A DNA stretch of 64,000 nucleotides from Bactericera cockerelli (Eukaryota > Arthropoda > Insecta > Hemiptera > Triozidae): the NCBI GenBank assembly GCA_024516035.1, contig JAMCCL010000082.1:1-64000 (forward strand). Direction: 5' to 3'. Shown in pieces: positions 1 through 64,000 of the stretch; the stretch's first letter is position 1, and each line of letters begins with the position of its first letter. Position numbers and translations under genes: made by a program. The notes under the pieces were generated by a model. It was not told where the DNA came from, searched no databases, and saw only the letters and a program-made list of their open reading frames with translations.

Positions 1-1437
1 CAAATCCCAATGAAGCAAACGTAAATAAACAATATTTTTTCATGCTTCTCAAAATTTGTAAAGATGACCGCGAAAGGTAGAATTCGTGATAGCTTTTGTT
101 TATCTTTTCCTACATGCAGTACATGCTTTTGTTGTTTGGTTAGAAACTAGGAAAAGGATAAAAATGTAATCTTCATATTCTGTAAGTATTCTAAAAACAA
201 AGTTTTAGATTGCAAATGAAAAAATCCAACCCAACCCAGTCTAGGTGAGATTAATACAATAAAATTCTCTGTTTATCCTACTAGGATGAGACTAAAGAGT
301 CCCTTTACTCTCCAAGTAGAATTGTTGGGATTAGGAAGGGCATTCAGTGGGTAAATATGTGCTACAACCAACCAACCATGAAATTGAACAATGCCAACAA
401 CAAGGAGAAAGTAATGTGTCATAAATGTATTTTGAATATTCCAGCTTGCAATCTCATTCATCCTACTGGTGATATAGCTGGTGCATGTATTGCTAAGGTC
501 CAAGAAGCTTCTATTAAGAGGTTGGTGGGTACATGAATATAGAATTCAGTTTTCAAAACCCAAACCATTATTTAGCCCTGTTATGTCAGACTGGTATTCA
601 GGTCATTATTGACCCGTATTTAAATAAGCAGGAAAACTAATGTTTCAAAAGATTTCTTAAGACATTTTTCTATTACCAATAGCAAGACACTCTGTTATTG
701 TATTTGGAGACAAAACAATGAAATACCACTGAGCTTTCTTCCCAATAAAAACATGAGATGGATTGTCAGCATGTCTCTATGATGTAGTTAAATGTGTTTT
801 TTTTTCAGATTGTAGCTACTACCAAAAAAGTGATCAGAACCCATAAACTAAAAAAAGCTGGAAAATCATCAGATTAAGGCCAATACTCAGATGGTCTCTC
901 ATCTAAGTTCTGCTATTTATGCTCATTAAAGCTATATATTAAAGAACTATAAAAACTCAAAGAAGAAAAATTGTTAACTGCAGTTGTTGTGGTGTCACAC
1001 CAGTTTATTTCTCATTATTGTTTGTATTTTGTAACTGTTTACAGCTAGCTAAGGAATGGTATTTTTGAAGAGACTCTCTTACTTGTGGTTTTGAAAGCTT
1101 CATTATTTTGTGGTCACTAGTACAGTCCACTCTAAATAATTCCAACTCTTTATAAATAAAAAGTTTTTTTATGTCCTTCCAACTTGGAAATATCAAGAGT
1201 TAACTGTACTTAAAGCAGGGGCTGAACAAAGTCTCACCAAGGTCCAAGTTATTGGGAAACTACTTCATAGTATAGTATAGTATAGTAGTGCTTTTTTTAG
1301 ACTGTCGGCTCGAGACAGGAAGTCCCATTACGCTAACAGTTTAATATGTCAAGAAACTCTAAAACCCTTTTACCTCTATGTCTTTGGGGCTATGTTTTAG
1401 AAATAGAGAAAAATATACCCACAGTACCCCATTAAGG
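1..1437. other. AT-rich non-coding stretch with SINE tail debris
   Basis: No coding exon is recognisable here. Positions 288-310 carry a GAGACT...AGTCCCTTTACTC segment that recurs near 5,770-5,800, 35,040-35,070 and 55,040-55,075. Positions 330-410 match the tail of the SINE at 30,690-30,780 (a TTAGGAAGGGCATYCAG motif, then an ACAATGCC motif). The rest is unassigned. Confidence 0.5.
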
Positions 1438-1797
1438 TTGATTCACACACACCTGTGACATGACAGTGTCACGTCTATGACGTGATCCCTCCGGCGAGGA
1501 AAATCAGATTCTTGTAGGAATTTGAAGGGCCCTATTCCCACTCGCCCGGCAGGTGACCATGACAGTGCAAATAGTGCTTGTACTGTGATCTGGCACATTA
1601 ATAACGGACAATATTTTTCACGGCCGGTGATTTTGATTTTACCAGTGTTTCTCTGCAATTACCAGTGTTTTCATGCAAGTGCACTGCCACTGCATGGTTG
1701 GAGCACTGACCAGTGTGAATAGCAATCACTGTGTTCACAGCCGGGATAATCACATTCTGGTTATGGAACTGCCATGTCACAGGTGTGTGTGAATCAA
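1438..1797. mobile_element. MITE with 25-bp perfect terminal inverted repeats
   Basis: The left end at 1438-1462 begins TTGATTCACACACACCTGTG and is matched in inverse at 1773-1797. The 360-bp body has no coding capacity and is more GC-rich than its surroundings. TTAAGG lies just outside both ends, but I cannot fix a clean target duplication, so the superfamily is open. Confidence 0.75.
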
Positions 1798-1986
1798 CTT
1801 TTAAGGTTGCTTTTAAATCTTAACTCGCAAGTACTTGCACCAAAAAATATCATTCTCAGCTCTAACTCAATCATGTTTGGATCATTCCTTACAGAGGGTA
1901 TCAAATTTTACAACAGCCTCCCTATTGATCTAAAATCCCTCCACCCTGAAATTCTTTAAAAGAAAAACTTTTTGATCTTATATTGT

Positions 1987-2242
1987 ACTAGCCGTTTGCC
2001 CGTGCTTTGCAACGGGACTAAATTTCAAATTTACTAAGGCATGGCCGTACTGCTGGACAGCAATGCCTTTTTGAACTTTTTATAATTTTTCTGGACAAAG
2101 CGATAATGGTTTTGGGGGGGTCAATTCTGAGACATTTTTCGCTATCTCTTACCGTTTTGGCTAAACAACTCCGGACAAACAAACAGACAAACAAACATAG
2201 GTAGGTAGGTAGTCCTTTTTTCTGTTTTATATATAGAGATTC
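1987..2242 (+). repeat. LINE/SINE 3' end of the 'TAGCCGTTTGCCCG' type
   Basis: It starts TAGCCGTTTGCCCGTGCTTT, passes through a short GGTAGGTAGGTAG run, and ends in a TATATATAG tail. This layout is typical of 5'-truncated non-LTR retrotransposon ends in arthropods, probably RTE-like. The family is inferred by style, with no reverse transcriptase sequence to confirm it. Confidence 0.5.
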
Positions 2243-4079
2243 TTTTTCTGAGATTTCAGTGTGACCTGGCTACCATACAGTCTTATCACTATACCTCACC
2301 ACTGTTTTTTTATATATATAAATGTATGTATCATTCTCATCAATTAGTCAACATTTTCCTCTGTCTTTCTACCTTGTCATCCTTCTGCTATATCTCAATT
2401 CTTAGCATTTTTCTCCTCTTTTTATTATTTGTTTTTAAAATAAGTAAATATAAATATCTAAGTTAGTTTCAAGACTAGAATAAGAAATTGTGTACATGGT
2501 AATGTAATTAAACAATAAAAATAAAAATATTATTATTATAAAAAGTTGGCATTAAAGTACAGCACTCACATTATCAACCTTTATTTTTGTTTTTTCTTTT
2601 TGTTGGTCTTCTTAATTATTTTGTTATAAATTGTTGAGTTATTTGTTTTGTTAAAAAAATTAAGTATGAATAAATAAAGACAGAAATAAAGGATTTTTTA
2701 CATTAAAAAAGTAAATGTAAAAAATGTTTTCTTTTTCAAACATTAAGCTTAGAGTAAGTTCAGAAAGAGGTTGAAATTAATCAAACATTTAGTTTGACTA
2801 GGACGTAAATCCAGTCTGGATAAATTGTTTTCTTTATTAAGTCAAAATCAAAGATTTATTTTAAGTCTCTTTTCACATCAAAATCAAGTCTGTATTATGA
2901 TAGTAAATTTCTTATTGATAAAAAGCATTATCATATTTTAGTGTCTTTTAATTTTATTAACTTCATATGATTAGGTAAATTGTTTATTTTGTTGCACAAA
3001 TCTTATTGATCTTGTGGTAGGACTTTATGTAGGACATTATTGTTATTTTCTTTTTTTACTTATTTATTTTGTCATTTGTTTGTTTTTTCTTAATTTTATA
3101 CTGTTACCATTGTACTCTGTCCTAATAAAGCATAATAAAAAAAAAGTCATCACATCTGATTTAGACAAATCTTTGTATGTATACACGTATATTAGTGTTT
3201 TACATAGGCCATTTGTAATTATTTTTAAATAAATTATGATTTAACTTTCTAATATTAGAAATTGGAAGTATTGTGTTAGCCCCCCCCCCCCCCCCTTAGC
3301 CATAATCCTGGCTATGCCCATGAGCTGTGTTATTGTGTGGTCACTAATATACCTTTAATTATTAGTTTTAGGGCTCATGATTTTAATCAAGTACTCAGGT
3401 CCTTGAGTATCAAACAAAAAATTACTCAATTAGAGAAAATCAGAAAATTACTCAATTAGTGAAAATTACTTGATTATTTGAGCATTCAAGGCTGGTGGTG
3501 GTAAGGTTCAATAGAGGTATAGTTGCCATGGATACAAAAGAAACTTTTAAATTTTTCAACCCTTCACAAAGAAAATGTAAAGCCAGTATCAGTGGAATAC
3601 ACCAGTTCTTGAACTGTCATTGAAGTGTGTTATGGTTGTTTTTGTTGTTGAAAACAGTTATTTTTCTTGAAGAATAAATTTAATATAATTATTATCTTGA
3701 AAGCTGTTGGGAAGTTTTTCAAAGTAGGATAAATTATCAAATTTTATTTGCTTCAATTTCAGTAGGTACATATAATGATATTAAAATAATGAATAATTCT
3801 TGAGATATGAGTGAGAATTCAAGAATAGGACCTACTTTTACCCCCTTTCAATGTCATGTCAGGACTGTAGTATGTTTACTAGCTCACCCCTTTCCTAAAC
3901 AAGTACCAGAAGTAATTGGCTCTGTCACCTATCACCCACTTACAACTTATTCCTGTACTGGCCTACAACCTAATGCCTGTTGAAAGTTAAATAACTAAGC
4001 AAATATAACAGTATTGAGCTCTCATGAAATGAAAGTTATTTATTTTAAACAAAAATTTCTTCTTTCTCTTTATGAACTG
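2243..4079. other. AT-rich non-coding stretch with poly-C tract
   Basis: No gene is recognised. A 16-base poly-C run lies at 3280-3295. Just before it, about 3160-3279 is a fragment of the repeat seen more fully at 23.18-23.6 kb (shared CTAATATTRGAAATYGGAAG). The rest is simple AT-rich sequence. Confidence 0.5.
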
Positions 4080-4345
4080 GGAGGGATCCTAACATGGAGG
4101 TTGCATTATTATTATACAATGCTTTGTTAGGTGTAAATGGACATTATGTACATACAAATAAATATTTTAACAATTAAAAAAAATGGAAACAATATATATA
4201 AATATACAATAAAAAATGAAAAAGAATAGAAAATATATAAAAACAAGTCCTAACTAAGGGCGGGGTTATTACCTATGGCAAACTCTTCCACCCAACCCTT
4301 TTGTCTCTCTGCATTGAGACAATCTTCAGCGGAGATACCATCCAG
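4080..4345 (-). repeat. Retroposon 3' tail of the 'GGTTGGGTGGAAGAG' family
   Basis: Read on the - strand, this has the order GGTTGGGTGGAAGAG, GGCAATAACCCCGCCC, CTAACTTAGGACTTG-like sequence, an AT-rich stretch, then an ATTATTATTA tail. The same tail occurs at 31.3-31.55, 46.43-46.63, 48.9-49.08, 55.1-55.29 and 56.17-56.37 kb. At 46.4 kb it is joined to a 5S-headed SINE, so it is a retroposon tail, possibly LINE-derived. Confidence 0.6.
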
Positions 4346-4589
4346 CTGTAGCTGTTGTGGTGCCTTTTATATTTTTTAGTCACTCACATATGGTTTTTAT
4401 GAATCTTGATTTCTTTGCACCATGGGCCATTGCACAAAGAAGCACTAATTCTACTAATAAAATTTGGAGATAAATTACAATGGCTGAGAATCCACATCAA
4501 AATAATGTAGATTTTTCTAAAATGTATCCCTGCAAAATGTAGATTTTTCTATATAATTATATATATCTTCAGGAACATTTTTTAGACTG

Positions 4590-4822
4590 TATTAATTACA
4601 AGCGGGCTGTCGCCCGCTTTGCGGGCCGAGGCATGGCCATGAAAGCAAAAAATCCTTTTTCGCCAATGGCAGGTGTTGTAGTGTAGTCTAGATTGCACAT
4701 CTACACTATAAGACAAAGCTACCTACCAAATTTCAGATTCCTAGGACTTACGGTTTGGGCTGTAGAGCGATGATCAGTCAGTGAGTGGTCAGTGACTTTG
4801 ACATTTATATATTAAGATTAAC
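4590..4822 (+). repeat. RTE-like retroposon 3' end
   Basis: It begins ACAAGCGGGCTGTCGCCCGC and ends GACATTTATATATTAAGATT. A second copy of the same unit lies inverted at 26,155-26,405 with many small differences, which shows an old dispersed family. There is no coding capacity. Confidence 0.55.
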
Positions 4823-5614
4823 AAGGATATTATTGATCAGATTGCTCTTTGATGCACAAGGTTTGGCAATTGATTTAAATAGTAAAGCTTTACATTTCGC
4901 TAGCCTTCTTTACTCTACACGTATAAATAAAAATATTCATAGAACAATTCATTAATGTGTAGATAGCTATGGTTTAGGTTGGGAGAAGGCAACTTGAGGT
5001 GGGAATCAAGCCGAGATTGACCAAATCTTTTTTGTCTAATAGCCAAAATAATACATACCTACTAAAAGTAATACAATTCAAAATTTTACTATCTGAGTGG
5101 TTGTGGCTCATGACCTGCACCATGAAAACAGGAGAAAACATATTTTTAAGAAAGCAACAATTATCATCTTTGGAAGATTTAAGTAGAGACAGCTGTTATT
5201 TATGTTATTATTTTTATGTCACAAGATGTAGTGGGTAACATCGACATTACGAGAACTATTGCTAATATCTCCAACCAACCGTCATATTTATTCCAAGCAA
5301 TCAATCTCGTAATGCCGCCACTGATTGTTGTGGACTTGTCCTCACGAGACTATTTATAGTCTCTAGGGTGGACAGAGTAGGTACAGGGCCGAAAATGTTT
5401 CTAACCCGAGTCACCTGGAGTGCAATCCGAGCATGCTATTTTGGCCAAGGTGACTATTTAGGAAGCAATTATATTGCTGAGTCTTTCAATTTGTATGGAA
5501 GATCGACATATAATATGTACGAAACAGTTGATTGTTAGAGGTCTCGTGACCAACCCCTCGACAAAACCAACCCTATTATTTTGTTATGATAACTTTATCT
5601 CAAAGATAAGAGCA

Positions 5615-5965
5615 CTCCGCTTAACATGTGGTAGGACCCGGGTTTGATCCCCAGAATCTACAAAAAATTTGTATTCATAATAACTAGGTACTTTTTTGCA
5701 TAAGAGACCATCCGATCCACTCGTCAACAGCACATAAATTAAATACAATACTCGATTTATTCTGCAAGAATGAGACTGAAGAGTCCCTTTACTCTCACAG
5801 TCTAAAGGGAAGTATTGTGTCTCTTCTCGTCCATCAGTCGGGAGGCATACCTACTATGGAGTGGTCAGGCTACAACATAGACCTCAAACGTATGCAGTCA
5901 GGAGCTACTCTTCTCACTCTTTATAGCAATGAAATAAAAAAAAAATACGCTGGGGAAACTTTCAA
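5615..5965 (+). repeat. SINE with tRNA-like head, family D (interrupted)
   Basis: The head holds a B-box-like GGGTTTGATCCCC. The body resumes after an unrelated insert with AAGTATTGTGTC..., CCATCAG..GGGAGGCATAC and a poly-A tail. Better copies lie at 55,360-55,650 and 24,736-25,000, and an inverted one at 33,455-33,740. Confidence 0.6.
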
Positions 5966-6149
5966 AGCAACCTGTAGCGTGCGGCCACTCAAGCCAGAAT
6001 GCAACTGATCTAATCAGTGATGGAGAAAGGCTTGCGATTTTGAGAAAACAATAGGTAGTAATCATAAAATCAATCACGGAGCAAGGTCGCACGCCGCAGG
6101 TTGCTTTGGAAGTTGCCTCAGTGTAAATGCTTTTTAATAATCTTAACAT

Positions 6150-6340
6150 TGAAGGCTGGTTTCACCAGCGTCAGTTGAATGCACCAGTTCTCGTAGGAGC
6201 ACCGAAGTTAAGCAACACCTAGCGAGGTGAAGACTTCGTGATATTAGCATTCCGGCCCAATCCAGGCTGGGTGAGCTTAATGAGGGTAGCAGGTTTGTAA
6301 GTTTCCAGCGAATGGAAGTACTCTTATACAGGGTGAGTTA
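6150..6340 (+). repeat. 5S-rRNA-headed SINE
   Basis: The head GTTGAATGCACCAGTTCTCG followed by CACCGAAGTTAAGCAAC matches the 5' half and box A of eukaryotic 5S rRNA. After it comes a body with CATTCCGGCCCAATCCAGGC and a TTCCAGCGAATGG tail. A true 5S gene would continue to the GGGTGACC box C, which is absent, so this is a SINE and not an rRNA gene. Related copies lie at 10.86-11.07, 46.24-46.63 and 61.4-61.67 kb. Confidence 0.8.
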
Positions 6341-6346
6341 TTTTAA

Positions 6347-6504
6347 CTCTTTGACTGCCAGAGCTAATCTTGACATGTTTCCTACCCGGCCAAACCAAAT
6401 ACGTGTACACTTCCCCTAAGTGTACTGGCACAACTCGAGTTGTGCCATGGCCGGGTGGGAAAGTGTACTGGCACAACTCGAGTTATGCCATGGCAGTCAA
6501 AGAG
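6347..6504. mobile_element. TTAA-flanked piggyBac-type MITE (158 bp)
   Basis: TTAA lies at 6343-6346 and 6505-6508. Between them the element begins CTCTTTGACTGCCA and ends with its exact inverse. Inside are two tandem units of about 36 bp built on the palindrome GGCACAACTCGAGTTGTGCC. The TTAA target and a GACTGCC-containing inverted repeat fit the piggyBac superfamily. It has no coding capacity. Confidence 0.85.
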
Positions 6505-7339
6505 TTAAGTTATGCAGTGATTTCCTTGGCCTCTGTTAGTATTCCTGAAATTGTATTCAGAGAGCATTTTCATTGCTCATGGTGACATCAAACTGATCAA
6601 TCCAGAAAATCTCTGAATAAAACTACACTGAGAAAAATAAATGAACTTTTTCCAGTTTGAAGAATTTGTGTGTTTTGGCAAGAATTCTACACTTCCTTTC
6701 ATCAAAAACTTCACTACTCAAATTTCCAATGACTATAACACAGGCATCGACCGGCGAATTGGTATCAGGACATTCTATTTTCATCAATAAAATTGATAGT
6801 ATTGTAGAGAAAAAGAAATGAAAAACAGAAAAGTGAAGAAAAAAAATATCACAAAAAGTAAACAAAATAACAATCAAGGTAGAAATCGCGAAGGACAATA
6901 TGTAAAATATTGATAAACTACACATTTTAACAGTTTGAGAAACCCTGGCGGCCATCTTTCTTTTTGATCCAATGGTATTTGCCCCAAAGATCCTCACTCG
7001 AATTTGAGGTTCTCGCTGTAGTTATTTTTTTTAAAAAACAAACCATAAAACAAACAAAGTTACTACAGAATACAGCGAGGATAGCCAAATGTGGGCCGAA
7101 AGCTATCATAGAAAAAATTGAACCCTTATGACTCCTAGGACGAAAGAAGCCTAAATTCGAATGAACCTTTTCTTTCTCGGTTTAACGGCGCTTTAACAAG
7201 GGGATAAGCCTGTCGTTCACGCTGTAGAATGAACCTTAAGGGCGGAATTAATAGACGTTTTTGTAATAACTCTGTGGCGCTAAGTCACGGATTGCATACT
7301 GTGTAAGATAGGGAAAACCGACACTTACCAACGACTTAA

Positions 7340-8342
7340 CCTTTTGCACTCCAGTGAAAAAAAATTGGAACTGCCCATACGGTCCATTGCATGTCCCACA
7401 TGCAACCATAGAAACGCCACTACACCCCAGTATAAAATTCACAAGAACAGTCCTTAAGGTCCAGTGCATGTCCCACATGCAACTATTAATAACGCTCTTA
7501 CGGTCCAGTGCATGTCCCACATGCAGGATTTCCCTCCACTTTATTCGATTTCATTTTATATTTTCCTTTAATTATCAGCCTATCAGATTTATTCTAGTCG
7601 ATTCGTGATATTCCGTAGAATATTTACGAACAAGTCAAAAGTGTCTAAAATGTAAGCCGGCTGTGTAAACAAACATTATTATCAGTGCAACCTGCGGAAG
7701 GTTGGTTCAGTGTAGTACCTGTTCTATCGTCTTTATTTCTGTGATAAAAATGTCTAAAAGAAAACTGTATAGGTATAGTTTTATAGGTAAAGAAGAAGCA
7801 AAGAAAATTCGAAATTTACTTTGTGGTAAGTAATTTATTTTCTTTATATGTTTATTTGAGGGTCAAAGATACCTCTGCAAAGTATATCTCTGTCTCTTTC
7901 TAGCACACTTGTTGACATGAGTTAGACAAAGAAAGATGATGTGTGATACAGGGTGGCGTTGTTAGCATTGATTTCACGACCTTCTTCAACACATTGTCTT
8001 TTTGTACTTCCACTACCTATCTTTATTAACAGTGTTTTATACCTAATTACTTACCCATTTTTAGCTCCCATATCGCTAATTGGGGATCTATTGTTCTTTT
8101 TACAAAGTCAAAAGTTTGGGTCATCTACAAACACCCTGTATACGAGGTCTGTAATTTGAAAGAAAAAAATCTACTGGACCGTAGCGCTTCGTTTCTTTCC
8201 GAAACAACTCGACCTGATGAACAAACAAAACAATGCATGTGGGACATGCACTGGACCTTAAGGACTGTTCTAGTGAATTTTATACTGGAGTGTAGCGGCG
8301 TTTCTATGGTTGCATGTGGGACATGCACTTGACCGTAAAAGG
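7340..8342 (+). mobile_element. piggyBac-like non-autonomous element
   Basis: TTAA target copies lie at 7336-7339 and 8343-8346. Both ends begin CCTTTT. The palindrome TGCATGTCCCACATGCA occurs at 7388, 7465 and 7509 near the left end and, as its complement, at 8234 and 8311 near the right end, a good layout for transposase-binding sites. The outer flanks at about 7240 and 8365 (ATTAATAGAC / GTCTATTAAT) suggest it landed inside an older repeat. It is about 1.0 kb long, too short for a transposase, but keeps a start-codon exon at 7750. Confidence 0.8.
7750..7825 (+). pseudogene. possible first exon of a piggyBac-type transposase
   Basis: ATG opens 25 codons (MSKRKLYRYSFIGKEEAKKI and five more) ending at a consensus GTAAGT donor at 7826. 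It is basic, as the N-termini of piggyBac-family transposases often are. No later exon is present inside the element, so this is a leftover of an internal deletion. The family assignment comes from the TTAA-flanked host element, not from the peptide itself. Confidence 0.4.
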
Positions 8343-8649
8343 TTAAGTTATTGATGTTGTCTATTAATTCCGCCCTAATTTTTATTACTGTGGGAAGAAA
8401 AATGGCAGAGTCAAGTTACCTCACATTTTTTTTAGCTGATGTTTGTGAAGTTGACAGGTAATTTCGGACTGTTAATATGCATAATAGGTAGTACAAATTT
8501 CAACAAAGCATTTTCATTCCCTCAGAGTGGGACATTTTGTACTGGATGAATAGTTTAGACTTTAGGATAACATCTTCCCATGGTAGAGGTAGCAAGAAAT
8601 CCCACGGTGATTGTTCAGGACATTCTGCATTTTGTAATTTTGTTTATCA

Positions 8650-9120
8650 TTAAGGAGCGCGGTAGCGCTCCGACCCGCCAAGTCAATCGAAATAGTTCGC
8701 GCGCTACCAAGAGTATACTATACGCGACAGCATAAGTAGCACATTTCGTGTAGTTGTAGGAGAAAAAGTACAAGTGATGGAGGAAATTGAACTACATATA
8801 CAGATTGGGGCACGATAATAGACAAGCTTTTAAAAAAGAAACATCGAAATCGTTTGAGTTAAGTTGGTCAAAAACACACTGTAAAAACGTCATTTTTTTT
8901 CAAAAAATTCTGCTTCTTCTTTGACGTTGACCGCTCTACAGCCAAAACTACTGGACCGATTTTCATGAACGATGGCTCATTTTTTTTCTTCTGGGTGGTA
9001 GGTGTGCCTTTTTATGGTTTCATTATCCCAAAAGCTACCATTTGGCCGTTAATTAGGAAAAGGATCATTTTCAGAGCTCAGAATAACATTGGAGTATAGA
9101 TATTTAATCTTGTTTATTAT
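8650..9120. repeat. dispersed repeat of the 'GACGTTGACCGCTCTACAGCC' type
   Basis: It starts near GGAGCGCGGTAGCGCTCCG and carries CTACAGCCAAAACTACTGG, then TTTTCAGAGCTCAGAAT. A second copy at 12,740-13,270 has the same block order. It has no coding capacity and its class is unknown. Confidence 0.6.
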
Positions 9121-9200
9121 GTATATACCTATTCATTCACAAACCTTTCAATCCACATGTCCCGATGTGAAATTGTATAAAGGTATACTAACCCATAAAT

Positions 9201-9490
9201 AGTCGCCGGTGCTGAGTGAGTTAGCGCGCTAAGCTTACCACGCATGGTGGCCTGTATTCGATCCCCAGCTGGGCAGGAATTTTTCTGCACTTTACTTGGG
9301 TGTTTGGGGTACACTCATACCTCGTGAGGAAAAATGAGTAGTTACTGAATAAGTAACGACCAGTGACGGCATTACCAGAGTTAAAATAAATTAATGTAAT
9401 AGAATTTGAAAAGTAAAGGAGGCTCTTAGTAATGCTGCACTACCCACAAAATTTGTGAAGAGGCCTTGTGCTTGACCATAAATAATTTCA
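9201..9490 (+). repeat. SINE with tRNA-like head, family A
   Basis: The head contains GAGTTAGCGCGCTAAGC (A-box region) and TATTCGATCCCCAGC (B box). The body has CACTCATACCTCGTGAGGAA, and the tail ends with TGAAGAGGCCTTGTGCTT. This is the most frequent SINE in the window, with at least twelve copies on both strands. Confidence 0.85.
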
Positions 9491-9895
9491 TACATACATA
9501 GCTATAATAAACCTGTAATGCCCAAGGAGTGAAAAAGACAAGATTTTTTTTTTCTTCTAAAATGTTGGTTAGGTATATTAGGTTCAAAAATGTAAAAAAA
9601 AATCTCTAGTACCCAATGTAACATAATGTATGTGTAACATGAATGTCATAAATATTTGGGGACCTTTTTAAGTGGGAAATGTAGAAGTTTCATAGAAAAC
9701 TTTGTAAAAGCCCCTACACTACCTAATACCTATTCCTAATTAGGAATGTTAGGTACATAGGAAGTGAAAGGCTTTTTCCTCCCTATCCAATTCTCTCTAG
9801 TAAATATTTCTTTCACTGGCCGCTAAAAATATTATTATACAAAGTAAAATAAATTGAAGCTTTTATATGTTGCAAACACCACGGGAATATGTCTA

Positions 9896-12050
9896 CAGTA
9901 TGTTTCAGAAAAGGTGGCCACCCCCTCGTAACTTTTGAACGCGACGGAATTTTTCAATTCTGTAAAGTCCTAGGTATAGGAAATGCCCTATGGCCCATCC
10001 TGTGGTCATATTTATTTTTGGCCCCGGTCGGCCCTTCCGGCTTTTAGGCCATATTTTTTCATTTTTCTCGCAAATTTTAAATGGAATGCTATATTTTTTA
10101 TTCCTGTTAATTAAAGTCTAAGTAAGGCTGAGTATAATGAGCTTTTAAAATTTTCAAAAACCTTATCAGGGGCGGAGCTAGTAGGGTGCAAGTTTCAAAA
10201 CTGTTACACCCTGTATTTCAGCGTTAGTTAGATTTTTTAGTACTTTTTTTATGTTCATAGGTTCAAAATATTGTTTTACACCATATGAAATCAAAAAAAT
10301 ATTCTTGTTTACTTCTAATCAGGGTCATAGTAAGGTTTTTGTAAAAGTACTTTTTTTCTCACGTCAATTTTTCCGTATATTAATGGTGTTCTCGAAAGTG
10401 GCATTTTTAGAGGTGAAAGTCTGCAGTGACATATGTTTTTTATGCTTTAAATCGAAAGAAAACTTAACGGAGAAGCGATTAAGATCATAAAAAAAGCCAT
10501 TTAACCTGCTAGTTTCTTCACGACAGTGTCCGGTAAAATGGGCGAATTTCGTATTGGATTTTTTTGTTGTTGAGGAAACACAATTGGCATAGAAAATAAA
10601 TAATACCTAATAAGGGAATAATACTTCAATTAACATAACTAAATGCGAAATTAAATGATCATTATTCCTTCTAAATCAGTGCCGGATAATTTTTTTTTTT
10701 CTCTCTCTCTTTTCCTCTTTAAAATAATTGAATTGGTTTAATTTTCACCCTCAAAAGTTTGGTACTTGACCTGGTATTTTTTTCTCTTAAATTTCGAGAT
10801 AATTAGATTTTTATTTAGAGACCTGGTATTCATTACTAGCAACACCAGTATGATTTTTTTTTTTAATTTGGGTTTAATATCGCGTTTCAACTGCATGGTC
10901 TTATCATAACGGGGGTGTTACCCTTCATTAGCAAGAAACTCACCAACCTCCTAAACACATTTATCTCACCCAGCCTGGGTTAGGCCGGAATACCAGTATC
11001 ACGAAGTCTTCTCCTCGCTAGACGTTGCTTAACTTCGGTGATCCTACAAGAATCGTTGCATTCAAAGCGCCATCGGACTGACTCCAGAATTATTGACAAT
11101 GTGTTTTCTACAGATTTTACCAACTTACCAAATAAAATTGTCTCAAGAGGGGACCCCTAGGCCGACTTTAGAAGCAGCATTATCCGATAATTATTTTTGA
11201 TACAACTTGAACTTTGAAAAGTGAAAAAAAGAGAGAGAGAAAAAAAAAAAAAATATATCCGGCACTGATTGAGAATAAATAATTTTCATTTTATTTCGCA
11301 TTTAGTTATGTTTATTGAAGTATTATTCCCTTATTAGATATTATTTATTTTCTATGCCAATTGTGTTTCCTCAACAACAACAAAAAATCCAATACGAAAT
11401 TCACCCACTTTACCGGACACTGTCGTGAAAAAACTAGCAGGTTAAATGGCTTTTTTTATGATCTTAATCGCTTCTCCGTTAAGTTTTCTTTCGATTTAAA
11501 GCATAAAAAACATATGTCACTGCAGACTTTCACCTCTAAAAATGCCAATTTCGAGAACACCATTAATATACGGAAAAATTGACGTGAGAAAAAAAATACT
11601 TTTACAAAAACCTTACTATGACCCTGATTAGAAGTAAACAAGAATATTTTTTTGATTTCATATGGTGTAAAACAATATTTTGAACCTATGAACATAAAAA
11701 GAGTACTAAAAAATCTAACTAACGCTGAAATACAGGGTGTAACAGTTTTGAAACTTGCACCCTACTAGCTCCGCCCCTGATAAGGTTTTTGAAAATTTTA
11801 AAAGCTCATTATACTCAGCCTAACTTAGACTTTAATTAACAGGAATAAAAAATATAGCATTCCATTTAAAATTCGCGAGAAAAATGAAAAAATATGGCCT
11901 AAAAGTGTGAAGGGCCGACCGGGGACAAAAATAAATATGACCACAGGATGGGCCATAGGGCACTTCCTATACCTAGGACTTTACAGAATTGAAAAATTCC
12001 TTCGCGTTCAAAAGTTACGAGGGGGTGGCCACCTTTTCTGAAACATACTG
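9896..12050. mobile_element. foldback element with about 820-bp inverted arms, mariner-like ends
   Basis: The arms at about 9,896-10,712 and 11,227-12,050 are near-identical inverted copies. Ends read CAGTATGTTTCAGAAAAGG and sit next to TA on both sides, as Tc1/mariner elements do. A 79-aa ORF appears once in each arm (10,251-10,490 and 11,456-11,695). This is a consequence of the symmetry and I do not treat it as a gene. The spacer holds a 5S-headed SINE on the - strand. Confidence 0.85.
10857..11072 (-). repeat. 5S-rRNA-headed SINE inside the foldback spacer
   Basis: On the - strand the head reads GCATTCAA-like, then CACCGAAGTTAAGCAACGTC, then CACTTCGTGATACTGG and the shared CCCAGCCTGGGTGAG block. 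The nesting shows this SINE was active after, or captured during, formation of the foldback element. Confidence 0.75.
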
Positions 12051-12054
12051 TATA

Positions 12055-12475
12055 GTTCAGTTAGCTCAGTGGTTAAGGCGGCACTGAGTAAGCTGGAGAT
12101 GCTAGAGGTCCGCGGGTTCGAGCTGAGACATGTGATTTTTTTTTTTTTTTAACAAAATACTCTTTACTTGTTTTAGTTTTACATAATTTACATTAAATTT
12201 AGTGAGTTTATGAGGTACTATTAACCTTTTTGTTGTGGGTTGTGTTGTACCTCATTTATAATATAAAATAAAAAATTAACAGTTAAAAAAAATATATTTA
12301 TACATTTATTACTCAACACAATAAGCTTCGTTCTCAGTATTCTTTCACAGAAATTAATTGTAAAAATACATAGTTATCCTCCCATTTGGGATTTTTACCT
12401 CATAATAATACATCTTGGGCATACTGCTGGAATAATGGGACTTAAAAGTCCTTATTATTATATCTGACATAAATT
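12055..12475 (+). repeat. SINE with tRNA-like head, family C
   Basis: The head is TAGCTCAGTGGTTAAGGCGG with GCGGGTTCGAGCTGAGACAT as B box. It is followed by poly-T and the body block TTGGGATTTTTACCTCATAA...CTGGAATAATGGGACTTA. It abuts the TA of the foldback element. A cleaner copy is at 44,997-45,201. Confidence 0.7.
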
Positions 12476-12739
12476 AAGGAAATATGTTCAGGGTGTACCC
12501 ACTATTTGAACCAGTTGAGGGGCCCATCTGGATAAAATGAATGGCACCACACAGCATCCTTGTAAAAATCTGTGACACAGTGCCAATTTATGAAAGGGGA
12601 TTAATTTTAGAATAACCCGGACTATCTCTCTAATCGTTCTTCGACTTGAGGGAGGGTCTCGCTTGTTATCTTACCTTCTTTTAAACATAATTAACCGAAC
12701 ACAGTGAGAACGAACTCACTAAGTGAGGTTATACGCCAG

Positions 12740-13270
12740 AGCAAAATTAGCACAATTCTTGTAGTTGTAGGAAAAAAAGTACAAGTGATGAAGGAACTAT
12801 AAATAAATATAGATTGGGGCACGATAAAGACAAGCTTTGAAAAAAGAACCATCAAAATCGTTTGAGTTAAGTTGGAGAAAACCAAACTTTAAAAACGTCA
12901 TTTTTTTCATCATTTTCTGATTCTTCTTTCACGTTGACCGCTCTACAGCCAAAACTACTTGACCGATTTTCACAAACGATGGCAATTTTTTTTCTCGTGA
13001 GTGGTAGGTGTGCATCAAAATCGTTTGAGTTAAGTTGGAGAAAACCAAACTTTAAAAACGTCATTTTTTTCATCATTTTCTAATTCTTCTTTCACGTTGA
13101 CCGCTCTACAGCCAAAACTACTTGACCGATTTTCACAAACGATGGCAAATTTTTTTCTCGTGAGTGGTAGGTGTGCTTTTTTATTGTTCTATTATCCTAA
13201 AAGGGACATTTGGCCCTTAATTGGGAAAAGGATCATTTTCAGAGCTCAGAAAAAAGTTGGTGTATAGATA
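12740..13270. repeat. dispersed repeat with an internal 150-bp tandem duplication
   Basis: This is the second copy of the 8,650-9,120 repeat. Here 12,870-13,015 and 13,018-13,165 are near-identical direct copies, each with CGTTTGAGTTAAGTTGGAG to GTGAGTGGTAGGTGTGC. The duplication is absent from the first copy, so it is secondary. Confidence 0.7.
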
Positions 13271-13369
13271 TTCAGTATCTAGTATATTATCACTCTCCCA
13301 GATGAGTCAAAAGTCGCATATCTACTTTTTAGGTGAAAGAATAATTTGGAGAAGGATACTGTGCCTAGG

Positions 13370-16082
13370 TACCCAGACGGCACAGAAAGTGTTTAAAAAG
13401 ATTTTAAAAACACTTATTTTGACAAGATTCAAACATTTTATAAAGCTTATTTTGACAAGGCTTAACATTTTAGAAACACTTCTGTAAGCTTACTACTTCC
13501 TCCCCCTGAGCATTTTATTAAGCTTATTTTTACAAGGTTTTGGAAATTGCATACCTACTTATTAATTAAGGGGCTCCATATTGAATTTCATACCGCCGCC
13601 ATTGCCCGGGAAAATTTGAAAATTGTGATTTCACAGGTAGGGCCAGGAAATTTTTAAAATTAATTTGGATTTGATGAAAAATATACTATTTCAAGGCAAT
13701 TTGGTCTACAATGATGAAAAGCTGTTGATGAAATGCTAACATTAATAAATAAGAAGACAATTTGTGTTTTTCAGTTTTATATTTTTCCATTTACATGGTA
13801 AAAGAATTCAAAGCAAAAATATGTAACAAACAGAATATAATACATAGAATCAGCAGATAAATTAAGCCAAGTGGACTTAATTAATCTAAATCTATTATAC
13901 ATATAGGTAATTAAGAGAGAGATATGCTGAAATGCCATCTTCCTGCCCAGCAGCAGGCTACCCAAAGACAAAGAATACCAGAACAGAAGTTGAGATTATT
14001 GAAGATGAAATTAGGAAATAGAACCCAGAGAGAATTTTGACTATAACATGGCATTCGTAAAAAAAGAACAGTCTTCCAGAATTTTTTTTTTGTTTGTTCA
14101 AAGTGGGTTTAACCTCAATTGCATAGTCATATCATGACCGAGGTTATACCCTCATTTGCAGGAAACTCACAAACCTGTTACCCACATTAAGCTCACCGAG
14201 CCTGGGTTGGGCCATTTTATTCTGAATTTACTGGGAATAGTACCAGGTAGCCACATTGACCTCACCCAGCCTGATAAACGCTGTGTATACCCATGCCAGC
14301 TTCATATTTTCAAAAGAAGGAGAATTATCTGTTTCACAACAACAAAAATGAACCAAAATCTTTGTATTACGGGCAGTAGTCAAATCCTTAATAATGCAAG
14401 CTACTGTTTTAAAAATTAAAATTAATGAACACATTATAGTAAAAAATGTACTTATTACAAGTAAAAAACTGTCTAAATTTGCAACACTTAATACTTCTTC
14501 TTAACTTACAATATTTTTTTTTATGTCATAGCTGGTTGAAGATCCATAAAAAACCCCTGTCCTGATTTGAGATAGTGAGGATAGGAATTTCATTCTGAAT
14601 TTAATGGGAACAGTACCAGCTACCCACATTCACCTCACTCAGCCTGAGTAGGGCTAGATATACCAGCCTCACATTTTCAGAGAACAGTTTTATTTAAAAA
14701 AAAAAATGGGGGTTGTATATTGAATTTACTGGGAATAGTACCAGCTACCCACATTAACCTCACTTAGCCTGATAAGGGCTAGAAATGCCTTATTTTCAAA
14801 GGGAACAGAATTTGCTGTTTGAAAGAAGAAAAAAACTGAAAATTGAACACAGGATCTTTTGATTATGGAACAGTGTAGTCAAATCTTCAATAATGTGAAC
14901 CTATTAAAAAGTCTTTAGCTAGTCAGTTCTCTGTTTATAGTTGTTTAGCAAAACACTGGTCTTCTCCCTGTTTAAAATCCCCCAGTCAGACACCTGTTAA
15001 GAGTGTGATTCTGATTAAGTGGAATATCTGGAACAGGTTAATCTCCAGCATTTCCACATACATATCCTGGTTTGACTATAAAACAATGTAAGATATTGTT
15101 TAGCTATTGCTTACCCCACTAATTGGAGTGTAAAACTCCCTTATGATTAATGCATGGAAATTGGTACACTTTAGAACAGTAAACTTTTTAAAGTAGAGAA
15201 AAATTTCTTTTTAGTTACACCCTAAAACTGTGATGAAGGAACTTTAGAAGAGTCAACTTGTTGGACTTTTATCAGAAATTGTTAGATATAATTATATTGT
15301 TAAATCATCAATAAAATGTGTAGTCACTTTCACTTATCCGGTGTCTTCAATATGTTTGAGGAGGGAGGCAGCTTGAATAGGTTTCTTCAGATTGAAGCTA
15401 TGTTGGATTGGATGCACAATACATGTAAACAGGTGGAAAATATCATGTGGATTTCCTCCATAGATCATATTTTAAATGCTAGGATCCAGTTTAAAAAGAT
15501 ATTATGTTTGCAGACATATTGACCATCCTGACCTCAGTTGGTCAAAAATTGTTCATGCTCTCTAAGGTAAAAGTTTGTAAAGTGCTCCAGAATTCAGTCA
15601 GAGCATTGGATCACTAAAAACAGAACTATTTTAAGTTACAATACTAATAATTATAAATTTATAACTAATAACTTAAAAGTGTTTTGCGACTTGATAAACT
15701 TTTCAGTTATTTAATTTCAAAAATTCAATATGGAGTCCACAGACCATTGATGAAGAGAGACATATTGCATACACAGTCACACATTTATTTTTTAAGGCGT
15801 TTTCTCTATTCCGATGTCTTGCGAAAAAAAATATTTAAAAAACTTATAAAAGATTGCGGAAACCTTTCCAAAGTGTTTATAAACCTTGCCTAAGTAAGTT
15901 TTCCGCAAACTTATTATTTCATACTTTTTTATACTTTTTTAAATCTTGTGAAGTAAAGGTTATTTTTACAAGGAAAAATCCATACTTTTTTTATACTTTT
16001 TAAACCTTGTGAAGTAAAGCTTATTTTTACAAGGAAAATTCAGAGTCTATAAAGCTTGTGTAACCTTTTGTGCCGTCTGGGT
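13370..16082. mobile_element. 2.7-kb non-autonomous element with CCCAGACGGCACA ends
   Basis: The left end TACCCAGACGGCACA is repeated in inverse at about 16,067-16,082. Subterminal repeats of a GTGAAGTAAAGCTTATTTTT type stand two or three times near the right end, with weaker inverse relatives (AAGCTTATTTTGACAAGG) near the left. Older SINE pieces on the - strand at about 14,090-14,330, 14,590-14,690 and 14,720-14,890 lie inside. No transposase is visible and the superfamily is not assigned. Confidence 0.65.
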
Positions 16083-16241
16083 ATGAATATCAAACTAAAA
16101 TCTTTATCTTCACATTCAAACTGTTTCATTTATCAACACTTGTTCCTTTAAAGTCATTATTTAATATGTTAAATAGTTTTATATTGAAACAACATGTATC
16201 ATTCACCCCACACCTATACAGGGCCACTACAAAAAGTTATA

Positions 16242-17237
16242 AGATCCCCCAAAAAATATCACTTTGTGACATAAAAAAGTCCCGCCAAGTCGTTCCCCAA
16301 AAATATTTCAGTTCCCAAATTCATCCCTCCCTCCCTTCCCAAATAATATATTAGTTATTTGTGATCTCCCCCAAAAAAATTATTGAAATCAATTTATGGC
16401 CCCGCCTTTTATTCATTCACCTAAGTGCAACAGTATACTTATTAATAGCCTCCCCTCTCTCTTTCTTCTAATGTCCTCTTTATTTTGTTCCTTATCGCAT
16501 GTTGGAATGTTTCCTTTACAAACTCAGAACTTAAGTCTTATTTCCTTGCTCCTTTCACCGACTTGGGCTCTTGGCGGAGTACCACCAAGCAGGTCCGTTC
16601 TTAGCCAAAGGAACTGATGTCTTGGTTTTTTTCTAAGATTATATATAAATGTAGACATATGTAAACATGTGTTCCTTGGAAATGAGCTGGAATCGTGACT
16701 TGTTCTGATGGTCCAATTCTCGTTGGTGGCAGATATTTTGCGACTTAGATACAGATAATGCATCCTTGGGTTGCGGTCGGCGAGACTTCTCATTTCCTGT
16801 TCTCCATAAGAACCATTATGTTAAATTATCTCTTTTTAATTCTTTCAAAATAGCACTGTCTATTAGATTAAAATAAAATTATTCCCAGTTAGTGGTACTC
16901 CGCCAAGAGCCCAAGTCGGTGAAAGGAGCAAGGAAATAAGACTTAAGTTCTGAGTTTGTAAAGGAAACATTCCAACATGCGATAAGGAACAAAATAAAGA
17001 GGACATTAGAAGAAAGAGAGAGGGGAGGCTATTAATAAGTATACTGTTGCACTTAGGTGAATGAATAAAAGGCGGGGCCATAAATTGATTTCAATAATTT
17101 TTTTGGGGGAGATCACAAATAACTAATATATTATTTGGGAAGGGAGGGAGGGATGAATTTGGGAACTGAAATATTTTTGGGGAACGACTTGGCGGGACTT
17201 TTTTATGTCACAAAGTGATATTTTTTGGGGGATTCTG
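16242..17237. mobile_element. foldback element with 342-bp inverted arms
   Basis: Arms at 16,244-16,585 and 16,892-17,233 are essentially perfect inverted copies around a 306-bp spacer. GTTATA on both sides (16,236-16,241 and 17,238-17,243) is a plausible 6-bp target duplication. Ends are C-rich, AGATCCCCCAAAAAA. ORFs in the arms are symmetry effects. The near-identity of the arms points to recent insertion or gene conversion. Confidence 0.85.
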
Positions 17238-17841
17238 GTTATATCTAAGGACTAATTTTATTATTTTAAATTCTAAGATAACCAACTAATTGTCGGTTCT
17301 TCACCTTCAAAAAAACACCGTGTTTTTCGAAAAATGTTAGTTCCAAAGGATTCTTCAAGATGGCGCCAGTAGAGTTTTGCTCTCGCGAAACGGAGTTGGC
17401 GTATTTTTTGTGAAATACGCCAAAGGTAGCAAAAAAGTAAAAGCGCCAAAATTTAAAAATTCAAGAACATAAACAGAAAGCATAAAAACAAGAAAAGCTA
17501 ATGTACCCGAAGCTACCAACGTCTTGAAATTTTTATCGAAATTTCTACAGGGTACGGCAAAATATTTTAACTCTTATTGCTGAAGTTACCAAAGAGGTAC
17601 TAATAATACATACCTCAGTCACAAGATTTTTTTACTAAGATGTTTTTTTCTCGCAGAGTAAATATAATCCCACTACTAGCAAAAGTCATTTGCGTTCTAT
17701 TTTTATGATACAAATTTTTAAATCAATTTTGTAATAAATTGATTTAAAAATTGAAAAACACGCGCACTAAAACTTTTTTTATTATTGTTGCAAATATAAT
17801 GGCCTGTAATTTAAGGCAAAATAACTCGATTATAACCTAAC

Positions 17842-17940
17842 GGCACGCAGTCATATCCGACATTGAAGGAACCAAAAGGTCTGTTGTAATCGTCTGTCGT
17901 AATCTCAGTTCCTTCAGTGTCGGATATGACTGCATGCCGC
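17842..17940. mobile_element. small palindromic MITE
   Basis: GCAGTCATATCCGACATTGA and its near-exact inverse face each other about 40 bp apart, each followed by GGAACC/GGTTCC-like sequence. A decayed half-copy with TATGACTGCGTCCCGCC lies at about 18,190-18,240. Confidence 0.6.
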
Positions 17941-18054
17941 CATCTATAACATTCAATATTATTTGCAAGAAGAATATAAAAAGTTTTAGGGCGCGCGTAA
18001 CTTAGTAATAATTACAAAAAAAAATATTTTACAAATAGTATACAATTATAATAT

Positions 18055-18165
18055 AATAATTCCGTGTCCGTGAGATAGGTATTGATACCTAAATCACGGT
18101 GGTGAGAGGATTATATGGACGCCCAAATCCAATGTCTAGGCTCCTTTCATGTCCATAGTATACAA
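18055..18165 (-). repeat. 105-bp interspersed repeat, copy 1
   Basis: This is the inverse of the unit at 24,298-24,405. Shared blocks are GGAGCCTAGACATTGGAT, TCCATATAATCCTCTCACCA and GGTATCAATACCTATC, ending in an ATTATTAT tail. It is probably a retroposon tail. Confidence 0.6.
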
Positions 18166-19051
18166 TTGATCACAAGCTAGATTACGACAGACCTTGGTTC
18201 CTTGACATTCGTATATAATATATATATGACTGCGTCCCGCCAGGTTTAAAGCAATAATCTTTTAGGGCGATCCGAATTTCGTTGAAACAAAATTCGATTT
18301 CGACAATTTTAAATTTATGCACAAAAATAGACCAAGTGCCATGCGCGATCTTCAAAACATTAATCTCAGCGACTTCACTTTACCTCATCGCCCTCATCGG
18401 CAAGTTAACAGATGAAGAAATATAAAAAAAAAATGAAGCTGGGAAGCAATGACTGTAGTAAGGTAAAAGAGAAAAAGGGATAGTTTAATGAGAATTAAAA
18501 ATGAATTACTCTAGAGAATTTTTCGTATATAATGTTTATGGTTGTTTGTTGAACCCTGTTGAATAATCAAATTCGTTGTTTATTTCTATAGAGTAAAGAT
18601 TATTATATTTAATTATTTGACAAATGATCAAACACCAAATACGCCTCAATTTCACATAGTGAAGGTTTTTTTTTTAAATTACCGCCACAATTTTGTTTAT
18701 ATTCTTGCCAATCCCTGAATTTGCAAAAAGTAAGCGTATTTCGAGCGAAACGCTGATTTTGAGGTTAAGTGAAGAACCCATCATAAGTTTTAATTAAGAT
18801 AAAATTTTCGCTTGTCTCTAATTATTTGAATATAAGGTATTTAAGTTTACCTTAAATTAGGATTTCAATTATTTTAGTTTTCCTTAAGCTTTGTCCCCAC
18901 GTATTTGCTTTTCTTTTCACTTTCAACATGACGCAAGGCTACAGGTGAAAAGAGATAAAAAATTTTTGTCCGCCTTTATTCCGACTTTTATTTTTGAAGA
19001 AATCACGAAATCCATTTAATTTGTTTACATAGGGAATAAACAAGCTATTAG

Positions 19052-21658
19052 ACATGTCAGGAACATATAGAAGCTGTTGTGTGCCATTGTGCGAAAGCAC
19101 AACTTATAAAACACCCAAGAAATTTTCATCTCCGTTCCCAGAGGTATAGAAAAACGGAAATTATGGTGTACCATCATGAGAAGAGATCAACTTTTGACAG
19201 CTGCATCAAGAGCATACTGCTGCAAAGATCACTTTGATGTGAGTATATTTTTTTATATTTAGATAATCAAAATGACCTACCCTCCCATAGAAAATGTGCA
19301 TTATTTAAAAAATCTAAGTATCTCACAGCAAGGTGGCACAAGTTACATAATGACTGCAGTAGTTATTGCTTGTTAATGCTTAACTGTTTAACATGTGTAA
19401 ACACATATGTATATTAAAAAAAAAAAAAATAACAAATCAAATCTGTTCAGTGTCATTCCGGACTTTTCATAACCTCCTGGGCAACTTTGTTTTTGTCTCT
19501 GTCTGTTGGTCTATTAAATACATTCCTTGTATCACTCAAATCTCAGAAAATACTATACACATTTCAAAAAAATTTAAACCCATAAGAAAAATATTGTATA
19601 ATTATGGTCCCATTTTAAATCCATCAACTTTGGACTAGTGGTGCTTGGAGCTAGAGACCACGTGCCTGACCTCTAACTCTTCACTTAAACACTTCGTGAC
19701 ACCTGATTTTGATAATGTTTGTATATGTGTAACAGTGGTTTACATAGTGAATTTTAATTAGTTTTTTTTTTTTTTTTTAATAAAATGTGTGTTAGCTCTG
19801 AAATTTAAGAAAATCTAAAATGTTGGACAAAAAAGTGCAAAATCTTCAACTTGCCAATACCGAATTTTTGGTGGTACCTATTTAAAATGTAGGAAAAACA
19901 GCATACTACCTTTTTAAACAAATTTAATGAGAATTTTTAAAAAGATTTGGAGATGCAATTGATTTAGTATAAAATCTCAATATTGCCAAGTCCACAATGT
20001 GTACCAATCACAAGGAAGTATTGTGTCCATTATTGGTAGTGTGTTTTTTTTTCTAGTTTAATGTTAATTTTGATGATTCTTTGGACTGAAAATTGTGGAA
20101 TTTATAGGATTCACAATTTTAACATACTTTACATAATACATAATAAGCTTGAGATAAGCTTGAATTTGTAAAGATAATGTAGATCAATTTATACTCTCAA
20201 AAAAAATGAAAACATTGCCTGTTGTTATTGACATTCTTCTTATTTTTAATCTGTTTCAGTTGGAAAATTATTTAGAAAACAGCATGAAGTGTAGAATGAT
20301 GCCAAGAACACCAATGATCTTAAAGCCTGTTGTTGTGCCACACAAGTTTGCTTGTCAAGGACGGATGGTAAATATTGTCCAAAGAAAACCCAACAAGTTG
20401 TCCACTACCTGGGAAAAAAGAGAAGTTTGTGCAATCAGCATTGCAAGAAAGTGAGCAGGTTGCAACTGAACAGATTGAACCAGAAAGAGAGGAGATAGAT
20501 TTTAATATTGATCAACCTGTACTTCACATCATCAATTTTATGTTGACTATGGTATCCAAGTGAAACCACATTATAGAAGTAAAGAGACTTACCGTTGTAT
20601 AAAACCAGACATGGTAACAACTGGTATAATGGCTATTTGTATTACAGCAGATGTTTTGACAAACACCACTGACATTAAAACAAAATTGAGAGTAGAAGAT
20701 ATATTCACTGACACAGACATTGAATGCTCATCAGTGTAGTCTCTGTGACTGATTTTCAACCCATGTCTACTGATGGATCCAGTCCATTAACTGAATCCTT
20801 AGGAATTAACTATCCAAATACAAAGAGGAAAGTAGAGTCTAATCTTATGCTTTCCTTAGGACTTCCTAACAATGGACATTTTTTAATAAATGCTTTAAAA
20901 AATCACTGCCAATGATCAGAGCAGGATATATTCATTTGTTTGAAAAAAAATTGCTGGAATGAACCATACCGTGTTCTGGGTTTAGACTTTAATTTATCCC
21001 CTGCCTATATTGGGAATGTGTTTCGAATAACTGTACCAAAATTGGCTTTATGTTTCAACAAATTTATTCTCTGGCCAACCAAAACCCAATTTTTTTTTTT
21101 TTATCAACCCATTCCTTTAGGTCACGGTTTTCTAAAGTTTTTGTAATAATAGATTGTTTCAAAATAAAAATACAAAAGCCAAGTGACAATGTAAATCAAG
21201 CTTTGACTTATTCAGATTACAAAAAATGCAATACAATTAAATATTTAATATGATGCACTCCAGATGGTACTTGCTGCTATGTTTCTCCTAGCTATGGAGG
21301 TAGGGTATCTGTTGCAGAAATTCTACGTGAATCCGGATTTCTAGAGAAACTAGAGCCTGTTATTCAGGTAATGACTGACAGGGGTTTTAAACATGTAGTA
21401 AAAGACATAACTCAAAAGGGAGCTATGCTAGTGAGTTCCCCAAGTGTTGAAAGTGCAGGTGCTCTTCTATCAGGTGATGCACGTCTCACTAAACAAATTG
21501 CGGCCCTTAAGATTCATGTTGAAAGAGTGATAGGAAGACTTTGGCACTTTTATTTACTGTCACCTCATTAATCTATTGACAACAAATTGATAGGATTGAT
21601 GGACATTGTTGCATGTGCTTGTGCATTGACAAACTTCCATTCTCCTATCATTCAGTAG
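19052..21658 (+). pseudogene. decayed THAP-domain DDE_Tnp_4 transposase
   Basis: The first exon at 19,052-19,238 encodes a THAP zinc finger: CCVPLC near the start, then KLWCTIMRRDQ and CCKDHFD before a GTGAGT donor. A one-base frame break near 19,140 splits it. The second exon starts at 20,260 after TTTCAG and runs with several frameshifts to a stop at 21,656. It shows a helix-turn-helix-like LSPAYIGNVF, then VIIDCF, MTDRGF and HVERVIGRL, the three acidic positions expected of a DDE_Tnp_4 nuclease. THAP plus DDE_Tnp_4 suits ISL2EU or PIF/Harbinger-type elements. Frameshifts make it non-functional. AATAAA follows at about 21,714. Confidence 0.8.
19440..20060 (+). repeat. repeat inserted in the transposase intron
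   Basis: TTTTCATAACCTCCTGGGCA through GGAAGTATTGTGTCCAT matches, block for block, the repeat at 23,260-23,860. It lies wholly within the intron of the THAP pseudogene. Confidence 0.6.
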
Positions 21659-21839
21659 CTGTACATATATGATGAAACTTTGTTTGTTTGTTTTTTTTTT
21701 TTTTTTTACTTTCAATAAATTATGTGTTTGATTCTTTTTTTTTAAACTTTGTTCTCAAATTTGTATTTTATTTTTATACTTATTCGTTTGTAGATAAATG
21801 TCCTGTTAATAAATAATTTAATAATAATAATCTCCTGTT

Positions 21840-22206
21840 TTTATAATAATATAGCCCTCTGTCACCCCTATGGAGCATGGGCCTCCCCCTATGAGGGGGG
21901 TATTGGTATTTGGTATTGCATCTACATGTTATCATACAGTATTTCTATTTTCCCTGTTATATGTTTGTTTTGTTGGATTTTATGTAATCAGTTCCTTATA
22001 TTGGGTAGATCCCCTAGTTTTTTTTCATTTATTTATTAGTATTTTATTTTATTTTATAATAATACTATAAATATGTAGTAGTGGTGTTAATATATTATGA
22101 TAACATTGAATAGTTTAACTCATGTACCAAATACATCAGTTAAACAAATTTGATACGTTAGTTAGACCATTGCTTTAAACTTGTGTCCACAAATCATCCA
22201 AAATAC
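21840..22206. other. AT-rich stretch without recognisable feature
   Basis: Low-complexity A/T sequence follows the transposase remnant. ORFs here are short and of biased composition. Confidence 0.4.
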
Positions 22207-22590
22207 AAGATGTACATAAAGTCTCAACCAGTCCATATAAAAAATTCAAAAACTTGTAAGCCTTTTTATACAGTGTGTTCATAAAGTTTCGATTGATTAG
22301 CCAAATCACCGAAACGACAAGAGATGTTTAAAAAAATGGAACAAACTTTGAATATCAATTTCCGACATTATTTGATATTCTACACCATACCAACTTTTAC
22401 CTGATTTCTACCAACGGTGGAGCGTTGAAGATTTTTTTCTTCTTCTTTTTTTACTTCTTCTAGTTGTGATATTGAGCTATTATAATAATATTACACTCGG
22501 ATTTTTTTGTTGATTTTTCAATTAATTTTTAAGAATTTCAGGCCTGAGTGAAAGTGAGACTTTATGTATATAATTGTACATCCTGTATAT
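22207..22590. mobile_element. candidate mariner-like MITE
   Basis: Near the left is ACAAGATGTACATAAAGTCTC. Near the right the inverse is present with a 9-bp insertion (GAGACTTTATG...TACATCCTGTA). TA borders each end. A GTGTGTTCATAAAGTTTC segment inside may be a second nested end. No coding capacity is seen. Confidence 0.4.
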
Positions 22591-22839
22591 TTGTTATATG
22601 TATAAAAAAATATCTTTGTGATGTTATATAAACTTTCTTGAAATAATTCAATGAATAAAATTTAAATGATTTTGGTTCCTGTGAAGTGAATTTGTTATTT
22701 TTTTAAAGTCCATGAATAGGTAACATACCCTAATTAAGCTAGTTATTCGGTATCATTTGTTATTTTTTAAATAATATTGTAATTTTAAAAATAAATAAAT
22801 AAAGCTGGTTAGTCTTGAGACTTCTTAAGTCATTATATA

Positions 22840-24055
22840 AAAAAAATTCAGAATACCAAAAAAGTGATTTTCGGCCATTGATCCGTGCATCTGTCTGTCC
22901 GTCTGTGAACAAGATATCTCGAGAACGGTAAGAGCTAGGTACTTGAAATGGTATGAAAGTAGATCATATATACCACACGAACCACGAAACTTTTGGTTGA
23001 AATCGGCTGCATTCTGCGGCCGCAATAATCGGCCGGAAGGGCCGTTTCTTTGAATTTGAATAACAATAGGGTTTACTCAGATCATTTTTTTTGATATCTT
23101 GAACTTTTTGGAATCCGGCCCTAATTTACCGGTATTTTCGAGGGTACTCATTAGACCAACATTTACTTCCGAGAAATTTCTAATATTGGAAATCGGAAGT
23201 ATTGTGTTCGTTTTTGTAAAAGAAAATATTTTTTTGTTCCGATTTCAATTTTTATTATATTTCTGGACGTTTTATAACCTCCTGAGCAAATTTGGTTTTG
23301 TGTCGGTCCGTCTGTCTGTCGGTCTGTTAAAACGATTCCTTGTAACGCGCAAATCTCAAAAACTACTCGACGGATTTTGATGAAATTTTGCACACATCTA
23401 GGAGACATTTTGTAGATGGTTCCATTTTAAATTCATCAAATTCATACCAGCGGTTCTGGGTGAAAGAGATGCGCCTGACCACTAACTTTTTACTTAAATG
23501 CTTATATCTCGTGAACGGTACACCCGATTTCGATGAAATTTTGTAAGAATATGCATATTATTGTTTTACATAGGTTATTTATATTTATTTTTAAATTAAT
23601 TATAATTTGACTCTGATATTTAAGAAAATCCGAAAATTTGGACAAAAAAGTAAAAAAATAAGGACCACGACTTGCCAATACAGAATTTTTTGTGGAATCT
23701 AGAATATAGAAAAAATGATATTCTACCATATAAAACAAATTTGAAGAAAATCGGTTCAGTCGTTTTGGAGATACAAGTAATTTTGTATAAAATCTCAAAA
23801 TTGGCACGTGTTTACAATGTGAAACAATCACGAGGAAGTATTGTGTCCATAATTGGCAGTGTTTTTTTATTATTTATCGTAGGTGGAGGCTGTGACATAT
23901 CAAATCCAATGATTTTGAGGTGTTGATTACCAATAAAATTGGACATTTATTTTTAGCCAACTGTTACCTTTGAGTCACTAATGGCTTTTAGTCCTGTTCT
24001 TATTCCTAATAGGATAAGGAAAGTCGTGTGATGTTTACACCAGATTTTTTTTCCT
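22840..24055 (+). repeat. unclassified dispersed repeat, long copy
   Basis: Blocks in order are GGCCATTGATCCGTGC, a TCTGTCTGTCCGTCTG run, GAGAACGGTAAGAGCT, GAAATCGGCTGCATTCTGCG, CTCAAAAACTACTCGACGG, TTTTGATGAAATTTTGCA and a GATAAGGAAAGTCGTGTG end. The copies at 25,085-25,675 and about 25,957-26,155 keep parts of the same order. No protein is recognised. Confidence 0.65.
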
Positions 24056-24297
24056 GCCTCCGTGGCGTAACGGTTGTGACTACTGCCCGTAGTCCAGAGA
24101 TCCTGAGTTCGATTCCCGGTTGGAGCAGACTTTTCGCACAGAAAATTCTGTTCCCTCTGACCACGTGAGGCTGGCAATTCCGGCCCTACCCAGGCTGGGT
24201 GAGGTTAATGTGGGTAGCTGGTACGATTCCCAGCGAATGGAGGGTAAAACCCCCGTCCTGTCTACCTCAAGTCAGGACGTTAAAGCCAAATAGAATC
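24056..24297 (+). repeat. SINE with tRNA-like head, family B, full length
   Basis: The head GCCTCCGTGGCGTAACGG and GAGTTCGATTCCCGGTT give A- and B-box-like segments. After it comes TTCCGGCCCTACCCAGGCTG, GGTGAGGTTAATGTGGGTAG and TTCCCAGCGAATGGAGGG. The second part is shared with the 5S-headed SINEs, so different heads carry one common body. Confidence 0.85.
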
Positions 24298-24405
24298 AAT
24301 GGACATGAAAGGAGCCTAGACATTGGATCTGGGCGTCCATATAATCCTCTCACCACAGTGATTTAGGTATCAATACCTATCTTACGGACACGGAATTATT
24401 ATTAT
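24298..24405 (+). repeat. 105-bp interspersed repeat, copy 2
   Basis: It stands directly behind the family B SINE and matches 18,055-18,165 in inverse. It ends with CACGGAATTATTATTATA. It may be the retroposon tail of that SINE. Confidence 0.6.
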
Positions 24406-24435
24406 ACCAGATTTTTTAATATCTTTAACATCATT

Positions 24436-24640
24436 GTCACCGTGGCAGATTGAGTAGCGCGCTAGATTTGGACACACGGTGACCTGGGTTCGAATCCCAG
24501 TGGAGTCAGATTTGTTTGGTTCTGTATTGTGGATGTTACGGGATCCACTCATACCTCGTGAGGGAAAGTGATAACAGGTATTGGTGTGAGCAGCGACCGG
24601 TGGACCCGGTGGTGGTATATTATGTTGCAATCTTATAATT
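24436..24640 (+). repeat. SINE family A copy
   Basis: GTCACCGTGGCAGATTGAG, GTAGCGCGCTAG, CCTGGGTTCGAATCCCAGTG and CTCATACCTCGTGAGGGA are all present in order. Confidence 0.8.
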
Positions 24641-24735
24641 TATTGTGATATAATAACACAAAAGAAACTAATTTATCTATTTAGTATCACTAACGAATTA
24701 AATATAGTTTTAACCGAACAACATTTTAAAGCGCA

Positions 24736-25000
24736 CGAATAGCTCAGTGGTAAGATACTCGCTTACCATGCGTAAAGTCCCGCCGACGAAAGAATTGTAT
24801 TCAAAATTTGGTTACAGTTTGTAAGGAATACCTTAAGGACAGTTCGCAATTGCAAACTGCACCACTTCTCGTCCATCAGACCTCTCTGATGGACATCAGC
24901 CATATACTACACGGGATGGGCAAGCTAAAACAAGGACAACAATCACAGTATAGTAATCAGTAGTGGAATTACATCACATACTCGTAATACACCCTGTATT
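24736..25000 (+). repeat. SINE family D copy
   Basis: The head reads TAGCTCAGTGGTAAGATACT, CGCTTACCATGCG. The body has CACTTCTCGTCCATCAGAC and ACGGGATGGGCAAGCT. Compare 55,360-55,650. Confidence 0.65.
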
Positions 25001-25084
25001 GATTTTTACTTTCCTTATCCTATAATAATGAAAGTATTGTATTCGTCGAAAATTTGACCTACTCAGCTTTTCACATTTCTGGAC

Positions 25085-25675
25085 GAATCATAGCCTCAGG
25101 ATACCAAAAAAGTGGTTTTCAGCCATTGGTCCGTGCGTCTGTCTGTGTGTGTGTGTGTCTGTGTGTGTGTGTGAACAGGATATCTCAAGAACGGTAAGAG
25201 CTAGAGACTTGAAATTTGGTATGGTAATTAATTTTATACACCAGACGAACCATGAAACTTTTGGTTGAAATCGGCCGCATTCTGCGGCCGCAGGGCCGCA
25301 AATATTGGCCGCAAGCACCGCTTCTTTGAATTGGTTAAAGATACAAAAAAATAGAGAACAACATTTTCTCAGATTAAAAAAATAATAGGGATTCACTCTG
25401 ATCATTTTTTTGATATCTTTAACTTTTTGGAAACCGGCCCCAATTTACCGGTATTGTAGGGGGACCCGATTGGACTAACTTTTTTATTATTCATCCTAGA
25501 TGGGGGTTGTGACATATCAAATTAAATGATTTTGAAGTGCTGATCACGAATTTGGCATTGATTTTTAGTTATCTGTTACCGTTCAGTCACCAGTGGCGGA
25601 ATTCGACTCCTTTTTGGGAGATAAGGAAAGTCGTGTGATGTTTACACCAGATTTTTTACTTTCCTTATCCTATGT
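25085..25675 (+). repeat. second copy of the 22.84-kb dispersed repeat
   Basis: CAGGATACCAAAAAAGTGG, a (GT)n-rich run at 25,140-25,172, GAAATCGGCCGCATTCTGCG, GACATATCAAATTAAATG and the end GATAAGGAAAGTCGTGTGAT follow the order of the first copy. An internal block present in the first copy at 23.2-23.85 kb is missing here. A third, shorter copy begins at about 25,957. Confidence 0.65.
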
Positions 25676-25694
25676 TAGTATGTATGATTTTATT

Positions 25695-25936
25695 TGTGGT
25701 GAAGCAATACAAAGAGCAGCCTCCTTTACTTTTCGAATTTTATTACATTCATTTCTTTTTACTCTGGTAATGCCGCCACTGGTCGTTACTCATACAAGTA
25801 ACTACTCATTTTTCCTCACGAGGTATGCGTGGACCCCGAACATCCAAGTACAGAGCAGAAAAATTCCTGCCCCGCTGGGGATCGAACCATGCGTGCAATG
25901 CCTAGCGCGCTAACTCACTCGGCAACGGTGGCTACA
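25695..25936 (-). repeat. SINE family A copy
   Basis: Read on the - strand: GTAGCCACCGTTGCCGAGTG, AGTTAGCGCGCTAGGC, GGTTCGATCCCCAGC, CTCGTGAGGAAAAATGAGTA. Confidence 0.8.
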
Positions 25937-26154
25937 TAAGGAAAGTAATAAAGAAAATTGTGTACCTATTCGTCGAAAACTAGACCATTTTTTCACATTT
26001 CTGGACTAATCATATCCTCAGGATACAAAAAAGCTGTTTTCGGCCATAGGTTCGTGCGTCCGTCTATCTGTAAGAATTTATGTGTGTAAACACGATATTT
26101 CGAGAACGGTAAGAGCTACAGACTTGAAATTTGGTGTAAATTGAGTCCGGGTTA

Positions 26155-26405
26155 AAAAAAGTTCAAGATATCTTAATATATAAATGTCAAAGTCACTGAC
26201 CACTGACTGATCATCGCTCTATAGCCCAAACCGTAAGTCCTAGGAAGCTGAAATTTGGTAGGTAGCTTTGTCTTATAGTCTAGATGTGCAATAAGACGGG
26301 ATTTTTCGAAATTCCCACTACAACACTTGCCATTGGCGAAAAAGGATTTTTTGCATTCACGGCCATGCCTCGGCCCGCAAAGCGGGCGACAGCCTGCTTG
26401 TTAAT
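26155..26405 (-). repeat. RTE-like retroposon 3' end, second copy
   Basis: This is the inverse of 4,590-4,822, with matching ends AAGCAGGCTGTCGCCCGC and AATATATAAATGTCAAAGTC. Several small indels separate the copies. Confidence 0.55.
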
Positions 26406-27921
26406 AAATAAAAATCATCTGAGTAGACCCCTTTTTTTCTGTTGATCTCTAACTTTTTTTGTATCATTAACTAATTTAAAGAAGCGGCACTTGCGGCCAT
26501 CTAGATCAGAGTACTTTTACGTATCTAGATCAAAACATCTGTAAAAGAAAGTTAATTTAAGCGGCCCCCAAAAATAGCGAAAAACGTGGGGCCGGGTACT
26601 AAACTCATTTCTTTTCTCATTACACGAAATACTCATGATTTATTTTCCTAAAATTTACAGTTTTGCTAGAACCGCCACACGACTGCTTAAATCTTGTGTT
26701 AATAAATGTGTTTTTGTAAAAAAGTGACACTTTTGTTGAACTGGCAGAAGTTATGTTATAAACAAAAATATTGTATTTAATATGGCATTTCAAAAACAGT
26801 TTAGTTTGTCTAAATCGGATACGCCGTTCAATAGTTAGATTTGCTAGAATTTCGAAATTTTTAGAATTATCAGGTCAAGTATTATCTTTGCGTATATAAA
26901 TCGCCATTTTGTGTCTTAAGAAGTTATTTTTGGAATTTCAAACTGACGCTTCCTGAAGGCTGAAGGCAATAGGAGCCTTTGGGGTTGATGTGAAACACAT
27001 TGTTGCATAACTGGTCAAATTGGCAATATGTTATTTTGACTTTTTATCGGTTAAAGCTCGTTAACGGTAGCTTTTATAAATATTGCTATTATTAATGCCT
27101 CCCGATTAGTGCATCAAAAAAAAAAACATATTGCATCTCTTTTTATTGCCATATTGCCAAAGCCTTAATAATATTGCTATTATTAAGGCTTTGGCTGTTG
27201 GTAGGTAAATGTAAAAAAAGGTTGATAATCACAAAATAGTACCGTTAAAACATTTATAAGAATATAAACTTCCTTTTTTCTATTGAGATCTTTTTATTGT
27301 TCTAATTTGCGAAGGATATGAGGAAGTGCTTCACATAATGCCGATAAGTGATGTAACAAGAGGAATGTATACCTATTATCTACTTACAGTACTTACCTAA
27401 TGACCTTAATCATTACAAACGGAATGCGGGAATTTAAATTATTTATTTAAATATAGAGGGAAAAAACATTGTTCCAACAAGTACCTCAATCTATTTGGGA
27501 TATTTAATTCCCTTAAAGCTGCAGAGGGATATTATACTACCCATTCTGCATAAGGTCGTTTTTGATGACGTCATAAAACGACTGTTTTGACTGCCATCTT
27601 AACACACTAAAATGTGAGGTAACTTGACTCCGGTGAAAAGTTATGGGAAAGGTGCTTATCAAACAAAAATCAAACTTGTCTTATGTGTACTTTTCACTCT
27701 TTTCAGTATTTAACATTTCACCAATAAATAGGTACCTTCTTAACTGCCTGTGATTTTACAGTTAACTTCGAGATTAGATAATTCTGTGAACTCGACTGCG
27801 TAGTTCTCTCAAGTTTCATTAAAATATTTTTAATTTATATTTTATCTCATCTCAGGCTAATTTTAACTCCTACCTATCCATTTGTACGTCGAGAAAATTA
27901 CACCATCGTTTTGGAATAATT
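26406..27921. other. intergenic region upstream of Ubc12
   Basis: No gene is recognised between the last repeat and the Ubc12 start codon. It contains a perfect 18-bp hairpin at 27,156-27,195. It should hold the Ubc12 promoter and 5' UTR, but no TATA box or initiator stands out. Confidence 0.4.
27156..27195. repeat. perfect 18-bp inverted repeat with 4-nt loop
   Basis: GCCAAAGCCTTAATAATA at 27,156-27,173 pairs exactly with 27,178-27,195 around a TTGC loop. It lies 0.73 kb upstream of the Ubc12 start. It could be a core of a dead MITE or a structured site. No poly-T terminator or flanking target duplication is evident. Confidence 0.8.
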
Positions 27922-29817
27922 ATGATAAAATTATTTTCACTGAAACAGCAAAAGAAAGATGGAGAAAATCCAGCTAGATCTGGAACACAACAGAAGAAAG
28001 CATCTGCAGCCCAGCTGAGAATTACTAAAGGTTAGTTTTGGTTCATTCATTGCTCTAATGCCTACATGTTTTACTCATTACCTAAATCTGTTTGAAATCT
28101 AATGAACTTATCAAAGATTCCTGCCTTCAATTTCTTACCTGATCTTAGAAAAAAATATTCCTCAATAAGGCTAAAATGTTTCAGATTCTCAATTTAAATT
28201 TTCTACCTCAAGCACTTCCTCACTGCAGAGATTTTTTGTCTCTACTTAATGTACCATTTTAAATTCTGATGTATATAAAAAATACTAAATCCCCATGGAA
28301 AACCCTTTCTTACTGAACATCAATGACAAAATAGGAAAGAAATGAATGTGCTAAATTTTAACCTTTTGAAGTAGGTATTGCTATTATAGATATCAGTGTG
28401 TGAATGGATTTTGTTAATTTACTGAGCTATGTAATAGTATGTAACTACCTATCATCTTTTCTTTTCTATCATCATTGGCCTCTGTCAACTCTACAGGTGT
28501 TTAAAAACTGTGGTAAGCCTGTAGTTTATGCTGGATTCTTGGGGTAAAGACCAATGAAAATCAACATTATTTGATTTAATAATGTTAGATACTCTACTAA
28601 TCTTGTAGAAATTAAAATTGATAGTATTTTGAATCACTCTTAAATGTATCTTGTTTTTTGTAATTGCAAGTATGTATGAAAAAATCTATGGAAAAAATAA
28701 AAACCATCTTCGAAGAAACTAATTTTCTTGATATGTAAATAGAAACATATACATAATGCCTTGCATTTTTCTTTCAGATTTAAATGAATTAAATCTACCC
28801 AAGACTTGTACAACAGAGTTCCCCAACCCTGATGACCTGCTAACATTCAAATTGATTATCAGCCCTGATGAAGGTTTTTACAGAAGTGGCAAATTTAGTT
28901 TTAGTTTTAAAGTTGGTCCAAACTACCCACATGAACCACCTAAAGTAAAATGTGAAACACCAGTGTATCATCCCAACATTGATCTAGAAGGAAATGTATG
29001 TTTAAATATTTTAAGAGAAGACTGGAAACCAGTGCTAACAATCAATTCAATTGTCTATGGACTACAGTATTTGTTTCTTGTAAGTAATTTTTATGATCCT
29101 TCCTCTGTAGTAAAGATAAGTTGATCCCCTCATCTCCAAACATGCCTTTATGAAAACTAAAAATGAGTTGCTTGAATGAAAGAAAAAAAACTGAAAATAG
29201 TGGGTGATGATTCTATTAGTAAAAAAACTATTGATAGAACATTTTTTTCTTTCTTTTTTTCAAACTTGAACCTGATTTCCTTGAATATTAAAAAAAAAAA
29301 AAAAAAAAAAAAAATCTGACTGCATTTTGTAATTACATGAAAATGATTGACAAATTATTGTTATATTATTTTAACTGGTTAATATGTGCTGGCCTCTTTA
29401 TTTAGAAAAAAGGTTATTTCTATTTTAACACTTTAACTGCCTGTTTTTCATATTTTCACATGAATGTGACACTATTAAAATTCAACTGTGTATTAGTATT
29501 AATTCTGTCACACATGTGACACAAGGCAGTTAATGCCCTAAATATTGACATGTACTCACACCTGAACAATTTTTACTTCTAAGTACATCTAAAGGTATTG
29601 TAAGTATGTATTACGTTCATTGTTATCATTTTTTAATTGATCTAAATTAATTTGTTCATGTTTTCTTTTTATTCAGGAGCCCAATCCAGAAGACCCTCTC
29701 AACAAAGAAGCTGCTGAAGTTCTTCAAAACAATCGCCGCCTATTTGAGCAAAATGTACAGAAAGCCATGCGAGGTGGCTACATTGGCTCTGTTTATTTTG
29801 AGCGGTGTTTGAAATGA
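27922..29817 (+). CDS. Ubc12: NEDD8-conjugating enzyme Ubc12 (UBE2M)
   Basis: This E2 enzyme takes NEDD8 from the E1 (NAE1/UBA3) and transfers it, with Rbx-type RING partners, to cullins. Coding exons are 27,922-28,030, 28,778-29,079 and 29,677-29,817; all donors are GT and acceptors AG, and phases agree. The product is 183 aa, equal to human UBE2M. Residues 1-12 ([12 protein letters not shown]) are the E1- and DCN1-docking N-terminal extension that marks Ubc12. The catalytic Cys is residue 111 in [11 protein letters not shown], with the E2-type HPNI a few residues before it. The C-terminus YFERCLK is typical. The start is the first ATG of this extension. The gene converges on importin-7 from the other strand. 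Identification is from recognisable family sequence and is firm. Confidence 0.97.
29429..29545. mobile_element. short TTAA-type MITE in Ubc12 intron 2
   Basis: TTAA precedes CACTTTAACTGCCTG, and the right end carries the inverse as GGCAGTTAATGCC, followed by a decayed CTAA. The inside has TCACATGAATGTGACA and TGTCACACATGTGACA palindromes. It resembles the 56,701-56,980 element in its CACAYGTGTGAC palindromes. The right target copy is imperfect. Confidence 0.55.
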
Positions 29818-30587
29818 TGATACTCATGTCTTTCCTCTCACACTCCTTTCTAAAATTGTTCATCCTTCTAAAATTATAATCACCCAGTTTTCTATTACTT
29901 CATGAATTCCTTCCTTCAATAGAATTATGTTGATGTTGTTATTTCATCCAAACAGTACATGATATAAGGAAAGTTGATGTTTTGTGTAACATTCTCGCAC
30001 ACCCTACTAGATAGTGCTTTCATAAAATTCAAATTCTGCCATAATGTCAAAATGAAAGTTCAAATGGTGATAAGAACAGGGAATCTTGAACTTGGCTTTG
30101 GAAGACTTCTATTATTTCAAGTAAAAAGTACCTAACTGATGTATAAATTGACAGCAATTAATACATACACCTCTATTCACAAGTTAAAAAAGTCATAAAT
30201 GTTGATAATGCAAAGGTTCAGGAAGTGAGATAAACTAGATAACATATTTCAAGAATTTTAAAATCAATGTTTCTGCTCATATGTAACTATGGATAATGTT
30301 GTGCTCCATTTAAGAATTTGAAATTAAAAAAATGATACAATTTCTGTGTCATTATTTTAAACTTACTCCTCTGCTTGATTATTTTTGTGTTTATATAAAA
30401 TTGATGATTAATGTTGGTGTTAAACAAAATAATGAAGTATAACATCTTGAACACTATACTTGGATTTTAAAGAAATTAATGTAGAAATCATGATCCTTTT
30501 TCAGCAAGTTTGTACTAGATACTGCATCTTTACTGATATTACTACATATTTTTTATTATTATTATATACTGTCAAACAGTATATAAT

Positions 30588-30781
30588 AGCTGGTACGATT
30601 CCCAGCAAAAAGGGTAGCTGGTACGATTCCCAGCGAATGGAGGGTAAAACCCCCGTCCTAATCCAGGACGTTAAATCAAATAGAATCGTTGGCGTTAGGA
30701 AGGGCATCCAGCCATAAAAAACGTGCTCCACCCTACCAACCTCAACCATGAGGTTGAACAATGCCGACCCCAAAAGCAACA
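30588..30781 (+). repeat. SINE family B copy, 5' truncated
   Basis: Only the body and tail remain: TTCCCAGCGAATGGAGGG, CCCGTCCTAATCCAGGACG, TTAGGAAGGGCATCCAGCC. A short direct repeat of GGTACGATTCCCAGC marks the 5' break. Confidence 0.75.
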
Positions 30782-31259
30782 AAAGCTAATATGGGATAAA
30801 GGCAAGGGAGATATATATATATACTGTCAAACAACATTTGAGAATCAAATACCATTCATAAATGATAGGAAATCATTAAACAATAAATATAATAAAATGT
30901 CACTTGTTTTTTATTATGAAATCAATAGGCTAAGTACACAAGTCTGCTGTAGAATTGTAGATAGAGAATTCCTATTCTATCAGAAATTGAAATTTTTTTA
31001 TTTGTAAAACAATGATACAACATACAATACATCTCTTAAAAGCTAAATCTAACCTCTGAGGAAAAAATCTTATTTTAAAATTTATAAAAGACCTTGTTCA
31101 TCTTATGAAAAAAATTACAAGCCCTATTGCTGCTCTACATATTATATGTATATCCTTGATTTTTATTTCAAATGATTGTGAAATCTTCAAAACATAGGAT
31201 ATGTCCTCCTGCTAAAATCAACACCTGTGGGAAAAAGTAGAGAAATAATGAGCATGACT

Positions 31260-31555
31260 AGTTAAAATAAAAATGTATTCATTCAGAATATTGTATTTGT
31301 AATGAATAATGACAACAAATAATGTAAAAATAACACATACACAATATCAGGTGCAGATATAACAATACAAAAGCTTAGACTTGGTTATTGCCTAGGGCAA
31401 TCTCTGCCACCTAGCCTAGCTGTTCCAGAAGCATCAGGAGTAGCTCCCAGGCACCCTGAGGTGTAAAAACTAGCAACTCCTTATTGGTAGAACTAAAGGG
31501 GCGAGGTTAATGCCCAAGGCATTCTCTTCCACCCAACCCTAAAATTACTATCACA
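31260..31555 (-). repeat. retroposon tail of the 'GGTTGGGTGGAAGAG' family
   Basis: On the - strand, GGGTTGGGTGGAAGAGAATG and TTGGGCATTAACCTCGCCCC stand before an AT-rich tail. A related, more decayed piece lies just beside it at about 31,375-31,430. Confidence 0.5.
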
Positions 31556-32308
31556 ATATTTTATAAGCAGGAAGAGAGAACATTTATTAAACGTAAACAT
31601 TTTCAACATTCTCTTCAGACTTTGTCATATCTCTCCTCAAAATAATTAACCCGTTTCACATCCTGTGATAAACACGAGGAATAATAATTTTCAATTTTAT
31701 TTCCTATCTAGAAATCAATCCAACCACCAAGGAAAAAAAAATGAAATCCTAACTATTTCTTTTTGAATGAAAATTGCATTATTTTATGGTTTTCTTGTTA
31801 GTTGCAGCCAATCTATGTCAAAAATTAAACTGTAGTACCTACTTGACACAAATTGACCAGGCACTTCTGTAGAAACAACTTATTCATTTATAAGAGAAAT
31901 ACATAGTATGATGTTCCTAGTACCTAAATGTCAATGAATACACACTTCCTGCATAACTTTGACAGAACTCTAAATGAAGTATGAGTAGAAATGTCAGTAT
32001 TTGGTTTTGTAATTCTAGAGGAGAATGTAAAATGTTAAATTCAATATAAAATTACCAAATTGAAAAATAAATTAAAAATGGGCATCTCTTTTTGAATTAT
32101 GGATTTCTTAAGATGAGAGTTTCAAAGCTTTTATTTCTTATCCTATTTTCCTAACTCAGTATCTTTAGCATGACAAGCAAGTACTAAACCAGTGTAAATG
32201 AAGGTAACTCTCAGTTATTTAGGTCCACTGAAACACGCATGGTACATTCTGATGAACAATAATTTGAAGACTAGAAGTAATCTGATAACTAGAAATCCAT
32301 TATATGAG

Positions 32309-32314
32309 TTTATT
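32309..32314 (-). promoter_or_regulatory. candidate poly(A) signal of importin-7
   Basis: AATAAA lies on the - strand about 365 nt past the importin-7 stop codon. Another AATAAA occurs near 32,131. Either could define the 3' end; the sequence alone does not choose. Confidence 0.35.
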
Positions 32315-32677
32315 TGCCACATTTTTTTTTTTTTTTTCTTCTTATACTTTTTTAGTGTACAACTTTAGATCAAGTGAATTTAATAATAGTTCTCACAATC
32401 AGTGCATACTGAACCATGTTAGTTAAGAATAATATGAAAGAGTGCAAGTTTTTGATTTAAAATCTCACATGCAGTATTTTTGAGAATTGCTTTCCAAATT
32501 GTATGCACCAAATTACAATGATTTAGCTGGGTTTTATTGATTTACCCAATGTCCTTCTCTTACACTGGGGCTTTTGAAAGCAATACATAAACAATATTAG
32601 AGACAGACAGAGAGATAGGAGATGGTTACTTTAAACAAGACAGAAGATTTATATGATAAAATGAGGTGTCACCGATT

Positions 32678-35600
32678 TTATCTGCCCAAGGGCTGTCCTC
32701 CGAAATTGAAACTAGTTGGTACCTCCTGGGTGGGCACGAAGGTGTAGCCTGAAACACGAGAATGAAGAAAAATAGGGTCACTTCTAGGAATGAATTATTA
32801 ACATGGGGTTCACTTCCAGGAATGAATGAATGATTAACATGGCGCTCACTTCTAGGAATGAATGATTAACATGAGGTTCAGTTCTAGAAATGAATGATTA
32901 ACATGGGTTCAGTTCTAGGAATGAATGATTAACATGGGGTTCAATTCAAGGAATGAATGATTAACATGGGGTTCAGTTCTATGAATGAATAATTAACATG
33001 GGGTTCAGTTTTAGGAATGAATGATTAACATGGGGGTCAGTTCTAGGAATGAATGAATGATTAACGTGGGGATCAGTTCTAAGAATGATTAAAGAACATT
33101 GTGTTAATTCTAGAAATGACAAATAGAACTTGAGGTCAGTTTAGGAATAATTTCAATAATGAGTTCGTACCATAAAATTGGCAAGATGCATGACTAAAAA
33201 AAATCCTCGAGAATTCATACATTTCTTTGGCAGGGTACCCTTGGCTCAGAATCGCCATGATTGTGTTAGATAGTACTAATACTCATACTCATACTCAAAT
33301 GAAAAATAACATCGTGATAGTTAACAACATGGTTTTTCAATAAATAAATGAGATCCCCCCGCCAGGTCCAAGCGCAGGTATGTCACGTGATCAATTTGGA
33401 ACTCTGTGATTGGTGGAAATCGATCACGTGACGTTAAATCTATATTTTTTTAAAGATGTGTGTTTCACAGCCTTTTATTATTTCGTAGCCATAAAACAAG
33501 AGCTACTGTAAACGCTTGTGGTCTGTGTTGTAGCTTGCCCATCTCGTAGTCTCCCCTCTGATGGGCGAGTAGCATCACAATACTTCCCAACACGAGCGCA
33601 CCGGAAGGTATAACTTATAACAAATGTAACCAATTTTAGAATACAATTTTTTGTCGGCTGGGGGATCGAACTCGGGACCTTCCGCATGGCTACACTTTAG
33701 CCGGGACCCAGCAGTCGTATCTCGACCCGGCCATAAATCGTGCTTAAAATCTTTCTCTAAATAGATGGAGTCCTCCTGACAAGGTACTTATTTGTTCAAT
33801 GACTTACCTCCACTCTGTTCAATTCGTTTACTCTCGGCTGATGCTTTCCTCTGATCGGCTAGCCGGACAATGTCTGTGAGGGCTTCCTTTTGCTCTTGCG
33901 TCAAGTCCTTCACCAGCATTTCATACCAATATGGGTCTGAGGACTGCAGATCTGAGAAAATGGGGGCAAAGAAAAATTGTGTGTTACTTGTTAGTTATCA
34001 CATTTTCTTTTTTTCTCACACTCTCGTTTTTCATTCATTCATTTACATTCTATCCATTTACATTCATTCATTCATAATCAACACATTCATATGCACTCCG
34101 AAACGGCTGAACCAGATGACTCCTAATACCTTGAACTTACTGTATCGCACCTGCTTGAATACATTCTACTTACTGCATCGCACCTGCTTAAATACATTCT
34201 ACTTACTGTATAGCACCTGCTTGAACACATTCTACTTATTGTATAACACCTGCTTGAACACATTCTACTTACTGCATCGCACTTGCTTAAATACATTCTA
34301 CTTACTGTATAGCACCTGCTTGAATACATTCTACTTATGCCGTATTTTTCTTTCTAACCAAAGTTAACCAAACGGGAATAAAATGAACCAAACTGGAAGC
34401 AAGCCATTTTTCTTCTGGAAGAGGAAAAATTTCAACTTCCAAAGTTAACCAAAGTGGAAGTAGAAAATTCTTGCTTCCAGTTCTTTTATGGGTTAAGTCC
34501 ATTGTTAATCTTTAAAAGTAACCAAACGCATTTTTCTTTTACGAATGACCTTGGAATAAAATGGAAATTTGGAAGAAACCTAACCAGGAATTTTTTTTTG
34601 GTTAGAAAGAAAAATACGACTTTACTGTATAGCACCTGCTTGAACACGGTCTATTTTTTTTTTTTTTTTTTTTTTAACGAATTTACGGGGTCCACCAACC
34701 CCATTCACAGAAGCTAAGGAAATCTCCTTGGGCAACTGCTCAAGGTAAAAATTTTACTTACTGTATAGCACCTGCTTGGTACTTACTGTATAGCACCTGC
34801 TTGCTACTTACTGTATAGCACCTGCTTGCTACTTACTGTATAGCACCTGCTTGCTACTTACTGTATAGCACCTGCTTGAACACGTTGTACTTACTGTATA
34901 GCACCTGCTTGAACACATTCTACTTACTGTATAGCACCTGCTTAAACAGTTGAACACATTCTACTTACTGTATATGTATAGCACCTGTTTGAACACAGTG
35001 TTATATATTTTTAACCTATAAAACATATAAGACCTGTTTGACTGCTGGAGTAAAGGGACTTTTCAGTCTTACCTCAACAGTATAAACAAGGTATATTTTA
35101 TTCTATTCTACTTACTGTATAGCACCTGCTTGAACACGTTCTACTTACTGTATAGCACCTGCTTGAACACGTTCTACTTACTGTATAGCACCTGCTTGAA
35201 CACGTTCTACTTACTGTATAGCACCTGCTTGAACACGTTCTACTTACTGTATAGCACCTGCTTGAACACGTTCTACTTACTGTATAGCACCTGCTTGAAC
35301 ACGTTCTACTTACTGTATAGCACCTGCTTGAACACGTTCTACTTACTGTATAGCACCTGCTTGAACACGTTCTACTTACTGTATAGCACCTGCTTGAACA
35401 CGTTCTACTTACTGTATAGCACCTGCTTGAACACGTTCTACTTACTGTATAGCACCTGCTTGAACACGTTCTACTTACTGTATAGCACCTGCTTGAACAC
35501 ATTATTATTATTATTATTTACTTACTGTATAGCACCTGCTTGAACACGTTCTACTTACTGTATAGCACCTGCTTGAACACATTATTATTATTATTTACTT

Positions 35601-38600
35601 ACTGTATAGCACCTGCTTGAACACGTTCTACTTACTGTATAGCACCTGCTTGAACACATTATTATTATTATTATTTACTTACTGTATAGCACCTGCTTGA
35701 ACACATTATTATTATTATTTACTTACTGTATAGCACCTGCTTGAACACGTTCTACTTACTGTATAGCACCTGCTTGAACACATTATTATTATTATTTACT
35801 TACTGTATAGCACCTGCTTGAACACGTTCTACTTACTGTATAGCACCTGCTTGAACACGTTCTACTTACTGTATAGCACGTGCTTGAACACATTATTATT
35901 ATTATTTACTTACTGTATAGCACCTGCTTGAACACGTTCTACTTACTGTATAGCACCTGCTTGAACACGTTGTACTTACTGTATAGCACCTGCTTGAACA
36001 CATTATTATTATTATTTACTTACTGTATAGCACCTGCTTGAACACGTTCTACTTACTGTATAGCACCTGCTTGAACACATTATTATTATTATTTACTTAC
36101 TGTATAGCACCTGCTTGAACACATTATTATTATTATTTACTTACTGTATAGCACCTGCTTGAACACGTTTTACTTACTGTATAGCACCTGCTTGAACACG
36201 TTCTACTTACTGTATAGCACCTGCTTGAACACGTTGTACTCGTCCACGGCGGAGGTCTCCTCGTCCAGTGGCGTGGTGTACGCCTCCAGCGTGGTCTCCT
36301 CCGCCGCGTCGAACTCCTCGTCTTCCGAGTCCTCGCTACTATCCCCGCTGTCCTTGCCTCCCTCCTCCCCTGCCGTCACGAAGCAGGAGGTGATGTTGAA
36401 CGGGGCCCCGCCGCCGCCCTGTTTCGCCTTCTTCTGAATCTTCTGCTGCAGCCGCTCCAGATATTCTTGGCCCGCCTCGTCGATTTCGTCCTCGTCGGAG
36501 GACAGCTCGTCTGGGAACAATTAATGATAATAATTGTTACACACTGTATATCCTAAATATCCAACCCTGTATTCGAGTCGAAAACAAGCCTCAACTTCGT
36601 TGGAGGAGACTCTGGAACTACCAGCTTCCAACATCGAGAGTCTGCCCTCAGTACACCTCTTATCAGTCAAATGTAAGTGAACGGAACAACAATAGCCCCA
36701 TCATATTTAGTCCACTGCTCAAATAAGAAAACCAACTAGTCAAAGGCCACGGCTTTTACAGTCCTCCGTGTCCTCTTTCCTTGCTATCGAACAATAATAA
36801 TATCGCTTTATTTATACTGCCCCATTAGGACTATTAAGTCCCATTATTCCAGCAGTAAGCTTAAAACGCATTATTATGTAGTAAAAATAATAATAATAAT
36901 GCTTTTTCTTTGTGTTATTATGTCACAATTTTAGTGGGTAGCGCAGAATCATAGGACTTTACCACTTTAATTTACAATATCTTGTATTATATTTTTGCCT
37001 ATGATTCTGCCACTGGTCGCTGCTTCACATCAAAGCAGCTACTCATTTTTCCTCACGAGGTATGAGTGGACCCCGAACATCCAAGTACAGAGCAGAAAAA
37101 ATCCTCCCCCGCTGGGAATCGAACCCAGGTCACCATGTGTGCAATGCCTAGCGCGCTAACTCACTCTGCCACAGTGACTACTCCATTAGGACTATTAAGT
37201 CCCATTATTCCTGAAGTAAGCTTAAAACGCATTATTATGTAGTAAAAATCCTAAATGGTAGGAAAACTTGTCATGTTCCGGCCGGGTCGAGTTGCCCTCC
37301 TAGGTCCAAGCTCATGTTGGTGTAATAATATACTCTTAAGTAGAAGGTAACCCACTAGACGAGGTTAATGTTCAAAACATTTTCTACCACCTAACTCTCA
37401 GAGTCTTTTATTATTATGGGGTTACAAACTCAATTAATGAGGAAAAATTCATGCACTGGGTGGGATTCGAACAAACGGATGCCTACACTACCTGGATTAC
37501 CAGACTAGCGCGTTAACCACTTGACTACCAGTGCACGGTTTTGGATGTATGTACCAGTGACCATCAGGAGATGTAAGGATTATAAGGTCACGTGATCACT
37601 TGGGGCTCTGTGATAGGTGGTAGTTCTAGATGCAATATTATAGTTCCCAGATTTTCTACCTCGGTTCAACGAGGGGTTGTTTTTAGTGGGTTCGCCAAAT
37701 CCCCTTCTCCCAATCTCATAGTTGGTAAGCCCTTTCTCGATAGCTGGGACTTGGGGGTGTAGATACATATCACCATGTGTTTATACTCCGTGGTTCTTGT
37801 TCTTGGGTTCGGTTATGTTTGCTATTTGCGTATCGGGTTCACTGTTTCCTTGTAATTTTTTTCCCCTCGTAAGAAAAAAAAAGAAAAAAGATAGGTATAG
37901 GTGGTAGTTGATCATGTCCTGAAAGTCTCGAATCAACTCGAAGACACTTACCCGAGGCGATGTCTTCCGAATCGTCGCTGTCCGAACTGCTCTCGTCTTC
38001 CTTAGCTTTGGCCTCGTAGGCTCGCTTGAGCCCGTCAAACAGCAGAATGAGGGAGGGCATGATCTTGGCGGTGCACTCGAACAGCACCTCCGGCCGGGGT
38101 TCAGGCAGAGAGATGAGGGTGCACAGACCCAGCACACACAGCTTCCTGTCGTGCAGCCTGTGGGGGAAGCAAAGACAAGAGCATTATTCTATTATCTGAC
38201 CTGGTTGCAGGGTTTTCAATTAAACCCTTACAATTAACACTGCGACCTAATTAGATCTATTGTGTCCAGTTGATTCTATTTGGTTTTAACGTCCTGACTG
38301 AGATAGATAGTCAGGACGGGGGTTTTACCGTCCATTCGCTAGGAATCGTAGCAGCTACCCACATTAACCTCACCCAGCCTGGGTAGGGCCGAAAATACCA
38401 GCCTCACGTGTTTGGATGGAACAGAATTTTCGTCGAAAAGTCTGTCCCAACCGGGAGTTGAACTAGGGAACTCTGGACTACGGGCAGTAGTCACAACCAT
38501 TACGCCACGGAGGCTAGCTAAGTTTGGTGGTATTTTTAGCTCCATTTTCCCTATGGGGAGAGCTATTGTTTTCCTTTTTATTTGTGTTTACCATCGCTTT

Positions 38601-39869
38601 CAATTTCATGGTCATATAAGGACGAGCGATTAATTTATTATGACTCAGCTAATTACTAGAAAAAGTTGTAATCAAAATTTGGTGACAGTTGTTTGTAAGA
38701 GAAACCTTCCGGTGCGCTCGTATTGAACCAGCACCTAAATGAGAAGTATTTTGTCACTTCTTGCCCATCAGAGTGGAGGCATACTACGGGATGGGCAAGC
38801 TACAACACAGACTACAAGCGTCTACAGTGGCTGCTGTTTCATGGCTACGAAATAAAAAAGGCGGTGAAACACTCATTTTTTTTAGCAACTGTCTACACTT
38901 CCAACAGAAAAAGGTTTTCTGATGAAAGCAATACTTGACAGGATATTTGCGTTATTCTTGAATGAGACTAAGAGAGATCAGGTTTCTCATTCATATTGTT
39001 GTATGATGTATGTGTACATGGCATTAATTAATGGGGATTTTAATAAGAGGTTGAAATTTGGTGTGTTGGCGATGTGGAACAACGGCTTATCAGAAGATCT
39101 AAGCCTGTGGTTAGGTACTCTGATTTCTGTTTTTTCTATAAGGTACGAGCTACTTGAAGATCCACTGTACAAATTTTACTAGTTTTATTTGTTCAGAGTG
39201 TCTTCTGTGTGTTAACGTTTGTATCGGCAGATTATCAACAAGCAGCTCGTATTCTATGTATTGGGGGTATAGTGGATAGAACCCATTTTTCCTCTTAAAT
39301 AAGGGCCTCATGTTCTTTCCAGACAAGTATTCTCACCCCAGGAAGCAGTCGGTGTCGAGGATCCACTGCTTGATGAAGTGTGACGTCACCGACTCGGGTG
39401 CGTTCAGTTTGGACTGCAGATTGTTCATGACTTGGAAGAAGAGCTGCGGGTTGTAGTAGAGCGCCGCTATCACCACCTGCAGACACATGGTGCGCAGCTC
39501 GGAGGTCTTGATCTCACGCATCAGTCGCTCCAGCATCAGCTCGATGAAGGGTTGAATGCACTGGATGAAAAATAATAATAAAAAATGCACATATCAGTAT
39601 AAACACTGTAAACAGATAAGTGAGAAGTTGTACTAGTGGTACAATTGTACATGAATATCAGAACATACCTGGACAGCTGTTTCGAGCTTATTTGCTCTCA
39701 TCAGCAGGTAATAGTTCTCAATATCCATGTCATCAACTAACCTCTCTATTTTAATCAGTATAAAAAGATAAGTGAGAATTTGTACTAGATACATAGATAC
39801 CTTGATGGACCCGTGATTTCAAGCGTTGTCGTCAATTTCTCGCCAATGCTGCAGGTCGCAATGCTTCTT

Positions 39870-39905
<36 letters not shown>

Positions 39906-42900
39906 ACATTTCCATTTATTTGACAAAGATAAATTATTACAATACAAAATAATAGGACTTCAAAGTTAAAAACTGTGAAGAAGACGGGGAGAATCTCTCT
40001 CTATCTTGTGACATCTGTGTCCATTTTGGACAAAAAACCAAAATGCACATATTGAAACACTATACAGCCATTATTGAAACATAATATTACACATAAACAT
40101 TATTCTCTTCCATAAAATAAAATAAAATTTCACCAAAAATAAACTTACAAAAAAAGTGATCATATTTGTGTTATCACACTGTGAATGTGTGAGACAAGAA
40201 AATTTGCCTAAGAAAATTCTGAACGCCAAAATAAATGCCAACAGAAAAAGAGGAAGAACACGATCGGATTGCGATGGCTAGATGTGAAGAAAATATTGAT
40301 GTCTTAATTCCTGGTGAGGAAAAATGAGATGGATATGAGGTAGACAAGTAGGTAGAAACTCATTGATCTTTATAAGATCCCAAGAAGAACTTTTCGGTAT
40401 ACACAACTCTTCGTAAAACAAATATGAATCTAAATAATTTGTAGACAAAAACTTGGCTTTTTTGTTTTACTTTTTGTCGGATGAGAAAAAAACACTGATG
40501 ATGGCGTAACTGGCATTGGCCATCTGAAAATAAAACTTAGGTAAAAAAGGAGCCAAATGTTTTATCTTAAAATTAAAACCATTGAACTTTGCTGCAAGAA
40601 ATTCTCTGAGGCAGTCAATAAATAAGTTTAATTTCTACACTTTTGTAAACAAAATACAGAAGAACCAAAGGCACGACCATACCTATTCCCAAAAATGTCA
40701 CTTGTAATCTAGAGAGGAAATTGCTCAAGTATTCTGAGCACTTTGCCCTCTGCATTGCAAATGGCAGAAATATATTGTATTGTACGAATTTCTTTGTGGT
40801 GAAGCACAAGGCCTCTTCACAATTTTTTGTGGGTAGCGCAGCATTACTAAGAGCCTCCTTTACATTTCGAATTATTCTATTACATTAATTTCTTTTTACT
40901 CTGTTAATGCCGCCACTGGTCGTTACTCATACAAGTAACTACTCATTTTTCCTCACGAGGTATGAGTGGACCCCGAACATCCAAGTACAGAGCAGAAAAA
41001 ATCCTCCCCCGCTGGGAATCGAACCCAGGTCACCATGTGTGCAATGCCTAGCGCGCTAACTCGCTCTGTCACAGTGACTACATCTTTTTTCTCTTGAGAA
41101 AAAGATAAACACTTGTCTTCACTCGACAGAAATTTCTGTGGCAGAAATATATTATCTGTATAAAAAAAACTTGGTAAATTTATTCACTACAAGCTAGAAT
41201 TGCACTTACATACTATATTTCACAATATTTCTATTGCACTTACAATATTTCACAAGAATAAAATTTGGTGAGTTCTTTGTTAACCAAGTATATAAGGTCC
41301 TAAACAGTTGAACAATCATTGCACTTTCATTTAGGGTTGAAGAACAAAAAAGAATCACATCTCGCTAACGGATAACCATTTTTATACAACTATATAAAAA
41401 TTCCTAATTCGCTGTAAGAAATCCCTCTGTTGCGAGACACTCGTTTAGTGTGAGAAAAAAGAATAATTTCGTTATTTATTTGGAACATTGGTGACCAGAC
41501 CACTTCTTTTTCTGATAGAATCGCTCCAAATCTTCATTACAAAATATTAATTACAGTGAAAACATTTACTGTTTCTTATTTAAGATATTATAATTCATCA
41601 CTGGTTTTGACTTGTTTCACGATGGGTTATCAAGATCACTCTTATATTCTCACGTATTTATTTCAAGGCAGACACAAGCTTTTCCACTTTTGATAAATCT
41701 TTTTTCAATCGAACAATGGAGGTCGTATTGAAGTACGCCTTCTTCAATCTGGATTCGATATCTACCAGCTCAAGTTTCATTAGTTCTAACGAGGACAACT
41801 GCTTCTCATAGTCATTTCTACGCAGGATGAACATCCACGAAACAGTTACTATGGTGACGAGACACAGCGCTGCGAATGCCAACAAGATCATTCTGCTGGT
41901 CAGAAGTTTCTGATATAACTTCGGCTGTTCTTTAGTCCTCAAGTTCGATATCAAGGAGAAACCTTTCCTGACAGTGGTTGAAAAATGTATCATTGTCTTT
42001 GCAGAATTCCGAGAACATTTATTTCAACAAAAGCCTTTTCTGGTAAACATAAGATTTTTTTAAATAAAATGTAATGGGTAGTACTTGGAATTTAGAGAAA
42101 GAAAAAATGAGAAAGTATTGGTCGTGTATCAGACACACAAATTTACACCACTAGTTGCATCGGTAGATGGTGTTCTGGCTCTTCAGTTTAACTCATTCAT
42201 TTATACACTTGGTGAAGTATTGGTATACAGATGGAAAAAGCCAATAACTATAAATGAGGATTACTCAGAGTATGGCTAGATTGACTAGCTGTAGTACTTC
42301 AACTAAATACTGCTACGTCTCAAGGAAACAAAAAATTTCCTTTTCTAGCATCTGCCTTTGGCAATCGACCATCTTCATAGACTAGTTAAGATGTTTGTTC
42401 CAATCAGTCGCCTTATAATACAGGGAGGGGCAGTGGTCCTTGGTTTTATCTATTGGTACCAGCCTCCGTGGCGTAATGGTTGTGACTACTGCCCGTAGTC
42501 CAGAGATCCCGAGTTCGATCCCCGGTTGGGGCAGACTTTTCGAAGAAAATTCTGTTCCCTCCAAATACGTGAGGCTGGCATTTCCGGCCCTACCCAGGCT
42601 GGGTGAGGTTAATGTGGGTAGCTGGTACGATTCCCAGTGAATGGAGGGTAACACCCCCGTCCTGATCAGGACGATAAAACCAAATAGAATGAACTGGTCA
42701 CATTAGATCTAATTAGGTCGCAGTGGTAATTGCAAGGGTTTCACTGAAAACCCTGCAACCAGGTCAGATAATTAATTACCAGAAAGACCCCCCTATCGTT
42801 AAATCGGAACCCCCCGCTCGTGTAAACATAGGGTAAAGCACTTACATAGTCAACTTGTCCAGGACACTGGAGCAGGATAACCTCCAGTAACTTGGCAGCA

Positions 42901-45900
42901 TGACATTCTGGGTCTTCTCCTGTATCCTGTAACAGAGATAGAAAGCGGATCCAGTGTTGTAAAAGCAATGTTAAACCTCAATGGTAGCGCTTTAATTTAT
43001 CTGACAAATAAAAAATAGAACACACGACTCTAGCAATTATGTTTTTTTTTCACTTTTATTTTTATTTTTTTCAATTGATTTTATTGTTCAATTGAAAAAA
43101 AATTATGTAGGGGACTTTGTAAAAATGGGTAGTTCGCGTAGAAACATTAAATAAATAATAGTAAAAACAATGTCCACGCATAGTTGCGCGGATACAACGG
43201 AGCCCTAGACCCTAGGGTAGCCCCAGTTCTACGCAGAATAATCTAACATTGCTATTGAATGTAAGCGGCCTCAAAGGAGTCCTGAAAATCGTCTATATCT
43301 AGGTGCAGGGACTAGGGTCAAGGGCTATAGACTAAAGGGTCTAGGCCCAGGGTCCTCGTTGTGGGCACCTACTAAGAAAGGGACAGATATACTTCTCAAG
43401 ATGATAGTGGGATTGTACTCAGGCTGGTTGAGGAGGTTCATCTGAGAAACTGGGTAGTTTCTTTTGCAAACGATAGGTGGTTGGCTAGTTAATACGGGGT
43501 TAAGTGGCAGAGAATGCCTAAGGCATTAACTTCGCCCCGAATTACAAAACAATTGAAATTAAAAATTAATATTGATCTTTATTTTTTTTTTTTTGTACAT
43601 ACTGCTAAGTTTTTTTTAATTTATTGTTAATAATTTTTTGTTGATGATTGTTCTGTAAAAAAAAAAAAAAAAAAAGTGTAAATAAATAAATTACCTGAGA
43701 GCTGAGAACTGAGCGGCACATGTTGAAGATGGCCAGAACATAGTCTTGACTACTGAGGAAAGCCGGTGTGTCTACGGTAATGTAGTTGTGAAGGGCAGGC
43801 ATCATATCGGTGAAGTAGTCCAGTCCGTCTTTCTGGAAAATCTAGAGATGAGAAGGAAAAAAATGATGAAAACGAGGCTGAGAATTGATCTATGAAGCCA
43901 AAGGTACCTAACTTGTAAAAAAAAACAGAGGCTAATAATCCAGAGAAGTAATGCTGCCAGCGTATTGGGAGCATTGCCATTAGAAGAATTGACGTTCATG
44001 TTCTATATGTAAATCTTAATAAACTTACCTTATTATACTAAATTAATCTTTGAAGCCAAAAGTACCTAACTTGAGAAAAAAACAGAGGCTATGTACGATG
44101 ATTTATTTGTGGTGAAGCACAAGACCTCTTCACATTTTTTGTGGGTAGCACAGCATTACTAAGAGCCTCCTTCACGTTTTGAATTCCATCACAATAATTC
44201 CTTTTTACTGCGGACATTAATTTGTTAAAAAGTACCTCAGCAAATAAGCTGAATTGGAACCATTTGTTCTGATATATGTATTAATTTTGATGTATGTATT
44301 ATTTCTCTTCCAAATAAAGGTTCATTTATTTATTTATTTGTGGTCGTTAATCATACAAGTAACTACTGATTTTTCCTCACAAGGTATGAGTGGACCCCGA
44401 ACATCCAAGTACAGAGCAGAAAAATTCCTGCCTCGCGGGGGATCGAACCCAGATCACGATGTGTGCAACGCCTAGCGCTCCAACTCACTCGGCAACGGTG
44501 ACTACTATTGTAAAAAAAAAAACAAATAAGAAAAGGGAAACTCGAGTGAACGATCCTTACCTGGTAGATCATTTCCAGCACTTTCCACAGGTCTGGGGAG
44601 ATTTTCTTGGATGTCAAATCATAAACTAAACTTAGAGCTTCCTCGTAGAATTCTGTGAACATGAAAAATGAACAAAAGGTAAAGAATAAAAGTTTATAAA
44701 AAACCAACTTTTGAACTGCAAGTTTAGAAGTTGAACTATCTATTTCTATTGTTGAACTGTCTATTTCGAAATATAGAGGTGCCTCCGAAGGATTAACTTT
44801 AGAACCCTAACTTTAGAAGAAGAAAAAATCCTCCTGGAAAATTGACTGGCTGACTTCTAATAGGAAGCTTATGCTATTCTAATTAGTCCAATCAGAACTT
44901 CTAATCTAAATTTAAAAAAGAGGTTGTAACATGGGCGGTAATTTTAAGACCAAATGAGATCGAACCCCACTGACTTCGCATCTCTTTGCAACACTTCTGT
45001 CCCGGTAGCTCAGTGGTAAAGGCGGCACTCTGTGAATCCATAGATTCCAGAGGTTGCGGGTTCGAAACCCAGCCTGGACATGACAAGTTATCCTCCCATT
45101 TGGGATTTTTACCACATAATAATACGTCTTGGGCTTACTGCTGGAATAATGGGACTTAATAGTCCTAATCGGGCAGTATAAAAAAGACGATATTATTATT
45201 ATTGTAACATGGGCGGTAATTTTAAGACCAAATGAGATCGAACCCCACTGACTTCGCAACACTTCCCATTTAAACTTCGAGACAGAATGTTGCACGCAGT
45301 GGGATCCTGGCTGTCGTCCACTCACCCATCACACACTTGGAGAAGATCTGACCCACCACCTGCAGACAGATGGGCTCCAGCTGACTCACAACCCCCGGGG
45401 CATCCTCAAACACGGACAGCATTGTTTCTATGGTGTTGAGCAGAGCCATCGCGGCTATGGCTTTCTCGTCCGTCCCTGGGGAACAAACCAGTCAACCATT
45501 ATTTCTCTGTGTGCCTTGACACGCAATATTTTTTTAATAATAAATACCGTTAGGTATTGTATATTTACGGTACATGACCAATTTATAGGAGACAACAAAA
45601 TATAAGATTTTTTTTTTCTTTTTACAGATACAAACGAAATACATGACACAAAAGTTAAATTTGAAATAGAAAATAATTGTTTATAGGAATATATTCATGC
45701 TTGCGCACTTCGGGACTCTTCTACTGCAATTTAAATAACAAAAAACAATTTTAAGCATTTTAACTATATGTATATAATATTATTTTATTTAAGTTATGTT
45801 TCTGTGCTTGTTAATTGTTATAATTATGTTTATAAAAAATAAATGATCAAAAAGTATTATTAAAATAAAATAAAAAATAAAATCGAATAATGATCGTGAT

Positions 45901-48900
45901 TTATGCCTTAGATACTCCACCAACCAGGCCTTATTGTCACCTGAAAACGACTTTATAGGTCATTGTATTTGTGTTGATCACCAGAAAGAAAACTTTCTCT
46001 AAATAGGATGAAAAATCCATACTATTCCCTCCGTTCGTCTCATTTCCTTCAATCTAATCTTTTCCACCAAACCACAACAAACTTGTTTTTTTTCAGAATT
46101 TTGCATAAGCTTAGTAGGAGATAGAATCAAGCCAAATTTATGGTGTGTATAAATAGAAAGAATCATATTACTCAATTAATTTTTCTGGGTGATTCCATTA
46201 ATTTAATTTCTGTAAGATAAGGAAAGTAAAATTAAACGAAGCCAGCGTTGATGGTGCGTTGAATGCACCAGTTCTCGTAAGATCACCGAAGTTAAGCAAC
46301 GTCCAGCGAGGTGAACACTTCGTGATGCTGGCATTCCGGCCCAACCCAGACTGGGTGAGGTTCACCTGGGCTGCAGGTTTGTAAGTTTCCTGCGAATGGT
46401 GGGTAACACCCCCGTCGTGATATTGCTTAAAAGGGTTGGGTGGAAGAGATTGTCATAGGCAATAACCCCGCCCTTTAGTTAGGACATATGTTTTTATATA
46501 TTTTCTATTCTTTTTCATTTTTATTGTATATATTGTTTCCATTTTTACCATTGTTAAAATAATTATTTGTATGTACATAATGTCCATTTATATCTAATAA
46601 AGTGTTGTATAGTAATAATAATAATAATAAAACGACTGAAATACAAGGATTTAGCCATTGAGATTGAGCGCATGTGGGGACTGAAATGCACAATCATTCC
46701 AGTTATTATTGGAGCGCTGGGGTGTGTACCGATATCACTCGAGAAAAACCTGTCCATGCTACCCGGAAAATTCAATCTGTCAGAGATACAAACCTGTGCT
46801 GTTTTGGGGACAGCTCATATTTATTACGAAAATTTGGAATCTAATTTTATAATGTCACCAATGTCTAAAAAATGTTGTTCATTTTTTATGTTGGTTGTGA
46901 TATACAGATATGAATAAACATATCTTGGTTATTTATCACACAATAATAACAATAATAACACCAATCTCCGCCAGGCGACTCTCACCTTCGTCCGACTCGA
47001 GCACCGAGAGGAACGTGTTGGCGAGGTGCTGACAGATTTCGACGGCGATGGGCGTCAGCTGCTCCGAGTAGGTGCACACGATCTTCTGCATCACGTTGGT
47101 CAGGTCGTCGTTCTCCGTCTCCTGGATGATGCGCAGCAGCTCCAGGGTCACCTCACGGATCTGTGGGGGCGGGGATCACGGGGGACTGTGTTAAATGAAG
47201 CTATTTTTTTAAAAAGTAAATTAAGTACAAGTTAAGATTGTAATTTGTAATTTATTTTCATTAATGGGTATAATGGGTAACACATATTTAACCCTTTCAA
47301 CCCTAATGGGATTATACGTCCCAGAGATAGCTTTTCCTGTTCAAGTGGGATTATATGTCCCAAAACTACTAACAGAACACTGGTCTCAGTGTTGTTTGAT
47401 CACGTATCTTGTTTTCTGTCACGTGACCAAGTTTCATGTTAATACCATGTCTAGTTTTACCTCCAGATCAGTTTGATTTCAGCAAGTGAATAGAGCAGGT
47501 GTGTCGAATCTCAAAATAATTACGTAAGTGCTATTTATTTTCAAATCCGTGAAAGCTAAGTGCAGAAATGCAGTTATTTAGAGTGTTTATATTGTTTTAT
47601 TGTGTTTAGAATAATTTCCAATGTAATATCTATAACCTAGCTCAAGTTGTTCAAGTGAATAGGGAGGGACTTCTTGGTGGGACATATTGTCCCAGTAGTA
47701 TTTTTTGGAGACCACCTGGGATACTACGACCCAATCGTTGTTCGTGATGGGATTTATTGTCCCATCAGTACTTTTTACGCGGGACTATTTGACCCAATAG
47801 TAGTTTTTCGTGAAATTATTTTTAGACAAGGAGTTTTTTTTCATGTTTTTTTTTTATTTTCGTTTTGATTTTCAAATAAAAAAAAATTGATACCAAAAAT
47901 TAGCTCTAAATGTTGTCATTACTATTCTTGAAGCCCAACATACAGGTTTTAAAAATACTAATGGGACATAATGTCCCAACAAAGAATACTAATGGGATGT
48001 TCTGTCCCACCAAAGAATACGGCTGGGATATAGAGTCCCACGAAAGAATACGGCTGGGACTTATTATCCCAGCATTTTTCGGAAAAACGGCAAAAGCTAA
48101 AATCTTCAAACTTTGTACAGTTCTTATGTATGACCCAATAAATAAGATCCAATGAAGAAAATCATAAAATTTATACGCTGCAAAAGTCGGGTTGAAAGGG
48201 TTAATGCGACTACCCCACACTAAGGGGATGCAGTCCTCTTTTTTTTGTGGGGTAGTTAAGGGTGGTGTGCAGAGACCTCACTGTAGGCATGCCTGGGTCA
48301 TTGGTCCCTTCAGCTGATTTTGTTATTCAGAGACGTTCGTTTAAAGCGTCTGTGCGCATGTGCAATCAGATGTTTCTTTAATAAATAATTGTCAAGGTCG
48401 AAGTATTCCCTATAGCAAGCTCGGGACCACCCTACAGTGAACCCTATAGGGATTACAAAATCGTCTCTGCATACCAGCCTCAGTATGATTTTTTTGTGGT
48501 AAAGCACAAGGCTTCTTCACAATTTTTGTGGGTAGCGTAACATAAGATCCTCGTTCACTTTTCAAAATTATTTAACATTATTCTCTATACTCTGGTAATG
48601 CCGCCTCTGGTCGTTCCTCATACAAGTAACTTCTCATTTTTCCTCACGAGATATGAGTGGACCCAGGACATCGAAGTACAGAGCAGAAAAGTTCCTACTT
48701 CCCCGCTGAGCATCCAGCACAGGTCACCAAGCGTGCTATGCCTAGTGCGCTAACTCACTCGGTTACGGTGACAAACTGTAAAAATAAAATACAACCGAAC
48801 ACGAATATGTGGAATCGCCGGTGACCGGCCCTTTTGTTCCACGAATCCAGGTATTTGACTTAGCAGGTATTCTATTTCCACTTGCACAGTTTTGTGTCCC

Positions 48901-49494
48901 ATTAAAGGGTTGGTTGGAAGAGATTGCCATAGGCAATAACCCCGTCCTTTAGTTAGGACATATGTTTATATATTTTTCTATTCTTTTTCCTTTTTATTGT
49001 ATATATTGTTTCCTTTTTTTCATTGTTATAGTTGTTTGTATTGGCTACATATGTCTTCTTATCTAATAAAGTTTTTTTTGGAAGTTTCCATTTACTTATC
49101 AGTTTATAAGATCCTTTTGATTCAGTTCTTTTGCTTTTTCTTGATGAAGTTAAGAAAAGTATTGAACTGAATCAGAAGATGCATTTTTAATCCTGAGGTC
49201 TCCAAACTTGGATTAAAAACGAGAAGATGATGATGTATCAGAATGAAATACATACCTTCATCAATTCATCATCATCATAGGGTGGCATCATCGTGATCGA
49301 TGGTAGCCAGACATTGGAGAAATGACTCACTTCTTCTACCACTGTCTTTATAAGGAGCCTAATAATTGACAAGGGCCCCCAGAACCAAGCCAATGCTGGT
49401 CTACTTCTTGTTTATAGTCCCCCAGCCAGACTGCGTCATTGACCTTATTTGTATTGTGTACAACTGTACATATGTCTTCTTATCTAATAAAGTG

Positions 49495-49536
<42 letters not shown>

Positions 49537-52500
49537 GACTCCTGACTCAAATCAAATCATTTAATCTATGTTTGCTATAAAAATAGCCCATAGATTCAAA
49601 ATGTACCACACCATTGTAATATGAGAAATAAAATGAAATAATTATGATATAATTATATATTTTTTTTCTTAATCTTCTTCTTCTTCTTTTATCAGGTGAA
49701 ACCAGGAGGGCACGAACCTGGGGCTCGATGTACTGCACCGTGTTCTTCTGGTGGTTGAGAAACATCTGGATGGCGATTCCGGCCTCCACCTTTACGGGCA
49801 GATCCTTGTCATGCAGCAGAGCGTTCAGCAGCAGCCGCACAGCCTCCACTAGGATGGCCTCGTCCCGGAACTTGACCTCGCTGAAGTTGTACAGGGTCCA
49901 GCACGCCTGGGAGAGGAAATTAAAAAAAAAGTTATTATTATTATACAGTAAAACCTCCCTTAACGGACACCTCCGAATAGCGGACAATTTTCAGGGAACC
50001 GGGACATTTTTCATCTGTTATTATATGAAAACCTCCGAATAGCGGACCCTAATAATAGCGGACTCTTTTTCCCTATAGCTAGGATACAAAATTGAAGATT
50101 TCGAAGGAGGAAGTGATAAAAAAAATAATTAAAAATCAACGTAAACTCAAAGACATTTCATGCGTAAGTTATCTAGGAAAAGAGATTTATGAGTCTACCC
50201 TCTCTCCTACCGATGACCCCAAGAGTGAGGAAGAAACTGAACCAGAAGGAGATCTTACATTTCCAAAACCTATCAAAAGTTTGGAGGAAGCTTTAGTTGC
50301 CATCAGGAATGTCTCTGATTTCCTATCTTCAAACCCAAGTGCAAACACCAAAAAACGTCTTTGACGACCCCGCCTTCCCCCACCGCTTAATTTCCAACCC
50401 CCCATGGGATCTGATTCTACCTCCGAATAGCGGACACCTCCCAATAGCGGACAAAACATTTGTCTGATTTCAAGTTTAGCCCGCGAACACCCCCGTCGTG
50501 ATATGACCAAGCAGTTAAAAGCGACGTTAACCCCAAATTAAATAAATAAGTTTAGCCCCATTACAAAGCACGTCATAATGGCTGGTAATATTGAGCAATA
50601 ACATATAACCCCCTCAGTCAACACAAGTTTTAGACCAGGTGTCTAAAACTTTCGACGAGGGGTATATATGTTAATTTCTTGCGTTGAATTTTTTTTGTAC
50701 AGAATAAAGTATAAAGTATAAACATATTAAAAAAAAATAAATAATAAAAATAAAAATCAACTGGTGAGTCATCTTCTCACCCTAGCTCTCATGTGTCCGT
50801 GAGGATTATTGAACTCGGGAAACACATAGGTGCAGATCAGCTTATCCATCTGTTCCTTGTACATTTCCTTCTTCAACAGAATGTCGGCCACTTGTCTGGA
50901 AAATGTGAGGAAAAATAATTGAATACCAAAACTTTGCACTCAGAGAGAGCACAGAACTGATGATTCTTTTTATCAAAAATGTTAATTGAAAAAAATATAA
51001 AATAATCCGACAGACTTCACACTCTTGCAAAACTTTTTGATTTCATGACTAAACTTATCACTTTTCAGTTCCAGTGTAGCTGATGTCAGTGGCTTGTTGC
51101 ACACACAAGTTCTCTTAAAATTACTTAAAATAAGCAATGTCAAGTGAGGTTAGGACTACTTGCTACACAGGTAACCAATCAAAATGAAAATTTGACAGCA
51201 TCAATGGCACATTATACCAGTTCTCCTTCTGGCACAGATCACGGATGTTAAGCAGCATCCAGCAAGTTTATGACTTGGATTTGCATACTGTCTTGGATGA
51301 GAAAATTAAGATCTCTATTTTGTCTGTTAATTTCGTCCTTAGTCTAATGCTGCTTTATGATTTTGCCCTTATTTTTGCGCTAAGTTGAATCTTGCAATTC
51401 AATCACCCCAACATATACAAGGCTCTGTCAAATCACTCACCCCACCATGTGAAGGGCTCCATCAAATCACTCACTCACCCCACCATATGAAGGGCTCCAT
51501 CAAATCACTCACCCCACCATATGAAGGGCTTCGTCATATCACTCACCCCACCATATGAAGGGCTCCATCATATCACTCACCCCACCATATGAAGGGCTCT
51601 GTCATATCACCCACCCCACCATATGAAGGGAGGGGGGGGATGTTAAACAGGGAGAAGACCAGTGTCTCGCTAGAGGACTATAAACAGAGAACAGACTAGC
51701 CAGCCGTTACAAGCCAGGCTAGCTTGCAGTTTCCTAAGGGTTTAATGGCTTATAAAGAAAAGTGCAAGTCCTCATGATGGTTGATCGCACCTAGAAATAT
51801 GTGGTTCAGGACGAGCCAACTTTGAAATAAAGTTGGCTGGAGACCATCACTCACCCCTCTAGCTGTAGCAAAGCTGGCTACAACAACAACAACAACCATA
51901 AGAAGGGCTCTGTCAAATCACTCACCCCACCATGTGAAGGGCTCCGTCCTTCTGCTTGGCTTCCGCCTCCGGGGAGGTGAGCACACTCACCACGAACTGC
52001 ATGGTCTTGCTCAGCATGTGCTTGCGCTTCTTGCACATGGCATGCAGGAGCGTCTGGGCCGCGGACACCGGGGACACAAAGTCCTCGAATATGTCTGAGG
52101 GGAGATAAGCAAGACTTTCTATTAGGTACAGTAATTGATACAGTAGAACCCCGTTATTATGAACTCCGATATTATGAACTTCGGATAAAAAGAACTTTTT
52201 TTTTCCACAATTTTTTTTTTTTAATGGAAATTTTCTCTAGTTTTTTCAAGAATTACTGACTTCTTTAGATCCTCACAATAGGTCTATGAACAATGTATAT
52301 ACATATTTTGAGTAGTCACTGTGGCAGAGAGAGTTAGCGCGCTAGGCATTGCACACATGGTGAACTGGGTTCGATTCCCAGCGGGGGAGGATTTTTTCTG
52401 CTCTGAACTTGGATGTTCGGGGTCCACTCATACCTCGTGAGGAAAAATGAGTAGCTGCTTTGATGTGAAGCAGCGACCAGTGGCAGAATCATAGGCAAAA

Positions 52501-55500
52501 AAAAATAATACAAGATATTGTAAATTAAAGTGGTAAAGTCCTATGATTCTGCGCTACCCACTAAAATTGTGACATAATAACACAAAGAAAAAGCATTATT
52601 ATTATATTACATACATATTTTGTATTTATATACCTAATCTATACTTAAATTAACCTTCAAATACATGTACGCGCGTTCATAATATGTGTCTAAAATTTGC
52701 CTAATTTTCCTTTCTTTTACCTTATGATTATATGGAACCCTGATATTATGAACTTTTACATTGAACCCCGCTATTATGAACTACCCTTGGTCCCAATTAG
52801 TTCATAATAACGGGGTTCTACTATAGTAAGTTCTTATTTCGACAAAAACCAGTCTCTTCAACCAGTCTGTAATAATAACATCACCAAACTCACCAAACTT
52901 GACCCGGATGTACTCATGCGGGTCGGAGCTCCACAGCTCCTCGTCCGAATCTGAGTAAGAGAGGAAGGGGAAGAGGACCTCCTGGATGAGGGAGGTGGCG
53001 TGCGGCTTGAGCCTCGTCCAGCAGTGCCCGTGGCCCACCGCCTGGGTGAATCAATTAGTAGTTATTGTAACAAGTTTACATTACAAGTTTAATGGCTGGG
53101 GGACGTTAAACAGGGAGATAAGACAAGAAAATGTTATATTGGGGTGCTCATTCAACATAAAAGTTGTTAACACAAGTCACGGTACAAGTAGAAGTAATAC
53201 AAAAAAAAAACATAAAATACAATAAATACAAAAAATATAGTAAGGGAAGAGACACTACAAAATAAAGAAAAATCACAATATATCAGAGATAGTGAAAAAG
53301 GGGTATGCAAAATACTCATCGTAAACCTAACATGAATCAGGGCACGTTTCATCAAAATCCATCGAGAGGTACTCATTAATAGAGTAAAAAGCTTTTGTTT
53401 TTAGGACATTTTCAATATATGATTTGAATGCAGGGTAATGTAAGTCGCGTACAGATGGTTGTAATTTAGGAGAGGAAGGGGAAGAGGACCTCCTGGATGA
53501 GGGAGGTGGCGTGTGGCTTGAGCTTCGTCCAGCAGTGCACGTGGCCCACCGCCTGGGTGAAGCAATTAGTGTTTATTTTAACAAGTTTAATGGCTGGGGG
53601 ACGTTAAACAGGGAGAAAACCAGTGTCCCGCTAGAGGACTATAAACAGAGAGGGTACAAAACTCTTTCACGGGCTCTAAAACAAAATACGCCAGTGTTTG
53701 ATCTAGCTATTTTTTTCTTCCACAAAAAAGTAAAATAGTAATATGTTCTGTGAGTAAAATAATAATATGGAACGTATCATATAGTTTATCCACAAGGAAT
53801 TTTTGAACCATTTCAAGTATGACAATTGGTCTTAAACAAAATATAAGTTCTACACCATGATCAATTTTGCAATGTATGAACATTGAACATTCAGAGGAAT
53901 TGAGTGTGAAGATGGCGCTGGAATTGGAAGGGTAGTGGAATGATGATTAAAATTAAGATATTCGTGAACGATGGTAGCCAGACAGTGGAGGAATGACTCA
54001 GCACTTCTGCCACTGTCTTCACAAGGAGGCTAATAATTGACACGGGCCGCCGGAACCAAGCCAATGCTGGTCTACTCCCTGGTTATAGTTCCCCAGCCAG
54101 ACTATTAAGATATTATAATGTTTATATGAACACGTATGAGACGGCGTGCCCACCGGTGGGTCACGTTTTTTTTTCAATTTTCCTTGTAACGTGACCCACC
54201 GGTGGGCACAGATAACGCTATTATTAATATATTTTTGTAATCGCCCGTTCCATTTTTTTTTTTCATATTTGGTACACATACCCTAATTTGAAGCCGTCCC
54301 AGCGTACAAACTATAGAAAATAGGACCCGTCTCATACGTGTTAAGATATTATAATGTTTATATTAATAAATATTTTATGTTCTTGTTTGGAAAAAAAAGA
54401 ACACGTTAAGGTACATGCCTGGGTAAGATAATTGAGCGCCTGCTGCATGACCCGCGGGGAGACGTAGGTGCCGCCCCTGTACTGGGCGAGGGTGGCTAGC
54501 AGCACGTCCAGAATGCCCGCGGAGAAGGTCTTCAGATACCAGCGGGCGAACTCCTCGTAGTCAGACACCACGCCGCCCGGGCTCCCGTACCTGAGGGGCG
54601 AGAATCATGGATGGACTTTCATACAACTAATTATTATTATTATTAGTTAGTTATCATATTTGTGTTAATCACTTTCGTGTTATCACAACTACTCAAACTC
54701 GCTTTATTGAATCTACGCTGAAACCGGGACTTGAACCACCGACCTCCAGGTTACAAGTCAGCCGCCTTATCGATCAAGCTATTGAGGTCGGTGGAATTAT
54801 GGATGGAATTTCATACAACTAATTATTATTATTTAATTATCACTTTATTATCAAAGGTTCAGTACATCACAACTATCGGAAACTAGTTCAACATAGTATG
54901 TATAAATCTAAAAACAGTTACAATCGGTGGTTACAGTACAATGGAATCTTCACACGTTAAGCACCTTCCTGATGATTGACGTGGTGGACAATTATTATTA
55001 TTATAGAATAGAATAGAATATACCTTGTTTATACTACCGAGATAAGACTGAAAAGTCCCTTTACTCCAGCAGTCAAACAGGTCTTATATATTTAATAGGA
55101 TAAATATTTTACATTTATAGTGTGCTTTATTAGGTAAGACAAAAATATACAGTAAAATACAATGAAATTATAAAGAATAAATAAATAGCTTGAAAAGAGA
55201 AACAAGAACAAAAAAAGACAATGAAGCTAATGTCCTAGCTAAAGGGTGGGGTTATTACCTGTGGCAATCTCTCTTTTTATACAACTAAATGTCTCTTTCT
55301 ATGGATAGACGCTCTTCACACCTCGGCCGAGGTGTTTGATAATATTATTAATTATTCATGGGTTAGATACTCGCTTGCCATGCGCGAGGACCCGGGTTCG
55401 ATCCCCCAAGCCGACAACACAATTGTATTCCAAATTTGCTGTCTGTAAGAAATGTAAGGGATACCTTCCGGTGCACTCGGCCTCGTGCTGTCCCAACACC

Positions 55501-58500
55501 TAAATGGAAAGTATTGTGTCACTTCTCACCCATCAGAGGGGAGGCATACTACAGGATGGGCATGGGCAAGCTACAACACAGACCACAAGCGTCTACAATA
55601 GCTGCTGTTTCATAGCTACGAAATAAAAAAGGCTGTGAAACAAATGTCTTTCATCATCATCATAGGGTGGATGATAGCCAGACAGTGGAGGAATGACTCA
55701 GCACTTCTACCACTGTCTTTTCAAGGAGGCTAATAATTGACAAGGGCCCCCAGAACCAAGCCAAGGCTGGTCTACTCCCTGTTTATAGTCCCCCAGCCAG
55801 ACTGCTGGTCTACTGCCTGTTTATAGTCCCCTGGCCAGACTACTGGTCTACTCCCTGTTTATAGTCCCCCAGCCAGACTGCTGGTCTACTGCCTGTTTAT
55901 AGTCCCCGGCCAGACTGCCGGTCTACTGCCTGTTTATAGTCTACAGTCTAAGGTTCAAACTCTCACCTCTCGAAGACCCGGTACAGGATGTGGAGAGCCC
56001 ACTTCTTGCACTTCCACCAGGGCAGGTCGGCCCTCTCGTCCTCGTCCACACTGAGCGTGTGGTCTGGCACGGGCCGCTCGGCCACTTGACGGAAGATCTC
56101 CATCCACTGAGCGAACACCTCGCGCGATATAACCTGAGGGAAATGAAAAGATTTTATGAAAAAGGAAATGAAAATAGGGTTGGGTGGAAGAGATTGCCTA
56201 AGGCAATAACCCCGCCCTTTAGTTAGGACATGTTTTCAAATATTTTCTATTCTTTTTCATTTTTATTGTATACATATATTGTTTTTTTCATTTTTTCACT
56301 GTTAAAATTATTATTTGTATGTACATAATGTCCTTTTGTATCTAATAAAGAGATGTATAATAATAATAAAAAGACAGCTATAATTCTCAAAATACACATG
56401 CCACAATTCTCAAAATAATATTTAAAATAATAGTAAATAAAATGCACATGCCAAACGAATATCATTGGCAGTACAGCAAAGAAATGCTGCTAACGTGGAG
56501 GGGCAGGCTTTTATAAGTAAAATAGTGTGGTATGATTTATTAACTAAAACAAATGTGAATGTGCATGTCTATATAATTATGAATTAAGGTATGTATACCT
56601 ATTTCAATTAGTATGAAAAGACAAAACTAGAATTTCAAGACAAGTTCCTCTTGTGATTTAGATATGCACTAAGGAGATATTGGGATTTTAGATCATTTAA
56701 CACATTGATTGCCTTGTCACACTATATGTGTGACACAATGTTAAACCTATATGCCACGTCACACATATTGTGTGACAGTCGATGCTACTTTGAATGAGTG
56801 TCACACTAGGATAAGGAAAGTAAAAATAGAAAGAAAAGAAGTGTTACTATTTTTTGGTGTGACGTGGCATACAGCGTTAAAAAACCACCTCTGTATGCCA
56901 CGTCACACAAAATGTGTGACTATGTACAGTAACGTGGCGTACGGGTAAAGTGTCCAAAAATGACCTTGGCAGTCAACGTGTTAAAGTAGAAGATAGCCAG
57001 AGGACATTGATTAAAGTGTAGAATTTCTGACCTATAGAACTTAATAAAAATCACCTTTGGTACAGGCAGTGTGTATTGAGTGAAGGCAAAGAATATTTTG
57101 AGTATTTGCTTCTGCAGAAGGGTGGAGTGCTCTGATGGGTCTGGCAGGAGGCGGATACACAGGGAATACACTTGGGGTAGCAGGAGCATCATTGCATCAT
57201 TCAGCTGACCTCGTTCGCTTTCATTCTTGTATCTGATAAATAAATAAAACAATACTAGATATGAATGATGTTTGCGTTTTTGTGCTAGCAAAATTAAGCT
57301 ACTATCACCAGTTTTTTTCTACTTTTTCTTTGATATACTAGGTACAGTACAAATTCTTAATATTTGGAACTACAGGGCAGAACACTATCACCCCAGTACT
57401 ACACTTTTTAATATTGTTCTAGAACCTAGAGAGTTTCTTGTTATTGTTTTTTTCTTCCTCAGCCTTTCATCATCATAGGGTGGCGTCATCGTGAACGATG
57501 GTAGCCAGACAGTGGAAGAATGACTCAGCACTTCTACCACTGTCTTTACAAGGAGGCTAATAATTGACAAGGGCCCCCAGAACCAAGCCAATGCTGGTCT
57601 ACTCCCTGTTTATAGTCCCCCAGCCAGACTACTGGTCTACTTCCTGTTTATGGTCCCCCAGCCAGACTGATGGTCTACTCCCTGTTTATAAGAAGGCATA
57701 GGGTGGCGTCATTGCTTATGATGGTAGACTTAGCCTTATTAAATGGAATAGTTATATTTTGAAGGAATATTTATCTGGTAGGTTTTCATTTATATTATGT
57801 ATACTTGGTTAACTTACTCGTAGTTTTTGACCAGTTGATAGAGACAGAGAAGAGCTCCAAACCAAGGAGTTGCATCAGGATTTTGCAGATAGATGCTCAC
57901 TTTGTCAACAATTTGTGTCCACTTGCCTGGGAAATCATGTTTTACTATGGAGCTCACACATACAGCCAGTTGGACTCTGAGAAAGAGATTACAATTTAGA
58001 ATGTTTTAGAAATGTAATGTATGAATTACATTACATTGTCTATAATTGATGAGAAGTAAATCAGCTTATATTAAAGGCATGTTGAATACACCAGTTCTTG
58101 TTCTGTCACTCTGAGTTAAATGTGGGTTGCTGGTTATAAATTTTCAGAAAATGACCCCCATCTCAGTATGAGCTTAGCATTTGAAAGGAACATAAAATCC
58201 CAAAAAAATCTTTTTCTTCTTTCCATTAAAAGCCCAGGTGCAATGTTCTGGGCTCCTTCAATGTAATGTAAGAGCAGAATTGATAAACATTTTGTAATAA
58301 CTCTGTGGCACTAAATCTTGAATGACTTACTGTATCTATTTCTTTGAAAGGGAAAACTGATGTTAAGTAATGAATTAAGTCGTGGAATATGATGACTAAC
58401 TGGTAAAGTACTACAGTTTAATATGAAAAATCAATTAGAGATAATGTCTCACTAACCTGATAACTTCTGGTGCCATGACTACAGCATCTACAATAGCATC

Positions 58501-60203
58501 TCTGATCATAGCTTTGTCTTGTTCGTGCAGAGAAAAAGCAAGGGGACTTCCTGGATCAACCTCCTTTTCCACCCATTGATTTGTGATCAAGTTTTTCAGA
58601 TACACCACTCCTGGAAATAATATTACCATTGATTAAATTAAATTCAGCCCAAATCAAACCCATTTTGTTTAGGTATATGTATTACTTAAAAAAGTGTATA
58701 TTTTTTTCTTCCTCACACAAAATTGAAAAATAATATTTGTTTTTAAAAAATATTATGAAGACTTTTAGATTTATTTAGAGCTCTACAATCCATAATTTTT
58801 TACACCTATTTCAATTTACTGTTTATTACATACCATCACTGTATTTGTTATCAGATTAACCTCAGATTGATTGAACTTACCTGCTTGACGCACAGGCATA
58901 TCTACTTCAGCCATCATTACAATTTGCAGTAGTCCAGGAGCAAACCCAATAATTTTGTGAAGCTGAAAATTTAGAATAAGTACAATAATGATGGGTTTTA
59001 TCAAGAATCTGAGAATCATCATGGAAGAGGTAAAGGATAACTCAAGTATGTACCATTCTGTTCATTCTTCTTCTTTCATTTTGCCTTTACCGAATCCTTC
59101 TTGGGGTCAGCATAATGATTGAGGATGAGCTTGAGTAAGGAAAACATTGATAGCAATTTTAAAGTTGAAAATGTTTTTCTTCCATTTTGATTAAGTTCTG
59201 TGATTGTTCTCATAGTTTAAACAGCATAGCTTTTATCAGAACAAATGCCTAATTAACTCATTACCTATGTTCAGGATCTAGATATAATAAATAGAATAAT
59301 AATGAAAAAATATCTACCTATTATCCAACACTGTTATGAAGAATCAACCTATAAAGATGAGTCATATTAACCCATGTAATGTTACAGTGCGTTACACATT
59401 AATGAAGATGAATCATATTATTATTTCACAAAATAAGGCCACATCATGATGATATGCCAGCAATAGATGTATCCTTTTTGGAGTAGATGTTTCCTTTCTT
59501 TTCTTCTTTTTCCTCTCGTGAAATTTGAAAAAAATATAATAATGCATTCAGGAACAAATATAATAAATCCATGGTTATTACTGTAGGACCAACTTTTTTG
59601 TCAGTTCTTCATTTGAACCTAGTGTACTATAAAACTTAAAGTCTCCAAACAGAAGTGTACAGGAACATTAATTGGTTTTAAAGATTAATGAAAAATGTAT
59701 TTAATATCAATGGTTTTAGCAAAGAGACAGAGTCCATATCTAGCAAAGTCCATATCTAGTGTTGGAAATACCTCTAAACCGGTCTCATTAGAGGACAATT
59801 AAAATATTTGTGAGACCTTTTACCCCAGGCAGGAGTTGAACCTGCTCCTTAATATATAAAAGAAAGAAGAGCTTTATTTGGTGAACTAGACTTTAGTTAA
59901 CTGCTCCTAGACTAACATGGTACCAAGGTATGTTTTATGCTCACTGCAAGCAACACTATGGTCTATCCTTTACATGTGTCTCATACAACACCCTAGGGAC
60001 ACCTCATCACAATTGCTGCTTTTGACAGTGAGAATATATTCTCATGTAACTAATAATGTTCAAAGTACAGGAAGGTAAGGTAATATTCATTCCAGAACCA
60101 TCACAACACATACCTCTCCAAGTTGCTGTTCAGCTTTTTGTCTTTGGTTAGGATCTATAGTGTCCCGGAGCACGTCGATGATTTTCGTTGAACCGTATTC
60201 CAT
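32678..60203 (-). CDS. msk: importin-7 (Moleskin/IPO7), 21 coding exons
   Basis: This is an importin-beta family nuclear import receptor: it binds cargo in the cytoplasm, passes the nuclear pore and releases cargo on RanGTP. Drosophila Moleskin imports activated ERK. Exons in order: 60114-60203, 58881-58962, 58457-58610, 57818-57976, 57055-57232, 55967-56133, 54419-54590, 52894-53041, 51926-52094, 50781-50895, 49718-49906, 46986-47160, 45326-45475, 44561-44652, 43695-43841, 42846-42926, 39337-39560, 37952-38157, 36211-36510, 33808-33951, 32678-32748. They join in phase to 1,070 codons plus stop; human IPO7 is 1,038 aa. Residues 1-110 are the Ran-binding importin-N region ([16 protein letters not shown]). 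HEAT repeats follow ([35 protein letters not shown]). Residues 880-990 are acidic and low-complexity. The end SFNFGG is FG-like. All junctions are GT-AG except the donor of intron 7, which is GC. Start ATG at 60,203 gives [14 protein letters not shown], matching the family N-terminus. Confidence 0.97.
32790..33135. repeat. minisatellite in importin-7 intron 20
   Basis: About eleven imperfect units of some 31-33 bp, built on GGAATGAATGATTAACATGG and GGTTCAGTTCTA, fill the stretch next to the last exon's 3' splice site. Unlike the arrays in introns 19 and 9, the unit does not include exon or splice-site sequence. Confidence 0.85.
33455..33740 (-). repeat. SINE family D copy in intron 20
   Basis: On the - strand there is a tRNA-like head with GTCCCGAGTTCGATCCCCC. 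The body has TACCTTCCGGTGCGCTCG, GAAGTATTGTGATGCTACTC and CTACAACACAGACCACAAGC. Confidence 0.75.
34130..36236 (-). repeat. minisatellite of exon 19 end plus 5' splice site
   Basis: The unit is 33 bp in the main block and reads, on the - strand, GTGTTCAAGCAGGTGCTATA, CA, GTAAGTA, GAAC. The first 22 bases equal the last bases of importin-7 exon 19 and GTAAGTA equals its 5' splice site. I count about 31 units in 35,107-36,236 including the exon's own, about 8 shorter ones (24-25 bp) in 34,756-35,000, and about 6 diverged ones in 34,130-34,340. Some nine units have an (ATT)n expansion between GTAAGTA and the next exon copy. Divergence rises with distance from the exon. A MITE and a poly-T segment interrupt the array. 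Confidence 0.95.
34338..34619. mobile_element. MITE inserted in the intron 19 minisatellite
   Basis: The ends CGTATTTTTCTTTCTAACCA and their exact inverse bound 282 bp. Array sequence continues on both sides (ACTTA left, TTTACTG right), with a possible 3-bp TTA target, as in PIF/Harbinger elements. There is no coding capacity. Confidence 0.75.
36211..36510 (-). CDS. msk: importin-7 exon 19, acidic region
   Basis: This exon encodes residues about 900-999: [20 protein letters not shown], then a basic and glycine-rich insert with [11 protein letters not shown], then more acidic sequence, ending [11 protein letters not shown]. It is GC-rich amid AT-rich introns. The insert looks like the source of the extra length over the human protein. 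Its last 22 bases and donor are the template of the adjoining minisatellite. Confidence 0.95.
36790..37260 (-). repeat. SINE pieces: family C tails around a family A copy
   Basis: A full family A SINE (about 36,905-37,182, - strand, GGTTCGATTCCCAGC) lies between two copies of the family C tail (TTACTGCTGGAATAATGGGA). The flanking blocks are near-identical over about 60 bp, so the A element appears to be inserted in, or to have duplicated, the C tail. Confidence 0.7.
37261..37951. other. rest of intron 18
   Basis: This stretch between exons 18 and 19 holds a tRNA-like segment on the - strand near 37,440-37,540 (GCACTGGTAGTCAAGTGGTT and GTTCGAATCCCACCC), probably another SINE head. Otherwise nothing is recognised. 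Confidence 0.45.
38268..38515 (-). repeat. SINE family B copy in intron 17
   Basis: On the - strand: GCCTCCGTGGCGTAATGG, TAGTTCAACTCCCGGTTGGG, CTACCCAGGCTGGGTGAGG, CGAATGGACGGTAAAACCC. It is complete from head to tail. Confidence 0.85.
38640..38890 (+). repeat. SINE family D copy, 5' truncated
   Basis: The body begins near AAATTTGGTGACAGTT and keeps CCTTCCGGTGCGCTCG, ACTACGGGATGGGCAAGCT and ATGGCTACGAAATAAAAAAG. Confidence 0.7.
39869..39900 (-). repeat. poly-A tract (32 nt) after an AATAAA on the - strand
   Basis: On the - strand an AATAAA (CAAATAAATGG) is followed about 15 nt later by an unbroken A run. This is the form of a retroposed mRNA 3' end. The only ORF of note upstream on that strand is the 111-aa one at 41,658-41,993. 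Confidence 0.55.
39901..41657. other. intron 16 sequence with one SINE
   Basis: Apart from the family A SINE at 40,797-41,081, nothing is recognised. If the poly-A tract at 39,869 ends a transcript from 41,993, this would be its 3' UTR. Confidence 0.3.
40797..41081 (-). repeat. SINE family A copy in intron 16
   Basis: On the - strand: GTAGTCACTGTGACAGAGCG, AGTTAGCGCGCTAGGC, GGTTCGATTCCCAGC, ending in TGAAGAGGCCTTGTGCTT. It is nearly identical in its head to the copies at 37.1 and 52.3 kb. Confidence 0.85.
41658..41993 (-). CDS. single-exon ORF, 111 aa, one membrane segment
   Basis: I do not recognise the family. Residues 1-30 are basic without acidic residues until E22, like a mitochondrial targeting or cytosolic basic segment. 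Residues 35-57 form a strong hydrophobic helix ([20 protein letters not shown] and on). Residues 58-111 are charged and heptad-like, fit for a coiled coil. The codons are mixed and not low-complexity, unlike chance ORFs nearby. AATAAA overlaps the stop codon. It lies in importin-7 intron 16 on the same strand. It may be a small nested gene, a retrocopy or a chance ORF; I favour a real or recently real protein. Confidence 0.5.
   Translation of the reverse strand: MIHFSTTVRKGFSLISNLRTKEQPKLYQKLLTSRMILLAFAALCLVTIVTVSWMFILRRNDYEKQLSSLELMKLELVDIESRLKKAYFNTTSIVRLKKDLSKVEKLVSALK
42462..42695 (+). repeat. SINE family B copy in intron 16
   Basis: Full head and body: GCCTCCGTGGCGTAATGG, GAGTTCGATCCCCGGTTGGG, CCCAGGCTGGGTGAGGTTAA, GTGAATGGAGGGTAACACCC. 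Confidence 0.85.
42927..43694. other. intron 15
   Basis: No gene is recognised. Positions 43,490-43,545 resemble the retroposon tail seen at 46.43 kb (AGAATGCCTAAGGCATTAAC). A poly-A run of about 18 lies at 43,659-43,676, close to the 3' splice-site side of exon 15's donor. Confidence 0.45.
44110..44505 (-). repeat. SINE family A copy with an internal insert
   Basis: Head and body on the - strand (GTAGTCACCGTTGCCGAGTG, GGTTCGATCCCCCGC) are split from the tail (GAAGAGGTCTTGTGCTTC) by about 130 bp ending in TTATTTATTTATTTG. Confidence 0.7.
44924..45258 (+). repeat. SINE family C flanked by 57-bp direct repeats
   Basis: The SINE runs about 44,997-45,201: head TAGCTCAGTGGTAAAGGCGG, B box GCGGGTTCGAAACCCAGCC, body CTGGAATAATGGGACTTAAT, (ATT)n end. 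The 57 bp at 44,924-44,980 recur identically at 45,202-45,258. This is far longer than normal SINE target duplications of 7-20 bp. Confidence 0.8.
46236..46630 (+). repeat. 5S-rRNA-headed SINE, full length
   Basis: It has four parts: the 5S-like head (GCCAGCGTTGATGGTGCG, then ATCACCGAAGTTAAGCAACG), a linker, the body shared with tRNA-headed SINEs (CCCAGACTGGGTGAGG and TTTCCTGCGAATGGTGGG), and the GGTTGGGTGGAAGAG tail with AATAAAG and (TAA)n. It gives the complete plan of the family. It lies in importin-7 intron 12. Confidence 0.85.
46632..46967 (+). mobile_element. 3' end of a LINE reverse transcriptase gene
   Basis: An open frame encodes [24 protein letters not shown] [17 protein letters not shown] and [15 protein letters not shown]. 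This is the conserved C-terminal region that follows the reverse transcriptase in several animal non-LTR elements. It is 5' truncated and ends with ATGAATAAACATATC and a repeated AATAATAAC tail. The insertion, on the strand opposite importin-7, stops within about 20 bp of the exon 12 donor at 46,985. Confidence 0.75.
47292..48200. mobile_element. TTAA-flanked piggyBac-type element with about ten palindromes
   Basis: TTAA occurs at 47,288-47,291 and 48,201-48,204. Ends are CCCTTTCAACCC and its exact inverse. Inside are about ten imperfect palindromes of the form TGGGA, 7-8 nt, TCCCA (for example TGGGATTATACGTCCCA), grouped near 47,310-47,360, 47,675-47,800 and 47,960-48,075. It is 909 bp long with no transposase. 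It lies in importin-7 intron 11. Confidence 0.85.
48489..48772 (-). repeat. SINE family A copy
   Basis: On the - strand the head TTGTCACCGTAACCGAGTG, AGTTAGCGCACTAGGC is recognisable but the B box has decayed (CTGTGCTGGATGCTCAGC). It is an older copy. Confidence 0.7.
48900..49080 (+). repeat. retroposon tail of the 'GGTTGGGTGGAAGAG' family
   Basis: GGTTGGTTGGAAGAGATTGC, GGCAATAACCCCGTCC, TTAGTTAGGACATATG, then an AT-rich tail with CTAATAAAG. Confidence 0.65.
49265..49535 (+). repeat. SINE-like element, family E
   Basis: It starts ATCATCATCATAGGGTGG, has GGTAGCCAGACATTGGAG, CTTCTACCACTGTCTTTA, GGAGCCTAATAATTGACAAG and TTATAGTCCCCCAGCCAGAC, and ends in TAATAAAG and a long (AAT)n run at 49,497-49,533. 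Copies lie at 53.96, 55.66 and 57.47 kb. No tRNA- or 5S-like head is seen. Confidence 0.7.
49946..50470 (+). mobile_element. internally deleted pogo/Tigger-like element
   Basis: After TA comes CAGTAAAACCTCCCTTAACG with repeats of CCTCCGAATAGCGGACA, the style of pogo/Tigger ends. Positions 50,092-50,364 are open and encode a segment ending [18 protein letters not shown], close to the C-terminus of Tigger/CENP-B-type transposases. At the right, CGAATAGCGGACA repeats are in direct, not inverted, orientation, so the right end is lost or rearranged. It lies in importin-7 intron 10. Confidence 0.65.
51085..51310 (+). repeat. decayed 5S-headed SINE pieces
   Basis: Two head-like segments follow each other: GTTCTCTTAAAATTACTTAA with AATAAGCAATGTCAAG, and CCAGTTCTCCTTCTGGCA with CACGGATGTTAAGCAGC. 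Both are weak relatives of the 46.24-kb head. Confidence 0.4.
51405..51925 (-). repeat. minisatellite of exon 9 end plus 5' splice site
   Basis: Units of 33-38 bp on the - strand read GGAGCCCTTCATATGGTGGG followed by GTGAGTGATTTGAT. GGAGCCCTTCACATGGTGG is the end of importin-7 exon 9 (codons GALHMVG) and GTGAGT its 5' splice site. Six clear units lie in 51,408-51,628 and one beside the exon at about 51,893-51,916. A retroposon of the family E kind (51,630-51,890) splits them. Copy-to-copy differences are few. Confidence 0.93.
51926..52094 (-). CDS. msk: importin-7 exon 9
   Basis: It encodes [17 protein letters not shown] through [11 protein letters not shown], the family's well-conserved HEAT segment. 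The true donor GTGAGT at 51,925 is followed by the array of copies of itself, so alternative donors lie within 35 bp and further. Confidence 0.95.
52141..52823. mobile_element. pogo/Tigger-like TIR element in intron 8
   Basis: After TA, CAGTAGAACCCCGTTATTAT begins the left end. The right end carries ATAATAACGGGGTTCTACTA, its inverse. Subterminal repeats of ATTATGAACT stand near both ends. A family A SINE (52,311-52,615) is nested inside. No transposase remains. Confidence 0.75.
52311..52615 (+). repeat. SINE family A copy, complete
   Basis: GTAGTCACTGTGGCAGAGAG, GTTAGCGCGCTAGGCATTGC, TGGGTTCGATTCCCAGCGG, CCTCGTGAGGAAAAATGAGT, CTGCGCTACCCACTAAAATT, (ATT)n. It is the best example of the family. 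Confidence 0.88.
53471..53552 (-). pseudogene. partial duplicate of importin-7 exon 8 in intron 7
   Basis: The first 82 nt of exon 8 and its 3' splice site are copied here, 511 bp from the original, with three base changes. The peptide is [14 protein letters not shown], against [14 protein letters not shown] in the real exon. It runs to FPFLS and then meets TAA. The copy extends into intron sequence to about 53,620. If spliced in, it would truncate importin-7 near residue 362. Confidence 0.92.
53955..54104 (+). repeat. SINE-like family E copy
   Basis: GATGGTAGCCAGACAGTGG, ACTTCTGCCACTGTCTTCAC, GAGGCTAATAATTGACACGG and TTCCCCAGCCAGACT, ending at the direct repeat that borders the next MITE. 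Confidence 0.7.
54105..54363. mobile_element. MITE with 15-bp TIRs and 23-bp flanking direct repeats
   Basis: The element at about 54,130-54,341 has ends ACACGTATGAGACGG in perfect inverse. Near its left end, GTGCCCACCGGTGGGTCACG and its inverse make a 22-bp stem whose arms are themselves palindromic. The flanks 54,105-54,127 and 54,341-54,363 (TTAAGATATTATAATGTTTA, TAT) are identical. A 23-bp target duplication is not usual for cut-and-paste families. Confidence 0.75.
54419..54590 (-). CDS. msk: importin-7 exon 7 with a GC splice donor
   Basis: It encodes [20 protein letters not shown] to [10 protein letters not shown]. Phase continuity to exon 8 (AVGHGHCW) requires the exon to end CAG, followed by GCATGT. 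The nearest GT, four bases on, would shift the frame. GC-AG introns are a known minor class. This is the only non-GT donor of the gene. Confidence 0.88.
54708..54795 (-). repeat. tRNA-like SINE head
   Basis: On the - strand, CGACCTCAATAGCTTGATCG, ATAAGGCGGCTGACTTGT and GGTGGTTCAAGTCCCGGTTT resemble a tRNA with A and B boxes. The cloverleaf is imperfect and the sequence runs into retroposon-like (AAT)n, so it is read as a SINE head and not a tRNA gene. Confidence 0.5.
55005..55290 (-). repeat. two retroposon tails in intron 6
   Basis: 55,010-55,090 holds the GACTGAAAAGTCCCTTTACT unit known from about 35,040 and 290. The stretch 55,095-55,290 on the - strand is the GGTTATTGCC..-type retroposon tail (compare 46.43 kb). 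Confidence 0.5.
55360..55650 (+). repeat. SINE family D copy, complete
   Basis: Head TAGATACTCGCTTGCCATGC and GACCCGGGTTCGATCCCCCA. Body ACCTTCCGGTGCACTCGG, GAAAGTATTGTGTCACTTCT, ACTACAGGATGGGCATGGG, CATAGCTACGAAATAAAAAA. Confidence 0.75.
55655..55945 (+). repeat. family E copy with amplified 3' segment
   Basis: After the usual body, the segment CTGGTCTACTCCCTGTTTAT, AGTCCCCCAGCCAGACTG is repeated about five times in tandem (unit about 38 bp, 55,766-55,945). The array stops about 20 bp from the exon 6 donor but does not include it. Confidence 0.8.
56170..56370 (+). repeat. retroposon tail of the 'GGTTGGGTGGAAGAG' family
   Basis: GGGTTGGGTGGAAGAGATTG, GGCAATAACCCCGCCC, TTAGTTAGGACATG, then a TCTAATAAAG end and (TAA)n. 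Confidence 0.7.
56701..56980. mobile_element. TTAA-flanked piggyBac-type MITE (280 bp)
   Basis: TTAA occurs at 56,697-56,700 and 56,981-56,984. Ends are CACATTGATTGCCTTG and CACGTTGACTGCCAAGG in inverse. Inside are repeated palindromes on CACAYATTGTGTGAC and the block ATGCCACGTCACAC in both orientations. It lies in importin-7 intron 5. Confidence 0.85.
57468..57700 (+). repeat. family E copy in intron 4
   Basis: TTCATCATCATAGGGTGGCG, CGATGGTAGCCAGACAGTGG, CTTCTACCACTGTCTTTAC, with the 38-bp 3' segment repeated about three times and a second GCATAGGGTGGCGTCAT at the end. Confidence 0.75.
58075..58200 (+). repeat. decayed 5S-headed SINE in intron 3
   Basis: GTTGAATACACCAGTTCTTG begins as 5S rRNA does, but box A is degraded. 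The tail keeps GTGGGTTGCTGG and CCCCATCTCAGTATGAGC. Confidence 0.4.
58963..60113. other. importin-7 intron 1
   Basis: This is a 1.15-kb first intron bounded by GTATGT and TTTTCAG on the - strand. No gene, SINE head or TIR element is recognised in it. Confidence 0.5.
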
Positions 60204-60790
60204 GTTGCTCTAATTGTATGTGTTAATAGTTAGAAAAATGTGTGTAATTCTAGAAGAAAACCATTTAATCTTTAAACCGTACTGTCAAACACAAAAAACA
60301 CACATTTTTTGTAGAAAAGGTATCCCAGAAAATTGAAAATTAAAATCCAAATCAAGATACGGAAGACCCCAGAAAAGTGAGGTTAGGAAGAGTCCTCTTT
60401 GGATGATTCAGGTGCGGCGTCACACAACACAAGTTCGCACAGCATAATGGTCTTTCAGCATAAAATATCGATAATCGAATTCATATTTTAAAAATCGTGT
60501 TCGTACAACACAATCACATCCAACACAACGGTTACACAGCATAAGTTCGTACAGCAGAATGAACGCACAGCATAACCGATTAATCGAAAAAAACTTCATT
60601 GTATAGACTATGGATGTAGGGGAAGTAGACATACGGGATTTTTCCCAAATCTCTAGTAAAATATCCCACGATATTTTTAAAAAATCCTTTAAAAGTAAAT
60701 ATCGCAAAAGCTTAATAAGACCTGGAACATGTTTATTTTATTAATTATTTAACTAATTTTAAGGGTTTAAAATCGAGATGGATACATTTG
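60204..60790. other. region upstream of importin-7
   Basis: The 5' UTR and promoter should lie here, but no TATA box is evident. Positions 60,415-60,590 carry a loose repetition of GTTCGTACAGCA- and CAGCATAA-like words. No coding sequence is recognised. Confidence 0.4.
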
Positions 60791-60960
60791 TCACCGTGGC
60801 CGAGTGGGTAACGCACTAGACTTGCACGCACGGTGACTTGAGTTCGATCACCGCAGGACAGGATTTTTTTCACTCGTACCTCGTAAGGCAAAATAAGTAG
60901 CTTCTTTACTGTGAGCAACGACCTTAAAGATATGGAACCCCAAAATTATAGATATTAAAC
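60791..60960 (+). repeat. SINE family A copy
   Basis: GTCACCGTGGCCGAGTGGGT, AACGCACTAGACTTGC and GAGTTCGATCACCGC are followed by CTCGTACCTCGTAAGGC. Confidence 0.75.
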
Positions 60961-61082
60961 CCCAGTTAAAATAAATAAAATTAATATTATTCATTTCTGT
61001 AGCGTGCGGCACTTATAAAGGGGTATTCACAAAACAGCTATTCAAATAAACCTCACACAGTCTGAGTGGGCGGGAATAATAA

Positions 61083-61305
61083 TAATGTGTTTCTTTATGT
61101 TATTAAATCACAATTTTAGTGGGTAGCGCAGAATTATAGGACTTTTCCATATCTTTAATAACCCAATGTCTTATTTTTGCCTATAATCCTGCCACTGGTC
61201 GCTGCTAACATTAAAGCAGCTAAAATCCTGCTCCGCTGGGGATTGAACCCAGATCACCGTGCGTGCAATGCCTAGCGCGCTAACTCACTCGGCCACGGTG
61301 ACTAC
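61083..61305 (-). repeat. SINE family A copy
   Basis: On the - strand: GTAGTCACCGTGGCCGAGTG, AGTTAGCGCGCTAGGC, GGTTCAATCCCCAGCGG, then the TTTTAGCTGCTTTAATG to GTGATTTAATAACATAAAG tail. The CTCGTGAGG block is deleted. Confidence 0.8.
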
Positions 61306-61399
61306 TGTGGGGCGGGAATAGTCAGCAACACGAGCATTTGAATTCGAATGGTGACTTATCCAAGTCTTGGACTTTTTTTTAACTTCATTGCTTAATTTC

Positions 61400-61665
61400 A
61401 GGATCTTTTTTTTAAATTTGAGTTTAATATGGCTTTCAACTGCATGGTCATATCACACGGGGGTTCACCCTCCATTCGCTTGAAACTCACAAACCAGCAA
61501 TGCAAATTAACTTCACCCAGCTTCAGTGAGGTCGGGAATAGCCAATATCAGGAGGGTTCTAAATTGAATGGTCACTCACCCATGTCCTAACCTCGCTGCA
61601 CGTTGCTTAACTTTAGAGACAAAACGAGTACTGGTTTATTCAACGTACCCTTGACGCTAGGGCTA
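61400..61665 (-). repeat. 5S-rRNA-headed SINE
   Basis: On the - strand: GTTGAATAAACCAGTACTCG, CTAAAGTTAAGCAACGTGC, GCGAGGTTAGGACATGG, then the shared body and CGAATGGAGGGTGAACCCC. The 5S similarity is weaker than at 46.24 kb. Confidence 0.7.
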
Positions 61666-61984
61666 CAGGACTTAAGTCCGACCCTGAGAAAGAGAAAATT
61701 TGAGTTTTTAAATTTTATGTGTCCGAGAGAGAGAAAATTAAAAAGACGACCTGACAGAGAGTAAGTGAGCGAAAGAGAGAATGATAAGGAGAAAGAATGA
61801 TTGAATAACCCATTAGAAATTCAGAGCATATTAAAGTGGTTTTGGTTTTGAATTGATTTCGTGGAATAATTTTTGAAAGACGGGTAAATTGGGTCTTTTC
61901 TTTCCTTTATTGGGTCTTTTCTTTACATCCTCTTCCTAAAAGAAGTCTACAAATATGCAAAAATTGTCCTTTCTGTAAGATAAG

Positions 61985-62240
61985 GGTAGTCACGGTTGTC
62001 CAGTGGGTTACCGCTCTTGGCTTGCGTGCAGCGTGCACGGTGACCTGGGTTCGATCTCCAGCAGGGCTGGATTTTTTCGGGTCTGTACTTGCATGTCCGG
62101 GGTCCAATCATACCTCGTGAGGAAACATGAGTAGCTGCTTTAATATGAGCAGCGTAGAGAGGCGAAATTATAAGCAGAAATAAGATAAGGATTATACCGG
62201 ATACGAAAAAGTCCTATAATTCTGCTCTTTTATTATACAC
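61985..62240 (+). repeat. SINE family A copy
   Basis: GTAGTCACGGTTGTCCAGTG, GTTACCGCTCTTGGCTTGCG, GGGTTCGATCTCCAGC, ACCTCGTGAGGAAACATGAG and a TTATTATAAG tail. Confidence 0.75.
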
Positions 62241-62329
62241 ATTTATTTAAATTATTATTATAAGATAAGGAAAGTAAAAAAATGACAGAGGTTACCTTCA
62301 AGCATTTTATAAATAGATATATGTATATA

Positions 62330-63237
62330 CAGGGTGTCCCACCAAAGTTGGACACCTCAAATTACTCGGACCCTGAAAGAGTTTTTGTAAAATAAACTCG
62401 GTTTAAAAAAAAAAACCAAGTAAAATTATTTTACACCCTGTATGAAAATTTTTGCTGACAATTGAAAATGCGTGTTTTCATTACACAAACACTTTCTATT
62501 CTTGTTATCGAAAAAATTAAACGAAATCATTATTCGAGATTTAGAAAAAAAAAAAAAAAAAAAACACTGCCAATCATGGACACAATACTTCCTCGTGATT
62601 GTTTCACATTGTATACACGACCACGTTCCAATTTTGAGATTTTCTACTAAATCACTTGTATCTCCAAACCGCTTAACCGATTTTCTTCAAATTTGTTTTA
62701 AATGGGACCATCTACAGGACGTCTCCTATATGTGTGCAAAATTTCATCAAAATCCGTTCAGTAGTTTCTGAGATTTGCGCGTTACAAGGAATATTTTTAA
62801 CAGACCGACGGATCGACAGACGGACACAAAACCAAAGTTGCTCAGGAGGTTATGAAACGTCCAGAAATCGGAGCAAAAAATATATATATATTTTTTTTTT
62901 TATCAAAAACGAACACAATAATACTTCTCCGATTTCTAATATTAGAAATTTCTTGGAAGTAAAATGGTCAAAAAACCTACCCTGTATGTAATATTTTAGT
63001 TCAAAAAAGTACTCAGAAACCATTTAGAAGTTGAATTATCAAATAAAATTCAGGTCGATTCATTTAAAAATCGAAAGTTGACACCTCAATTTTTGACTTT
63101 CGAACCACCCTGTATAAAAAAAAAAATTCATGACTGAAACCGCATAATTGAAACATGTACCCTTGATTTTTTTATTTTTCAAAAACTCTTTCATGGGCCG
63201 GGTAATTTGAGGTGTCCAACTTTGGTGGGACACTCTG
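62330..63237. mobile_element. mariner-like element with CAGGGTGTCCCACCAAAG ends
   Basis: TA flanks both ends. The left CAGGGTGTCCCACCAAAGTT and the inverse at the right agree for about 38 bp with one change, and similarity goes on through GAAAGAGTTTTT. Positions about 62,560-62,965 carry, on the - strand, a fragment of the 22.84-kb dispersed repeat. No transposase is seen. Confidence 0.8.
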
Positions 63238-63837
63238 TATATCTCGAGCTTTTTAGAACCCGTCCCTAATTTACAAGTAAGTAATGTCAACTCGAGTGAC
63301 ATTTGTCCGTATTTCGGGTGAGAGTCGAAGGTTCAGGCGTAAAATGTTTCTACAGCCGAAACGGTAACAGATGGGTGAGATGGGCAAAATCTGACTCTTG
63401 TCGACCCCCCTCCCCCTTAACCGATCACACTATTTCAAAAAGTCATCAAAGGCATAGCCGAAGTTATGGACTGCCGTCCAGACTTAAGGCTTTCTGGTGT
63501 GACGAATGGAGGTTAGGAGGTATAGTGATGGATAATTGAGGTTCCCGCCTAGAGTCGTCTTTAGCTTGCCCAGTATCGAGGTATTCTACCAAGCAGGATA
63601 GATTTTTCCTGGTTGAGTTGAGGTCTGCCTCTACTAGGTAGGAGCCTGCGCTGCGGTCGAGTGTTCCTTCCTAGCCGCCTAAAAACAATAGGTAAAATTC
63701 TAAGACCCTAATGAACATGTATACATACTAATAACAATTTTGAAGAATCCGGTCGGGTGCTATCGCTTAACAGACAGACAAACGAAAGCCAAATCGTCCA
63801 GTACCCAAGTTAAAACAGAACCTCGTCTCTAGTGAGG
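63238..63837. other. no recognised feature
   Basis: This stretch is more GC-balanced than its surroundings. One 78-codon frame at 63,303-63,539 has no family likeness and no splice context, so I leave it unannotated. Confidence 0.4.
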
Positions 63838-63962
63838 TCGCTTATTCCTCATGAGGTATGAGTGGACCCCGGACATCCACGCAGAAAATTTCTGCGCTGC
63901 CGGGAATCGAACCCAGGTCACCCTGCTTGCTAGCCTACTCCACTCGGCCACAGTGACTACTT
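63838..63962 (-). repeat. SINE family A copy, 3' truncated
   Basis: On the - strand: GTAGTCACTGTGGCCGAGTG, CCTGGGTTCGATTCCCGG and ACTCATACCTCATGAGGAA. Confidence 0.75.
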
Positions 63963-64000
63963 AATAAAGTAAGCACAGTGATTCCCATCCTATAATGCTG

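Follow-up and report, generated by a model that had tools for sequence, protein, structure and literature searches.

Tandem copies of an exon end with its 5' splice site in introns 19 and 9 of the importin-7 gene of the psyllid Bactericera cockerelli

Minisatellites whose tandem unit spans an exon-intron boundary have been described as mirage minisatellites in amphioxus, in Adh3, the globins BflGb6 and BflGb9, troponin C and PGBD5, and they are reported not to disturb regular splicing (PMC3087553, PMC3902484). In the first account the units measure 10-160 bp, both 5' and 3' boundaries are involved, many copies carry splice signals, concerted evolution is uneven along the array, and BflGb6 differs between two haplotypes, with 6 units in one and 3 in the other (PMC3087553). 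In intron 7 of human factor VII, variable 37-bp repeats hold the true donor in the first of a series of near-identical units, and donor use has been studied; according to a review, splicing normally takes the most upstream donor alone (PMC6627357). Borensztajn 2006, the primary factor VII paper, and Canestro 2002 are cited here through other papers. Intron gain by tandem duplication, as outlined in the cited accounts, likewise involves a short duplication that makes extra splice sites (PMC4974935, PMC2891723).

The window analysed here was the whole stretch of 64,000 nucleotides from B. cockerelli contig JAMCCL010000082.1 (assembly GCA_024516035.1, positions 1 to 64,000), and its importin-7 gene contained two arrays of this type. 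Both had a boundary-spanning unit with intron-side copies, many of them with splice signals, and the uneven homogenisation of the amphioxus arrays also recurred in the larger one. Unlike the amphioxus mirages described, the importin-7 case came from an insect and comprised 46 copies, with the same gene carrying a second array. The intron 19 array resembled factor VII intron 7 in having its true donor within the first repeat, and its decoys had the same sequence as that donor. The factor VII intron 7 repeats number under ten copies, and there donor use was studied, whereas for importin-7 we infer it. In contrast to intron gain, an existing intron was lengthened and none was newly formed. The importin-7 arrays are a large, doubled example of a known oddity, not a new kind of system. 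No insect exon-boundary minisatellite was found in the open-licence literature, covered mostly as titles and abstract openings, and no claim of priority is made.

The importin-7 (moleskin) gene lay intact on the minus strand of the window. Its 21 coding exons, located by tblastn with a human sequence as the query and joined by hand, encoded 1070 aa with 0 stops, and the product matched PDB chain 6n88 (importin 7 L homeolog) at 1234.9 bits. Among the best 120 of 1179 matches, the closest proteins were from psyllids: Diaphorina citri (92%) and Cyamophila willieti (90%). The five closest proteins, P0001-P0005, included two from D. citri (P0001 and P0004) and one from C. willieti (P0003); the source sequence of P0002 is probably a transcript, because at 3446 bases it is so short. 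The 20 splice donors were 19 GT and one GC. The apparent non-canonical GC donor, CAG|GCATGT, ended exon 7 (54410-54427, minus strand), and by eye no GT donor nearby would keep frame with exon 8.

Coding exon 19 (36211..36510, minus strand) was 300 nt long and was defined by homology and reading frame; its 3' end formed the first unit of the array. Exon 20 (33808..33951, minus strand) was preceded by the acceptor TTTCTCAG. Across the exon 19/20 junction the window read FKQVLYNLQSSDP, as did three of the five closest proteins (P0001, P0002, and P0004), while P0003 (C. willieti) read FKQVLYNLRSSDP and P0005 read FKQVLYGLQSSDP. Because of this junction reading in related proteins, the end of exon 19 was set at ACA|GTAAGTA, with the true 5' splice site at 36204..36210 (minus strand).

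Intron 19 (33952..36210, minus strand) was 2259 nt long, and 2077 nt of it was array with its insertions. The whole array of exon end plus donor occupied 34134..36237 on the minus strand. Starting from the true donor at 36210, 45 downstream copies reached 34140, giving 46 in total. A sequence-only reading of the locus had described about 45 such units with the true end of exon 19 as the terminal one, and both points held, the second by reading frame and related proteins. The same reading had each unit join 22 exon bases to a perfect GTAAGTA. Exact GTAAGTA was present in 43 of 46 copies, whereas base composition predicts about 0.23 occurrences in 2106 bp; 25 exon bases matched exon 19 in the four copies compared, and the seed is described most simply as 27 exon bases plus GTAAGT. 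The nine-mer from -3 to +6 of the true donor, ACAGTAAGT, was common to 42 of 46 copies, and 30 bases around the donor were identical in 23 of 46, the true donor counted. The most distal copy (34134..34140, minus strand) was GTAAGTT; here the array read GTAAGTTCAAGG, with a different +7 base, and passed into non-array intron sequence.

The main spacing between donors was 33 bp, as first proposed, but the period was less regular than that: spacings of 44 and 47 (ATT-expanded), 41, and 25 also occurred, together with three wider intervals (136, 147, and 320) that held inserted foreign DNA. Divergence of the copies had likewise been said to increase with distance from the exon. This trend was present but loose, with a Spearman coefficient of 0.54 across the 46 copies, which are not independent: 11 identical 33-bp units followed one another mid-array (donors 35445-35115), and ATT-expanded copies lay near the exon. 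The copy number within the identical run comes from one assembly and is not to be trusted, as this is the type of stretch that assemblers can miscount. It is nonetheless very unlikely that the array as a whole is an assembly artefact and much shorter in the animal, given that simple over-expansion does not yield units of varied length, private substitutions, or three unlike insertions, and that the intron 9 array is separate.

The three insertions were distinct. A short element at 34341..34618 had a perfect 22-bp inverted repeat close to either end and TAA on both sides. It is probably a non-autonomous DNA transposon; the flanking TAA may possibly be a target duplication, and the element seems to have inserted at the TAA within a GTAAGTA copy. 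A retroposon-like insertion with an A-run in the minus-strand sense lay at 34649..34754, and a third stretch of foreign DNA at 34998..35104, the limits of both being set by eye. The third stretch carried the only AATAAA or ATTAAA of intron 19, an AATAAA at +1109; across the 20 introns the number of such signals ranged from 0 to 9.

The 43 GTAAGTA copies lay on the transcribed sense strand, and two U1 roles were considered for the array: U1 held over the intron would keep it from being cleaved and polyadenylated too early, or the copies would act as a U1 sponge. The heptamers were there, but as U1 sites they were not strong: the true donor lacked a G at -1, and its U1-duplex energy of -7.2 kcal/mol ranked 16th of the importin-7 gene's 20 donors, on what is a crude measure. 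U1 pairing per site was therefore weak. One poly(A) signal in intron 19 leaves little to protect, and intron 11 with 9 AATAAA/ATTAAA and intron 16 with 7 carried 2 and 4 GTRAGT sites. U1 is also far too abundant to be depleted by some 43 sites on each transcript. A U1 role in either form gains slight support at most, and we regard it as remote.

Every one of the 45 longer exon choices, made with any downstream donor of the intron 19 array, brought in an in-frame stop, in agreement with the sequence-only reading. At the stop-codon position the 46 copies comprised 30 TAG, 11 TAA, 3 TAC, and 2 other codons. The doubled 33-bp seed block kept an open reading frame, the putative seed unit itself being open (TAC). 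An intact conserved protein without extra residues, provided the cell makes it, would require splicing at the first donor. Since the local sequence is identical, donor choice must rest on position, the donor used presumably being the first after the exon.

These stops would also suit a regulatory array in which some internal-donor transcripts meet a stop and undergo nonsense-mediated decay, importin-7 output then being tuned by the number of copies as by a rheostat. Leakage is conceivable, with the same donor nine-mer in 42 of 46 copies and a true donor below the gene average in strength. The stop sits in the first intronic unit, however, where a single base change accounts for all 45 of 45, and normal splicing is reported for the amphioxus and factor VII arrays. 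In the donor heptamer 5 of 322 cells differed, a rate not clearly lower than the 16 of 736 in the 16 exon-derived bases beside it; the 7 bases of the unit seam were more variable (55 of 322), and the copies compared are non-independent. A heptamer varying about as little as the adjoining exon-derived bases is expected without extra constraint on donors. Its first base differed in 1 of 46 copies, which amplification from intact units also explains. Selection on the donors is accordingly not claimed, and a decay rheostat is unlikely, while a mild regulatory effect of the intron 19 array is possible.

Most of the listed units also had AAGCAG followed 10 bases later by GTAAGTA, a layout in which some internal copies could be mini-exons or recursive splice sites. 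The CAG had no pyrimidine tract before it, an exon of 10 nt would shift the reading frame, and none of the eight aligned proteins, of which none is known to come from this species, had an insert at the junction. Use of internal copies in this manner is hardly credible.

A second donor-derived array, absent from the sequence-only reading and built like the first, occupied intron 9 (51395..51925, minus strand). It was seeded by the end of exon 9 (51926..52094, minus strand, placed by homology and the joined reading frame), whose true donor, GTGAGT, lay at 51925. The exon end and donor (GGAGCCCTTCACATGGTGGG|GTGAGTGATTTGA) were repeated as 34-bp units, detected by TRF at 51395-51630. From the exon, the true donor was followed by an adjoining broken copy, about 250 bp of other DNA, and then the 34-bp units. 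In total, seven GTGAGT sites were present in or around the array, the true donor included, and reading beyond the true donor gave an immediate TGA stop. Additionally, 153 bp within intron 7 (53467..53619, minus strand), about 0.5 kb upstream, duplicated part of exon 8 together with its acceptor and the intron sequence before it. This copy was truncated before the exon's donor and is a possible pseudo-exon.

Recurrence was scored systematically, taking 38 bases around each of the 20 donors against its own intron. The scores were 76 for intron 19 and 57 for intron 9, while the remaining 18 introns scored 12-22 and donors compared with other introns reached a maximum of 22 (380 comparisons). Chance similarity as the origin of the copies is rejected on these own-intron versus cross-intron scores. 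Among acceptors intron 7 alone stood out, with 67 against at most 18 elsewhere. For windows internal to exons (38 bases, exons 2-20, sense strand; 466 comparisons), scores above 23 came from the exon 8 duplication and from one window overlapping the exon 19 unit. All three exon duplications found by the test in importin-7 span a splice junction. A three-exon gene for a NEDD8-conjugating enzyme lay at 27922-29814 on the plus strand, which we take to be of the UBE2M/UBC12 type by comparison with a human sequence. Neither of its two donors recurred in its own intron (scores 15 and 18), and the second donor scored 24 against 3 kb downstream.

Other minisatellites in the window were considered as exon-derived and rejected: those of introns 20 (32-bp), 6, 4, and 11 (31-bp) had no exon-end match. 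The 32-bp minisatellite of intron 20 (32774-33119), which precedes the last exon's true acceptor, had units reading TTAATCATTCATTCCTAG that resembled a branch site plus acceptor and was not exon-derived. Introns 6 and 4 contained the same 38-bp repeat followed by the same non-repeated tail (55766-55941 and 57594-57690); this is a dispersed element with a minisatellite of its own.

The best explanation of the intron 19 array, and a probable one, is a junction-spanning tandem duplication that is tolerated because splicing takes the donor nearest to the exon. As the seed, a short block covering the end of exon 19 and the start of intron 19 would have been duplicated in tandem, which placed a second donor downstream of the first. 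If the original donor was GTAAGTT, as in the most distal copy, the duplicated block would have comprised the last 27 exon bases plus GTAAGT, 33 bases in all. Seeding may have occurred at a 3-base microhomology between the AGT that precedes ACAACG in the exon and the AGT of the donor GTAAGT; at just 3 bases this match could be chance. The early duplicate could have been tolerable even if used, because the doubled 33-bp unit stays open in frame. Unequal exchange or slippage would then have produced growth to 46 copies with partial homogenisation, foreign DNA would have been inserted three times, ATT tracts would have expanded in some units, and a later C-to-G change would have turned TAC into TAG, closing the formerly open unit.

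Persistence would follow from the position of the copies. Those after the first are intronic and would be removed as long as splicing takes the first competent donor. Where a later copy was chosen, a stop codon would follow at once and the transcript would probably be lost. We think it most likely that the array plays no positive part, its neutrality being a reading of the sequence. Simple tolerance, which had been listed among the possible roles at the outset, fits best, considering the intron 9 array, the exon 8 duplication, and precedents reported to splice normally. Together the intron 9 array and the partial duplication of exon 8 point to recurrent mutation. A broader proposal would make psyllid genomes prone to mirage arrays at donors and the importin-7 array a copy-number-variable rheostat, its length setting the level between individuals; we consider this quite improbable.

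The locus provides a natural test of donor choice, since models reading only shared local sequence cannot pick among the 42 of 46 sites that carry the same nine-mer. Exon-boundary minisatellites, met with in amphioxus and human factor VII, occur in an insect as well, twice in one housekeeping gene. That the duplications span junctions would be explained because a copied block bearing a junction hides in the intron and a junction-free block enters the message. This suggests a rule of survivorship, under which exon sequence may multiply freely only if the copied block carries the splice junction that hides its copies in an intron.
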